Assembly: GCA_903920455.1 (NCBI GenBank)
Contig: CAIXLY010000042.1
Span: 1-45,766, forward strand
Length of the DNA stretch: 45,766 bases
DNA from: an uncultured bacterium
GTDB taxonomy: Bacteria > Bacteroidota > Bacteroidia > Chitinophagales > Chitinophagaceae
Direction of reading: 5' to 3'
Position 1 is the stretch's first letter. Each line of letters begins with the position of its first letter. A program made the position numbers and the translations under genes. Under the pieces are notes generated by a model. It was not told where the DNA came from and did not search any database. It worked only from the letters and a program-made list of their open reading frames with translations. Below, in pieces: positions 1-45,766 of the stretch.

Positions 1-76
1 TAACTATAACAGCTCAGATAAAGAAATACGAACTGCAAAATGCATTCAAATCTGTTTTTTTGCTTCTCTTTGCAGC

Positions 77-937
77 ATGTTAAATAAACTGCAGCAAAAG
101 TGGAACGTTTCGTCAATGAAACTGTTTATGATACTTTGCACTTTTGCAATTACAGGTACCTCTACCGCCTATGTTTCGCGCAGCATTACTGCTTGGGTTG
201 GGTTTAATGAAACCACTTTTTGGCTATGGGCATTCTTGCTTCGCCTAACCATACTGATATTCGGATATCAGGTTATTCTATTGATTGTGGCATTTTTATT
301 GGGACAATTCAAGTTTTTCTGGAATTATGAGAAAAAAATCCTTCGCAGGATGGGTGTTCTTCCATATGAACAAATCAACTTGGCCATTTTTGCCTCTGGA
401 AAAGGAAGTAACGCTGAAAAAATAATACAATACTTTGAAAATCAAAAGAATACACATGTTAAGTTAATTGTTTCAAGCCGTCCCGATGCAGGGGTTTTGG
501 ACATCGCTGCCCGCTACGGTATTGAGGCCATGGTACTTGAGAAAAAAAGGTTTGCCGACACCCCAGAATTTATAGAAATACTTAAAAATCAAGGTATTAC
601 GCATATTGTATTGGCAGGTTTCCTATGGAAGGTGCCGCAGCAACTCACTGCCGCTTACCCCAATCGCATTATCAATATACACCCCGCCCTCTTACCTTCC
701 TATGGTGGAAAAGGAATGTACGGAGAGAAAGTACATCAAGCGGTAATTGAGGCAGGCGACAAGGAATCTGGCATCACCATTCATTATGTAGATGATCAAT
801 ATGACAACGGGAAAATCATCTTTCAGAAAAAACTTGAGGTATTGCCAACAGACACTTCGGATAGTCTTGCCGAAAAAATCCATCTCCTTGAACATAAATA
901 CTACCCGTCAGTCATCAAGAAATGGGTGAGAAGATGA
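77..937 (+). CDS. purN: Membrane segment (DUF6787-like) fused to phosphoribosylglycinamide formyltransferase
   Basis: From about residue 100 this 286-residue protein is a PurN, which transfers a formyl group from 10-formyl-THF to GAR in purine synthesis. The glycine-rich loop ASGKGSN is at 106-112. The catalytic Asn and His are N200 and H202 in NIHPALLP, and the catalytic Asp is D243 in YDNG. The GGKGMYG stretch at 210-216 differs from the E. coli sequence. Residues 1-92 hold two or three hydrophobic helices (about 16-34 and 47-78) and resemble the small Bacteroidota membrane proteins called DUF6787. PurN is normally a soluble protein of about 190-215 residues without this segment. An internal ATG at codon 92 (MGVLPYEQ) could start a normal-length soluble PurN. 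The PurN call is firm; the name of the N-terminal family is less certain. Confidence 0.87.
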   Translation: MLNKLQQKWNVSSMKLFMILCTFAITGTSTAYVSRSITAWVGFNETTFWLWAFLLRLTILIFGYQVILLIVAFLLGQFKFFWNYEKKILRRMGVLPYEQINLAIFASGKGSNAEKIIQYFENQKNTHVKLIVSSRPDAGVLDIAARYGIEAMVLEKKRFADTPEFIEILKNQGITHIVLAGFLWKVPQQLTAAYPNRIINIHPALLPSYGGKGMYGEKVHQAVIEAGDKESGITIHYVDDQYDNGKIIFQKKLEVLPTDTSDSLAEKIHLLEHKYYPSVIKKWVRR

Positions 938-999
938 TAACGGATTATCCATCTTCATTATCCGAATTACATTTATATTGACACACACAACTTAAATTA

Positions 1000-1737
1000 T
1001 TGATCCGAGCTGCATTCATTTTAGCATTTTTCCTCACTGCCAGCAACATTCAATCACAAGTTTGGCTGACAGGAAGAGTATATGACTCCACACGAATGGT
1101 ATCAATTGCTGCGGTAAAAGTTACCTCCACAAAAGGACAAATCACATTTACAGACTCCATAGGACGATATGGAATTAGTGTTGACAAAACAGATTCAGTT
1201 GTCTTTACTTACATGGGTAGATCAACCACCTATTTCCCGGTCAAGAATATTAAATACCCTGCAGGATTTGATATCTCTCTCCAACTAAGGGTTAATGATA
1301 GATATCAAACGCTGAAAGAAGTGGTGGTCATCGGAAAATCCTACAGGGAAGACTCAACAGAAAATCGGGAAAAATATAGAAGGATATTTGAATTTGAAGG
1401 AGGCGGACTTCAATTTTCAGGAGCATCGGGGAACCTGGATCCGAATAGCCTGATCAATGCATTCAAGTTTAGAAAAAATAAAGTGATGCGCAGTTTCCAA
1501 AACCGACTGGTTAGGGAAGAGCAGGAAAAATTCGTAGACAGCAGGTTCAACAAATCATTGGTAAGACAAATAACCGGATTGCAGGAGCAAGAACTTGAAA
1601 GGTTCATGCGTTTGTGGCGACCAAGCTACGAACTGACTGCAATAAGTGAAGAGTATCAATTCTATCAATACATTCTTGATGCTTCGAGATATTTTAAGGA
1701 CGGCATCCTGCCCAAGACAAAGTTGTCGGTCCAGTAG
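1000..1737 (+). CDS. Secreted protein with carboxypeptidase-like regulatory domain
   Basis: The 245-residue product starts at a TTG, because no ATG lies upstream of the hydrophobic leader. The leader (IRAAFILAFFLTASNIQSQ) is a signal peptide cut after SQ, as is common in Bacteroidota. Residues 23-105 (WLTGRVYDST, then SIGRYGISVDKTDSVVFTYMG) match the beta-sandwich carboxypeptidase regulatory-like domain that also begins many TonB-dependent receptors. The rest is charged, ends without a barrel or plug, and I do not recognise it. It is a stand-alone periplasmic or envelope protein of unknown role. It lies 62 nt after purN and 59 nt before a secreted hydrolase, so an operon is possible but unproven. 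Confidence 0.75.
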   Translation: MIRAAFILAFFLTASNIQSQVWLTGRVYDSTRMVSIAAVKVTSTKGQITFTDSIGRYGISVDKTDSVVFTYMGRSTTYFPVKNIKYPAGFDISLQLRVNDRYQTLKEVVVIGKSYREDSTENREKYRRIFEFEGGGLQFSGASGNLDPNSLINAFKFRKNKVMRSFQNRLVREEQEKFVDSRFNKSLVRQITGLQEQELERFMRLWRPSYELTAISEEYQFYQYILDASRYFKDGILPKTKLSVQ

Positions 1738-1796
1738 ATCTCGAATTAATACACCTGAAAAGTATTTTGACTACCTTGAAGCAACATTATTATATC

Positions 1797-3071
1797 ATGA
1801 ATAAAATTCTTTTGCTCTTTTTCTTTTCCATCACATTATCGTGCTCATTTGGGCAGTCAACTCAATTCAAGTCCAATCCAGCAAAAATTGATGTTTCAAA
1901 AGACCGACTGCAGATCATTGATAAGAACATGCAGCAATGGGTTGATAAAAAATGGATTAGTGGTGGAGTAGGATTGATTCTTCGCGATGGGAAAGTGATT
2001 TATCACAAAGCAGTGGGATTTGCAAACATGGAAAAAAACATTCCCATGCAAGAGAACAATATCTTTCGTATCGCATCACAAACAAAAGCAATTACAAGTC
2101 TTGCAGTAATGATGCTTTATGAAGAAGGCGCGTTTCTTTTGGATGATCCTATCTCTTCATTCATTCCAGAATTTTCTAATCCTAAAGTTCTTGACAAGTT
2201 CAATGAAAAAGATAGCAGCTATACTACCACACCAGCAATAAGAGAAATCACCATCAGAGATCTGCTCACACATACCTCGGGTATTGGCTATGCACAGATT
2301 GGCTCATCAACTGCAGTTGCAGTATATGCAAAAAATGGTGTTGTGGGTGGGATAGGAATGAAAGAGATCACACTTGCTGAAAATATAAAAAGGCTTGGGC
2401 CCCTTCCCTTGTTCCACCAACCTGGAGAGAAATTTACATATGGCCTTAATACCGATGTGCTGGGTTATCTCGTAGAAGTGGTTTCAGGAATGACCCTTGA
2501 TCAGTTCTTTCAGAAAAAGATCTTTACTCCCCTGGGGATGAAAGACACCTACTTCTATCTTCCCAAGGAAAAATTCTCAAGATTAGTTGCCCTTTACTCA
2601 AATGTCAACGGGAAATTGGCTGAAGCAGAACCTACATTTAATGTCAATGGCACTGTCTATCGTGACTTCCCAATCATGAACCTTGACATGTTCAGTGGAG
2701 GTGGTGGACTGTCCTCAACGATAATGGATTATGCCATCTTCCTTCAAATGATGTTAAATGGAGGAGAATACAACGGCGTCCGCCTACTCAGTCGCAACAG
2801 TGTTCGCATGATGACACAAAATCAAATTGGTGATATCGATATCGGTGCAAATAAATTTGGACTTGGATTTGGCATCACAACAGAAAAAGGGAGCGCACGC
2901 ATACCTACAAATCAAGGAACTTTTGACTGGGGTGGGATCTTTGCCACAACATATTGGGTAGATCCAAAAGAAAAACTGGTGGGATTATTTTTTCAAAACG
3001 CATTTCCTACAGATCACGGAGACGTTTCAGAGCGGTTTAAAGTGCTGGCGTATCAAGCAATAAATGATTAA
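1797..3071 (+). CDS. Secreted serine hydrolase of the beta-lactamase/esterase (S12) family
   Basis: I chose the ATG at 1797, which begins the signal peptide MNKILLLFFFSITLSCSFGQ; an in-frame TTG at 1767 would add ten residues without purpose. The 424-residue protein has the SxxK nucleophile motif SQTK at about 94-97, a DLLTHTSG segment, a tyrosine motif (YGLNTDVLG, about 215) and the C-terminal FDWGG box with the following DPKEKLVG strand. This order matches class C beta-lactamase-fold esterases and D-amino-acid hydrolases. The substrate cannot be read from sequence. The YGL rather than YxN motif favours an esterase or peptidase over an antibiotic-degrading enzyme. The protein is probably periplasmic. 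Confidence 0.88.
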   Translation: MNKILLLFFFSITLSCSFGQSTQFKSNPAKIDVSKDRLQIIDKNMQQWVDKKWISGGVGLILRDGKVIYHKAVGFANMEKNIPMQENNIFRIASQTKAITSLAVMMLYEEGAFLLDDPISSFIPEFSNPKVLDKFNEKDSSYTTTPAIREITIRDLLTHTSGIGYAQIGSSTAVAVYAKNGVVGGIGMKEITLAENIKRLGPLPLFHQPGEKFTYGLNTDVLGYLVEVVSGMTLDQFFQKKIFTPLGMKDTYFYLPKEKFSRLVALYSNVNGKLAEAEPTFNVNGTVYRDFPIMNLDMFSGGGGLSSTIMDYAIFLQMMLNGGEYNGVRLLSRNSVRMMTQNQIGDIDIGANKFGLGFGITTEKGSARIPTNQGTFDWGGIFATTYWVDPKEKLVGLFFQNAFPTDHGDVSERFKVLAYQAIND

Positions 3072-3074
3072 ACA

Positions 3075-3131
3075 ATGAAAAAATATCTATGCCTCCTTGA
3101 ATGTTTATTGCTCTGCGCATCGAATACATAG
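3075..3131 (+). pseudogene. Possible remnant of a signal-peptide-bearing gene
   Basis: Four bases after the hydrolase stop there is an 18-codon reading frame, MKKYLCLLECLLLCASNT. It has the KK start, Leu-rich core and Cys-Ala end of an export signal, then a TAG. The following 140 nt have no open frame that continues it. It may be the eroded 5' end of a lost secreted protein or lipoprotein, or a chance ORF. The evidence is only its composition and position. Confidence 0.25.
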
Positions 3132-3274
3132 CTTGGGAAAAGAGGATATAGCAACATTGATATAAAAAAGATACTTGGTAGAAATTTCATCAGGGTATTT
3201 AGATAAAATCAACCTTAATTTGTGAAATGTATAAAACCATCAATAACCCAATATTTAAAATAAAGTCAGCATAT

Positions 3275-4099
3275 ATGAAAAAGATATTATTTGTGTTAGC
3301 CGCAATAAGCGTTTTCGGCAGTGTCAGTTCCCAGGATTTTGGACTGCAACTTTACTCTTTGAGAAACCAATTAAAAAAAGATTTTAAGGGGGGCTTGGAC
3401 AGCATCCATGAATTTGGGATTCGCAACGTAGAAGGAAATGAGTTTTATGGCATCACGCCTGAAAAGTTCAGAAAGGGAATAGACGAACAAGGATTAAAAC
3501 TTGTAAGCTTTGCTGTTGATTATGACGACCTTAAAAAGGACCTCACACCAGTGATACAAAGAGCAAGATTATTGGGCGTATCTTTTTTGGTGTGTTATTG
3601 GATACCACACAAGAGCAGCAACTTTGATATGTCGAATGTAGATGAAGCAGCAGCAATATTTAATCAAGCAGGAAAAATATTGAAGGAAAATGGAATACAA
3701 CTTTGCTATCATAACCACGGGTATGAATTTCAGCCTTCTGCCAATGGTACACTTTTTGGTGATTTGCTTATGAAAACCAACCCGGATTATGTAAGCTATG
3801 AGCTTGATGTTTTTTGGGCAAAGCAAGGCTGTGTAGATCCAGTACAATTGATGAAGAAATATCCATCACGCTTTATGTTGATGCACCTCAAAGACCGTCA
3901 GATAGGCACAAGGTGTGATTTAAGCGGTAATGCCAACGAAGAAACAAATGTTGTACTTGGCAATGGCGATGTAAACATCAAAAAAGTAATGCGGGCTGCA
4001 AAAAAAACCAATGTGAAGTATTTTTTCATCGAAGATGAATCCACCCGTGTAATGCAACAAATACCTCAAAGTCTTGGCTATCTGAAGTCGCTTAAATAA
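3275..4099 (+). CDS. Secreted sugar phosphate isomerase/epimerase-like TIM barrel
   Basis: The start at 3275 gives a clean signal peptide (MKKILFVLAAISVFGSVSSQ); the in-frame ATG 48 nt upstream would only prepend a polar tail. The 274-residue product is a xylose-isomerase-like/AP-endonuclease-2 family TIM barrel. Likely metal-binding segments appear in order: VEGNEFYG, CYHNHGYEF, YELDVFWAKQG, MHLKDR and FFIEDES. Bacteroidota often carry exported members of this family near DUF1080 proteins and sugar dehydrogenases. A role in isomerising or epimerising a sugar in the periplasm fits, but the substrate is unknown. It appears to be the last gene of the leftmost plus-strand group. Confidence 0.87.
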   Translation: MKKILFVLAAISVFGSVSSQDFGLQLYSLRNQLKKDFKGGLDSIHEFGIRNVEGNEFYGITPEKFRKGIDEQGLKLVSFAVDYDDLKKDLTPVIQRARLLGVSFLVCYWIPHKSSNFDMSNVDEAAAIFNQAGKILKENGIQLCYHNHGYEFQPSANGTLFGDLLMKTNPDYVSYELDVFWAKQGCVDPVQLMKKYPSRFMLMHLKDRQIGTRCDLSGNANEETNVVLGNGDVNIKKVMRAAKKTNVKYFFIEDESTRVMQQIPQSLGYLKSLK

Positions 4100-4157
4100 A
4101 GCATGAAATATCTGATGCTGGACCGCAGGTTGTTTTGATAAAGTATTTCAATGAATA

Positions 4158-4520
4158 TTAAGCCTGATCTTCTTTGTTGTATTTCCTGTCAACCGCTTCA
4201 AGAAGGGATGTTGTTATGGAAACAATCAGACTGAAAAACAATGCAGCTCCAAAAGAATCTACTTTAAAGCCATCAACAAAATAAGCACCCATCATCACAA
4301 TGATGGCATTCACCACAAAAAGAAAAAGCCCTAACGTCAATATCGTAAATGGTATGGTGAAAATAATCAGTATAGGGCGAATAAATATGTTCAGCAAGGT
4401 GATCACAGTGGCAGCAGCCAATGCAGTGAAAAAATCATGAACCTCTACTCCAGGAACAATTTTACCTGCTACAATCACAGCTAGCCATGTAAAAAAAAGA
4501 CGGATGAGATATTTTTTCAT
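4158..4520 (-). CDS. YvlD/phage-holin-4-type small membrane protein
   Basis: A 120-residue integral membrane protein with four hydrophobic helices (about 6-24, 28-48, 53-75 and 85-108). The LLNIFIRPILIIFTIPFTILTLGLF core is diagnostic of the family containing B. subtilis YvlD (once named phage holin family 4). These are chromosomal membrane proteins of unknown function, not evidence of a prophage. The tail is charged (DRKYNKEDQA). The gene is 93 nt downstream of the M16 peptidase pair in the same direction and may be co-transcribed with it. Confidence 0.85.
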   Translation of the reverse strand: MKKYLIRLFFTWLAVIVAGKIVPGVEVHDFFTALAAATVITLLNIFIRPILIIFTIPFTILTLGLFLFVVNAIIVMMGAYFVDGFKVDSFGAALFFSLIVSITTSLLEAVDRKYNKEDQA

Positions 4521-4613
4521 TAAAACTGAATTAAGATTTCAAGTAAGGAACATAACGCATGCGAATAGTTGAAAGAAAAATCACCAAGCATATTGGCATG
4601 ATTCAATCAAATC

Positions 4614-5894
4614 TTAGACCACAACCAGTTCGTAAAACTCCTCAGGATTTAAATACTTTATAGCCATCTTATTCAACTCGCTTGCATCAATATGCTTGAT
4701 AGTATCAACAGCATTATAAAAGTACTTTTCATCCAATCCGTTCAGTATTAAATTTTTCCACCTTCCAATAATTTGAAAAGGACCATCAAGATCACCAAGC
4801 AATGTACCAATGAGGTAGTTTTTAACAAGCAGCAACTCGTCATTACCAATTTCCCCTTCTCTCAATCGTTGCATTTCATGATAGACCTCTTTCACAGTTG
4901 CCTCACACACTTCTCTTCCTGCCTCGGTACTAATCATCCAGGCACCGCCATGAATATGATTAACCAGAAAACTATAGATCCCATAAGTATATCCCTTGTC
5001 CTCCCTAATATTGGTCATTAGCCTCGATCCAAAAAAACCACCAAACAAAGCATTCAACACCTGCACTTTAGGAAAGTCGGGATGGGTTCTTGTAGGAAAA
5101 GGCCTGGCGATACGCACCGAACCCTGAACGCCATCAACATCATTAATAATGTTCCACTGCTTTTGATCCGCTGCAACAATTTCATGTTTCGGCTCTACAA
5201 TTGCTTGTTGATTGAATGGAAGACCACCAAAAAAATCATTCATTAATTTCTCAAAGTGCGGCGGCAGAATCCCTGCAGAAAAAATCGTGCAGTGACCAGT
5301 TTTATAATACTGGGCATAATAAACCTCGAGTTCAGATTTGCTAATCGCATCATAGTCTTCGACAGCACTGTATACACCATAAGGATGGTTAATCCCGAAC
5401 AGCAATTCATCGATTTTTCTTCCTGCAATAAAATCACATTTCTTTAGGTTTACCGCCAACTTCTGTTTCATGTTCTGCCGATAGATATTCAATTCTTCTT
5501 CGGGAAACACGGCATCTGTAAACAACTCCTGAACCAACGGCAATACATTTTCAAGATGCCTTGATAAACAGTGAAGCGTTACTACAGCAGTTTCATTATA
5601 GCAACTGCGGCTCAGGTAGGCGCCATAAAAATCAACATACTCATTGATCTGATACGCAGTACGTTTTTTAGTACCATTTTTGATCAGAAAATTTGTCGCC
5701 GATGAAAGATTTTTTTTCTTCTCGAACCAATTCCCTGCTTTAAAGACCCACTCAATTTGTACTACTTCCTCGGTTCCTGCATTGAGACTATATACATCAA
5801 CCCCATTGGCCAACTTGAATTGATCGGGATGCTTAAGGACTAACTTGTATTCCACCGCATCTTTAATATGAGGGGCTATTTTTCTGTCTGGCAT
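4614..5894 (-). CDS. M16 peptidase, non-catalytic partner subunit
   Basis: A 426-residue M16-fold protein. Where family members carry the zinc motif HxxEH, this one reads SATNFLIKNG (about 65-74), so it cannot bind catalytic zinc. It keeps the C-terminal segment with the conserved Arg/Tyr pair used for substrate binding (NIREDKGYTYGIYSF, roughly residues 289-308). This matches the known division of labour in heterodimeric bacterial M16B proteases, where one chain supplies zinc and the other the R/Y pair. The gene begins 23 nt after its catalytic partner ends, so the two are almost certainly one operon. Its likely job is degrading unfolded or small peptides as a dimer with the upstream product. 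Confidence 0.9.
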   Translation of the reverse strand: MPDRKIAPHIKDAVEYKLVLKHPDQFKLANGVDVYSLNAGTEEVVQIEWVFKAGNWFEKKKNLSSATNFLIKNGTKKRTAYQINEYVDFYGAYLSRSCYNETAVVTLHCLSRHLENVLPLVQELFTDAVFPEEELNIYRQNMKQKLAVNLKKCDFIAGRKIDELLFGINHPYGVYSAVEDYDAISKSELEVYYAQYYKTGHCTIFSAGILPPHFEKLMNDFFGGLPFNQQAIVEPKHEIVAADQKQWNIINDVDGVQGSVRIARPFPTRTHPDFPKVQVLNALFGGFFGSRLMTNIREDKGYTYGIYSFLVNHIHGGAWMISTEAGREVCEATVKEVYHEMQRLREGEIGNDELLLVKNYLIGTLLGDLDGPFQIIGRWKNLILNGLDEKYFYNAVDTIKHIDASELNKMAIKYLNPEEFYELVVV

Positions 5895-5917
5895 GTAATA
5901 ATTTTACTGTTTACTGA

Positions 5918-7156
5918 TTAATTCTCTGCTAGGTACCAAAGCGTGTTGCTGTTGGATGGAACCAATATCTGGTTGGCCAAACGATTAAGGTCTGTGACAG
6001 TTACCTCTTGGTATTTTTTAAATTCGGTATTCATCATTTCCCCATCGCCAAGCAATTCATAGTAGGCAAGACTGCCGGCCCTATTCATCACACTCATGTC
6101 TTCAAAAGCCATCACACTTTCCGTCTTGTTTTGTACTTTTTGTAACTCCCGCTCATCAATCAAATGCTGTTTTACCTTATCCAGTTCCTTCTCTATGGCA
6201 TCCTCTGCATCTTTCATTGCAACCCCTTTAACAAGCTGTCCCTCAATGGTAATAATGCCATTATCCAAGCTTCCAAAATGAAAGCAATTGATGCCAGAGA
6301 ATAATTGTTGCTCTTTAACTAGTGCTTGATAAAGCCTGGAAGACGCACCCCCACCAAGAATATCAGTTAGCAAATCAGTAGCATAATAGTCGTCATCAAG
6401 CCTGCCACACATATGCCAGGTTTTGTAGATGGCATCAAGCGGCACTTTTCTGTGAACAGTCATTCTCCTCTCTTCCTGCTGCTCCTCTTCCTTAGGAAGC
6501 ATGCGGATATATTTCTCCCCAGAGGGGATATCCCCGAACCATTTTTCAGCAAGCAGCCTTACATTATCTATGGTTACATTTCCTGCAACAACAAGAATTG
6601 CGTTTGAAGGAGTATAGTGCTTGAAAAAAAATTGTTTGACATCTTCAAGGGTTGCATTCTCCACATGCGACAACTCTTTCCCAATCGTCATCCAACGATA
6701 CGGGTGATTTTTATACGTGAGCCCTCGCATGATATGCCAAACATCTCCATAGGGCTTATTGATATAATGTTCCTTGAATTCCTCACAGACTACTTTTCGT
6801 TGTACGTCCAAACTCTTCTTGCCGAAAGCCAGACTTAACATGCGATCACTTTCAAGCCAAAAAGCGGTTTCAAGATTTTCTGCAGGCAGCTGGCAATAAT
6901 AATTTGTCAGGTCATTCGTCGTATATGCATTGTTTTCACCACCTGCCAGTTGAAGAGGATCATCGTAATCGGGAATATGTACAGACCCCCCAAACATGAG
7001 GTGCTCAAACAAGTGGGCAAAGCCAGTCTGCTCTGGATTCTCATCGCGCGCGCCAACGTCATACAACACATTGACCACGGCCATCGGGGTGCTCTGATCT
7101 GTATGAACCAAGACCTTAAGTCCATTTCCAAGCATGAATCGTTCAAATCGTATCAT
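5918..7156 (-). CDS. M16 zinc peptidase, catalytic subunit
   Basis: A 412-residue insulinase-family peptidase. The inverted zinc motif HLFEH is at 48-52 and the third ligand is E129 in CEEFKEH, giving the HxxEH-x76-E spacing of the family. The C-terminal half lacks a clear R/Y substrate pair: the corresponding stretch reads LFSGINCFHFGSLDNG. It should therefore need the partner encoded just downstream. There is no signal peptide, so it is probably cytoplasmic or exported by a non-Sec route. A complete Bacteroidota-type promoter ends only 4 nt before its ATG. Confidence 0.93.
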   Translation of the reverse strand: MIRFERFMLGNGLKVLVHTDQSTPMAVVNVLYDVGARDENPEQTGFAHLFEHLMFGGSVHIPDYDDPLQLAGGENNAYTTNDLTNYYCQLPAENLETAFWLESDRMLSLAFGKKSLDVQRKVVCEEFKEHYINKPYGDVWHIMRGLTYKNHPYRWMTIGKELSHVENATLEDVKQFFFKHYTPSNAILVVAGNVTIDNVRLLAEKWFGDIPSGEKYIRMLPKEEEQQEERRMTVHRKVPLDAIYKTWHMCGRLDDDYYATDLLTDILGGGASSRLYQALVKEQQLFSGINCFHFGSLDNGIITIEGQLVKGVAMKDAEDAIEKELDKVKQHLIDERELQKVQNKTESVMAFEDMSVMNRAGSLAYYELLGDGEMMNTEFKKYQEVTVTDLNRLANQILVPSNSNTLWYLAEN

Positions 7157-7160
7157 GGTG

Positions 7161-7192
7161 CAAAAGTAAACAAATGAAAAATGTCAGCTCAA
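7161..7192 (-). promoter_or_regulatory. Promoter of the M16 peptidase pair
   Basis: On the minus strand, TTG (7192-7190), a 21-nt spacer and TACTTTTG (7168-7161) match the Bacteroidota -33/-7 consensus (TTG, then TAnnTTTG). Only four bases (CACC) separate the -7 element from the ATG at 7156. The predicted transcript would start at or within a few bases of the start codon. Confidence 0.6.
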
Positions 7193-7266
7193 TCAATCTG
7201 AAGAAACGAATAAAAGCAGAATCTATTCAACACTCATTTATTCTCGAATTTAAACTATTGATGCCC

Positions 7267-7274
7267 TAACTTTG
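7267..7274 (+). promoter_or_regulatory. Candidate -7 element of mqnC
   Basis: TAACTTTG is a perfect match to TAnnTTTG, 11 nt before the mqnC ATG. I found no clear TTG at the expected distance upstream, so only half of the promoter is supported. Confidence 0.4.
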
Positions 7275-7285
7275 TTTGCTATACA

Positions 7286-8422
7286 ATGGAAACCATGTAC
7301 GATCTCAATAATTTATACGAAAAAGCACTCCAGCTTGAGTTTCTAACTGCCGAAGAGGGTTTGTTTCTATTCAAAGAAGCGCCCCTTGCTGAACTGATGC
7401 AGGTCGCAGACCAACTCAGAAAAAAACAAGTCCCACACGGTAAGGTCAGCTGGCAAATAGACAGAAATGTAAACACCACGAATGTTTGCATTGCAAACTG
7501 CAAATTCTGTAATTTCTACCGTATACCCGGCCATGCAGAAGCATACATCACCACGATGGATACCTACAGAGAGAAAATAAAGGAAACCATTCAGTGGGGT
7601 GGCGATCAGTTGTTGCTACAAGGTGGCCATCATCCGGACCTTGGACTAAAATATTACACAGATACTTTTCGTGCGATAAAGAGTGAATTTCCGGACATCC
7701 GCCTTCATGCGCTCGGTCCACCTGAAATTGCCCACATCACTAAAATTGAAAAGTCGACACACCGGGAAATTCTCTCTGCCTTGAAAGAAGCAGGGCTCAA
7801 CTCTCTCCCTGGCGCTGGGGCTGAAATACTGGTAGACCGTGTACGAAAGTTGGTGAGCAATGGAAAATGTGGAGCTCAGGAATGGCTGGATGTGATGGCT
7901 GAAGCCCATCAACAAAACATCACCACCTCTGCAACGATGATGTTTGGACATGTTGAAACACTAGAAGAAAGATTTGAGCACCTCATAAAAATTCGTGAAG
8001 TACAATCAAAAAAACCTGAAAAAGCCAATGGGTTCCTTGCCTTTATCCCGTGGACCTTTCAGGACGTAGATACCTTGCTCACGAAAATTCGTGGCGTGCA
8101 GAATCTAACTACGGGTGAAGAATACATAAGAATGATTGCGATCAGCAGGATTATGTTGCCAAATATCAAAAACATACAGGCATCATGGCTTACCGTAGGG
8201 AAAAAGATTGCACAGATTTGTTTACATGCAGGGGCAAATGATTTCGGCAGCATCATGCTGGAAGAGAATGTGGTCAGTGCAGCGGGTGCGCCACACCGTT
8301 TTACCTATAAGTCAATACAAGAATCCATCAGAGAAGCGGGATTCGAACCACAACTAAGAACTCAGGAATATGAGTGGAGAAAACTACCGGAAAATATCGA
8401 AGAGCAAGTGATTAATTACTAG
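7286..8422 (+). CDS. mqnC: Cyclic dehypoxanthinyl futalosine synthase
   Basis: A 378-residue radical SAM enzyme of the futalosine route to menaquinone. MqnC cyclises dehypoxanthinyl futalosine. The cluster motif CIANCKFC places cysteines at 68, 72 and 75 (CX3CX2C), followed by NFYRIPGHAEAY. Other MqnC hallmarks are LLQGGHHPDLGL, LHALGPPEI, SLPGAGAEILVDRVR, TTSATMMFGHVET, FIPWTFQ, IQASWLTVG and GANDFGSIMLEENVVSAAG. The sister enzyme MqnE has different sequence at these places. ATGs occur at codons 1 and 4 and either may be used. No other menaquinone gene lies in the window. Confidence 0.92.
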   Translation: METMYDLNNLYEKALQLEFLTAEEGLFLFKEAPLAELMQVADQLRKKQVPHGKVSWQIDRNVNTTNVCIANCKFCNFYRIPGHAEAYITTMDTYREKIKETIQWGGDQLLLQGGHHPDLGLKYYTDTFRAIKSEFPDIRLHALGPPEIAHITKIEKSTHREILSALKEAGLNSLPGAGAEILVDRVRKLVSNGKCGAQEWLDVMAEAHQQNITTSATMMFGHVETLEERFEHLIKIREVQSKKPEKANGFLAFIPWTFQDVDTLLTKIRGVQNLTTGEEYIRMIAISRIMLPNIKNIQASWLTVGKKIAQICLHAGANDFGSIMLEENVVSAAGAPHRFTYKSIQESIREAGFEPQLRTQEYEWRKLPENIEEQVINY

Positions 8423-8440
8423 GCTGGGAGTTGAAGTAGG

Positions 8441-8523
8441 GTTGAGAGAAGTTGAGGGAAGTTTAGAAAGGTTTAAAAGCAACATCTCAACCTCTCTAAA
8501 CTTCTCTAAACATTTCTAAACTC
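8441..8523. repeat. Inverted repeat built from 10-nt units (copy 1)
   Basis: The left arm is a run of degenerate 10-mers (GTTGAGAGAA, GTTGAGGGAA, GTTTAGAAAG, then GTTTAAAAG). The right arm carries the complementary units (CCTCTCTAAA, CTTCTCTAAA, CATTTCTAAA). The arms are separated by a few bases around 8480 and could form a long imperfect hairpin between two convergent genes. The right arm reaches 8518 and includes the stop codon (TAG in GTTTAG) of the minus-strand gene. A related copy lies at 22149-22283. Confidence 0.75.
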
Positions 8524-9622
8524 TCGTAAGCTTTATCGGAGTAGTTTTATTTGCATTCCACTGTGCAACATAAATGCTATCGTCCTCATCGATACACACA
8601 TCATGTCCGTGGTGGAACACTTTTGATTCGTGCTGGAATGTTTGCTGAAGTACACCATTTTTGTAAATAGGTGCAGTTCCGCCCGGACTAGCAAGCACTT
8701 TATAGTTTGTATCGAGGATTGTTAGAAACCCTGAACTGTTTAGTTGATTACCTTCTTTGTCCTTAGACCAGCATACGCCAGCATATAAATGCTGACCATG
8801 GATTACAGGCCTACACACATACATCCCTGGAGTATCAATGCGTTTTATGAATTTACCATCTAAGGTGAACACCTTGAAACAGCACTCTTCCCTTGAAGTA
8901 CATATCAACACCGGATTGTCTTTATCGCGGTTGTCTACAACAACACCATGTGCGCAATGTAGGTTATGCTCTTTGTTGTCATTATTATGACCACCAAACT
9001 TTCTAATGAATCTTCCTCTGCTGTCGAAATGAAGAATGTAGTCAGAGCCATACCCATCAGCTACATAAATATCTCCATTGGGAGCGATAGCAGTTTCAGT
9101 TGGGTGATACCCTTCATCGTCTTTATAAACGCCGATTGCATGAGGTTGGGGGAGAGTAAAAATAATCCTTCCCTTCACATTTGTTTTTATCACATTTCCC
9201 GGCTGTGATTTTCCTGCCCCTGAAAGATCAGTATAAAATCCATTGTCAACGATCAACAGAAAATCTTCTCCATTCTCTTTGCTAATGGAAAGTCCGTGCC
9301 CCGCTGGATATGAAGTTCCCCAGGATTCTATAAGCTGTCCTGATTTATCAAATATGAGTATGTTATTGTGAGTATCATCTCCAACAAGGATCAATCGCCC
9401 TTGACTGTCCTGAATCATTTCATGACAATTGTTTACAGGATGAGTGCTAGAACTAATTTTTGCCCAGCCATGGTCTACCTTATAAGTAAACCCATTGTGT
9501 CCAAGGATTAATTCTTCAGGCTTTATCCCTTTATTGCCAATTGAAAAGGCAAATGACTTGCTGGCAAGCAATCCTGCAGAAGCCAATGCAGCTGATTGTA
9601 TAAAAGTTCTTCTTGTTTTCAT
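8516..9622 (-). CDS. Exported NHL-type beta-propeller protein with twin-arginine signal
   Basis: The start at 9622 gives MKTRRTFIQSAALASAGLLASKSFA, a good Tat leader (RRTFIQ) with AxA-type cleavage; an in-frame upstream extension to 9757 has no such logic. The 368-residue protein has repeated propeller-blade segments: MIQDSQGRLILVGDD, PHAIGVY, TAIAPNGDIYVADGYGSDYILHFDSRGRFIRKFGG, HCAHGVVVD, CTSREECCFKVFTLDGKFIKR and HGHDVCIDEDDSIYVAQWN. This is typical of NHL/SMP-30-like six-bladed propellers near peptidylglycine lyase-like proteins. Tat export suggests folding, and perhaps metal loading, before export. The function is unknown. Its last codons lie within the repeat at 8441-8523. Confidence 0.82.
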   Translation of the reverse strand: MKTRRTFIQSAALASAGLLASKSFAFSIGNKGIKPEELILGHNGFTYKVDHGWAKISSSTHPVNNCHEMIQDSQGRLILVGDDTHNNILIFDKSGQLIESWGTSYPAGHGLSISKENGEDFLLIVDNGFYTDLSGAGKSQPGNVIKTNVKGRIIFTLPQPHAIGVYKDDEGYHPTETAIAPNGDIYVADGYGSDYILHFDSRGRFIRKFGGHNNDNKEHNLHCAHGVVVDNRDKDNPVLICTSREECCFKVFTLDGKFIKRIDTPGMYVCRPVIHGQHLYAGVCWSKDKEGNQLNSSGFLTILDTNYKVLASPGGTAPIYKNGVLQQTFQHESKVFHHGHDVCIDEDDSIYVAQWNANKTTPIKLTRV

Positions 9623-9815
9623 ATTATGAATATACAAATTTTCGCATTTATTTTTCAACTTTCCTTGCCCACAGTTTTCATAAAAATGGCCCCGCCTAGA
9701 TGCCTCCATTAATGAACATGCGTGATGGACGATCTCAAACCTGAGCTGAATATCCACCTCTTGAGAGCAGCGACTAGGGATGTTGGTCTAGATAATGCCT
9801 CTGGCTGGACAAACA

Positions 9816-10265
9816 TCATGAAAAAACAGAACGGGATTCTTGAAGTACGGTCCAACTTCCTTCCTGGAGCTCCATCTCCAATTCTCCTGCATCCCATCCA
9901 CAATACCCGATGAAGAGTTTAATTTCATCCTTAGATGCTCCAATTGCATTGATTGCATCAATGACCTGTAGAATGGACCCTCCAGCATACATGCCATTAG
10001 AAAGTGGCTGGCCTCCTTCAATAAGATCAGGTCTGCTGTGCAAAATATAGATGTGTTCGGGATCTACGGGTCCCCCTTCAAAAATAGGAAATGGTTGGCT
10101 GTGCCGAAACTCCTCCAGCTCATGCAACGATCGTCCAAGCGGCTTGTTCACCACAAAGCCTTCGGCTCCGTCGGCGTTATTTTCAATAATTAGAATGATA
10201 GCATCTTCAAAAAAGCTGCCCCTCAAGGCTGCCGTGCTTTTGATATAGGATCCCGCTTTGATCAT
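9816..10265 (-). CDS. YqgE/AlgH (DUF179) family protein with short C-terminus
   Basis: Residues 1-135 match YqgE/AlgH well: GSFFEDAIILIIENN, GFVVNKPLGRSLHELEEF, IFEGGPVDPEHIYILH and FIGYCGWDAGELEMELQEGSW. The family is usually about 180-190 residues; here a TGA ends the frame at 149, soon after GSW. In the next frames downstream there are fragments such as VQPEALSR (minus strand, about 9780-9812) that resemble the missing C-terminal helix region. One extra T in the T6 run near 9821 would join them. The gene may therefore be a recent truncation or carry a sequence error. The function of the family is unresolved. Confidence 0.8.
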   Translation of the reverse strand: MIKAGSYIKSTAALRGSFFEDAIILIIENNADGAEGFVVNKPLGRSLHELEEFRHSQPFPIFEGGPVDPEHIYILHSRPDLIEGGQPLSNGMYAGGSILQVIDAINAIGASKDEIKLFIGYCGWDAGELEMELQEGSWTVLQESRSVFS

Positions 10266-10382
10266 ATGTTGAAATATCTGGAAAACTCGAATTTAGATCA
10301 AGTGCACTTTTTGTTTTGCAAGAGGTCTGGATATATTTCTCAAGTATATGTAACAGCAATAATTCATGTCTGCATGCAATCA

Positions 10383-13300
10383 TTAGCTAAAGAGATACTC
10401 TACATCCTCTCTTGAAAGGCTCTTGACAAATCCTGAATCATCCGCTACAAGATCTCTGGCAAGTGTTCGTTTCTTATCCTGTAACTGGAGTATTTTATCT
10501 TCGATAGTGTCTTTGCAAATCATACGATAAGCAAAAATATTTTTGGTCTGCCCGATACGATGGGTGCGATCTATGGCCTGTTGTTCAACTGCTGGATTCC
10601 ACCAAGGATCGACGATGTATACGTAATCAGCAGCGGTTAGGTTAAGACCCACACCACCAGCTTTAAGAGATATCAAGAACACACGCACTTCGTCATTGTT
10701 TTGGAAACTCTGAATGGCCTTTTCCCGATCTGGAGCGCTTGTACTGCCATCAAAATATTCAAACCGCACGCCCAATTCAGTTAGTTTTTCTTTGATCAGG
10801 GCAAGCATGCCAAGAAACTGAGAAAAAATTAATGCCTTGTGGTTGCCAATATTTTCAGTGATTTCTCTTGCGAGTTCGTCCAACTTCACTGAAACATTCG
10901 GCATCGGCTCAGCCTCATTCATGATAGCAGGGGAATCACAAATCTGACGCAGCTTCATTAGTCCTTGAAGGATAGTGAGCTGAGATTTCTGTATGCCATG
11001 CTCTTTGATTACGCCAAGTATTTTATCGCGATAATCATTTCTGTATGCATCGTAAATATTCCGCTGGTCTTCTTCCATCTCGCAGAACAGAATAGTCTCG
11101 GTTTTATCAGGCAGGTCTTTTGCCACCTGTTCCTTGGTTCTCCTGAGGATAAACGGATAAAGTAATTTCTTTAAATGTTCTTTGTGCTCACGCTCGCCAA
11201 ATTTATCAATCGGAGTAGCAAATTCATTTCTAAAATTTTCAACACTTCCCAACATCCCAGGATTCAGAAAATTCATCTGTGCATAAATATCAAATGTGTT
11301 GTTCTGTAATGGCGTACCACTCATGCAAAGCCTGTTCTTGGCATTGAGTAAACAAGCTGCTTTTGTAACCTTGCTCTGTGGATTTTTAATTGCCTGGGAT
11401 TCATCCAACACGATATAATCAAACTGGGTCTCTACCATGAACTTGATATCACTACGCAGTGTTCCATAAGTAGTAATCACCACATCAAATTGATCAAAAA
11501 TCTTTTTATCCCTTTGCCTTTCTCCGCCATGATGAATGCTATACGTTAAGTTGGGCGTGAATTTTTTAATCTCATTTTCCCAGTTGTACATCAAGGTAGT
11601 TGGACAAACCACGAGTGCGGTCATGCTCGGATTTTGGTCTTTATACAATTGCAGTGAAGAAAGCGCTTGTATTGTTTTACCGAGACCCATATCATCAGCA
11701 AGAATACCACCCCAACCCACTTCAGTAAGATAATTTAGCCAATGGTATCCCGCAACCTGATAAGGCCTGAGAATATGTGCAAGTGCCTCAGGGGGATCAA
11801 CTTCAGTGATTCTATTGAAAGATCTTAAGCGATCATACTTCTCTTCAAGCTTGATCATCACTTCCGTTTCATCTATGCCGTTATACAATTCATCGATGAT
11901 GCTTAAATGATATTTTGAGAGACGCAGTTGATCCTGTTTCCCCTCACCGACACGAAATAGCAGAGAATATTTTTTTAGCCACTCATCAGGAAGAATTCCC
12001 AATGTGCCATCGTTCAGTTGTACAAACTGCTGTTTGTTTGTAAGCGCGCGCTTGATCTCTTCAATGGTAACCTTCTGATCGCCAAATACAATGTCAACTT
12101 TGGCATCAAACCAATCAACACCATTGCTGATTTGAATTCTTGTCTCCGGCTTTGCAGTATTGAATCTATAATTTTTCAAGACCTCAAATCCAATTACTGG
12201 AATTTCAGCCTCCTTCATTGCGTCAACGAATAAAAAGAACCAATTGTTTCTCAATACTTCAGTTCCTTTCAAGACCAGGTTAAAACTGTTTTCTGTCTTG
12301 ATGAAGTTGGAGTGAAGAGAACCAAGTTTTTTTACAAAATCAGATTCCTTCGCTACATTTCTACGAATCAATTTGACCTTGGTGCCTTCTGGCAAAAAGA
12401 TGGTTTCTTTATCTGAATACTTTACTTCATAGCCCTGATATAAAAAAACCGGAGAGAAAATCAAGTACTCATTTTTTTCCTGAAGCTGGAGCTGCATCGC
12501 TGGCTGTCCTTCAAACACTTCAGTAAGTATGTCTCTATCAAAGTCTGCCTTATACTTACGGGCAAATGGAAGAACATGCTTTTCAAGAAATTCTGGCCAT
12601 GCTGCAATTGATATTTTTCTATTTCGCTCAGGAATAAATTCAGTAACCGCCTCAAGTTCTTCTAAAGAGTTCCACGTATAAATCGTGTTATTAAACAATG
12701 TGAGTAGTGAAGATGTCCATTCATTCGCAGTCAATTCAATATCCCATTCCTCAATATGTACCTTCGGCTCAATCTGTATATGTTTCTTAGCTGCAGTAAC
12801 ATCGAGTGCTGGAGTCATTCTGCCGTTGCCTATCCCTACTTTTTTTAGATTGGCAGTAGTGAATGTTTTTCCAGGCTGCAATCTCATAAACACAGTTCTG
12901 TCGGCATGCTCCTGAAAAAGCTTTACCAATTTTGGGTGCAGGTACTCATCAATAAGCTGTGTAGTCTCCGCAGGAAGCCCCTCTTCCTCTGAATAAATAA
13001 TATTTTCCCAGATACCAGAGAAAGGTGAATTCCTGCTTAGGTATTTGTCAATTTCTGAAAGCTGTAATTTTCTTACTGCGTTTAACAAAGAAATATCTTC
13101 TGTTTGTATTTCTGTTGTTGGTACGTATTTAGAAAGGTCGATATGTTGAACCTTGCCAATAAATTCCATCTTGTCTTGATCAAGTTCTCCTCCAACCAAT
13201 TCAACAGTAAATCCAGGATATTTCCCTGGGGTTTCAATAAAAACAGTGCCGAGGCGGTAAGCCGAATCAACCGATTGCTTTACCGGTGTAACTTCCGCTT

Positions 13301-14141
13301 CAACTGCCTTATGCGCTTGAACCAAAGGTCTCTCCTCCACAGAGGCAACAACCCTTTTTACATTTAAATCCAGTACCCTCAAAAAAGGCTTGCCTTCTTT
13401 ATACGTGAATTCAAATTTTTTGTCCCAATCGGGTTCATTCATACTGTACCCATAGATACCAAGAAGCTTATTCTTTTCCTTATCCCAATTTCTGATGGTA
13501 TCAAAATATAGTGAGCCATATGCATTAAGCAACTGAAGAAAAAGTGCTGTTTTGTGTACACAAAGGGGATGAACCTCTTCTATACAATTGCATGAGGTGT
13601 CAAAGTTTTTTTCTTCATTGCGCTGTATGACCAATGGAAATGTTTCGCCGTTGAGCTCCAATGTGGCTTCAACCCGTTCATCTCTTGCAAGTTGAATCGT
13701 GGCTTTATTTGTCCTTAACATTACTTCAGCTTGTTCACACACCTCAATGGTAGAAAGCATTCTGATGGTTCTCAAATCAATCTGCTTCATCTTCACAACG
13801 GTATGCCGCTGATCATACCGAATTGCATGATCACCAATCATATTCCTATCAAGAAGATCTTGCAAATGAAAGAGCGCAGCAGCCTCGTGCCTACAAATAT
13901 CACCAAGGTTATATGGACAACTACAACGCAAGGAAAGCGAACGTTGATCTTTGTACTTTAAAATATTGACCCTGTAGAATGTACTGTAATTATCATCCTT
14001 GACCCTGAAACTCACTGAACCCAAGAGCTCATCGACCTCAATAAATTCAACATAGTTTATGGCATGAATCTTTTTACCTCGACGAATAACTTCGTCTGTT
14101 CCGTTATTATAAATAAACTTGAGTAGATGAGAAAGGGACAT
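10383..14141 (-). CDS. SNF2-family helicase with two SWIM zinc motifs
   Basis: The 1252-residue protein belongs to the large bacterial SNF2/RapA-like ATPases that move along double-stranded DNA. The ATPase core lies near residues 790-1220: Walker A DDMGLGKT (about 815), LDESQAIKN, MSGTPLQNN, then the second RecA lobe with LISLKAGGVGLNLTAADYV and IDRTHRIGQT. The N-terminal region has a SWIM zinc motif with C73, C75, C83 and H85. A second CxCx7CxH set has the same spacing at C184, C186, C194 and H196. Residues 200-780 are the long variable region seen in this group. Such proteins are linked to DNA repair or transcription recycling. The gene stands alone between divergent and co-directional neighbours. 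Confidence 0.93.
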   Translation of the reverse strand: MSLSHLLKFIYNNGTDEVIRRGKKIHAINYVEFIEVDELLGSVSFRVKDDNYSTFYRVNILKYKDQRSLSLRCSCPYNLGDICRHEAAALFHLQDLLDRNMIGDHAIRYDQRHTVVKMKQIDLRTIRMLSTIEVCEQAEVMLRTNKATIQLARDERVEATLELNGETFPLVIQRNEEKNFDTSCNCIEEVHPLCVHKTALFLQLLNAYGSLYFDTIRNWDKEKNKLLGIYGYSMNEPDWDKKFEFTYKEGKPFLRVLDLNVKRVVASVEERPLVQAHKAVEAEVTPVKQSVDSAYRLGTVFIETPGKYPGFTVELVGGELDQDKMEFIGKVQHIDLSKYVPTTEIQTEDISLLNAVRKLQLSEIDKYLSRNSPFSGIWENIIYSEEEGLPAETTQLIDEYLHPKLVKLFQEHADRTVFMRLQPGKTFTTANLKKVGIGNGRMTPALDVTAAKKHIQIEPKVHIEEWDIELTANEWTSSLLTLFNNTIYTWNSLEELEAVTEFIPERNRKISIAAWPEFLEKHVLPFARKYKADFDRDILTEVFEGQPAMQLQLQEKNEYLIFSPVFLYQGYEVKYSDKETIFLPEGTKVKLIRRNVAKESDFVKKLGSLHSNFIKTENSFNLVLKGTEVLRNNWFFLFVDAMKEAEIPVIGFEVLKNYRFNTAKPETRIQISNGVDWFDAKVDIVFGDQKVTIEEIKRALTNKQQFVQLNDGTLGILPDEWLKKYSLLFRVGEGKQDQLRLSKYHLSIIDELYNGIDETEVMIKLEEKYDRLRSFNRITEVDPPEALAHILRPYQVAGYHWLNYLTEVGWGGILADDMGLGKTIQALSSLQLYKDQNPSMTALVVCPTTLMYNWENEIKKFTPNLTYSIHHGGERQRDKKIFDQFDVVITTYGTLRSDIKFMVETQFDYIVLDESQAIKNPQSKVTKAACLLNAKNRLCMSGTPLQNNTFDIYAQMNFLNPGMLGSVENFRNEFATPIDKFGEREHKEHLKKLLYPFILRRTKEQVAKDLPDKTETILFCEMEEDQRNIYDAYRNDYRDKILGVIKEHGIQKSQLTILQGLMKLRQICDSPAIMNEAEPMPNVSVKLDELAREITENIGNHKALIFSQFLGMLALIKEKLTELGVRFEYFDGSTSAPDREKAIQSFQNNDEVRVFLISLKAGGVGLNLTAADYVYIVDPWWNPAVEQQAIDRTHRIGQTKNIFAYRMICKDTIEDKILQLQDKKRTLARDLVADDSGFVKSLSREDVEYLFS

Positions 14142-14320
14142 ACTTGGTAAAAAGTTAATCTGCGAAATTAACTGAAAAGAGGGGTACTCTTTGAGTATAT
14201 CAACTATTATTTATTTAACCGTTTATCCAACAAAAATGTCGTGGGAAATACGTATATTAAGAGGTTTGCCATGTAAGGGGCATCTAGCATTTTGATTCCA
14301 CATCTCTAATTCCTAAACAT

Positions 14321-15373
14321 ATGAAAAAAGCAAAGCAGATGAAAAGCCTTTCTTCTTCGCTAATGGCGTTGATGGTTGGATGTATTTTTTTAACCTCATT
14401 GCCAGCGCATGCCGATACCTTTAATGTGAAAGACTATGGGGCTGTGGGCGACGATAAGACCGACAACACTGCTGCATTTTCATCATGTATTCAAGCTGTG
14501 ATTACAGCAGGCGGTGGAAAAATATTCCTCCCAGACGGTTTATACCGGGGACGTATCATCATCCCAGCAATCTCTAAACCACTTCCTAGTTGGATGACGA
14601 TTGAGATTATAGGAGAGAGTGCGCCTACTCCTGTTTTCGGCACCATTGGGAACTTCCCTATGCGCAAGCACGGCACCATCCTGCAGTGTCTCGAAAAGTC
14701 TGGCCCAGCAGTCATTTCAGTTAGTAAGTCAACCGATGCTCTCTATGGTGATTACTCGGCTGTTCATGTGATCATTCGCAATCTTGACATCCGCAGCTAT
14801 GACAACCCAGCAATTGGTGGTGTGGATCTACAATGGGCCATGCAATGCCAACTCGAAAACGTATTCATCAACACGGACATCTACAACGTACAATCTGCAA
14901 TGCCAACACATGGCACCAAAGGATTAATCACACCAGAAAGCAATAATGCCGCCCTCACGATATTGCGGAATGTACAGGTAACAGGTTACCATACTGGCAT
15001 TCTCATCAGTGAACACACGGATGCCGACAATATCGTTGTTGCCAGCAACATCAATGGTTTGGAATTCGCATTTGCGCATCATGCTTCACACCTCAGAAGA
15101 GTAGGCGCTTATCGCAACACCAACCATGTCGCCATCACGGGAAAACACGGATTTCAGATTGACCAACTGAATACCGAAAACTCAGGGCCAGGACAGACAG
15201 ATGAAAAAAATGTTTGGCAAAAAACCATTTACGATGTCACCGATCCGGATAATCTTGGAACTGCTGATATCACATACTGGGTGGTGGTTGGTAATATTGG
15301 AGCAGTTGCAGACTTTAAAATAAATGGTGGCCGCAACATACGCACCCGTCGAATTGGTTCTGTAACCTTGTGA
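14321..15373 (+). CDS. Secreted pectate-lyase-like beta-helix protein
   Basis: The leader up to LPAHA is a signal peptide; the ATG at 14321 or the one seven codons later (MKSLSSSLM) could be used. The mature protein opens with FNVKDYGAVGDDKTDNTAAF and GGGKIFLPDGLYRGRI, the entry sequence of the pectate lyase superfamily/GH28 beta-helix fold. Later blades include VIIRNLDIRSYDNPAIGGVD and LENVFINTD. At 350 residues it lacks an obvious set of catalytic aspartates, so hydrolase or lyase activity is not assured. It reads away from the SNF2 gene and converges on comB. A role in polysaccharide binding or breakdown outside the cytoplasm is inferred from the fold. Confidence 0.8.
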   Translation: MKKAKQMKSLSSSLMALMVGCIFLTSLPAHADTFNVKDYGAVGDDKTDNTAAFSSCIQAVITAGGGKIFLPDGLYRGRIIIPAISKPLPSWMTIEIIGESAPTPVFGTIGNFPMRKHGTILQCLEKSGPAVISVSKSTDALYGDYSAVHVIIRNLDIRSYDNPAIGGVDLQWAMQCQLENVFINTDIYNVQSAMPTHGTKGLITPESNNAALTILRNVQVTGYHTGILISEHTDADNIVVASNINGLEFAFAHHASHLRRVGAYRNTNHVAITGKHGFQIDQLNTENSGPGQTDEKNVWQKTIYDVTDPDNLGTADITYWVVVGNIGAVADFKINGGRNIRTRRIGSVTL

Positions 15374-15406
15374 TAGGGCTATATTTTTTATCCCCCCCTA
15401 TTCTCC

Positions 15407-16147
15407 TTATTTACGTGTGAGATCAATCAGTCTATCACCCTTAAATATCGGCAACACATTCGCCCCGTCATCTTGCAGGCAATACCTGATGTCTTTTTCC
15501 AGGTTATACTTCATTAGGCGTTGATAGTGGGTTGCATTGCGGTCGCGCATGAAGGCAAACCGATCCTCCCCAGCTTCGAGATACAACTGTTCTGCAATCT
15601 TAGATGAATCACAGTTAATGGTAAAATGAGACTTTATGCGTGATATGACAGCACCTGCAAACAGGCTGTCTTCCAGATTTACCCTATCCTTCCATGCTGA
15701 GCACCCAAGCAAAACATCTTTGTTTGAAGCAATAAGGTAGTCGCACACTGCAGAAATATTTGGAAAAGCGCCTGTAATAATCTCAGGCGCAGCGCTATCT
15801 AAGGCCATGTGCAACAGCTTTGTGCCATTGGTGGTGGTGAGCACCAATATTTTATTCGCTACAAATGATCGGGGATATTCAAATGGAGAATTTCCATAAG
15901 TTAAACCCTCAGCAACCTTACCATCTCTTTCTCCTGCTGTAATTCCGCCGAACTCCAGACCAAGTTCAATACAACGAGGAACAGTTGCCACGGGAATAAC
16001 CGATGCTGCCCCATTATACAAGGCGGTAGCAATGGTGGATGTTGCCCGCAATACATCAATAATTACAACAACACTATTGCTCAAATCATACAGGTTAAGC
16101 AATGCAGGGGAAAGACAGGTATATAAATTTCTTTCGGTATTCGGCAT
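15407..16147 (-). CDS. comB: 2-phosphosulfolactate phosphatase family protein
   Basis: A 246-residue ComB-family protein. Family marks are VVVIIDVLRATSTIATAL (about 25-42), GERDGKVAEG, LTTTNGTKLL and GCSAWKDRVNLEDSLFAG. ComB dephosphorylates 2-phosphosulfolactate to sulfolactate, known from coenzyme M synthesis and also present in many bacteria that do not make coenzyme M. No comA or comC is nearby, so the in vivo substrate here is open. The gene starts 6 nt after gcvT ends and is probably co-transcribed with it. Confidence 0.88.
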   Translation of the reverse strand: MPNTERNLYTCLSPALLNLYDLSNSVVVIIDVLRATSTIATALYNGAASVIPVATVPRCIELGLEFGGITAGERDGKVAEGLTYGNSPFEYPRSFVANKILVLTTTNGTKLLHMALDSAAPEIITGAFPNISAVCDYLIASNKDVLLGCSAWKDRVNLEDSLFAGAVISRIKSHFTINCDSSKIAEQLYLEAGEDRFAFMRDRNATHYQRLMKYNLEKDIRYCLQDDGANVLPIFKGDRLIDLTRK

Positions 16148-16153
16148 GGGAGG

Positions 16154-17242
16154 TTATTTAACAAACGGCAATTGAACAACAACAGCCTTGATCTGCTTAT
16201 CTCTGATATCTATATAGAGTTCAGATCCAACAGCCGAAAATGCAGTAAGCACATACCCCATGCCTATGCCTTTATTGAGGGTAGGCGACTGTGTACCGGA
16301 GGTAACACGACCAATGAGATTTCCCTCAGCATCGCGTATGATGTAGTCGTGACGAGGGATTCCGCGATCAACCATTTCAAATCCAATCAATCGCTTTTCT
16401 ACTCCGATATTTTTTTGCTTCTTAAGAAATTCAGAAGATGTGAAATCTTTATTGAACTTGGTAATCCAACCTAATCCAGCTTCAAGCGGGGTAGAATAAT
16501 CATCAATATCATTCCCGTATAGACAAAATCCTTTTTCAAGCCTAAGGGTATCCCGAGCACCAAGACCGATAGGCTTAATGCCTACTGAAGCCCCTGCTTC
16601 AAAAACTGCATTCCAAATCTTGATGGCATCCTCCCCTTGATCTTCAAAATATATCTCAACCCCTCCTGCCCCAGTATACCCGGTTGCACTCACCAATACG
16701 TTCTCCACACCAGCAAATTTGCCCTTGACGAAAGTGTAATATTTCAAATCCCTAATATTCATTTCTGTGAGGGGCTGTAAAATCTTTGTAGCAAGTGGGC
16801 CCTGTATGGCAAGCAAACAGGTTTTATCTGAAATGTTGTGCATTTCTACATGGGCTGCCCTAAACTGCTGAATCCAATCCCAATCTTTTTGAATATTAGA
16901 GGCATTCACCACCAACATGTATACCTCATTTTGCTTAATGCAATAGACAAGCATATCATCAACAATGCCCCCATTTTCATTGGGCATACAACTGTATTGC
17001 GCCTGCCCGTCTTGCAGCTTGGCAGCATCATTTGAACTGATTTGTTGAATTAATGCCAGGGCATGCTCTCCTTTAAGGATGAACTCGCCCATATGGCTTA
17101 CATCAAAAACGCCCGCGCTATTTCTGACAGCATGATGTTCATCGTTAATTCCTGAATACGAAATAGGCATATTATAGCCTGCAAATTCAGCCATCTTGGC
17201 TCCAAATGCCTGATGTAAGGCGGTGAATGGGGTTGACTTCAT
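16154..17242 (-). CDS. gcvT: Aminomethyltransferase, glycine cleavage T protein
   Basis: The 362-residue T protein has essentially the length of E. coli GcvT (364). It releases ammonia from the aminomethyl group on the H protein and makes 5,10-methylene-THF. Signatures are [41 protein letters not shown] (catalytic Asp about 95-96), [15 protein letters not shown] and [21 protein letters not shown]. The other glycine cleavage genes are not in this window, as is usual in Bacteroidota. A full promoter sits directly before the ATG. Confidence 0.96.
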
Positions 17243-17246
17243 CGCG

Positions 17247-17279
17247 TAAAGTTACAAAGTTTGTTGGTTGAGTTTCAAA
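17247..17279 (-). promoter_or_regulatory. Promoter of gcvT-comB
   Basis: On the minus strand, TTTG (17279-17276), a 21-nt spacer and TAACTTTA (17254-17247) fit the Bacteroidota promoter with one mismatch in the last base of the -7 box. The -7 element is only 4 nt (CGCG) before the ATG, the same gap and spacer as for the M16 promoter at 7161-7192. Confidence 0.55.
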
Positions 17280-17310
17280 TTGATCGCCTAGAGTTTACGC
17301 TTTTATATAA

Positions 17311-19287
17311 CTATTTCAAATACGTATTAAACCAATCGATGTATCGATTAAAACGATGAACAACATAGCTCGGAACCTTCAAGCCATGATGTTGATTGGG
17401 ATAGATTACCAACTCTGTTGGCACGCCAAGTGTTCTGAGTGCTTGATACATTTGCTCTGCCCCAGCAACAGGTACATTAAAATCCTTTTCACTTGCCATA
17501 AATAATGTTGGGGTTTTTATTTGATCTGCCTTGAAGAACGGAAAGGAGAGGTCCATCCACTTTTTTGAATTCTTCCAAGGCACACCAAGCTCCTCATTAT
17601 ATTGTTTCGCATATTGATCTGTACCATAAATGGATAATTGAAGCGATGAGCCAGCCCCAGATGCAGCTGCCTTGAATCTGCTGGTGGTGGCAATCATATA
17701 GTTGGTGAGTATGCCCCCATAGCTCCAGCCGCCAATACCCAACTTATCCGGATCGGCAATGCCCACCTTAATCAGGTAATTTGCAGCCCCTAGAAGATCC
17801 TGTATTTCCTTGTTCCCCCAGTCTGCATAAATAGCTTTACAAAAATCATGCCCACGTCCGCTACTGCCCCGATAGTTTACAGCTGCAACCGCAAACCCTG
17901 ATCCAGCAAGGATTTCATGAGATTGATCATATGAATAGTCATTCTGCGCAACTGGGCCGCCATGAACAAATAATATGAGTGGCAATTTCTTTGATGCAGA
18001 ATCAGGCAAATAAATAATGCCAGATACAAGTGTGCCATCATCTGAAAACGACTGAAATCCTTTTTTGTAAATTGGCTTCAGACCAGTGAACACATCCTGC
18101 TGGGTGTTTGTGGTCCTATCAAAGCCCTTGCCATTGTATACATAAATTTCATTCGGAGTATTCATATCACTGTAGAGTGCAATAAGTTGACCCTTGCCAT
18201 TGATATGAATCCCACTATATACCCCTTCATCGTCAGTAACTGCTTTGTGTGATAAGGATTCGATATCAAAAGAAATAACATTGCGTTTTCTGTCATCTTC
18301 AACCAATGCATAGATGTGCTTGCTATCACCATCCCAAACATAATCTTCAACAGATCTGTCTAAGGATGAAGATACCAATGTTGATGCGCCTGTCTTTATG
18401 TTATAAACTGCCAAGATGGATTGGTCATACATGCTATAATTCGTTGCAGAAGAAGATTGAACATAGGCGATATGGGTTCCGTCCGGACTAAATTCCGCTG
18501 AATAATTAGAACCCTTGAATGAAGTGAGCTGGAGCGGTTTGCCAATTTGGTTTAAGCTGAGCAAAAAAATATCGGTGTTTGAATTCCTGTCAGGATCAGC
18601 AGTGGTATTGCTAACATACAATACTGAGCTGCCATCAGGACTAAACCTTGCTCCAGTCTCATTGCTATTCCCCTTGGTAAGTGTATCAATTTTTTTTGAT
18701 GCAAGATCAATTACATACAGGTGGGTTTTTCTGTTGTCTAAATACCCTTCATAATCCTGTTTGAACTGAAAACGATTGATTTCATAGGGCTTCCTAACTT
18801 TTGTTTTGGAAGTATCAGCAAAGTTTTGGTCGCGTACCACCAACAATATCTTCTTCCCATCGAATCGCCAGGTATAAGATTGAATATCCCCGTTGATATG
18901 CGTCAATTGAATTGGCTCTCCTCCACGGCGATCCATGAGAAAAATCTGATCAGTCTCTTCTTCTTTTTTTGAAGGGCCAACAAATGAAATATATTTTCCA
19001 TCAGGGCTCCAATCATGCGCATTAACACCAAGGGTTTGCTCAGTGAGGGTTATGGTTTCCTTTCCATCACGGCTGACCATGAACAACTTGCTCTGCTCTT
19101 TATCTTTAACGGAATCCGCATAGCTCATTTCGTAAATAATCCAATTGCCTTCGGGGGAAATTTTTGCCTTGGAAACATTTTTCATCCTATACACATCAGC
19201 TGGCTGAATCTGACGGGGTGATGAGGTCTGAGAAAATGCAGAGTGAACAAGAAATACTAAAAGCAAAAGATACCCGTGATTTTTCAT
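17311..19287 (-). CDS. Secreted S9 family prolyl-oligopeptidase-type peptidase
   Basis: The 658-residue protein has a signal peptide (MKNHGYLLLLVFLVHSAFSQ), an N-terminal beta-propeller of TolB-like blades (SPDGKYISFVGPS, SPDGSSVLYVSN, SPDGTHIAYVQSS), and a C-terminal alpha/beta hydrolase domain from about residue 430. The catalytic triad is S522 in GGWSYGG, D602 in ASEKDFN and H634 in QHHG. This arrangement is that of acylaminoacyl-peptidase/dipeptidyl-peptidase-like S9C enzymes that clip peptides in the periplasm. It reads in the same direction as gcvT, 68 nt upstream of it, but gcvT has its own promoter. Confidence 0.93.
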   Translation of the reverse strand: MKNHGYLLLLVFLVHSAFSQTSSPRQIQPADVYRMKNVSKAKISPEGNWIIYEMSYADSVKDKEQSKLFMVSRDGKETITLTEQTLGVNAHDWSPDGKYISFVGPSKKEEETDQIFLMDRRGGEPIQLTHINGDIQSYTWRFDGKKILLVVRDQNFADTSKTKVRKPYEINRFQFKQDYEGYLDNRKTHLYVIDLASKKIDTLTKGNSNETGARFSPDGSSVLYVSNTTADPDRNSNTDIFLLSLNQIGKPLQLTSFKGSNYSAEFSPDGTHIAYVQSSSATNYSMYDQSILAVYNIKTGASTLVSSSLDRSVEDYVWDGDSKHIYALVEDDRKRNVISFDIESLSHKAVTDDEGVYSGIHINGKGQLIALYSDMNTPNEIYVYNGKGFDRTTNTQQDVFTGLKPIYKKGFQSFSDDGTLVSGIIYLPDSASKKLPLILFVHGGPVAQNDYSYDQSHEILAGSGFAVAAVNYRGSSGRGHDFCKAIYADWGNKEIQDLLGAANYLIKVGIADPDKLGIGGWSYGGILTNYMIATTSRFKAAASGAGSSLQLSIYGTDQYAKQYNEELGVPWKNSKKWMDLSFPFFKADQIKTPTLFMASEKDFNVPVAGAEQMYQALRTLGVPTELVIYPNQHHGLKVPSYVVHRFNRYIDWFNTYLK

Positions 19288-19364
19288 GACAAGTTATTGA
19301 GAGTGATGATAAGAAGCTGAACTACTTAATACAAATTAACCCAAATCGTTCACTAAACCCGACA

Positions 19365-19394
19365 TAAAAAATCCCGGATCACTAGACCCGGGAT
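19365..19394 (-). terminator. Intrinsic terminator of the pspC-like gene
   Basis: On the minus strand, ATCCCGG (19394-19388) pairs with CCGGGAT (19377-19371) across a 10-nt loop and is followed by a run of six T (19370-19365). It lies about 30 nt after the stop of the PspC-domain gene. Confidence 0.85.
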
Positions 19395-19425
19395 AATACG
19401 TGTATTACGATAAAAACTTTTTAAA

Positions 19426-21540
19426 TTAAGATGTCCTCAGCGGTTGTACAAGCAAGGAAACAATCGGTTTGCTTTGAATTTTTACGTTGATGCTTGTATC
19501 CCCGTCTTTAATATTCAATTCAAAGTTTTCGAGTTCCATTTTTTCGTTTTTTAGCTCTTTGCGTATCCCTTCTTCAAGTTTTTCAATCATGTCATCCGAT
19601 TCCTCCTGGTCTGGGTACTTTTTTTCAATTCCCCCTTCCTTCATGATATACCAAACACCTGGTCTCCAAAAATAATCAACATCAACTTCATCATCACTGC
19701 TGATTACAAGGCCTCTAACCCCTCCTTTGATAGAAAACCAACTTAACCGATCTGCTTTTTCATCTATATATATTTCACGTCCTACAGGTACTTCAATTTG
19801 AACAATAACCTGCTGATTCCTAAACTTGGTTTTGGTGGTAATCGGAAACGACATGGGAAATGTTAACACGCTATCGGTCTGAGAAACCGGAATAGAAATC
19901 TGTTCAGCTGCTTTTTCTGCATCAACTGTTGATGATGCTCTTGCTCGCCTGATGATTGTAACGTGAAAACTATCATCTCTGCTTCTGATGATCTTTGGTT
20001 TAATATTGCTAATGAGCATGCTGTCCTCCTTGGATGAAAGCCTAATTCCTCCAGTTGGGAAATCCACATCTTCATCATCAGTTTCACTAAACCTTAATGG
20101 ATAATATTTTCCTTCTACTGACTTAAAATTTATTTTAAGTCTGCCCCCTGTAGGCTGTACTATTGTCATCTCATTTCTTACTGAGCCCATTCGGCTAAAT
20201 TCTTTGGAAATAGTTGTGAAGAAAAGAATTAAGGATGCGCAGCCCGCCAACCACAAAATCAAAAGGGAATATCTGAGATATAGATTCTTGGATTTCCTTC
20301 CAATGATTTTACGAACAAGAGTAATGGCAAGCCCAACTACAGGAACAGCGAGGAAAAATAAGAAAATACCCCAGCCATACAATTCTACCTCATGACCATT
20401 AGCGGCAAAATTTTTCAGTGGCATTAAGGCAATGCCGGCAGTCATAAATGCAAACAATGAAACAATGAGTGCGATTGCAATGACACTAAGCACGAAGAAT
20501 ATAAAAACCTTGAAAACGGCAACAATAACTCTTCCTAGTGTACTGCCTCCACTTTTAATTGCTGGGCTTGCTTCCTTTGAAAAGCGCGTTGCTGCTTCTT
20601 TTACCTCTTGACTAAATTCAGTTGCTTTGTTTGATGCGGTTTTTTTCCAGTTTTCTGAATGAGCTGAAATATTTTTTTTTACATCATTCAAGTCGTCCTG
20701 AACCTTATTTTTTATTGATTCAAGGTCAACACGCTCTCCACTCATTTCAAGTTTTTCAGACGCTGTTACTGCCTTAGGAACAACAGCCCAAAGTATTATA
20801 TAAATGAAAAACATGGTTCCAGAAAAAGATGCCGCCAAAGGAAAAAATAAAAGTTTGAACGGTATTTCAAATATCCCCATCAACAAAGGCAAGGCAAAAA
20901 TCAAACGAGGTATCCACACTGCTATATTAAAATATTTGGCGATACCACTACATACACCGCCCAATACTTTCTGTTCGGCATTCCGATATAACTTACGTGC
21001 AATAGCCGAACCAATCATTTCCTTGGAGGGAAGAATTGCCCAAAGTATTACATACAGTAAAAATCCTGTGCCAAATGATCCAACAGTGAGCACTGCAAAA
21101 AGCACCCTTACTATGGTGGTATCAATTCTAAAATAATTGGCTAGGCCGCTACACACGCCACCAAGCAATTTATCATTTGCGTTTCTGTATAAAGACCCTC
21201 TGGGTTCAACTGTATTCGACCCAGACTTTTGTTCTTGCTGTGATGAATAAACAGATGGTTCATCATCTATCATCACTTCGTCAAATTGCTCTGGTCTACC
21301 AATGCTTGCAATGATATTCAGAACATGTTGCTCCGCGATAAAAGGCGAATCGCCTGTTTTCAGCTTTTCGCTGAATAATTCTGCAATTCGATTTTCAATG
21401 TCATTTATTATTTCTTCTTTGCCTTCTTCATTGGCAAAATGAGCGCGCAGACTTTCTACATATTTTTTCAATTCTTCATAAGCGGGCTCCTCGATAGGAA
21501 TCACTCGGCCTTGGAAATTGATGTTGATGACCTTATTCAT
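19426..21540 (-). CDS. PspC-domain envelope protein with two PspC modules
   Basis: The 704-residue membrane protein begins with a cytoplasmic segment (MNKVININFQGRVIPIEE) common in Bacteroidota PspC proteins. Two PspC modules follow: LYRNANDKLLGGVCSGLANYF at about 117 and LYRNAEQKVLGGVCSGIAKYF at about 183, each with paired transmembrane helices. A coiled, charged stretch (about 270-330), three more helices (about 340-440) and a large beta-rich C-terminal domain complete it. PspC proteins belong to phage-shock/envelope-stress responses. The gene starts 59 nt after the PadR gene and is almost certainly under its control. The exact signal it senses is unknown. Confidence 0.9.
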   Translation of the reverse strand: MNKVININFQGRVIPIEEPAYEELKKYVESLRAHFANEEGKEEIINDIENRIAELFSEKLKTGDSPFIAEQHVLNIIASIGRPEQFDEVMIDDEPSVYSSQQEQKSGSNTVEPRGSLYRNANDKLLGGVCSGLANYFRIDTTIVRVLFAVLTVGSFGTGFLLYVILWAILPSKEMIGSAIARKLYRNAEQKVLGGVCSGIAKYFNIAVWIPRLIFALPLLMGIFEIPFKLLFFPLAASFSGTMFFIYIILWAVVPKAVTASEKLEMSGERVDLESIKNKVQDDLNDVKKNISAHSENWKKTASNKATEFSQEVKEAATRFSKEASPAIKSGGSTLGRVIVAVFKVFIFFVLSVIAIALIVSLFAFMTAGIALMPLKNFAANGHEVELYGWGIFLFFLAVPVVGLAITLVRKIIGRKSKNLYLRYSLLILWLAGCASLILFFTTISKEFSRMGSVRNEMTIVQPTGGRLKINFKSVEGKYYPLRFSETDDEDVDFPTGGIRLSSKEDSMLISNIKPKIIRSRDDSFHVTIIRRARASSTVDAEKAAEQISIPVSQTDSVLTFPMSFPITTKTKFRNQQVIVQIEVPVGREIYIDEKADRLSWFSIKGGVRGLVISSDDEVDVDYFWRPGVWYIMKEGGIEKKYPDQEESDDMIEKLEEGIRKELKNEKMELENFELNIKDGDTSINVKIQSKPIVSLLVQPLRTS

Positions 21541-21599
21541 AATTTAAACTTTAAAAGTTAAACGGTAGTGATTAGACGACAGATGTCAGTTATCAGTAT

Positions 21600-22046
21600 C
21601 TATTGTAATTGTTTATCATGTTCAGGATCTGCTGCATCATACCCGGTCTCCTCTTCTCTTGCATTTCCACCCTCGTCCCTTGTATTCCCCCCCTCGTCCC
21701 CTGTCCCTTGTCCCTCGTCCCTTGTATTTATCACTCTCTCCACTCCATCCGCCATACTCCTCCAGGTTTGCTCAAGGTCTTTATAGAAAGAAGCCCCTTT
21801 TTCTGTAAGAGAAAAGTATTTGCGTGGCGGCCCCCCTGAGCTTTCAACCCAGCGGTAAGACAATAGATCTGCATTTTTCAATCTGGTAAGTAGGGGATAT
21901 AAGGTGCCCTCAAGGATATTGAGCTTCGCCTTTTTCATCTCTTCAATAATATCACTTGGGTAAGCCTCACCACGCTGAATGACAGACAGGATGCAGAATT
22001 CAAGCACCCCTTTTCGCATCTGGCTCTGTGTATTTTCTATATTCAT
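21600..22046 (-). CDS. PadR-family transcriptional regulator with repeat-encoded tail
   Basis: Residues 1-105 form a PadR winged helix: MRKGVLEFCILSVIQRGEAYPSDIIEEMKKAKLNILEGTLYPLLTRLKNADLL, then GGPPRKYFSLTEKG and one C-terminal helix. Residues 107-140 are unlike any PadR and are encoded by a purine-rich DNA repeat (NTRDEGQGTGDEGG, NTRDEGG). The PadR domain itself is complete, so the regulator is probably functional. It sits directly before the PspC gene, a common pairing in Bacteroidota, and palindromes over its own promoter suggest autoregulation. Confidence 0.93.
   Translation of the reverse strand: MNIENTQSQMRKGVLEFCILSVIQRGEAYPSDIIEEMKKAKLNILEGTLYPLLTRLKNADLLSYRWVESSGGPPRKYFSLTEKGASFYKDLEQTWRSMADGVERVINTRDEGQGTGDEGGNTRDEGGNAREEETGYDAADPEHDKQLQ
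21627..21728. repeat. Purine-rich repeat inside padR
   Basis: On the minus strand this is a purine-rich array of GGGACAAGGGACGAGGG-like units. A 17-nt unit (AATACAAGGGACGAGGG on the minus strand) occurs twice exactly, at 21670-21686 and 21712-21728. A 25-nt block at 21691-21715 matches 23073-23097 inside pcrA at 24 of 25 positions. The repeat encodes the Gly/Asp/Glu-rich tail of PadR. Confidence 0.85.
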
Positions 22047-22083
22047 ATACCTGTTTTTGAATGCTAGGAATCAAATTACAGTA

Positions 22084-22122
22084 CAAATATAGGAGAATTA
22101 TAGTACTATGCAATAAATAGTA
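22084..22122 (-). promoter_or_regulatory. padR promoter with overlapping palindromic operator
   Basis: On the minus strand, TTG (22113-22111), a 19-nt spacer and TATATTTG (22091-22084) are an exact Bacteroidota promoter. Over the -33 box lies the inverted repeat TACTAT (22104-22109), 7 nt, ATAGTA (22117-22122), and a second overlapping palindrome ATAGTACTAT (22100-22109). PadR proteins commonly bind such sites in their own promoters. The leader from the -7 box to the ATG is 37 nt. Confidence 0.65.
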
Positions 22123-22148
22123 GTGTTTATTTTAGAGTAGCGCGGGGA

Positions 22149-22283
22149 GGTTGAGAGAAGTTTAGGGAAGTTTAGTTAATTGATATTAAGGTGATTTATT
22201 TCGTGAAGTATTGCTTTCTAGACCATTAACATTGAACTCTAAACACCTAAACGAATAAGCTTCTCTCAACCTCCCTCAACCTC
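22149..22283. repeat. Inverted repeat built from 10-nt units (copy 2)
   Basis: The left arm (22149-22175) reads GGTTGAGAGA, AGTTTAGGGA, AGTTTAG. The right arm (22259-22283) is the complementary series (AGCTTCTCTCAACC, TCCCTCAACCTC). The arms flank about 83 nt of unique sequence. The unit is the same as at 8441-8523. The repeat begins 3 nt beyond the pcrA stop codon, so it probably ends pcrA transcription, and it separates pcrA from the padR promoter. Confidence 0.75.
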
Positions 22284-22285
22284 TT

Positions 22286-24808
22286 TTATACTATTCTCAG
22301 CTTCGCATAATTAAGCATGATTTTCTTCTCTCCATTGAGATCAAATTTTATCGTAGCAATGGGATTGTGTGCAGCTCCTTCCATTTTTAGTACCTCTCCG
22401 AAGCCGAATTTCTGATGTTCTACCTTTTGTCCGGCTTGTAGATCTGAGGTATCGCTTGGTGCAAAATCGGGAGAAGGCAGATGAACCACTGGCTTATTTA
22501 AAGCTGCAGGTGTGGTAACGGGCAAATAGCCGGGGCGTTCTGGAGTCTTTTTCGCAGCAGCCGATGGCGTCTTTTGTCCATATTGAGGTTGGCCGGATGA
22601 GCCCCATCCACGCATCCTTTCAGATGCCGATGTGGCTTGCTGATTTCTGAAACCGCCCCCAGCATAGGAACGATCAAGATGTATTTCTGGCAACTCATTA
22701 AGAAATCGACTTGGGTCATTCTGTACTACCTGACCAAATTTATACCTGGTGTTGGCATAGCTAATCCAAAGCTTGTGCTTTGCTCTTGTAATCACTACAT
22801 AAAATAACCTTCTTTCTTCTTCTAGCTCTTCTCGGGTATTTATGCTCATGGCATTGGGGAACAACATCTCTTCCAAGCCAACTGCAAAAACACAGGAAAA
22901 TTCCAATCCTTTTGCAGCATGTATCGTCATCATTTTAACCGTATCAGCATGCTCATCTTTTTGATCAGAATCTGTGAGCAGGGTGATCTGTTGCAAATAG
23001 GTACCAAGCAATAAATCTTCTCTTAAAGGCCTGTCCGGGATCGGCTCCTGCATTTCATCTACTCCGGCTGCTCCCTCGTCCCCTGCCCCTTGTCCCTTGT
23101 CTCCAGACGCTTCGGTCTGGATCTCCGATGCTCTCTCTCGCTGCGCTCGCTCAGCATCTCCGACCTCGTACCCTGTATCCCCCTCCATCACAACACCATC
23201 TTCATCTATTTGAGAACGATTCTGTTTGTCATCAACCCATTCTTTGATTGAGTTCAATAATTCTTGTACGTTCTCATAGCGCTGAACACCTTCAGTGCTT
23301 TTATCATTGAACAATTCTTTGACCAACCCCGTCTGCTTGCCTACATGAAAAGCAACATCATATGCATTGCCCTTAGTTAACATGCTGGCAAAGCTTTTGA
23401 TCATCAACACAAAATTTTCAATGGCCTCCAGTGTACCGGCTTTAAAACCAAATTCAGTTGCCCTGGTTAACACCTCCCATAAGCTGATGTTTTGTTCGTT
23501 TGCAGCAAGAATAAGTTTGTCTAAGGATGTTTTTCCAATGCCACGAACAGGATAATTGATAATACGTTTCAGTGCTTCTTCATCGCGTGGGTTAACAATC
23601 ATCCTGAGATAAGCGATATAATCTTTTACTTCTTTGCGTTGATAAAAGCTAATGCCGCCAAAAATGGTATAAGGAATATTCATTCTTCTCAAGGATTCCT
23701 CAAATGCACGGCTCTGGGCGTTTGTTCTGTATAAGATGGCAAAATCCTTATTGAAAAAATGATTCCTGAGTTTTTGTTCCTGAATGGTGTCTGCTATAAA
23801 TTTCCCTTCGTCATTATCAGTCATTGTTCTCACCAACCTAATCTTCTCACCATCTCCATTTTCCGTCCACAACTCCTTAGGAATTTGGCCCTTGTTATTT
23901 CCAATCACTTCATTGGCTACATTGAGTATTTGTTTAGTGCTGCGGTAATTCTGCTCCAGCTTAACAACCTTTACATCTTCATAATCTTTTCTGAACAACA
24001 GAATATTTTCAATGGTAGCACCACGGAAAGAATAAATAGATTGTGCATCATCGCCAACAACGCAAATGTTTTCGTGGGCAGCTCCCAATAATTTGATGAT
24101 TTCGTATTGCGCAGGATTTGTATCCTGATACTCATCAATCATGATGTAGTTGAACTTATGCTGATACTTGTGCAGGGCATCAGGATGGTATTTAAGGATG
24201 AGATAAAACTGCAAAAGCAAATCATCAAAATCCATTGCCCCATTCTTAAAACATCTTTTTGCATATGCGCTATAAATCTGCGCAATGGCAGGCCTATTGG
24301 CGCGCGTATCTTCTTGCTGCAATCCAAAATCATTGGCATACTCCTCAGCCGTTACCAATGCATTTTTAGCTGATGAAATCCTATTGTATACCGTTGATGG
24401 CTTATAAATTTTATCGTCGAGATGGAGTTCATTGATCACCGTCTTTAATACACTCTTGGCATCATCAGTATCATAGATGGTAAAACTTGCAGGATATCCG
24501 ATCTTCTGTGCTTCTGCACGAAGAATTCTCGCAAATACAGAGTGAAAGGTCCCAATATAAAGATTGCCTGCTTCCCTGTTGTCAAGCATCCTCTCCACCC
24601 GCTCTTTCATTTCACGGGCGGCCTTGTTCGTAAACGTGAGTGCAAGTATCCTGAATGAATCCACTCCATTGGCCATCAGATGCGCAATGCGGGTGGTAAG
24701 CACCTTCGTTTTTCCACTTCCTGCCCCTGCAATAATCATGATTGGCCCATCCAAGTGCATCACGGCTTCCCTCTGTTGTGGGTTCAGCTCATCCAGGTAA
24801 TTATTCAT
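22286..24808 (-). CDS. pcrA: UvrD/PcrA-type DNA helicase with repeat-derived insertion
   Basis: The 840-residue superfamily 1A 3'-5' helicase acts in nucleotide excision repair and in removing protein from DNA. Motifs in order: NPQQREAV, Walker A GAGSGKT (28-34), GTFHSVFARILR, MIDEYQDTNPAQYEI, GDDAQSIYSFRGA, LEQNYRS, MTIHAAKGLEFSCVF and VVITRAKHKLWIS. The C-terminus (GQKVEHQKFGFGEVLKMEG through YAKLRIV) is the Tudor-like domain of PcrA. Residues about 540-585 (MEGDTGYEVGDAERAQ to GDKGQGAGDEGAAG) are an acidic low-complexity insert between the 2B region and the later motifs, encoded by repeats also found in padR. No motif is interrupted, so activity is likely kept. Confidence 0.95.
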   Translation of the reverse strand: MNNYLDELNPQQREAVMHLDGPIMIIAGAGSGKTKVLTTRIAHLMANGVDSFRILALTFTNKAAREMKERVERMLDNREAGNLYIGTFHSVFARILRAEAQKIGYPASFTIYDTDDAKSVLKTVINELHLDDKIYKPSTVYNRISSAKNALVTAEEYANDFGLQQEDTRANRPAIAQIYSAYAKRCFKNGAMDFDDLLLQFYLILKYHPDALHKYQHKFNYIMIDEYQDTNPAQYEIIKLLGAAHENICVVGDDAQSIYSFRGATIENILLFRKDYEDVKVVKLEQNYRSTKQILNVANEVIGNNKGQIPKELWTENGDGEKIRLVRTMTDNDEGKFIADTIQEQKLRNHFFNKDFAILYRTNAQSRAFEESLRRMNIPYTIFGGISFYQRKEVKDYIAYLRMIVNPRDEEALKRIINYPVRGIGKTSLDKLILAANEQNISLWEVLTRATEFGFKAGTLEAIENFVLMIKSFASMLTKGNAYDVAFHVGKQTGLVKELFNDKSTEGVQRYENVQELLNSIKEWVDDKQNRSQIDEDGVVMEGDTGYEVGDAERAQRERASEIQTEASGDKGQGAGDEGAAGVDEMQEPIPDRPLREDLLLGTYLQQITLLTDSDQKDEHADTVKMMTIHAAKGLEFSCVFAVGLEEMLFPNAMSINTREELEEERRLFYVVITRAKHKLWISYANTRYKFGQVVQNDPSRFLNELPEIHLDRSYAGGGFRNQQATSASERMRGWGSSGQPQYGQKTPSAAAKKTPERPGYLPVTTPAALNKPVVHLPSPDFAPSDTSDLQAGQKVEHQKFGFGEVLKMEGAAHNPIATIKFDLNGEKKIMLNYAKLRIV
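23073..23190. repeat. Composite repeat inserted in frame in pcrA
   Basis: Three parts lie side by side. At 23073-23100 is the purine-rich repeat, 24 of 25 positions identical to padR 21691-21715. At 23103-23120 is a small hairpin (CCAGAC, GCTTCG, GTCTGG). At 23121-23163 is a palindrome whose arms GATGCT (23127-23132) and AGCATC (23153-23158) flank CTCGCTGCGCTCGCTC, with ATCTCCGA repeated at both edges. The look is that of extragenic palindromic elements, but here it is translated. Confidence 0.75.
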
Positions 24809-24968
24809 ATTTGCAAGTTACTATAAATCGCTTGTCTCTTCTCCCGAAAAGAAAAACTGTTAAAATTATGTTTAAGAAGTAGGAGAGGTTAAACCTAATC
24901 AATCCATCAGAGTCTATAGAATAGTTCCGGGTGTATACGCGGCGATTAATAACAAAAAAATATTTAAT

Positions 24969-25844
24969 ATGAAAAAAATGAAATTCTACATGGGGCTTGC
25001 ATCAATCTTGATGATGTTTATACTTGCTTTTTCGGCATGCGACAAGAACAATGTTGATGGTGGATCAAGTCTGGCTCTTTATCTAACCGACGGACCGGGT
25101 GAATTTGAAGCTGTGAATATTGATATTCAAAAAGTGGAAGTAAAAGTTGACAAGCATGAAGAACACAAACACGATGATAATTTTGGTTCGGGTGATGATG
25201 ATAGGGATGATCATTTGAATAGAAGAGATGATTTTGGCGAGTGGATTGATATTGGATTTAGCGCTTCAGTGATTGATGTGCTTGCATTAAGGAATGGCGT
25301 TGAGACCAAACTTGGTGAAGCCAATATTGAAGCTGGTACGGTAAGAAAAATCAGGATCACACTTGGAACAAACAATACAGTTGTGAAAGATGGCGTCACC
25401 CATGATCTCACGCTCATTAGTCCAAATCCTAATGAAAACTACTTCTACATTAAATTGTTCGACAAACATAGAGAAGGTGGAAACAGAAATGGCGTTAAGG
25501 TTTGGGTTGATTTTGACATCGCAAACTCAATCACTGAAACCAATGGTCAGTATTTTTTAAGACCTGTTCTCCGCCCATTCTGCAATGCTAATTTCGGCGC
25601 TATTGCAGGCTCAGTTTCCCCACTGAACGCAGCAGCAATTGTTCGAATCACTGATGGTGAATCTTTTAACTCTGTTGCGCTTCCAAACCCTGAAGGCAGG
25701 TTCATGATTCGTGGATTGGAAGAAGGAACTTATAACCTTAGCTATGAAGGGGCTCCTGGTTACATAACACAAACTGTTTCAAATGTAGTGGTAACAAAAG
25801 GTCAGGTTACAAGAGTAGATGCAGTAACGCTGGTGGTACAATAA
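24969..25844 (+). CDS. DUF4382 lipoprotein with carboxypeptidase-like C-terminal domain
   Basis: The 291-residue product has a lipoprotein signal peptide with lipobox FSAC (Cys24). The DUF4382 domain starts at SLALYLTDGPGEFEAVNIDIQKVEVKV. It is interrupted near residues 58-85 by a His/Asp-rich stretch (DKHEEHKHDDNFGSGDDD, then RDDHLNRRDD) that could bind divalent metal. Residues about 215-290 (GAIAGSVSPLNAAAIVRI, EGRFMIRGLEEGTYNLSYEG) form a carboxypeptidase-regulatory-like beta sandwich. It is probably anchored on the outer membrane or its periplasmic face; function unknown. It is monocistronic, with a strong terminator after it. Confidence 0.88.
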   Translation: MKKMKFYMGLASILMMFILAFSACDKNNVDGGSSLALYLTDGPGEFEAVNIDIQKVEVKVDKHEEHKHDDNFGSGDDDRDDHLNRRDDFGEWIDIGFSASVIDVLALRNGVETKLGEANIEAGTVRKIRITLGTNNTVVKDGVTHDLTLISPNPNENYFYIKLFDKHREGGNRNGVKVWVDFDIANSITETNGQYFLRPVLRPFCNANFGAIAGSVSPLNAAAIVRITDGESFNSVALPNPEGRFMIRGLEEGTYNLSYEGAPGYITQTVSNVVVTKGQVTRVDAVTLVVQ

Positions 25845-25863
25845 ATATTGGGTTTTGGATGTT

Positions 25864-25891
25864 AAAGGCCGTCAATTGACGGCCTTTTTTT
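25864..25891 (+). terminator. Intrinsic terminator after the DUF4382 gene
   Basis: GGCCGTCAATTGACGGCC (25867-25884) is a perfect 18-nt palindrome, flanked by AAA and followed by seven T (25885-25891). It lies 20 nt after the stop. Confidence 0.92.
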
Positions 25892-26021
25892 GTTAGCTGG
25901 GTTTCTTAGCCGCAATTGATGTTTATGTTCTGTGGGCAACTAACAATCAATTTTTTACACCAAGAATCCCTAATTTACCTCATCCTTAAAGAGCGTAAAA
26001 CACAGATTAATCATTTACATC

Positions 26022-26450
26022 ATGAAAAAACTATTTGTCCTCGTCGTCTTAATTATTGTATTTACTGGCATAAGATCACAAACCAAACAAGAAACACAAG
26101 TAACCAAAGCAGTTTCATCACTCATATCAGCCTTAGAGTCTGGTGATCGATTGGCGCTAGAAGAACTTAGCTCAGCTGCATTAAGCTATGGGCATTCAAA
26201 TGGCCGGGTTGAAAACAAAATTGAATTTATCGAAGCACTTGCCAGTGGTGTTTCAGATTTCATCAATATAAAAATCACCAATCAAACCATATCAGTAACT
26301 GGGGGAAACGCTATTGTCAGACACCGACTTGATGCAGCAGTTGTTGATAAGGGCAAGCAAGGTGAGGCGCACCTTAATATTCTGCTGGTCTTCAGAAAAG
26401 AAAAAGGGAGCTGGAAGTTGCTTGCAAGACAGGCAGCAAAAATTGTTTAA
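26022..26450 (+). CDS. Secreted NTF2-like (DUF4440-type) small protein
   Basis: A 142-residue product with signal peptide MKKLFVLVVLIIVFTGIRSQ. The mature part has the NTF2-like pattern: an N-terminal helix (VTKAVSSLISALESGDRLALEELSS), YGHSNGRVENKIEFIEALASG, then strands ending in VFRKEKGSWKLLARQAAKI. Proteins of this kind are often SnoaL/DUF4440-like, with a pocket but no fixed activity. It lies convergent to the OmpA lipoprotein gene, with a shared terminator between them. Confidence 0.82.
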   Translation: MKKLFVLVVLIIVFTGIRSQTKQETQVTKAVSSLISALESGDRLALEELSSAALSYGHSNGRVENKIEFIEALASGVSDFINIKITNQTISVTGGNAIVRHRLDAAVVDKGKQGEAHLNILLVFRKEKGSWKLLARQAAKIV

Positions 26451-26465
26451 CTGAATTGAAGTAAT

Positions 26466-26499
26466 AAAAAAAGGGACGAGTTATACTCGTCCCTTTTTT
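26466..26499. terminator. Bidirectional intrinsic terminator
   Basis: AAAAAAAGGGACGAG (26466-26480), loop TTATA, then CTCGTCCCTTTTTT (26486-26499). The A-run on one side and T-run on the other make it a terminator for both convergent genes (26450 on plus and 26518 on minus). Confidence 0.92.
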
Positions 26500-26517
26500 A
26501 TATCCTAATCAGAGAAA

Positions 26518-27396
26518 TTATTTTCTCTCAAGAAGTTTGAAGAATTGATCCAACTGAGGAAGAATCACGATACGTGTTCTGCGGTTCTGAGAACGACCTT
26601 CAGCTGTAGCGTTGTCAGCTATTGGACGGAATTCAGCACGACCAGCAGCAGTCATTTGAGCTGGATTTAGACCGTATTGCTTTTGGAACATTCTTACGAT
26701 AGTAGTTGCACGCTTAACGCTAAGATCCCAGTTGTCCTGAAGATCCTTGTCACCATTCAATACCACGTTATCAGTATGGCCCTCAACCATAAATTCGATA
26801 TCAGCTTGGTTTTTCAAAACCACAGCAACTTTTCCAAGAATTGATTTAGCTCTATCGCTTAGATCAAAGCTTCCAGTTTTAAACAATACTTTGTCAGAAA
26901 TATCAACATAAACAACACCTTTATCAACCTTGATGTTGATGTCTTTGTCATTGATATCGCCAATTGCACCTTTAAGGTTCATTACAAGCGCCATATTCAA
27001 AGAATCTTTTCTTGCTGCAGCAGCCTGAATTGATTGAATGTAAGAGTCTTTAGAACCAATATTGTCAAGAGATTTTTTAATGCTTTCTGCTTGTGAAGAA
27101 GAAATTACAGAAAGGTCTTCCAATTGCTTCAAGGCTGAGTTGTTGTTCTTTTTGAGGTATTCAACCTGCTCTTTCAAAGAAGCAATCTGCGCTTCGCGCT
27201 GTGCATCAGCGATTGATTTCTGACGCTCAAGCTCAGCTTGTTCATCTTTACATGCCCTAAGATCTTTCTGAGCGGTTACCAAGGTGTTGTTAAGCTCCCC
27301 ATATTTACTGTTTAAGGCTTGAAATTTTTTAGAACCTACACAAGAGACCAGTGTAACCACTAGAAAAAGAGGCAGAATAAAGAGTCTAATTTTCAT
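26518..27396 (-). CDS. OmpA-family peptidoglycan-binding lipoprotein
   Basis: The 292-residue protein has a lipoprotein signal (lipobox LVSC, Cys19) and a long coiled coil (about 22-125: QAELERQKSIADAQREAQ, LKEQVEYLKKN). The C-terminal OmpA domain follows (about 165-285): VLFKTGSFDLSDRAKSIL, FMVEGHTDNV and LSVKRATTIVRMF, with the usual peptidoglycan-contacting Asp and Arg. It probably tethers the outer membrane to the cell wall. It has its own promoter (27431-27460) and shares a bidirectional terminator with the NTF2-like gene. It reads divergently from recA. Confidence 0.93.
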   Translation of the reverse strand: MKIRLFILPLFLVVTLVSCVGSKKFQALNSKYGELNNTLVTAQKDLRACKDEQAELERQKSIADAQREAQIASLKEQVEYLKKNNNSALKQLEDLSVISSSQAESIKKSLDNIGSKDSYIQSIQAAAARKDSLNMALVMNLKGAIGDINDKDINIKVDKGVVYVDISDKVLFKTGSFDLSDRAKSILGKVAVVLKNQADIEFMVEGHTDNVVLNGDKDLQDNWDLSVKRATTIVRMFQKQYGLNPAQMTAAGRAEFRPIADNATAEGRSQNRRTRIVILPQLDQFFKLLERK

Positions 27397-27430
27397 AATT
27401 TGATAGTTTTTAAAATATATTACTAAAACA

Positions 27431-27460
27431 CAAATATAATTTGTGTAATTGAAAGAACAA
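27431..27460 (-). promoter_or_regulatory. Promoter of the OmpA lipoprotein gene
   Basis: On the minus strand, TTG (27460-27458), a 19-nt spacer and TATATTTG (27438-27431) match the Bacteroidota consensus exactly. The distance from the -7 box to the ATG is 34 nt, leaving room for a normal leader. Confidence 0.75.
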
Positions 27461-27540
27461 CGGGTGTTTTGTTATAATTTTTGCCACCCCTTGATCAAAT
27501 TTCAAATAACAAAGGAGGGCTTGTCCAATTAGCATGGTTT

Positions 27541-27650
27541 TTTAGACTAAAAAGGTTAAATCAACAGGCTACTTTGAGGAAAACACTAATTTTTTTAGTG
27601 AAAAAAATGCTAAAAATATTAGTTTATTGAATTTTATCCCCCTATCTTTA
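27541..27650 (+). promoter_or_regulatory. recA upstream region with three CTAA/TTAG palindromes
   Basis: Three palindromes share the half-sites CTAA and TTAG: TTTAGACTAAA (27541-27551), CACTAA-TTTTT-TTAGTG (27584-27600) and CTAAAAATATTAG (27610-27622). A -7-like TATCTTTA follows at 27643-27650, 20 nt before the recA ATG, without a clear -33 TTG. The palindromes could be operators for a damage-responsive regulator, but AT-rich sequence makes such matches easier to find by chance. Confidence 0.4.
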
Positions 27651-27670
27651 CAGTCTCAAAACTAATTATC

Positions 27671-28672
27671 ATGTCAAACAGCGAAAAATTAAAGGCACTT
27701 AAGCTCACATTAGACAAAATCGAAAAGGATTATGGCAAAGGGAGTGTGATGATGATGAACGAAAAGGGAGAGTCTCAAATTGAAGTAGTGTCTACCGGTT
27801 CAATCGGACTTGATGTAGCACTTGGAATAGGTGGACTCCCAAGAGGAAGGGTAATCGAAATCTATGGCCCGGAAAGCTCGGGTAAAACAACAGTTGCCAC
27901 CCATGTAATCGCTGAAGCCCAGAAAAGGGGTGGAATGTGTGCTTTTATTGACGCAGAACATGCCTTTGATAGTGCATACGCCAAAAAGCTCGGTGTAGAT
28001 GTAGATAATCTATTGATCTCTCAGCCTGATTACGGCGAACAAGCACTTGAAATTGCGGATAGGCTTATCCTTTCTGGAGCACTTGATGTTGTCGTAATCG
28101 ACTCAGTAGCAGCTCTTGTGCCTAAAAGTGAACTTGAGGGTGAGATGGGTGATAGTAAAATGGGATTGCACGCCAGACTAATGAGTCAGGCACTGAGAAA
28201 ACTGACAGCCACCATCAGCAAAACGAATACCATCTGCATATTCATCAATCAGCTGAGGGAAAAGATTGGCGTAATGTTTGGAAATCCAGAAACAACAACT
28301 GGTGGAAACGCCCTAAAATTCTATGCTTCTGTACGTTTGGATATTCGCCGTGCCGCTCAAATTAAAGATGGCGACGAAGCAATTGGGAACCGCGTAAAAG
28401 TTAAAGTGGTAAAAAACAAGGTCGCTCCACCGTTCCGCTCGGCCGAATTTGATATCATCTTCGGAGAAGGCATATCCAAAACAGGGGAAATCATTGATAT
28501 GGGCGTAGAACTTGGTATCGTAAATAAAAGCGGAAGCTGGTATAGCTATAATGGAGATAAACTCGGACAAGGTAGAGATGGTGTAAAACAACTCATGGTT
28601 GACAACCCTGAAATGGCAAATGAAATTGAAGCGAAGATTAGAGAAAAAATAAAAGAAATGCAAGTATCATAA
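27671..28672 (+). CDS. recA: Recombinase RecA
   Basis: The 333-residue RecA is full length for the family (E. coli 352, with a longer tail). It has Walker A GPESSGKT at 66-73, [19 protein letters not shown], the Walker B region [22 protein letters not shown], the L1/L2 region [57 protein letters not shown] split by short loops, and the C-terminal helical domain. It catalyses strand exchange and coprotease activation. It has its own terminator. Confidence 0.99.
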
Positions 28673-28694
28673 TGCAGTTGGTGCTTTGTTTAGA

Positions 28695-28723
28695 AACCGC
28701 ATCCCAAAAGGATGCGGTTTTTT
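28695..28723 (+). terminator. Intrinsic terminator of recA
   Basis: AACCGCATCC (28695-28704), loop CAAAA, GGATGCGGTT (28710-28719), then T-rich sequence. It sits 22 nt after the recA stop and before the mgsA start. A TTG-initiated reading of mgsA from 28686 would translate through it, which argues for the later ATG. Confidence 0.92.
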
Positions 28724-28748
28724 ATTTACTTTCACCAAGAGAATATCA

Positions 28749-29213
28749 ATGATGGAAAAAACGAGAAAATTAGGTCCCAGAAAACGAATAGCACTGGTTG
28801 CACACGACAACAAAAAGAAGGAACTGATAGAGTGGGCCATCTACAATAAAACTACACTCGTAAGGCACGACCTCTTTGCCACAGGCACAACGGGTAAATT
28901 ACTGGAAGATGCATTAGATAGATCAATCCACAAATTATTGAGCGGACCAATGGGCGGGGATCAACAAATCGGTGCATTGATCGCCGAAGGGAAAGTTGAC
29001 GCACTCATATTCTTTTGGGACCCAATGGAAGCACAACCACATGACCCAGATATCAAAGCACTACTTAGATTGGCTGTGACCTGGAACATCCCCTTCGCTT
29101 GTGATCGTGCCACGGCAGACTTTCTGTTTACCTCGCCACTCATGCATGCAGAATATACGTCAACAGTTCCCGACTATAGCGCATACCTAAAAAGAGACCT
29201 AAAACAAAAATAG
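28749..29213 (+). CDS. mgsA: Methylglyoxal synthase
   Basis: I start at the ATG at 28749 because earlier in-frame codons lie inside the recA terminator. The 154-residue enzyme converts dihydroxyacetone phosphate to methylglyoxal and phosphate. It keeps the family's catalytic residues: HD in LVAHDNKK (19-20), TGTTG (46-50), D71 in GGDQQIG, D91 in FFWDPM, and H98 and D101 in PHDPDIKALLRL. It would act as a glycolytic overflow valve when phosphate is low. There is no partner gene alongside. Confidence 0.97.
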   Translation: MMEKTRKLGPRKRIALVAHDNKKKELIEWAIYNKTTLVRHDLFATGTTGKLLEDALDRSIHKLLSGPMGGDQQIGALIAEGKVDALIFFWDPMEAQPHDPDIKALLRLAVTWNIPFACDRATADFLFTSPLMHAEYTSTVPDYSAYLKRDLKQK

Positions 29214-29321
29214 ATCTAAGGCGTTAGTGTTGATTATCGGCTAGCTTAAATCAGCATCGATTGGCTAGCAGCTGCTATTTGAGTACAGCAACAAAAAATC
29301 AAATTGACAATATAAAATAAC

Positions 29322-30950
29322 ATGAGACTATTCCTCCTTCCCTTAATCCTAGGCTGCATGGCGTCGTACGCTCAAGATACCATCACCATGAAAGACGTTC
29401 ATCAATCAACAAAACTGATTGATGTAGAATATAGCGATAAGGAGATTGAAATGATGTTGCTGGGCCTTAAAGAAAATCTTGCAGCGTTCAGAAAAATGCA
29501 TGGCCTCTCATTAAATAACAATGTGGTCATGAGCCTCAAACAAGTGGCGGGCTTAAGAGCGCAAAAGATCAATAAGAAGGAAGCAATTCATAAATATGAT
29601 AAGAAAATCAGCATGCCTAAAAATAAATCTGAGCTGGCATTTTATTCTATTCATCAACTTGGTTCATTACTGCGAAACAAATCCATCACATCAGTTGATC
29701 TTACTAAGTTTTTTATCGATCGATTGAAAAAATACGAAGATACACTTGAATGTGTAATTAGCCTAACAGAAACAATTGCAATGCAGCAAGCTCAAATGGC
29801 CGATGATGAATTAGCAATAGGTATTGATAGGGGGCCGCTTCATGGTATTCCATATGGACTAAAAGATCTTTTTGCAGTAAAAGAAACAATAACAAGCTGG
29901 GGGGCCGCACCGTATAAAAACCAAATCATAGAAGATGATGCCGCTGTGTATACCACACTAAAAGAGGCTGGTGCAGTACTTATAGCTAAACTGACCTTGG
30001 GTGCACTGGCCATGGGAGACAATTGGTATGGTGGACAAACAAAAAATCCATGGGATCTAACAACTGGCTCAAGCGGATCTTCTGCTGGATCAACGGCAGC
30101 AACCGTTGCAGGGCTAGTGCCATTCGCAATAGGAACTGAAACCTATGGATCAATCATGTCGCCTAGCCATACCTGTGGGGCAACCGGGCTAAGACCAACC
30201 TTTGGAAGCATTGATGGCGCTGGTGCAATGACACTAAGCTGGAGCCTAGACAAAATAGGGCCCATCGCTAGATCTGCAGAAGATGCTGGAACAATATTTG
30301 ATTGCATCCAAACAAATCAAAACGTTGGTATTGCAAAACAAAAAAAGATTTCCCACGGTAATGAGAAAAAGAAAACACTGAGGATTGGGTATGCCAAAAA
30401 CTATTTTGACGGACTTGATTCCACCGCAGAAGAGTGGTCTGTATTAAAAGTACTTAGAGATCAGGGACTTGAAATTAAGCCCATGCATTTCCCAGATACA
30501 GAAGCATATCGCTTCGATATGATTGGAATCATTCTTGGAGCTGAGGCAGCAGCGGCATTTGACGAATTCACACGAACAGGATTGGATGATCAAATGACCG
30601 AACAAACCAAATACGATTGGCCAAACTTTTTTCGCACATCAAGAACTATCCCGGCAGTGGAGTACATCAATGCAAACCGACACCGCAGCATTCTAATGTC
30701 GCGCATGAATGATTTCATGAAAGATGTTGATGTCTTGATTACCCCAACATTCGCAGGAATGCAAATGGCCATCACCAACCTCACTGGACACCCTGCACTT
30801 TGTTTGCCAATTGGGAAAAATAAAAAAGGAGAATTGAACAGCATCACTTTCTTAGGAAATCTCTTCCAGGAAGAAGACCTCATTCAGCTGGGTAAATTAT
30901 TTCAAGAAAAAACAACATTCGACAACGAACATCCCTCAATGTTCAAGTGA
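29322..30950 (+). CDS. Secreted amidase (amidase signature family)
   Basis: A 542-residue enzyme with a signal peptide (MRLFLLPLILGCMASYAQ), an N-terminal extension of about 80 residues and an amidase-signature domain. The Ser-cisSer-Lys triad aligns as K181 (PYGLKDLFAVK), S253 in TGSSGSSAGSTAA and nucleophile S277 in GTETYGSIM, where the usual GGSIR reads YGSIM. It hydrolyses amide bonds, but the substrate is unknown. Export separates it from GatA, which is cytoplasmic. It precedes uvrB by 23 nt but uvrB appears to have its own -7 element. Confidence 0.9.
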   Translation: MRLFLLPLILGCMASYAQDTITMKDVHQSTKLIDVEYSDKEIEMMLLGLKENLAAFRKMHGLSLNNNVVMSLKQVAGLRAQKINKKEAIHKYDKKISMPKNKSELAFYSIHQLGSLLRNKSITSVDLTKFFIDRLKKYEDTLECVISLTETIAMQQAQMADDELAIGIDRGPLHGIPYGLKDLFAVKETITSWGAAPYKNQIIEDDAAVYTTLKEAGAVLIAKLTLGALAMGDNWYGGQTKNPWDLTTGSSGSSAGSTAATVAGLVPFAIGTETYGSIMSPSHTCGATGLRPTFGSIDGAGAMTLSWSLDKIGPIARSAEDAGTIFDCIQTNQNVGIAKQKKISHGNEKKKTLRIGYAKNYFDGLDSTAEEWSVLKVLRDQGLEIKPMHFPDTEAYRFDMIGIILGAEAAAAFDEFTRTGLDDQMTEQTKYDWPNFFRTSRTIPAVEYINANRHRSILMSRMNDFMKDVDVLITPTFAGMQMAITNLTGHPALCLPIGKNKKGELNSITFLGNLFQEEDLIQLGKLFQEKTTFDNEHPSMFK

Positions 30951-30973
30951 GAAATTGGATGTAATTTCGAAGA

Positions 30974-33013
30974 ATGGGATTTACACTCCATTCACCATAT
31001 CAACCAGCAGGCGACCAACCCAATGCAATCCAGCAACTGGTTGAAGGAATCAACAATGGTGAGCAATACCAAACACTACTGGGAGTAACGGGTTCAGGAA
31101 AAACCTTTACAATGGCCAATGTCATACAACAGGTGCAAAAGCCAACATTGGTGCTCACGCACAACAAAACCCTGGTTGCACAGCTATACGGAGAGTTCAA
31201 ACAATTCTTCCCAGACAATGCCGTGGGTTATTTCGTTTCCTATTATGACTACTACCAACCAGAGGCCTACATGCCGGTTAGTAACACCTATATTGAAAAA
31301 GACCTCGCCATCAATGAAGAACTCGATAAGCTCAGGTTACAAGCAACTTCTGAACTACTGAGTGGCAGAAGAGATATTATTGTTGTTGCTTCTGTGAGCT
31401 GCATTTATGGTATGGGCAACCCTTCTGAATTTGAAAATGGTATTGTTAGAATTCAAAAAGGTCAGGTGATTAGCCGACAGGGGTTTCTACATTCATTGGT
31501 TAACTCACTATACCATAGAACACAGATTGATTTTACTAGAGGAAGCTTTCGTGTCAAAGGGGATACCATAGACATCAACCTTCCCTATGCAGATTTTGGA
31601 TACCGCATCAGTTTTTTTGGAGATGAAATAGAATCGATTGACACCCTTGAAATCGCAACGGGTAAAAGAATCGGCTCGGTAGACAATGCTGCAATATTTC
31701 CAGCCAACCTATATCTCGCCCCCAAAGAAATCATCAACCAGGTAATCTCCGAAATCATAGATGAACTGGGAAAACAAGTACAGTATTTTAAAGATTCAGG
31801 CAAACACCTTGAAGCACAAAGGCTTTACGAGCGCGTGAACTATGATATTGAAATGATCAAAGAGCTCGGGTATTGTAATGGTATCGAAAACTATTCCAGA
31901 TTCTTTGATAGAAGACAGCCTGGAGCAAGACCATTCTGTTTACTCGATTATTTTCCCGAAGACTTCATGTGCCTGATTGATGAAAGCCACCAAACCATCC
32001 CCCAGGTAAGCGGAATGTATGGTGGTGACAGAAGCAGAAAGTTGGTGCTTGTTGATTATGGATTCAGACTTCCTGCTGCGCTTGATAACCGCCCGCTCAA
32101 TTTTACAGAATTTGAGAACATACTAAACCAAGTAATATTTGTATCAGCAACTCCTGGAGAGTATGAACTCCACAAAACTGAAGGTGTCGTCGTTGAACAA
32201 GTAGTGCGTCCAACGGGCTTACTCGACCCCCCCATTGAAGTGAGGCCGAGCATAAATCAAGTGGATGATCTGCTAGATGAGATTGATAAAACAGTTAAGA
32301 AAGGCGACCGTGTACTTGTAACAACACTTACAAAACGGATGGCGGAAGAAATGGACAAATACCTCCAGCGCATCCAAATAAAATCAAAATACATTCACAG
32401 CGAAGTAGATACACTGGAAAGAGTAGAGATACTTCGTCAGCTTCGTCTTGGTGAAATTGATGTACTGGTTGGAGTGAATCTGCTGAGGGAAGGTCTTGAT
32501 TTACCTGAAGTTTCTCTAGTTGCCATACTCGATGCAGATAAAGAAGGATTTCTTAGAAATGAAAAATCACTGACACAAACTGCTGGACGTGCTGCAAGAA
32601 ATGTCGATGGCCGCGTAATTTTTTATGCCGACAAAATAACAGGGAGCATGCAAAAAACGATGGATGAAACAGAGAGGCGAAGAGCAAAACAGGTTGAATA
32701 CAACTCAGAGCACCACATCATCCCAATGACTGTGACCAAAAGCAAAGAGCAGGTCTTTGCACAAACTGCTGTACTGGATATTAAAGGATTTGACGAGAAC
32801 AATACGCTAGCCAACATCACTGAAGATCACTTTAGTTCAATAGCAGCTGAAGACCAATCATCATACACTACGATCCCTCAGCTTGAAAAACACATCAATA
32901 CACTCAAGAAAACAATGGCAAAGGCAGCAAAGGACCTGGATTTTATGGAAGCTGCAAGACTCCGAGACCTCATGTTTGAGGCAAAGGGCACTCTTGAGAA
33001 AATGAAGGCCTAA
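30974..33013 (+). CDS. uvrB: Excinuclease ABC subunit B
   Basis: The 679-residue protein is UvrB, the damage-verifying helicase of nucleotide excision repair. It has Walker A GVTGSGKT at 37-44, the beta-hairpin stretch FVSYYDYYQPEAYMPVSNTYIEKD, SVSCIYGMGNP, LIDESHQTIPQVSGMYGGDRSRK, FVSATPGEYE and QTAGRAARNVDGRVIFYAD. The C-terminal UVR motif (LEKHINTLKKTMAKAAKDLDFMEAARLRD, about 635-665) binds UvrC and UvrA. A -7-like TAATTTCG ends 4 nt before the ATG. Confidence 0.99.
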   Translation: MGFTLHSPYQPAGDQPNAIQQLVEGINNGEQYQTLLGVTGSGKTFTMANVIQQVQKPTLVLTHNKTLVAQLYGEFKQFFPDNAVGYFVSYYDYYQPEAYMPVSNTYIEKDLAINEELDKLRLQATSELLSGRRDIIVVASVSCIYGMGNPSEFENGIVRIQKGQVISRQGFLHSLVNSLYHRTQIDFTRGSFRVKGDTIDINLPYADFGYRISFFGDEIESIDTLEIATGKRIGSVDNAAIFPANLYLAPKEIINQVISEIIDELGKQVQYFKDSGKHLEAQRLYERVNYDIEMIKELGYCNGIENYSRFFDRRQPGARPFCLLDYFPEDFMCLIDESHQTIPQVSGMYGGDRSRKLVLVDYGFRLPAALDNRPLNFTEFENILNQVIFVSATPGEYELHKTEGVVVEQVVRPTGLLDPPIEVRPSINQVDDLLDEIDKTVKKGDRVLVTTLTKRMAEEMDKYLQRIQIKSKYIHSEVDTLERVEILRQLRLGEIDVLVGVNLLREGLDLPEVSLVAILDADKEGFLRNEKSLTQTAGRAARNVDGRVIFYADKITGSMQKTMDETERRRAKQVEYNSEHHIIPMTVTKSKEQVFAQTAVLDIKGFDENNTLANITEDHFSSIAAEDQSSYTTIPQLEKHINTLKKTMAKAAKDLDFMEAARLRDLMFEAKGTLEKMKA

Positions 33014-33096
33014 AGCTTAATGAGTAGTTATTTAATCTATCTTCTTCACTGCGCTTTAGCATCTATTCGTTAATTTCAACAACTAAATAAATTTAC

Positions 33097-34908
33097 ATGC
33101 CATACAAGATTGTTATGTCGTTTGTTGTCAGCATCATGTTGCTCACACAAACTAGTGCCCAAAACGTTAAGCCTCGTCTTGATACTTTTTCTTTAGAAAC
33201 CCTAGATGGTTTTCAGGCACCTTCGCCAAACTGGAAATTGGTAGGTACTTCCGAGGCGGGGTACAATGACGCTGTATTCAATACCACAAAAGGAACGGGA
33301 ATATTATACAATGATTTCGACCACGATGAAAAACATGATTATAATGCGAATCTCATGACCAAGATGGAACACGGAGATGTGCTTCTTTCTCTAGACATCA
33401 TGATTCCGAAAGGCTCTAACTCAGGCATTTATCTTCAATCTCGTTATGAAGTTCAAATATTAGATAGCTGGGGTGTAAAGCAGCCTAAGTATAGCGACCT
33501 AGGCGGTATCTACCAAGGCATGAATAATGGTACTGGCTTTGAAGGAATGGCGCCGCTTACAAATGCAGCATTCGCACCGGGCCTTTGGCAACACATGGAA
33601 ATTTCTTTCCAAGCTCCTAGGTTTGATGCTTCAGGAAAGAAAACATCATCGGCAAAGTTCATCTATGTCAAATTAAATGGAATCACACTGCATGAAAATA
33701 TCATTGTAAGCAATCCAACAGGATCGTCTGCCTTCGATGATGAAAGTGCATACGGACCACTTATGATTCAGGGTGATCATGGACGTGTTGCCTTTAAAAA
33801 CATACGCTATGCAACACAAGATGCATTGAAAGTTACTACCAGCAACCTGTCTTACAAATACTATGAACAATCTGCTAAAACGCTTGAAGAAGCAGCCAAA
33901 ACAAAACCTACAAGTCAGGGTGCTGCAGCAGCAATCGATTCAAGACTTGCTTCAATAGAAGATAAATACTTTATTCAGTTTGAAGGAAAAATAAACATCC
34001 CTGTAAAAGACAACTACACCTTTAGCATGTTGCAGTCTGGTGATGGTGGACTAGAGGTTGATGGCAAAGTGGTTATCCCGAAGGGATGGACCTGGACTGG
34101 CGCATCTCCAATAACGGGAACTACTGAACTAACAGCTGGCGAACATAGCTTTAACCTCTGGGTTAATAAAGATGTAAATTGGGCGCAATCAGGACTTGCC
34201 CTATATATTGAAAAGCCCAACAGCAGAGCTGTAGCGCTTCATTCACCGGCTTCAATTATTGAACGCACATCAGCACCGTTGATAAATGTTAAGGCTGATA
34301 AAAGCGTTGAAATGATTCGTTCATTTATAGACCATAATGGCAGAAAGCTTACTCACGCTGTTTCTGTAGGAGATCCTTCCCAAGTTAATTATTCATATAA
34401 CCTTACTCAAGGTGCTATACTTCAAGTTTGGAAAGGAGATTTTCTAAATACAACCGAAATGTGGTATGAAAGGGGCGAACCACAAACCGCAACACCATCA
34501 GGCGCACCTGTTATATTGGCTGGTACCTGTCCTGTCTTCGACAACTCCCTTTCAGCAGATACCATAGCAGATTATCAATACAAAGGATACACATTGTCTG
34601 CAACCGGATATCCAACATTTAACTATGGTTATAAAAAACTTCAGATTCAGGATCAACTTACACCAACAGAAAAGGGGTTGAAAAGGGTTCTAACAATAAA
34701 GCCTGCCGAAAACAATGAGATCGTGAAAATGAGGGTGGCCCAAGATTCGTCAATAACTCCTTTGGGAAATGGACTTTATGTAATTGGCCAACAAGCATAT
34801 TATGTTGAGCTGCCTAAAGGAATTCAACCAACTATCGAAACGTATAATGGACAGAAAGTATTGTTTGTTCCGGTAAAAAATTCTCTGGAATATCAGCTGA
34901 TCTGGTAA
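33097..34908 (+). CDS. Secreted DUF1080 protein with PA14-like domain
   Basis: The 603-residue protein has a signal peptide (MPYKIVMSFVVSIMLLTQTSAQ). Residues about 28-245 are a DUF1080/3-keto-disaccharide hydrolase-like jelly roll: GDVLLSLDIMIPKGSNSGIYLQSRYEVQI, GGIYQG, PGLWQHMEISFQAP and GPLMIQGDHGRVAFKNIRY. Residues about 250-385 resemble a PA14 module (YFIQFEGKINIPVKDNYTF, SGDGGLEVDGKVV, LTAGEHSFNLWV). The last 200 residues are beta-rich and unassigned. It is followed 66 nt later by a propeller-cupredoxin gene, and the two likely act on carbohydrate outside the cytoplasm. Confidence 0.83.
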   Translation: MPYKIVMSFVVSIMLLTQTSAQNVKPRLDTFSLETLDGFQAPSPNWKLVGTSEAGYNDAVFNTTKGTGILYNDFDHDEKHDYNANLMTKMEHGDVLLSLDIMIPKGSNSGIYLQSRYEVQILDSWGVKQPKYSDLGGIYQGMNNGTGFEGMAPLTNAAFAPGLWQHMEISFQAPRFDASGKKTSSAKFIYVKLNGITLHENIIVSNPTGSSAFDDESAYGPLMIQGDHGRVAFKNIRYATQDALKVTTSNLSYKYYEQSAKTLEEAAKTKPTSQGAAAAIDSRLASIEDKYFIQFEGKINIPVKDNYTFSMLQSGDGGLEVDGKVVIPKGWTWTGASPITGTTELTAGEHSFNLWVNKDVNWAQSGLALYIEKPNSRAVALHSPASIIERTSAPLINVKADKSVEMIRSFIDHNGRKLTHAVSVGDPSQVNYSYNLTQGAILQVWKGDFLNTTEMWYERGEPQTATPSGAPVILAGTCPVFDNSLSADTIADYQYKGYTLSATGYPTFNYGYKKLQIQDQLTPTEKGLKRVLTIKPAENNEIVKMRVAQDSSITPLGNGLYVIGQQAYYVELPKGIQPTIETYNGQKVLFVPVKNSLEYQLIW

Positions 34909-34974
34909 CATGTACATTTAACATTAAAGAAGATTTCACACCATATTAATTATCCTCCGATCAAATCAATCATC

Positions 34975-36975
34975 ATGCTCAAAAGAAAAATTTATTTCAC
35001 ATTGCTGCTTTCAACAGTTGCACTGTTTGCACTAGCACAATCAAATACATTTCAATCCGAAAAAGATTTCTACTCATTAAAAACCATCGCTATTCCAGAA
35101 GAAATTAAACTGGAAGTGGGAGGTCTTGCTGTTCTGCCAGATGGAAGAATCGCCGTATCAACAAGAAGAGGTGAAATTTGGATTATCCAAAATGCATATG
35201 GAACAGGAACACCCCATTTCACAAAATTTGCATCTGGACTTCATGAAATCCTGGGTTTGGCATATAAAAACGGTGCTTTTTACTGCACCCAACGCGGGGA
35301 ACTAACAAAAATTGAAGACACCGACCATGATGGAAAGGGTGATTCTTTTACCCCAATCAGCCAATTTCATCTAAGTGGCAACTATCACGAATATGCATAT
35401 GGTCCTGTTTTTGATAAGCAGGGTGATATGTATGTTACCCTTAACGTGTCATGGGTAGGATTCGGCGATGGACTTGGAAAGTGGCATGGATGGCTTATGA
35501 AAATAAAAGAAGATGGAGCTAGTGAGCCTATTGCAACAGGGCTTCGCTCTCCAGCAGGATTTACCATCAATAGCAAGGGTGATGTATTCTATGGAGAAAA
35601 TCAAGGAGACTGGGTAGGAAGTGGTAGAGTTACTCATCTTGAAAAAGGCGACTTTGCCGGTAATGCAGGCGGACTAAGATGGACTCAAGAACCTGAGTCA
35701 CCACTTCGACTTACAAAAGAACAGCTCAAGGTTGTTGATAATGGCCAACCTATGCATATCGCAGCCAAAACAATCAAAGAACTTAAGCTTCCCGCAGTAT
35801 GGTTGCCACACGGCCTGATGGGAATTTCAACTTCAGATATCATAGAAGACATTACAGAAGGGGCGTTTGGACCCTTTGGCGGACAATATTTTGTAGCCGA
35901 CCAAGGACACTCCAAGATTATGAGAATGAGTCTTGAAAAAATAAACGGCAAATACCAAGGGGCTTGTTACCCATTCTATGAAGGTTTTGCATCAGGATTA
36001 CTAAGACTAAGATGGGGATTAGACAATTCATTATTTGCTGGAATGACAAGCAGAGGATGGTCTAGTACAGGAAAAGCAGATTATGCACTTCAGCGTTTGG
36101 TATGGAATGGTGATATCCCATTTGAAATGAAAGAGGTTAAAGCCATGACAGATGGATTTGAAATAGAATTCACTCTTCCGGCTGATATTGCAAAAATTAA
36201 AAATGCATCAAACTACAACGTCAACAGCTTTACCTACAAATATCATAATGAGTATGGAAGTCCTGTTATACTTAACAGAGAAAGAAAAATCATCGGTATA
36301 ATTCCATCAGCAGATGGAAGAAAAGTTAAACTAGTTCTTGATAGTGTTATTGAAGGGCATGTTCATGAAATCAAAATCAGCAATATTGAATCACAAGAGA
36401 AACAATCTCTTCTCCACAATGCTGCTTATTACACCATGAATATTATTCCTGAAGGGAACAAGACGGTGCTAACTGAAGAACAAAAAGTGAAAATGCAAAG
36501 CATGAATCATGCTGCCCATCAAGCTCCAACACCTTCAGCTGCATCAAAGCCAACAGCACCAACAAAAAAAAGGCAAAATAAGATGCCGGCCGATTGGAGT
36601 CAGCCTGACAAAGTGATTAAGTTAGGTACGGTACCCGGACTTAAATATAATGTTAGCAACCTGGATGTGAAAGCAGGATCAAAGGTTCGTTTAATATTCA
36701 ACAACAATGATGACATGACGCATAATGTTGTGATTGTTGCTCCAGGAGCTGCAGATGAAGTTGGGAAACTCGCTCTGGACCTTGGTTTAAAGGGCCCAGA
36801 CATGAATTATGTACCCGTTAGCACAAAAGTTCTGTTTCACACAGGCCTGCTACAACCCAACGGATCAGAGTCGATTTATTTTATCGCGCCAACAAAACCG
36901 GGTGAGTATACTTTCCTATGTACCTACCCTGGACATGCAGCAGTAATGAGGGGAGTTTTGAAAGTAACCGAATAA
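34975..36975 (+). CDS. Secreted beta-propeller fused to a type 1 copper (auracyanin/azurin-like) domain
   Basis: The 666-residue protein has a signal peptide (MLKRKIYFTLLLSTVALFALAQ). Residues about 30-380 are a dehydrogenase-like propeller (LEVGGLAVLPDGRIAVSTRRGEIWI, GLRSPAGFTINSKGDVFYGENQGDW, HGLMGISTSD). A Pro/Ala/Lys linker (about 510-540) leads to a C-terminal cupredoxin. Its copper ligands fit the azurin spacing: H583 (MTHNVV), C649 (FLCTYPGH), H654 and M658. This should be a blue copper electron carrier joined to a propeller that may oxidise or bind a sugar. The esterase downstream starts 4 nt after its stop. Confidence 0.88.
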   Translation: MLKRKIYFTLLLSTVALFALAQSNTFQSEKDFYSLKTIAIPEEIKLEVGGLAVLPDGRIAVSTRRGEIWIIQNAYGTGTPHFTKFASGLHEILGLAYKNGAFYCTQRGELTKIEDTDHDGKGDSFTPISQFHLSGNYHEYAYGPVFDKQGDMYVTLNVSWVGFGDGLGKWHGWLMKIKEDGASEPIATGLRSPAGFTINSKGDVFYGENQGDWVGSGRVTHLEKGDFAGNAGGLRWTQEPESPLRLTKEQLKVVDNGQPMHIAAKTIKELKLPAVWLPHGLMGISTSDIIEDITEGAFGPFGGQYFVADQGHSKIMRMSLEKINGKYQGACYPFYEGFASGLLRLRWGLDNSLFAGMTSRGWSSTGKADYALQRLVWNGDIPFEMKEVKAMTDGFEIEFTLPADIAKIKNASNYNVNSFTYKYHNEYGSPVILNRERKIIGIIPSADGRKVKLVLDSVIEGHVHEIKISNIESQEKQSLLHNAAYYTMNIIPEGNKTVLTEEQKVKMQSMNHAAHQAPTPSAASKPTAPTKKRQNKMPADWSQPDKVIKLGTVPGLKYNVSNLDVKAGSKVRLIFNNNDDMTHNVVIVAPGAADEVGKLALDLGLKGPDMNYVPVSTKVLFHTGLLQPNGSESIYFIAPTKPGEYTFLCTYPGHAAVMRGVLKVTE

Positions 36976-36979
36976 GAGG

Positions 36980-37708
36980 ATGAGAAAAGAAAGGCACCAA
37001 TGGCATAGCCCCAAACTGAATAAAGAAATGCCCATAGAAATCTATGGGCATTTTGGTTTTGCACTACTGCTATTGCCTACTGCAGCGGCAGATTATCTTG
37101 AGTATGAAAGGTTTGGACTAATTGATGCTATTGGAGAATTCATCAACAGTGGAAAAATCAAAGTGTTCTCTATTAATAGCATCAATGATGAAAGCTGGAT
37201 GAATAAGGAAATGAATGGTACTCACAAGGCAATCCGACAGCATCAATTCAATGAGTACGTTATAGATGAAGTGCTACCATTTATTAAAGAAAAAACATCT
37301 GCCGATACGCCTATTGTAATTTGTGGTGCTTCATTTGGAGCCCTTCACGCAATGAATATATTTTTAAAAAGGCCCGCATTGTTTAGTGGGGTAGTTGCAA
37401 TGAGTGGAGTGTATGACTTGATGGAATATACCAACGGTTATTATGATGATCAGGTCTATTTCAATTCACCTATACATTATATCCCTAATTTAAATGACCC
37501 TGATATACTTGAAAAAATACGCAAGGGCAATATTGTCATCGCCACTGGAGAAGGCGACTATGAAGATCCTGAAGCTAGCAGAAGATTTTCGGAGGTCTTA
37601 CACACTAAATCAATCCCGCACAGCCTTGAGGTATGGGGGAAAGACATGAAACATGATTGGCCAACCTGGAGAAAAATGCTTCCCTATTTTATTGAGCATA
37701 GATTCTAA
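36980..37708 (+). CDS. Esterase-family alpha/beta hydrolase
   Basis: The 242-residue protein begins as its relatives do (WHSPKLNKEMPIEIYGHFG), so the ATG at 36980 is supported. The nucleophile is S118 in GASFGALHAM and the catalytic His is probably H225 in MKHDWPTW. It belongs to the putative esterase group near S-formylglutathione hydrolase/esterase D. No signal peptide is seen. It starts 4 nt after the cupredoxin fusion stop, suggesting translational coupling. A perfect hairpin lies in its 5' coding sequence at 37026-37053. Confidence 0.85.
   Translation: MRKERHQWHSPKLNKEMPIEIYGHFGFALLLLPTAAADYLEYERFGLIDAIGEFINSGKIKVFSINSINDESWMNKEMNGTHKAIRQHQFNEYVIDEVLPFIKEKTSADTPIVICGASFGALHAMNIFLKRPALFSGVVAMSGVYDLMEYTNGYYDDQVYFNSPIHYIPNLNDPDILEKIRKGNIVIATGEGDYEDPEASRRFSEVLHTKSIPHSLEVWGKDMKHDWPTWRKMLPYFIEHRF
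37026..37053 (+). other. Hairpin in the 5' coding region of the esterase gene
   Basis: AAATGCCCATAGA and its complement TCTATGGGCATTT are separated by AA (13 paired positions, with a real loop of about 4-6 nt) and are followed by TTTGGTTTT. The shape is that of an intrinsic terminator, yet it lies at codons 16-25 of the gene (EMPIEIYGHF). It could attenuate read-through from the copper-protein gene. Confidence 0.55.
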
Positions 37709-37737
37709 CGCGACATGAGAAAATAATTCTAATACGC

Positions 37738-37745
37738 TACCTTTG
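37738..37745 (+). promoter_or_regulatory. Candidate -7 element of polA
   Basis: TACCTTTG matches TAnnTTTG exactly and ends 4 nt before the polA ATG (AAAG between). No TTG lies at 17-23 nt upstream, so only this half is supported. Confidence 0.4.
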
Positions 37746-37749
37746 AAAG

Positions 37750-40575
37750 ATGGATAAAAGACTGTTTTTGGTGGATGCTTTCGCACTAATCTTTCGTGCA
37801 TACTACGCACTCATTAGAAGTCCGAGAATTACAAGCAAAGGGAAAAACACAAACGCACAATTTGGTTTTACCAATGCCCTAATTGATCTGCTCAATAAAC
37901 AAAAGCCAAGCCATATGGCAGTCTGCTTCGATACGGCAGCACCAACAGAAAGACATACAGACTTTGCCGACTATAAAGCAAACAGGCAGGAAGCTCCGGA
38001 AGATTTAATTGCAGCAATCCCAGATATTAAAAAAATTATTGAAGGAATGAACATCCCAATCATTGAGACAGACGGCTTCGAGGCTGATGATGTGATTGGA
38101 ACACTCGCGAAACAAGCAGAGAAAGTAGGATATCAGGTGTATATGGTAACCCCCGATAAAGATTATGGACAACTTGTTTCGGAGAACATTAAAATTTTCA
38201 AACCCCCGTATCAGGGTGGAGAATTTGAAATCATTGGTCCAAAAGAGGTTTGTGAAAAGTGGAATATTAAAGAAGTATCTCAGGTGATTGATATTTTAGC
38301 GATGATGGGTGATGCAGTGGATAATATTCCTGGTATTCCTGGCGTTGGAGAAAAAACTGCAGCAAAGCTCTTGGCAGAATATGGTACAGTAGAAAATGTA
38401 TTAGACAATGCAGATGAGATCAAAGGATCAATTGGTGAAAAAGTTAGGAAAGGAAAAGACCTTGCGATGATGAGCAAAAAACTTGCCACCATTATCACCA
38501 CTGTGCCAGTTGAATTTCATGAAGGCAACTATAAAATAAAAGATCCCAATAAGGAGGCGCTGATGGACATTTTCAGCGAACTTGAATTCAGGGCCATCGG
38601 TAAAAGAATATTGGGAGAGGATATTCCTATAGCAGCACCAGCTGAGAAACAAGGTACTACCGTTCAAGGCGACTTGTTCGGCGGAAGTACAACGGTATCA
38701 TCAACAAATAATAATGAGGGGGCACAGGAAGAATCCGTTGTTCAAATTATCGCAGACAAAAACATAAACAATACTCCCCACAATTATGGCTTGGTAAGCA
38801 CAGATCAAGAAATTGATGCGCTGATTAAAGCACTTGAAAAAGAAAAAGAAATTTGCTTTGACACAGAAACAACAGGCCTCGATGCAAATCAAGCAGATAT
38901 TGTTGGGATCAGTTTTTCAATAAAAGCAGGAACTGGATTCTATGTGCCTTGTCCAGATGAAAGAACAAAAACAAAAATACTCCTTGAGCAATTCAACAAA
39001 CTCTTTAAGGATTCTTCAAAAACTTGGATTGGACAAAATATTAAATACGACTTGCTGATTTTAAAAAATCATGGTGTTGAATTGGCTGGAAATATCTTCG
39101 ATACGATGCTTGCTCATTATGTAATAGAGCCAGAAGGAAAAAGAAGTATGGACTTGCTAAGCGCTAAATATCTCGGATACGAGCCTGTCCATATCGAAGA
39201 ATTGATTGGCAAAAAGGGCAAGAATCAGGGCAATATGCGGGATGTTGAAATAGAGAAAATAAAAGAATATGCGAGCGAAGACGCAGACATTACGCTACAG
39301 CTCAAACAGGTATTTGAAGTGCAACTGAAAGAGAAAGATGTAGAAAAGGTATTTTATGAAGTGGAAAACCCTTTGGTGAAAGTGCTTACAGACATGGAAT
39401 ACGAAGGAGTGCGCGTAGATGTTGGATTTCTGAATGAGTACTCAAAAGAGCTCGACCGTGAAGCTAAAATAGCAGAGGAAGCTGTATACAAAACAGCTGG
39501 TGTTCGCTTTAATCTTGCCTCACCAAAACAACTTGGGGAGGTCTTGTTTGAAAAACTAAAACTTGACCCTAAGGCAAAAAAGACAAAAACAGGACAATAT
39601 GCAACAGGAGAAGATGTACTACAAAAACTCGCCTTTCAATTCCCAATTGTTTCTGATATCTTGGCGTTTCGTCAGCTTACAAAATTGAAGTCAACCTATG
39701 TTGATGCATTGCCCCAATTGATCAATCCAAATACCGAAAGGGTTCACACAAACTATGGACAGGCCATAGCAGTAACCGGGCGCCTTTCAAGCAACAACCC
39801 AAACCTTCAAAATATTCCAGTTAGAAGTGATCGAGGGAAAGAAATAAGAAAGGCTTTTACCGCAAGAGACAAAGACCATGTGTTGATTTCAGCAGACTAC
39901 TCTCAAATTGAATTGCGCATTGTTGCAGCAATCAGTGGTGATAAAAATATGTGTGAGGCGTTCAGGCTTGGAAAAGATATACATACAGCAACAGCCGCAA
40001 AAGTATATGGCATTGCAGAAGAAGATGTAACGAAAGAAATGAGGTATAAGGCCAAAAGTGTAAACTTCGGCATCATCTATGGTCAGGGTGCATTTGGATT
40101 AGCAGATAATTTAGGCATCAGCAGAACAGAGGCGAAGACCATCATTGACAACTATAAAAAAGAATTCTCGGGCATCACAACATATATGGAGTCAACCATC
40201 AACTTTGCCAAAGAGAAAGGATATGTTGAAACCTTGATGGGAAGAAAAAGATGGCTACGAGACATCAATTCATCAAATTTTACTGTTCGCGGATTTGCTG
40301 AGCGCAATGCAATCAATTCGCCAATTCAGGGAACTGCAGCTGATATGATCAAGCTGGCAATGATTAAAGTTCATGATGCAATAAAGAAAAACGGTTATAA
40401 AAGTAAGATGATCCTTCAGGTACATGATGAATTGATATTTGATGCACTAAGAACTGAAGCAGAAGCGCTCAAACTGTGCATCCTTGAAAATATGGAAGCC
40501 GCTCTTCCACTTCCCAATAATGTTCCTGTGATTGCAGAGGCCGGAATTGGCGACAATTGGCTCGAAGCACATTAA
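37750..40575 (+). CDS. polA: DNA polymerase I with active proofreading domain
   Basis: The 941-residue polymerase has all three domains. The 5'-3' exonuclease (1-300) shows LFLVDAFALIFRAYYAL, ETDGFEADDVIGTLA and GDAVDNIPGIPGVGEKTA. The 3'-5' exonuclease (about 345-540) keeps its acidic residues: CFDTETTGLDA, GQNIKYDLLIL and YASEDADITLQL, so proofreading is probably active. The polymerase core has SADYSQIELRI, KSVNFGIIYGQGAFGL and LQVHDELIFDA. It functions in Okazaki fragment maturation and repair synthesis. The conserved N-terminus confirms the start. Confidence 0.99.
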   Translation: MDKRLFLVDAFALIFRAYYALIRSPRITSKGKNTNAQFGFTNALIDLLNKQKPSHMAVCFDTAAPTERHTDFADYKANRQEAPEDLIAAIPDIKKIIEGMNIPIIETDGFEADDVIGTLAKQAEKVGYQVYMVTPDKDYGQLVSENIKIFKPPYQGGEFEIIGPKEVCEKWNIKEVSQVIDILAMMGDAVDNIPGIPGVGEKTAAKLLAEYGTVENVLDNADEIKGSIGEKVRKGKDLAMMSKKLATIITTVPVEFHEGNYKIKDPNKEALMDIFSELEFRAIGKRILGEDIPIAAPAEKQGTTVQGDLFGGSTTVSSTNNNEGAQEESVVQIIADKNINNTPHNYGLVSTDQEIDALIKALEKEKEICFDTETTGLDANQADIVGISFSIKAGTGFYVPCPDERTKTKILLEQFNKLFKDSSKTWIGQNIKYDLLILKNHGVELAGNIFDTMLAHYVIEPEGKRSMDLLSAKYLGYEPVHIEELIGKKGKNQGNMRDVEIEKIKEYASEDADITLQLKQVFEVQLKEKDVEKVFYEVENPLVKVLTDMEYEGVRVDVGFLNEYSKELDREAKIAEEAVYKTAGVRFNLASPKQLGEVLFEKLKLDPKAKKTKTGQYATGEDVLQKLAFQFPIVSDILAFRQLTKLKSTYVDALPQLINPNTERVHTNYGQAIAVTGRLSSNNPNLQNIPVRSDRGKEIRKAFTARDKDHVLISADYSQIELRIVAAISGDKNMCEAFRLGKDIHTATAAKVYGIAEEDVTKEMRYKAKSVNFGIIYGQGAFGLADNLGISRTEAKTIIDNYKKEFSGITTYMESTINFAKEKGYVETLMGRKRWLRDINSSNFTVRGFAERNAINSPIQGTAADMIKLAMIKVHDAIKKNGYKSKMILQVHDELIFDALRTEAEALKLCILENMEAALPLPNNVPVIAEAGIGDNWLEAH

Positions 40576-40584
40576 AAATAATCT

Positions 40585-41148
40585 ATGATAACGAGGTTCT
40601 TTATACTGCTCTTCAAACTCAATGGCTGGAAAATTGTAGGCAAGGTTCCGCCTGAAATAAAAAAAGCCGTCGTCATTGCAGCGCCACATACCTCCAACTG
40701 GGACTTTGTATATGCATTGGCCATATTCAGGTTACTCAAACTAAATGTTCGATACCTAATAAAAAAAGAACTGTTTCGTTTCCCACTTAGCATATTGCTC
40801 AACAATACAGGTGGGATACCTGTGGAAAGAAGCAAGAAACAGTCACTGACCGATCAGATTATCCAAAAATTTCATGAGGCAGACAATCTACTGATTACCG
40901 TTCCTGCAGAGGGAACCAGAAAGCGCGTGGAGAAATGGAAGAGCGGTTTCTACTATGCCGCACTGGGAGCCAACGTGCCAATACTCCCTGGTTACTTGGA
41001 TTTTAAAAAGAAAGAAGGGGGATTTGGTGCCCCTATTTATCTAACCGGAAATAAAACAGATGACTTGGCAAAAATAAAGGCTTTCTATGAGGGGATGACC
41101 GCCAAGTACCCAGAGAAATTTAACTTAGATGCCATACGGATTGATTGA
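40585..41148 (+). CDS. PlsC-type 1-acylglycerol-3-phosphate acyltransferase family protein
   Basis: The 187-residue protein carries the acyltransferase HxxxxD box (APHTSNWD, H35/D40), the GGIPVERSKK box and PAEGTRK. It would transfer an acyl chain to a lysophospholipid-like acceptor at the membrane. It is shorter than classical PlsC (about 240) but resembles compact Bacteroidota members. It starts 9 nt after polA, is followed 27 nt later by a fatty acid hydroxylase, and both fit lipid modification. Confidence 0.85.
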   Translation: MITRFFILLFKLNGWKIVGKVPPEIKKAVVIAAPHTSNWDFVYALAIFRLLKLNVRYLIKKELFRFPLSILLNNTGGIPVERSKKQSLTDQIIQKFHEADNLLITVPAEGTRKRVEKWKSGFYYAALGANVPILPGYLDFKKKEGGFGAPIYLTGNKTDDLAKIKAFYEGMTAKYPEKFNLDAIRID

Positions 41149-41175
41149 ACCAAGAGTTATGTATATTGTTAACCA

Positions 41176-41931
41176 ATGATGCTGCCTGAAAAATATATTA
41201 AAATAATTACGTTAGTGGGCGGCCGCTATTTCATAACTGCTGGAATTGCATTTGTGATTTTCTATTTATTATTGAACAAGGTTCTTGCTAATAAAAAAAT
41301 TCAACAACGATATCCCAAAACATCGGATTACGTCAGAGAAATTGGATACTCAATACTTACTATTATGATCTTTGGTTTTGTGCCACTGATTTTTATTCAA
41401 ACTGAATCCATTTCAAAATACACAACCCTATATAAAAACATCAACGAAATGGGATGGCTCTATTTCTGGTCAGCCTTCCCGATCATGATTATCATGCATG
41501 ATACCTATTTCTACTGGATGCACAGGTTAATGCACCACAAAAAACTTTTCAATCTTTTCCACCTTGTTCATCATCAATCAACCAACCCATCGCCCTGGAC
41601 CGCCTACGCTTTCCATCCATTAGAAGCAATCATTGAAGCGGGAATTCTTATTCTCTTTCTTTTTACAATACCAATTCACAAACTGCATTTTTTCATTTTC
41701 TTCATGTTCATGATTATCTACAATGTGTATGGTCATATTGGCTGGGAGCTGTATCCAAAGAATTTCAATAAAACAAGAGTAGGAAAGTGGGTCAATACCT
41801 CAGTTGCACACAATCAACACCACCAATATTTTAAAGGAAATTACAGCTTGTACTTTTTGTTTTGGGACAGGGTGATGGGTACACTACGAGAAGACTATGA
41901 TACACAATACGAAAAGGTAAAATCACAATGA
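41176..41931 (+). CDS. Fatty acid hydroxylase/sterol desaturase superfamily membrane protein
   Basis: A 251-residue protein with four hydrophobic helices and the di-iron histidine boxes of the superfamily: HDTYFYWMHRLMHH, HLVHHQSTNPSPW, AFHPLEA and VAHNQHHQYFKGNYSLYF. It hydroxylates or desaturates a lipid at the membrane. In Bacteroidota such enzymes act on fatty acids, carotenoids or sphingolipid-like lipids; the substrate is not clear here. The stop overlaps the next start by 4 nt (ATGA), so the two are coupled. Confidence 0.9.
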   Translation: MMLPEKYIKIITLVGGRYFITAGIAFVIFYLLLNKVLANKKIQQRYPKTSDYVREIGYSILTIMIFGFVPLIFIQTESISKYTTLYKNINEMGWLYFWSAFPIMIIMHDTYFYWMHRLMHHKKLFNLFHLVHHQSTNPSPWTAYAFHPLEAIIEAGILILFLFTIPIHKLHFFIFFMFMIIYNVYGHIGWELYPKNFNKTRVGKWVNTSVAHNQHHQYFKGNYSLYFLFWDRVMGTLREDYDTQYEKVKSQ

Positions 41932-42581
41932 GGCCTAAAGTTATTTACTGCTACGACGCTTACTGTGGATGGTGTTATGGTTTTAGTCCGGTCATCAAAG
42001 CACTTTATTTAAAATACCAAGATTCATTTGACTTTGAAACATTGTCTGGCGGAATGATTCCCAAAGAGAGCACCAAGCCCATCTCAAGCATCGCCGAATA
42101 TATCCGTGGTGCCTACAAATCAGTTGAGAATATGACTGGGGTAACATTTGGGCAGGATTATCTGTGGCATATTTTCAATCCTGAACAAAGCGATTGGTAC
42201 CCAAATTCAGAAATGGCTGCTATCGCAATGGCAATATTCAGGGAAATAATGCCAGAACGCACTATTGAATTTGCCGCTGGATTGCAAGAAGCCCTTTACA
42301 AGGAAGGGCGTGACCTTACAGACAAGGAAGCCTATAGACAGCTGATCTCAACCTTTGATATTGATCCTGAAAGGTTTTTAACCAGCCTGTCTGACGAAGC
42401 CTACAAAGAAAAGGCTTACTATGATTTCTCGCTGATCAAGCAACTCAATGTAACCGGCTTCCCAACCGTTTTTCTTCAAATGGATGAATCCAAACTGTAT
42501 ATGATTGCCCGGGGATACAGCGACCTTGAATCAGTAGAGTTGCGCATCAATAAGATTCTGGCTGAAAATAATGTTAAGTAA
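41928..42581 (+). CDS. DsbA-family (FrnE-like) thiol oxidoreductase
   Basis: A 217-residue thioredoxin-fold protein with an active-site CGWC at 13-16 (CYDAYCGWCYGFSPVI) and the cis-proline loop VTGFPTVFLQ near 180. An alpha-helical insert lies between, as in DsbA/FrnE. There is no signal peptide, so it is probably cytoplasmic. It may reduce or oxidise thiols or have 2-hydroxychromene isomerase-like activity. It is translationally coupled to the hydroxylase gene. Confidence 0.87.
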   Translation: MRPKVIYCYDAYCGWCYGFSPVIKALYLKYQDSFDFETLSGGMIPKESTKPISSIAEYIRGAYKSVENMTGVTFGQDYLWHIFNPEQSDWYPNSEMAAIAMAIFREIMPERTIEFAAGLQEALYKEGRDLTDKEAYRQLISTFDIDPERFLTSLSDEAYKEKAYYDFSLIKQLNVTGFPTVFLQMDESKLYMIARGYSDLESVELRINKILAENNVK

Positions 42582-42615
42582 AATGGTCGTAACTTGCGAC
42601 CACTAAAAAGTGCAC

Positions 42616-43029
42616 ATGGAATACAACAAACTCATTTCAGTAACAGGATTTTCAGGACTATTTGAACTCATTACAAGCAAAACAGATGGTGCCATCGTGA
42701 GGTCTCTTGAAGACAACACCACCAAATTCGTATCAAGCAGGATTCACCAATTCTCACACCTTGAATCAATAGAAGTATACACAACGGATGAAAACATAAA
42801 CCTTGCAGATCTTTTCAAAAAGATGGACGCAAGCGAAACACCAATCCCTTCAGAAAAAGATAATAAAGCAGTTCTTGGGTATTTTAAAACAATAACCCCT
42901 GAGCTTGATTTTGAAAGAGTCTACACCAGCGACATGAAAAAAATGGTGCGCTGGTTCAATGTTATCAAGAAGCATAATATTGAGATTAAACTCACTGAAT
43001 CAACAGAAGAGGAAGAAACAGAAAATTGA
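42616..43029 (+). CDS. DUF5606-like small cytoplasmic protein
   Basis: I prefer the ATG at 42616; a GTG two codons earlier adds only MH. The 137-residue protein begins NKLISVTGFSGLFELITSKTDGAIVRSLED, the pattern of Bacteroidota DUF5606 proteins, and ends in an acidic tail (STEEEETEN). The function is unknown. Two small inverted repeats lie in the 34 nt upstream: TGGTCG/CGACCA with a 7-nt loop (42584-42602) and CACT/AGTG (42601-42612). It is positioned between a DsbA-like and an M3 peptidase gene, all on one strand. Confidence 0.75.
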   Translation: MEYNKLISVTGFSGLFELITSKTDGAIVRSLEDNTTKFVSSRIHQFSHLESIEVYTTDENINLADLFKKMDASETPIPSEKDNKAVLGYFKTITPELDFERVYTSDMKKMVRWFNVIKKHNIEIKLTESTEEEETEN

Positions 43030-43055
43030 TCTGATTCAATTTACAATCCATAAGC

Positions 43056-44774
43056 ATGCAACACAGTGCAAATATTCAGAAACTGAAACACAGTTTTCTG
43101 CCAGCGCATTTCAGCTTGATCGATTGGTCAACCATTGAACCTTATTTTATCCAACTTAAAGATAGACAGATCAATTCTGTAAAAGATCTTGAGCAGTGGC
43201 TTAAAGACATGAGTGAGGTTGAAGCGTTTATCAGTGAAGATGCATGCTGGAGACAAGTGCGAATGACCTGCGATACCGAAAACACGGAGCTTGAGGAAGC
43301 CTTCAACTTCTTCTTTATGGAGATTCAACCAAAGATCCAACCCTACGCCGATACCCTAAATAGGAAATTGGTGGATTGCCCCTTTACAAAAGAACTAGAC
43401 CAAAATAAATATTTTACCTACCTGAGATCGGTAAAGAAAAGTATTGATCTCTTCAGGGAAGAGAACATCCCCTTGCAAGCCGAAGTAAGTGTTTTACAAC
43501 AGCAATACGGAAGCATAGCAGGAAAGATGACCATCGAACAGGATGAACAGGAATATACGCTGCAACAAGCAGGTAAATTTCTAGAAAACGAAGATCGAAA
43601 TATTCGTGAAACCGTATATAGAAAGATTGCTGAAAGAAGATTAATGGATAAAGAATCCTTAAACGATCTTTTCACCAAACTAATTGAAAAGCGACACCAG
43701 ATAGCATTAAACGCTGATTTCAAAAATTATCGGGATTATAAATTTATTGAAATGGGTAGGTTCGACTATACCCCTGAGTCCTGTTTTCAATTTCACGAAG
43801 CCGTAAAAAAAGAGGTGCTGCCCTTGGTAGACCACATCTATACCAAACAAAAAGAAAGGCTTGGTCTGGATACCTTAAGGCCATGGGATACTGAAGCAGA
43901 ACCAAAAGGCATAAAACCTCTTAGGCCTTTTACTGATGGCAAGGATTTGTTGAAAAAAACCATCGCCTGCCTCGATAACCTAAATCCATTTTTTGGCGAC
44001 TGCCTCAAAAAAATGGAAGAGCTCAATCACCTTGATCTTGACAGCCGCAAAGGCAAAGCTCCTGGTGGTTATAATATGCCTTTGGCAGAAAGCGGAGCTC
44101 CATTCATATTTATGAATGCTGCCTCTCAAATGTCAGATCTTACCACCATGGTACATGAAGGCGGACATGCTATTCACTCATTTCTATCCCACGAACTGGA
44201 ACTTACCGGCTTCAAAGAATATCCAACCGAAATGGCTGAAGTAGCAAGCATGTCTATGGAATTGTTTACCATGGACCATTGGGATGTATTCTTCGACAAC
44301 GAAGAAGAAATGAAAAGGGCAAAGCGTCACCAGCTTGAACGCGTAATTACAATTTTCCCCTGGATTGCTACCATAGATAAATTCCAACATTGGATTTACG
44401 AGAATCCTTCACACACGCTTGAGGAAAGAAAAGAAAACTGGCTTAGCATATTGAATGATTATTCAACCAAATCAATTGATTTCAGCGGGCTTGAACCCTA
44501 TAGATCTTATAACTGGCAAAGGCAGCTTCACCTTTTTGAAGTACCATTCTATTATATAGAATATGGTATTGCCCAGCTTGGTGCAATTGGGATGTGGAAA
44601 CAATATCGTGAAAATCCAGAGCAGGCTTTGAAAAATTATATGCATGGGCTTAGTCTCGGAGGAACACAAACATTACCGGAACTGTATGCATCTGCAGGAA
44701 TCGATTTTGATTTCTCGCCAAGTAAAATCAGCGAATTAATGCTATTTGTCAAAAAAGAATTGGATTCACTCTGA
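43056..44774 (+). CDS. M3 family oligoendopeptidase
   Basis: The 572-residue zinc peptidase is of the PepF/M3B type. The active site is HEGGH at 367-371 (TTMVHEGGHAIHSF), with the third ligand in the following EYPTEMAEVASMSMEL helix. The flanking GGYNMPLAESGAPFIFMN and the C-terminal FEVPFYYIEYGIAQLGA are conserved in the family. It degrades short peptides in the cytoplasm. No signal peptide. It begins 26 nt after the DUF5606-like gene. Confidence 0.95.
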   Translation: MQHSANIQKLKHSFLPAHFSLIDWSTIEPYFIQLKDRQINSVKDLEQWLKDMSEVEAFISEDACWRQVRMTCDTENTELEEAFNFFFMEIQPKIQPYADTLNRKLVDCPFTKELDQNKYFTYLRSVKKSIDLFREENIPLQAEVSVLQQQYGSIAGKMTIEQDEQEYTLQQAGKFLENEDRNIRETVYRKIAERRLMDKESLNDLFTKLIEKRHQIALNADFKNYRDYKFIEMGRFDYTPESCFQFHEAVKKEVLPLVDHIYTKQKERLGLDTLRPWDTEAEPKGIKPLRPFTDGKDLLKKTIACLDNLNPFFGDCLKKMEELNHLDLDSRKGKAPGGYNMPLAESGAPFIFMNAASQMSDLTTMVHEGGHAIHSFLSHELELTGFKEYPTEMAEVASMSMELFTMDHWDVFFDNEEEMKRAKRHQLERVITIFPWIATIDKFQHWIYENPSHTLEERKENWLSILNDYSTKSIDFSGLEPYRSYNWQRQLHLFEVPFYYIEYGIAQLGAIGMWKQYRENPEQALKNYMHGLSLGGTQTLPELYASAGIDFDFSPSKISELMLFVKKELDSL

Positions 44775-44862
44775 GCTACCACTTTTAGGGTATAGCATTA
44801 TTTAGACAGGGACTAGATCTAAGGATATATTTGTGGTGCTACTAATCAGAGCCTTAACGAAT

Positions 44863-44890
44863 GCCCCGGTGTTTTTACATTGGGGCTTTA
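44863..44890 (+). terminator. Probable terminator after the M3 peptidase gene
   Basis: GCCCC (44863-44867) pairs with GGGGC (44882-44886) across a 14-nt loop and is followed by TTTATTATTT. It is modest in strength and overlaps the 3' end of the convergent Fur-family gene. Confidence 0.55.
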
Positions 44891-45322
44891 TTATTTCCGA
44901 CACGACTTACAAACTCCTGTAACCACCATATTAATCTCATTAATGCTATACCCGGAGGGAAGCTTAACGGAAGGAATACTTACATCATCCAGGCATAAGG
45001 TTTTTTCACAGGCATCACAACGAAAATGAACATGGTTATCATGGTGGTGGCCCGTTGTTATACAGCTATCACTACACAAAGCATACTTTATGCTATTGTC
45101 TGTAGTAGGTATATTGTGGATAATCCCCTTTTCAAGAAAGGTCTGGAGTGTTCTGTAAATAGTTACCCTGTCGTACTGATCAGAACACTTCGTTTCAATA
45201 TCCTGATGAGCAAGTGCACTTTCGGAAGAAAGAAAAATATCCAAAATTTTTCTTCTGCTGGAAGTAATGCTTAGGGCGCTATCCTTTAAAATAGTGTCAC
45301 TTTGCTTCATTCTGCTATTCAT
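44891..45322 (-). CDS. Fur-family metalloregulator
   Basis: The 143-residue protein has the Fur winged helix (SSRRKILDIFLSSESALAHQDIETK, YDRVTIYRTLQTFLEKGIIH) and the dimerisation region HHHDNHVHFRCDACEKTLCL with CxxC, then VCKSCRK with a second CxxC. Two CxxC pairs are the structural zinc site. The regulatory metal cannot be fixed from this alone: Fur, Zur and PerR are all possible, and one His-rich cluster (TTGHHHDNHVHF) is present. The start overlaps the SCO gene stop by 8 nt; a second ATG 12 nt later is possible. The two are probably one transcript. Confidence 0.9.
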   Translation of the reverse strand: MNSRMKQSDTILKDSALSITSSRRKILDIFLSSESALAHQDIETKCSDQYDRVTIYRTLQTFLEKGIIHNIPTTDNSIKYALCSDSCITTGHHHDNHVHFRCDACEKTLCLDDVSIPSVKLPSGYSINEINMVVTGVCKSCRK

Positions 45323-45766
45323 TGATTAATTCTTGGATATCCTTTGTTAGCTGTTCAACCTCATCTTTCTTAATCCCATCATATACGCCACGCACCCTGC
45401 CCATCCTGTCAACCAAAGAAAAAAACTGGGTATGCAAAAACTGGTCATCGATATTTTTCGTACTATTCTTAGGGTCGTCCAACAGATAACTCTCTCTGGC
45501 AGTCCTGTACAACGCCTCTTTAGTGCCTGTCAGAAACCACCAATTCTGGGTTTGGGCTCCAAATGTTTCAGCATATTTAGACAATACTTGGATGGAATCT
45601 GTCTCTGGATTGACAGTATGAGACAAAATAAGAAAACTAGAGTCTGCTTTGAATTGGTCGTAGATCAGTTTCATGTTCTTATTCATCTTCGGACATATTC
45701 CTTTACAGGTAGTAAAAAAATATTCAACAACATAAACCCTTTGCTTAATATCAGCTTGGCTCACCA
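45315..45766 (-). CDS. SCO1/SenC-family copper chaperone, partial
   Basis: The gene runs off the right end of the window and only its last 150 or so codons are visible. It shows the copper-binding CxxxCP motif (FFTTCKGICPKMNKNM), the usual SHTVNPETDS strand and the conserved His in DDQFLHTQFFSLVD. SCO proteins deliver copper to cytochrome oxidase or act as thiol reductases on the outer face of the inner membrane. The GTG at 45762-45764 is probably not the true start: the missing N-terminus would hold the membrane anchor. Confidence 0.92.
   Translation of the reverse strand, partial: VSQADIKQRVYVVEYFFTTCKGICPKMNKNMKLIYDQFKADSSFLILSHTVNPETDSIQVLSKYAETFGAQTQNWWFLTGTKEALYRTARESYLLDDPKNSTKNIDDQFLHTQFFSLVDRMGRVRGVYDGIKKDEVEQLTKDIQELINE

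Follow-up and report, generated by a model that had tools for sequence, protein, structure and literature searches.

Guanine-rich heptanucleotide repeats have been described in Xanthomonas (unit GGGAATC) and Nostoc (GGGGAYT) by Rehm et al. (2015; PMC4692102). These repeats lie on the sense strand no more than about 50 bp past stop codons, are rare between divergent genes, prefer four units and form G-quadruplexes. A second heptamer, TAACTGA, is recorded from Beggiatoaceae, Cyanobacteria and five Bacteroidetes by MacGregor (2015; PMC4679880). Here we analyzed a window of 45,766 nucleotides (contig CAIXLY010000042.1 of an uncultured Chitinophagaceae bacterium) in which the neighbouring genes padR and pcrA carry arrays of a degenerate GGGACRA heptamer. 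Arrays of this unit are probably a fast-replaced heptamer class near the Xanthomonas and Nostoc G-rich repeats, to which they add sense-strand entry into core genes.

Like the TAACTGA repeats, the GGGACRA arrays consist of heptamers, are dispersed and sporadic between lineages, lie in some ORF ends and encode a frame-independent peptide. By contrast, in the principal genome of that study most TAACTGA copies immediately precede start codons, and the unit has stops in all frames in its forward sense, whereas GGGACRA occurs mostly behind stop codons and is stop-free. Archaeal Borg tandem repeats, according to the published description (PMC9879509), likewise arose independently, evolve fast, are found both between and within ORFs and encode disordered protein segments. 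Borg repeats in ORFs have unit lengths all divisible by three and belong to archaeal elements, whereas the 7-base GGGACRA units lie in ORFs of chromosomal bacterial genes.

Results and Discussion

The blocks at 21691-21715 in padR and 23073-23097 in pcrA (plus-strand letters) were found by direct comparison to be identical at 24 of 25 bases, as the preliminary description had claimed, and to be 93% identical when lengthened to 29 bases. Translated from the minus-strand ORFs, they give DEGQGTGDEG in PadR and DKGQGAGDEG in PcrA. The two blocks do share strand and codon phase, as had also been noted, but the equal phase is weak evidence because with a 7-base period each frame yields an identical cyclic peptide (all three frames of GGGACAA translate to one). 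The sense strand of GGGACRA reads (GTRDEGQ)n in every frame, with no stops and strongly hydrophilic. Comparison with relatives revealed the padR tail and the pcrA linker to be variable insert sites, in agreement with the suggestion that both are places where a protein tolerates additions. When GGGACRAGGG was searched with up to one mismatch, 11 matches were detected in the window compared to a shuffled mean of 2.09 (shuffle maximum 8), and the seed GGGACRAGGGRC had 44 matches in the genome compared to none for the reversed pattern; thus, chance is excluded for the padR and pcrA blocks. Known RNA families were sought in the window and none was found.

Table 1. Repeat arrays, hairpin modules and host genes in the padR-pcrA region of the window
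Feature	Position	Strand	Remarks
padR-family regulator ORF, 148 aa	21600..22046	-	Repeat tail follows the PadR domain (residues 19-88)
Degenerate GGGACRA heptamer array, padR 3' coding end	21650..21733	-	Encodes NTRDEGQGTGDEGGNTRDEGGNAREE; head AATACA
Decamer (GTTKAGRGAR) repeat, opposite arm	22145..22175	+	Between pcrA and padR
Decamer (GTTKAGRGAR) repeat, purine-rich arm	22256..22283	-	Just past the pcrA stop codon
pcrA helicase ORF, 840 aa	22286..24808	-	Insert between the parts aligning with solved PcrA (query 5-530 and 598-714)
GGGACRA heptamer array, pcrA linker	23073..23103	-	GDKGQGAGDEG
Hairpin module D (ATCCAGACCGAAGCGTCTGGA), translated as IQTEASG	23102..23122	-	4 exact genome copies, all adjoining heptamer arrays
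Hairpin module E (AGATGCT...AGCATCG)	23126..23159	-	Preceded by one degenerate heptamer-like unit

The related peptides ETGYDAAD and DTGYEVGD had been taken as a sign that a longer composite spread as a unit. Their DNA is alike at only 17 of 24 bases, and a pattern fitting both copies matched the window's own two and no third among the 273 loci examined, which speaks against such a composite. The real composite lies beside the pcrA array, where the 21-base hairpin ATCCAGACCGRAGCGTCTGGA was detected, with four exact copies in the genome that are all next to heptamer arrays. The second genomic copy of module E (C35:69301) is directly behind a heptamer array.

In the 2.3 Mb Chitinophagaceae genome, 27 arrays of the degenerate heptamer were found, of which the padR and pcrA blocks are two. 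The further copies whose search had been proposed thus exist, coding and intergenic, with the coding ones mostly sense and in many cases located in protein tails or linkers. The initial observation is right and larger in extent than claimed, and its interpretation is partly supported. Coding arrays were located in PcrA, PadR, RicT, ScpB, MetH, PlsX and DeoC, among others; array DNA was also found between genes behind stop codons, behind tRNA genes, and antisense. These copies outside genes refute the reading of the blocks as disordered peptides native to the proteins, whose biased codons made them alike through convergence. This is a scarcely credible alternative even though the two sites, a linker and a tail, are variable by nature. 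Among the 76 units of sense coding runs, one was the stop-bearing GGGACTA, compared to 20 of 211 elsewhere (Fisher p 0.019); we give this little weight, as the comparison is partly circular in that GGGACTA can itself end an ORF. Among virus contigs, 22 stretches contain GGGACRAGGGACRAGGGAC.

We examined position and strand for 81 arrays from five congeneric genomes (G000, G198, G207, G213 and G216), with all listed seeds included for four of them and, for G213, 12 arrays from seven stretches, among the matches listed. Genes were predicted by a simple purpose-made gene caller and RNA genes were not counted as genes; G207 loci L059 and L158, of equal length and gene position and apparently one contig, were treated as one case, and the G126 and G164 stretches (L174, L175) were left out. 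By this approach, 41 of the 81 arrays were found at most 60 nt from a gene boundary while lying outside genes or overlapping the end of one. Of these, 37 were sense behind a stop codon, two antisense behind a stop codon, two antisense before a start codon and none sense before a start codon; the 37 versus 2 behind stop codons corresponds to a binomial p of 3e-9. A further 24 arrays were within genes, 20 of them sense (p 0.0015), with L043:1990-2049, entered as antisense coding, probably preceding a wrongly chosen start codon. The remaining 16 were more than 60 nt from any gene boundary, and 14 of these were antisense to the nearest gene (eight at its 3' end and six at its 5' end); thus, only arrays close to gene ends show the sense bias. 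Protein-level selection gives no account of the strand bias behind stop codons, which could mean function.

These distributions were compared to the Xanthomonas and Nostoc repeats described in PMC4692102. A 7-base G-rich unit found genome-wide (44 seeds, 0 in the control), a sense position behind the stop codon in 37 of the 41 arrays close to a gene boundary (60 nt or less) and the small share between divergent genes (2 of 57) are similar to what is reported there. By contrast to those repeats, which are depleted from the coding strand of ORFs, 20 of 24 GGGACRA coding arrays are sense and several are in core genes, a test in which the strands were compared with each other and the baseline was not the coding share of the genome. 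Also different are the phylum and the presence in congeners of other units, some without G-tracts, at the same sites.

The 57 arrays outside genes were distributed over 26 convergent, 22 tandem, two divergent and seven edge positions, where gaps of more than 30 nt at the same loci numbered 36 convergent, 110 tandem and 47 divergent. Facing arrays of convergent genes, or the decamer pairs, could pair into long stem-loops with a role in transcription termination or in protecting the ends of mRNAs. Convergent gaps with arrays do fold far better than their shuffles (median z -6.4, with 11 of 16 below -3), and those lacking arrays do so more weakly (median z -3.2, 5 of 9 below -3). By contrast, tandem gaps with an array had a median z of -1.9, with 3 of 12 below -3 compared to 5 of the first 25 tandem gaps without arrays; several convergent gaps, as judged by eye, hold an ordinary terminator-like stem and T run between the arrays; and coding arrays are left without explanation. 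We thus regard stem-loop function as very unlikely to account for the arrays.

Related genomes were examined for the same sites. Among four genomes, ten array sites recurred in the orthologous genes of two or more. Between G000 and G198, four shared sites were seen where about 0.2 would be expected, an estimate assuming 2000 genes in each and counting PcrA and PadR, which are neighbours and not independent. In a survey of 80 PcrA loci, in several of which the search expression located no linker, the linker carried GGGACRA, GGGATGA, GGGARGA or GTYAACA units depending on the species. A tree with unit labels assigned by eye was built without the truncated L137; L091, labelled GGGATGA in it, is too degenerate for certainty. 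PadR tails of relatives had units of the GGGACRA or GGGARGA types, and in L065 and L068 AGGCAAT arrays were detected at the end of pcrA. Past the stop codon of a gene that we take from its protein sequence to be mdh, 10 of 30 genomes had a tandem array significant at p < 0.05, where 1.5 would be expected, a proportion that is not a random rate since the site was picked because three genomes already shared arrays there; the 30 ends analyzed came from 37 genomes with a match. Nine of these arrays have period 7, in five unit families.

Seed-family counts ranged from 0 to 139 within the one genus, and other units reach their peak in other genomes. Arrays shared by relatives could be old ones converted to the current unit instead of fresh insertions. 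In an unselected sample of 20 stretches from the genus, 1 of 86 stop codons had a strong lag-7 array behind it, and the figure for other genera was 2 of 103. Tandem arrays of any type occurred at 68 per Mb in the genus and at 63 per Mb in other genera, with no general excess. The effect is therefore confined to some lineages, genomes and gene ends.

The variety of units bears on whether the arrays act as G-quadruplex elements, at the mRNA 3' end or on the non-template strand, where four or more GGG tracts with 4-base spacing would fold and affect termination, R-loops or the decay of mRNA. Of 93 G-runs, 63 had four or more such tracts (gaps up to 7), with four the commonest number (21 runs), in a set whose seed pattern by design requires two tracts, and position and strand agree with the quadruplex-forming Xanthomonas and Nostoc repeats (PMC4692102). 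However, four of the nine mdh-end heptamer arrays (G197, G221, G225 and G195) have no GGG tract, and the AGGCAAT arrays occupy the pcrA gene end. Several units without G-tracts at one site led us to reject the quadruplex as a common requirement, and we consider this explanation rather unlikely.

A mobile origin had been proposed by analogy to the palindromic elements of Rickettsia, which are discrete palindromes of about 100-150 bp. Repeats tolerated in frame within core proteins (PcrA, PadR, RicT, ScpB, MetH, PlsX and others) are common to both, and the dispersed copies, the coding insertions, the heads that recur before the 93 G-runs (ACAGCC before 15, ATACA before 11) and the hairpins D and E adjoining arrays would fit a discrete element invading genes in frame or a REP/RAYT system. 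Yet the arrays are open-ended, with 2 to 19 G-tracts and no common ends; the heptamer part is not palindromic, its length is not fixed, and 57 of 81 arrays are outside genes, so that the analogy to a discrete palindromic element was rejected. The Y1 transposase family (PF01797), expected of REP/REPIN sequences with a RAYT, had no match in the five richest genomes (those of the position counts) while being found in 23 of 41 genomes of the genus; the array-bearing G232 (24 seeds), G053 (11) and G199 (10) have one match each. RVT_1 reverse transcriptase was absent from the same five genomes, and both families were dismissed as movers. A discrete element invading genes in frame, or a REP/RAYT system, is highly improbable. 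Loss of mismatch repair was likewise rejected as a cause, since MutS1 is kept in all five of the richest genomes; 7-base loops exceed the size handled by mismatch repair, and its loss is therefore not needed.

The arrays form a genome-wide family that, close to gene ends, is biased towards the 3' side and the sense strand; some copies are coding, and shared sites are occupied by different units. We conclude that the padR and pcrA blocks are probably lineage-specific, quickly replaced heptanucleotide tandem repeats that lie on the sense strand and favour the space behind stop codons. Replication slippage would lengthen and shorten such arrays in 7-base steps. Slippage alone leaves one unit at dozens of unlinked sites without explanation, and we infer that gene ends receive copies of whichever unit prevails in the genome at the time. 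Template switching or ectopic recombination would be the likeliest route, with use of short homologies, for which the recurrent heads AACAGCC and AATACA are candidates. An array that arises at a stop codon, extends across one or forms within a variable linker would enter the protein, where the GGGACRA peptide may be tolerated as a tail or loop because it is stop-free and strongly hydrophilic; antisense coding arrays would be removed by selection. Later loss of an array, or its replacement by another unit, would leave relatives with different repeats at the same junction.

Gene 3' ends might be a maintained niche for 7-base repeats in which period, polarity and place matter and sequence does not, with a host process coupled to 3'-end transcription writing the current heptamer behind stop codons. 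Units would then be replaced between sister species, just as telomere repeats follow changes in the template that specifies them. We hold such a niche to be quite unlikely.

Conclusions

Replacement of one heptamer by another at gene ends, as proposed here, extends a little-understood class of bacterial repeats to a genus whose sister species differ in unit at the same gene ends. Place is thereby separated from sequence, which makes the quadruplex, hairpin and pure slippage ideas testable by comparison. Such repeat tails should not be read as conserved protein features in annotation. Because a 7-base unit reads alike in every frame, the arrays also provide a route for non-coding repeats to become tails and linkers of core proteins.

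Heptamer arrays in the genome of the window

The near-identical blocks of padR and pcrA reported in the preliminary description were present as described. Each is part of an array built of degenerate 7-base units whose coding-strand sequence is GGGACRA, and the tandem-repeat periods detected were 7, 14 and 21. When the genome of the window (2.31 Mb, 106 contigs) was searched with the GGGACRAGGGRC seed, 44 matches were detected compared to 0 for the reversed control, and these grouped by place into 27 arrays. The heptamer feature, correctly spotted in that description, is real and genome-wide; its proposed likeness to Rickettsia palindromic elements was rejected for the window repeats. The closest named relatives by PcrA were MAGs of Chitinophagaceae and Chitinophagales.

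A period-10 family, GTTKAGRGAR, gave 21 seed matches compared to 0 for the control in the same genome and stands as an inverted pair in the pcrA-padR gap; another such pair is found where two convergent genes meet (ends at 8422 and 8516). Hairpin D, located in pcrA, has four exact copies in this genome, each adjoining a heptamer array; one more copy, carrying 2 mismatches, is some 400 bases away from such an array. Hairpin E has two copies, one immediately after an array and one (pcrA) after a degenerate unit. In several arrays of genus genome G198 the hairpin place is occupied by a different palindrome, read as LPAGQAG. Of 93 G-runs (four genomes), 15 have ACAGCC and 11 have ATACA within the 12 bases ahead of their first GGG tract. 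The window also holds a 35-base direct repeat (80% alike) within ORF 19426-21540, whose protein probably has a domain in duplicate there.

Repeat sites and related features (G, genomes of the genus, G000 being that of the window; C, contigs; L, fetched loci; coordinates without prefix are of the window)
Source	Site	Coordinates	Repeat
G000	padR tail	21691-21715 (block)	coding array
G000	pcrA linker	23073-23097 (block)	coding array
G000	ScpB tail		coding array
G000	RicT tail region		coding array
G000	AAA protein gene, end		coding array
G000	behind FtsZ domain		decamers sense, heptamers antisense
G000	pcrA	23102-23122	hairpin D
G000	pcrA	23126-23159	hairpin E
G000	convergent gap	8440-8522	GTTKAGRGAR inverted pair
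G000	ORF 19426-21540	20777-20811, 21029-21063	direct repeat
G198	PcrA		sense array in gene
G198	PadR		sense array in gene
G198	RicT (by homology)		sense array in gene
G198	PlsX		sense array in gene
G198	altronate or galactarate dehydratase relative		sense array in gene
G198	FAD-dependent protein		sense array in gene
G198	MetH		sense array in gene
G198	DeoC		sense array in gene
L059-L061	PcrA linker		GGGACRA
L062, L064	PcrA linker		GGGATGA
L057, L063	PcrA linker		GGGARGA with GTYAACA
L058	PcrA linker		GTYAACA alone
L056	PcrA linker		8-base unit
L066	PcrA linker		another palindrome
Window, G198, L067	PadR tail		GGGACRA-type
L057, L063	PadR tail		GGGARGA-type
L065	after pcrA	L065:5467-5716	AGGCAAT
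L068	after pcrA	L068:4610-4954	AGGCAAT
G053:C96		L171:4020-4087	GGGACAA

Distribution among genomes

Seed counts ranged from 0 to 139 per genome, with any match in 18 of the 41 genus genomes. Matches were detected in 51 of 195 family genomes, mostly one or two each, and outside the genus the reversed control matched at least as often as the seed. GTYAACA was matched in 9 of the 41 (maxima 14 in G198 and 11 in G197) and GGGAKGA in 7 (maximum 26, G213). In unselected stretches no general excess was found for the genus, either in strong lag-7 repeats (after 1 of 86 stop codons versus 2 of 103 in other genera) or in tandem arrays (68 versus 63 per Mb). The heptamer effect is confined to certain lineages and certain gene ends.

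At L171, nine overlapping GGGACAA seeds form a single uninterrupted array, arrays elsewhere being degenerate; this may be a fresh expansion. In three viral contigs (L220, L224, L227), GGGACRAGGGACRAGGGAC matches at exact 21-base spacing are possibly coding repeats.

Different units at one site

Ten array sites were common to orthologous genes in at least two of G000, G198, G207 and G213. The PcrA linker carries different units among relatives, some having no repeat there. In a PcrA tree built with the linker left out, at least two changes of GGGACRA state were required on well supported branches, and the nearest rows to the window lacked GGGACRA (fork support 86/90). The unit differs between L059 and L062 and between L060 and L064, pairs of one clade whose preceding 1200 bases are 90 to 91% alike. 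In five species the PadR tail repeats set in at nearly the same codon; one species (L065) has no repeat at this place. Long AGGCAAT arrays immediately follow pcrA in two related MAGs, those of L065 interspersed with GCGTMMA-type repeats.

Downstream of the mdh stop codon, a site chosen as three genomes already had arrays there, a tandem array (p < 0.05) was detected in 10 of 30 genus genomes compared to 1.5 expected by chance. Nine of the ten had period 7, in five unit families, and four of these nine had no GGG tract.

Arrays within coding sequence

Twelve sense arrays were found inside genes of G198. Compared with solved structures, the PlsX array lies in extra sequence near the N-terminus and the MetH repeat mostly stands in place of a variable linker; the PcrA insert of the window falls between query residues 530 and 598, where the best solved PcrA has no match. 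The padR and pcrA blocks do share a frame, as previously claimed, but this carries little weight: since 7 is not a multiple of 3 and three units span 21 bases, such a unit yields the same cyclic peptide from every frame, as shown for GGGACAA, and an equal frame is therefore unsurprising. The stop-free reading of GGGACRA arrays likewise follows from the unit itself. A similar remark on frames was made for TAACTGA repeats by MacGregor (PMC4679880).

Position relative to genes

Gene neighbours were assigned with our own simple gene caller in five genus genomes. Of 81 arrays, 24 were within genes (20 sense, 4 antisense), 41 were outside genes but no more than 60 nt from a gene boundary (37 of them after a stop codon in sense), and 16 lay farther from gene boundaries, 14 of these antisense to the nearest gene. 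Of the arrays outside genes, 26 had convergent, 22 tandem and 2 divergent neighbours, and 7 stood where a contig or stretch ends, compared to 36, 110 and 47 gaps of the three types in the same loci. Arrays favour convergent gaps, and divergent gaps are nearly empty. Two arrays of G000 lie downstream of tRNA-Leu genes in sense, about 40 and 100 nt away (L036, L037). Some arrays (G198:C12:22699, G207:C27:5066, G213:C16:25297, G000:C57:9013) lie about 2 to 230 bases from contig ends; such places may interrupt assemblies, so that true copy numbers may be higher than those counted.

Median fold z was -6.4 for convergent gaps with arrays (n=16) and -3.2 without (n=9), and -1.9 for tandem gaps with arrays (n=12) and -0.7 without (first 25). 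Strong stems were found in convergent gaps with arrays; tandem gaps with arrays mostly had none, and this folding therefore ruled out a hairpin as the feature common to all array gaps. At least four GGG tracts were present in 63 of the 93 G-runs, and GGG units could possibly form quadruplexes; units without GGG tracts, however, cannot form G3 quadruplexes.

Possible origin and relation to described repeats

Neither a Y1 transposase nor an RVT_1 reverse transcriptase was found in G000, G198, G207, G213 and G216, and MutS1 was found in all five; it is therefore unlikely that the arrays are due to a dedicated mover of either kind or to defective MutS. We favor a model in which arrays would grow by slippage and spread by short-homology copying.

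Among the matches listed, no published account of such repeats in Chitinophagaceae was found, and MacGregor 2015 was the sole one for Bacteroidetes, both weak evidence of absence. The closest described case is the G-rich heptamers of Xanthomonas and Nostoc (PMC4692102), which share the period, the polarity after stop codons and common sites with varying arrays. The Xanthomonas and Nostoc repeats are scarce on the ORF coding strand, whereas here 20 of the 24 arrays within genes are sense. Borg repeats (PMC9879509) similarly show fast birth and disordered peptides, but their unit lengths in ORFs are divisible by three, unlike the 7-base unit here. A further difference from the repeats of PMC4692102 is that congeners here bear different units at one site. 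In these repeats, a lasting place and a changing sequence are unusually clearly separated.
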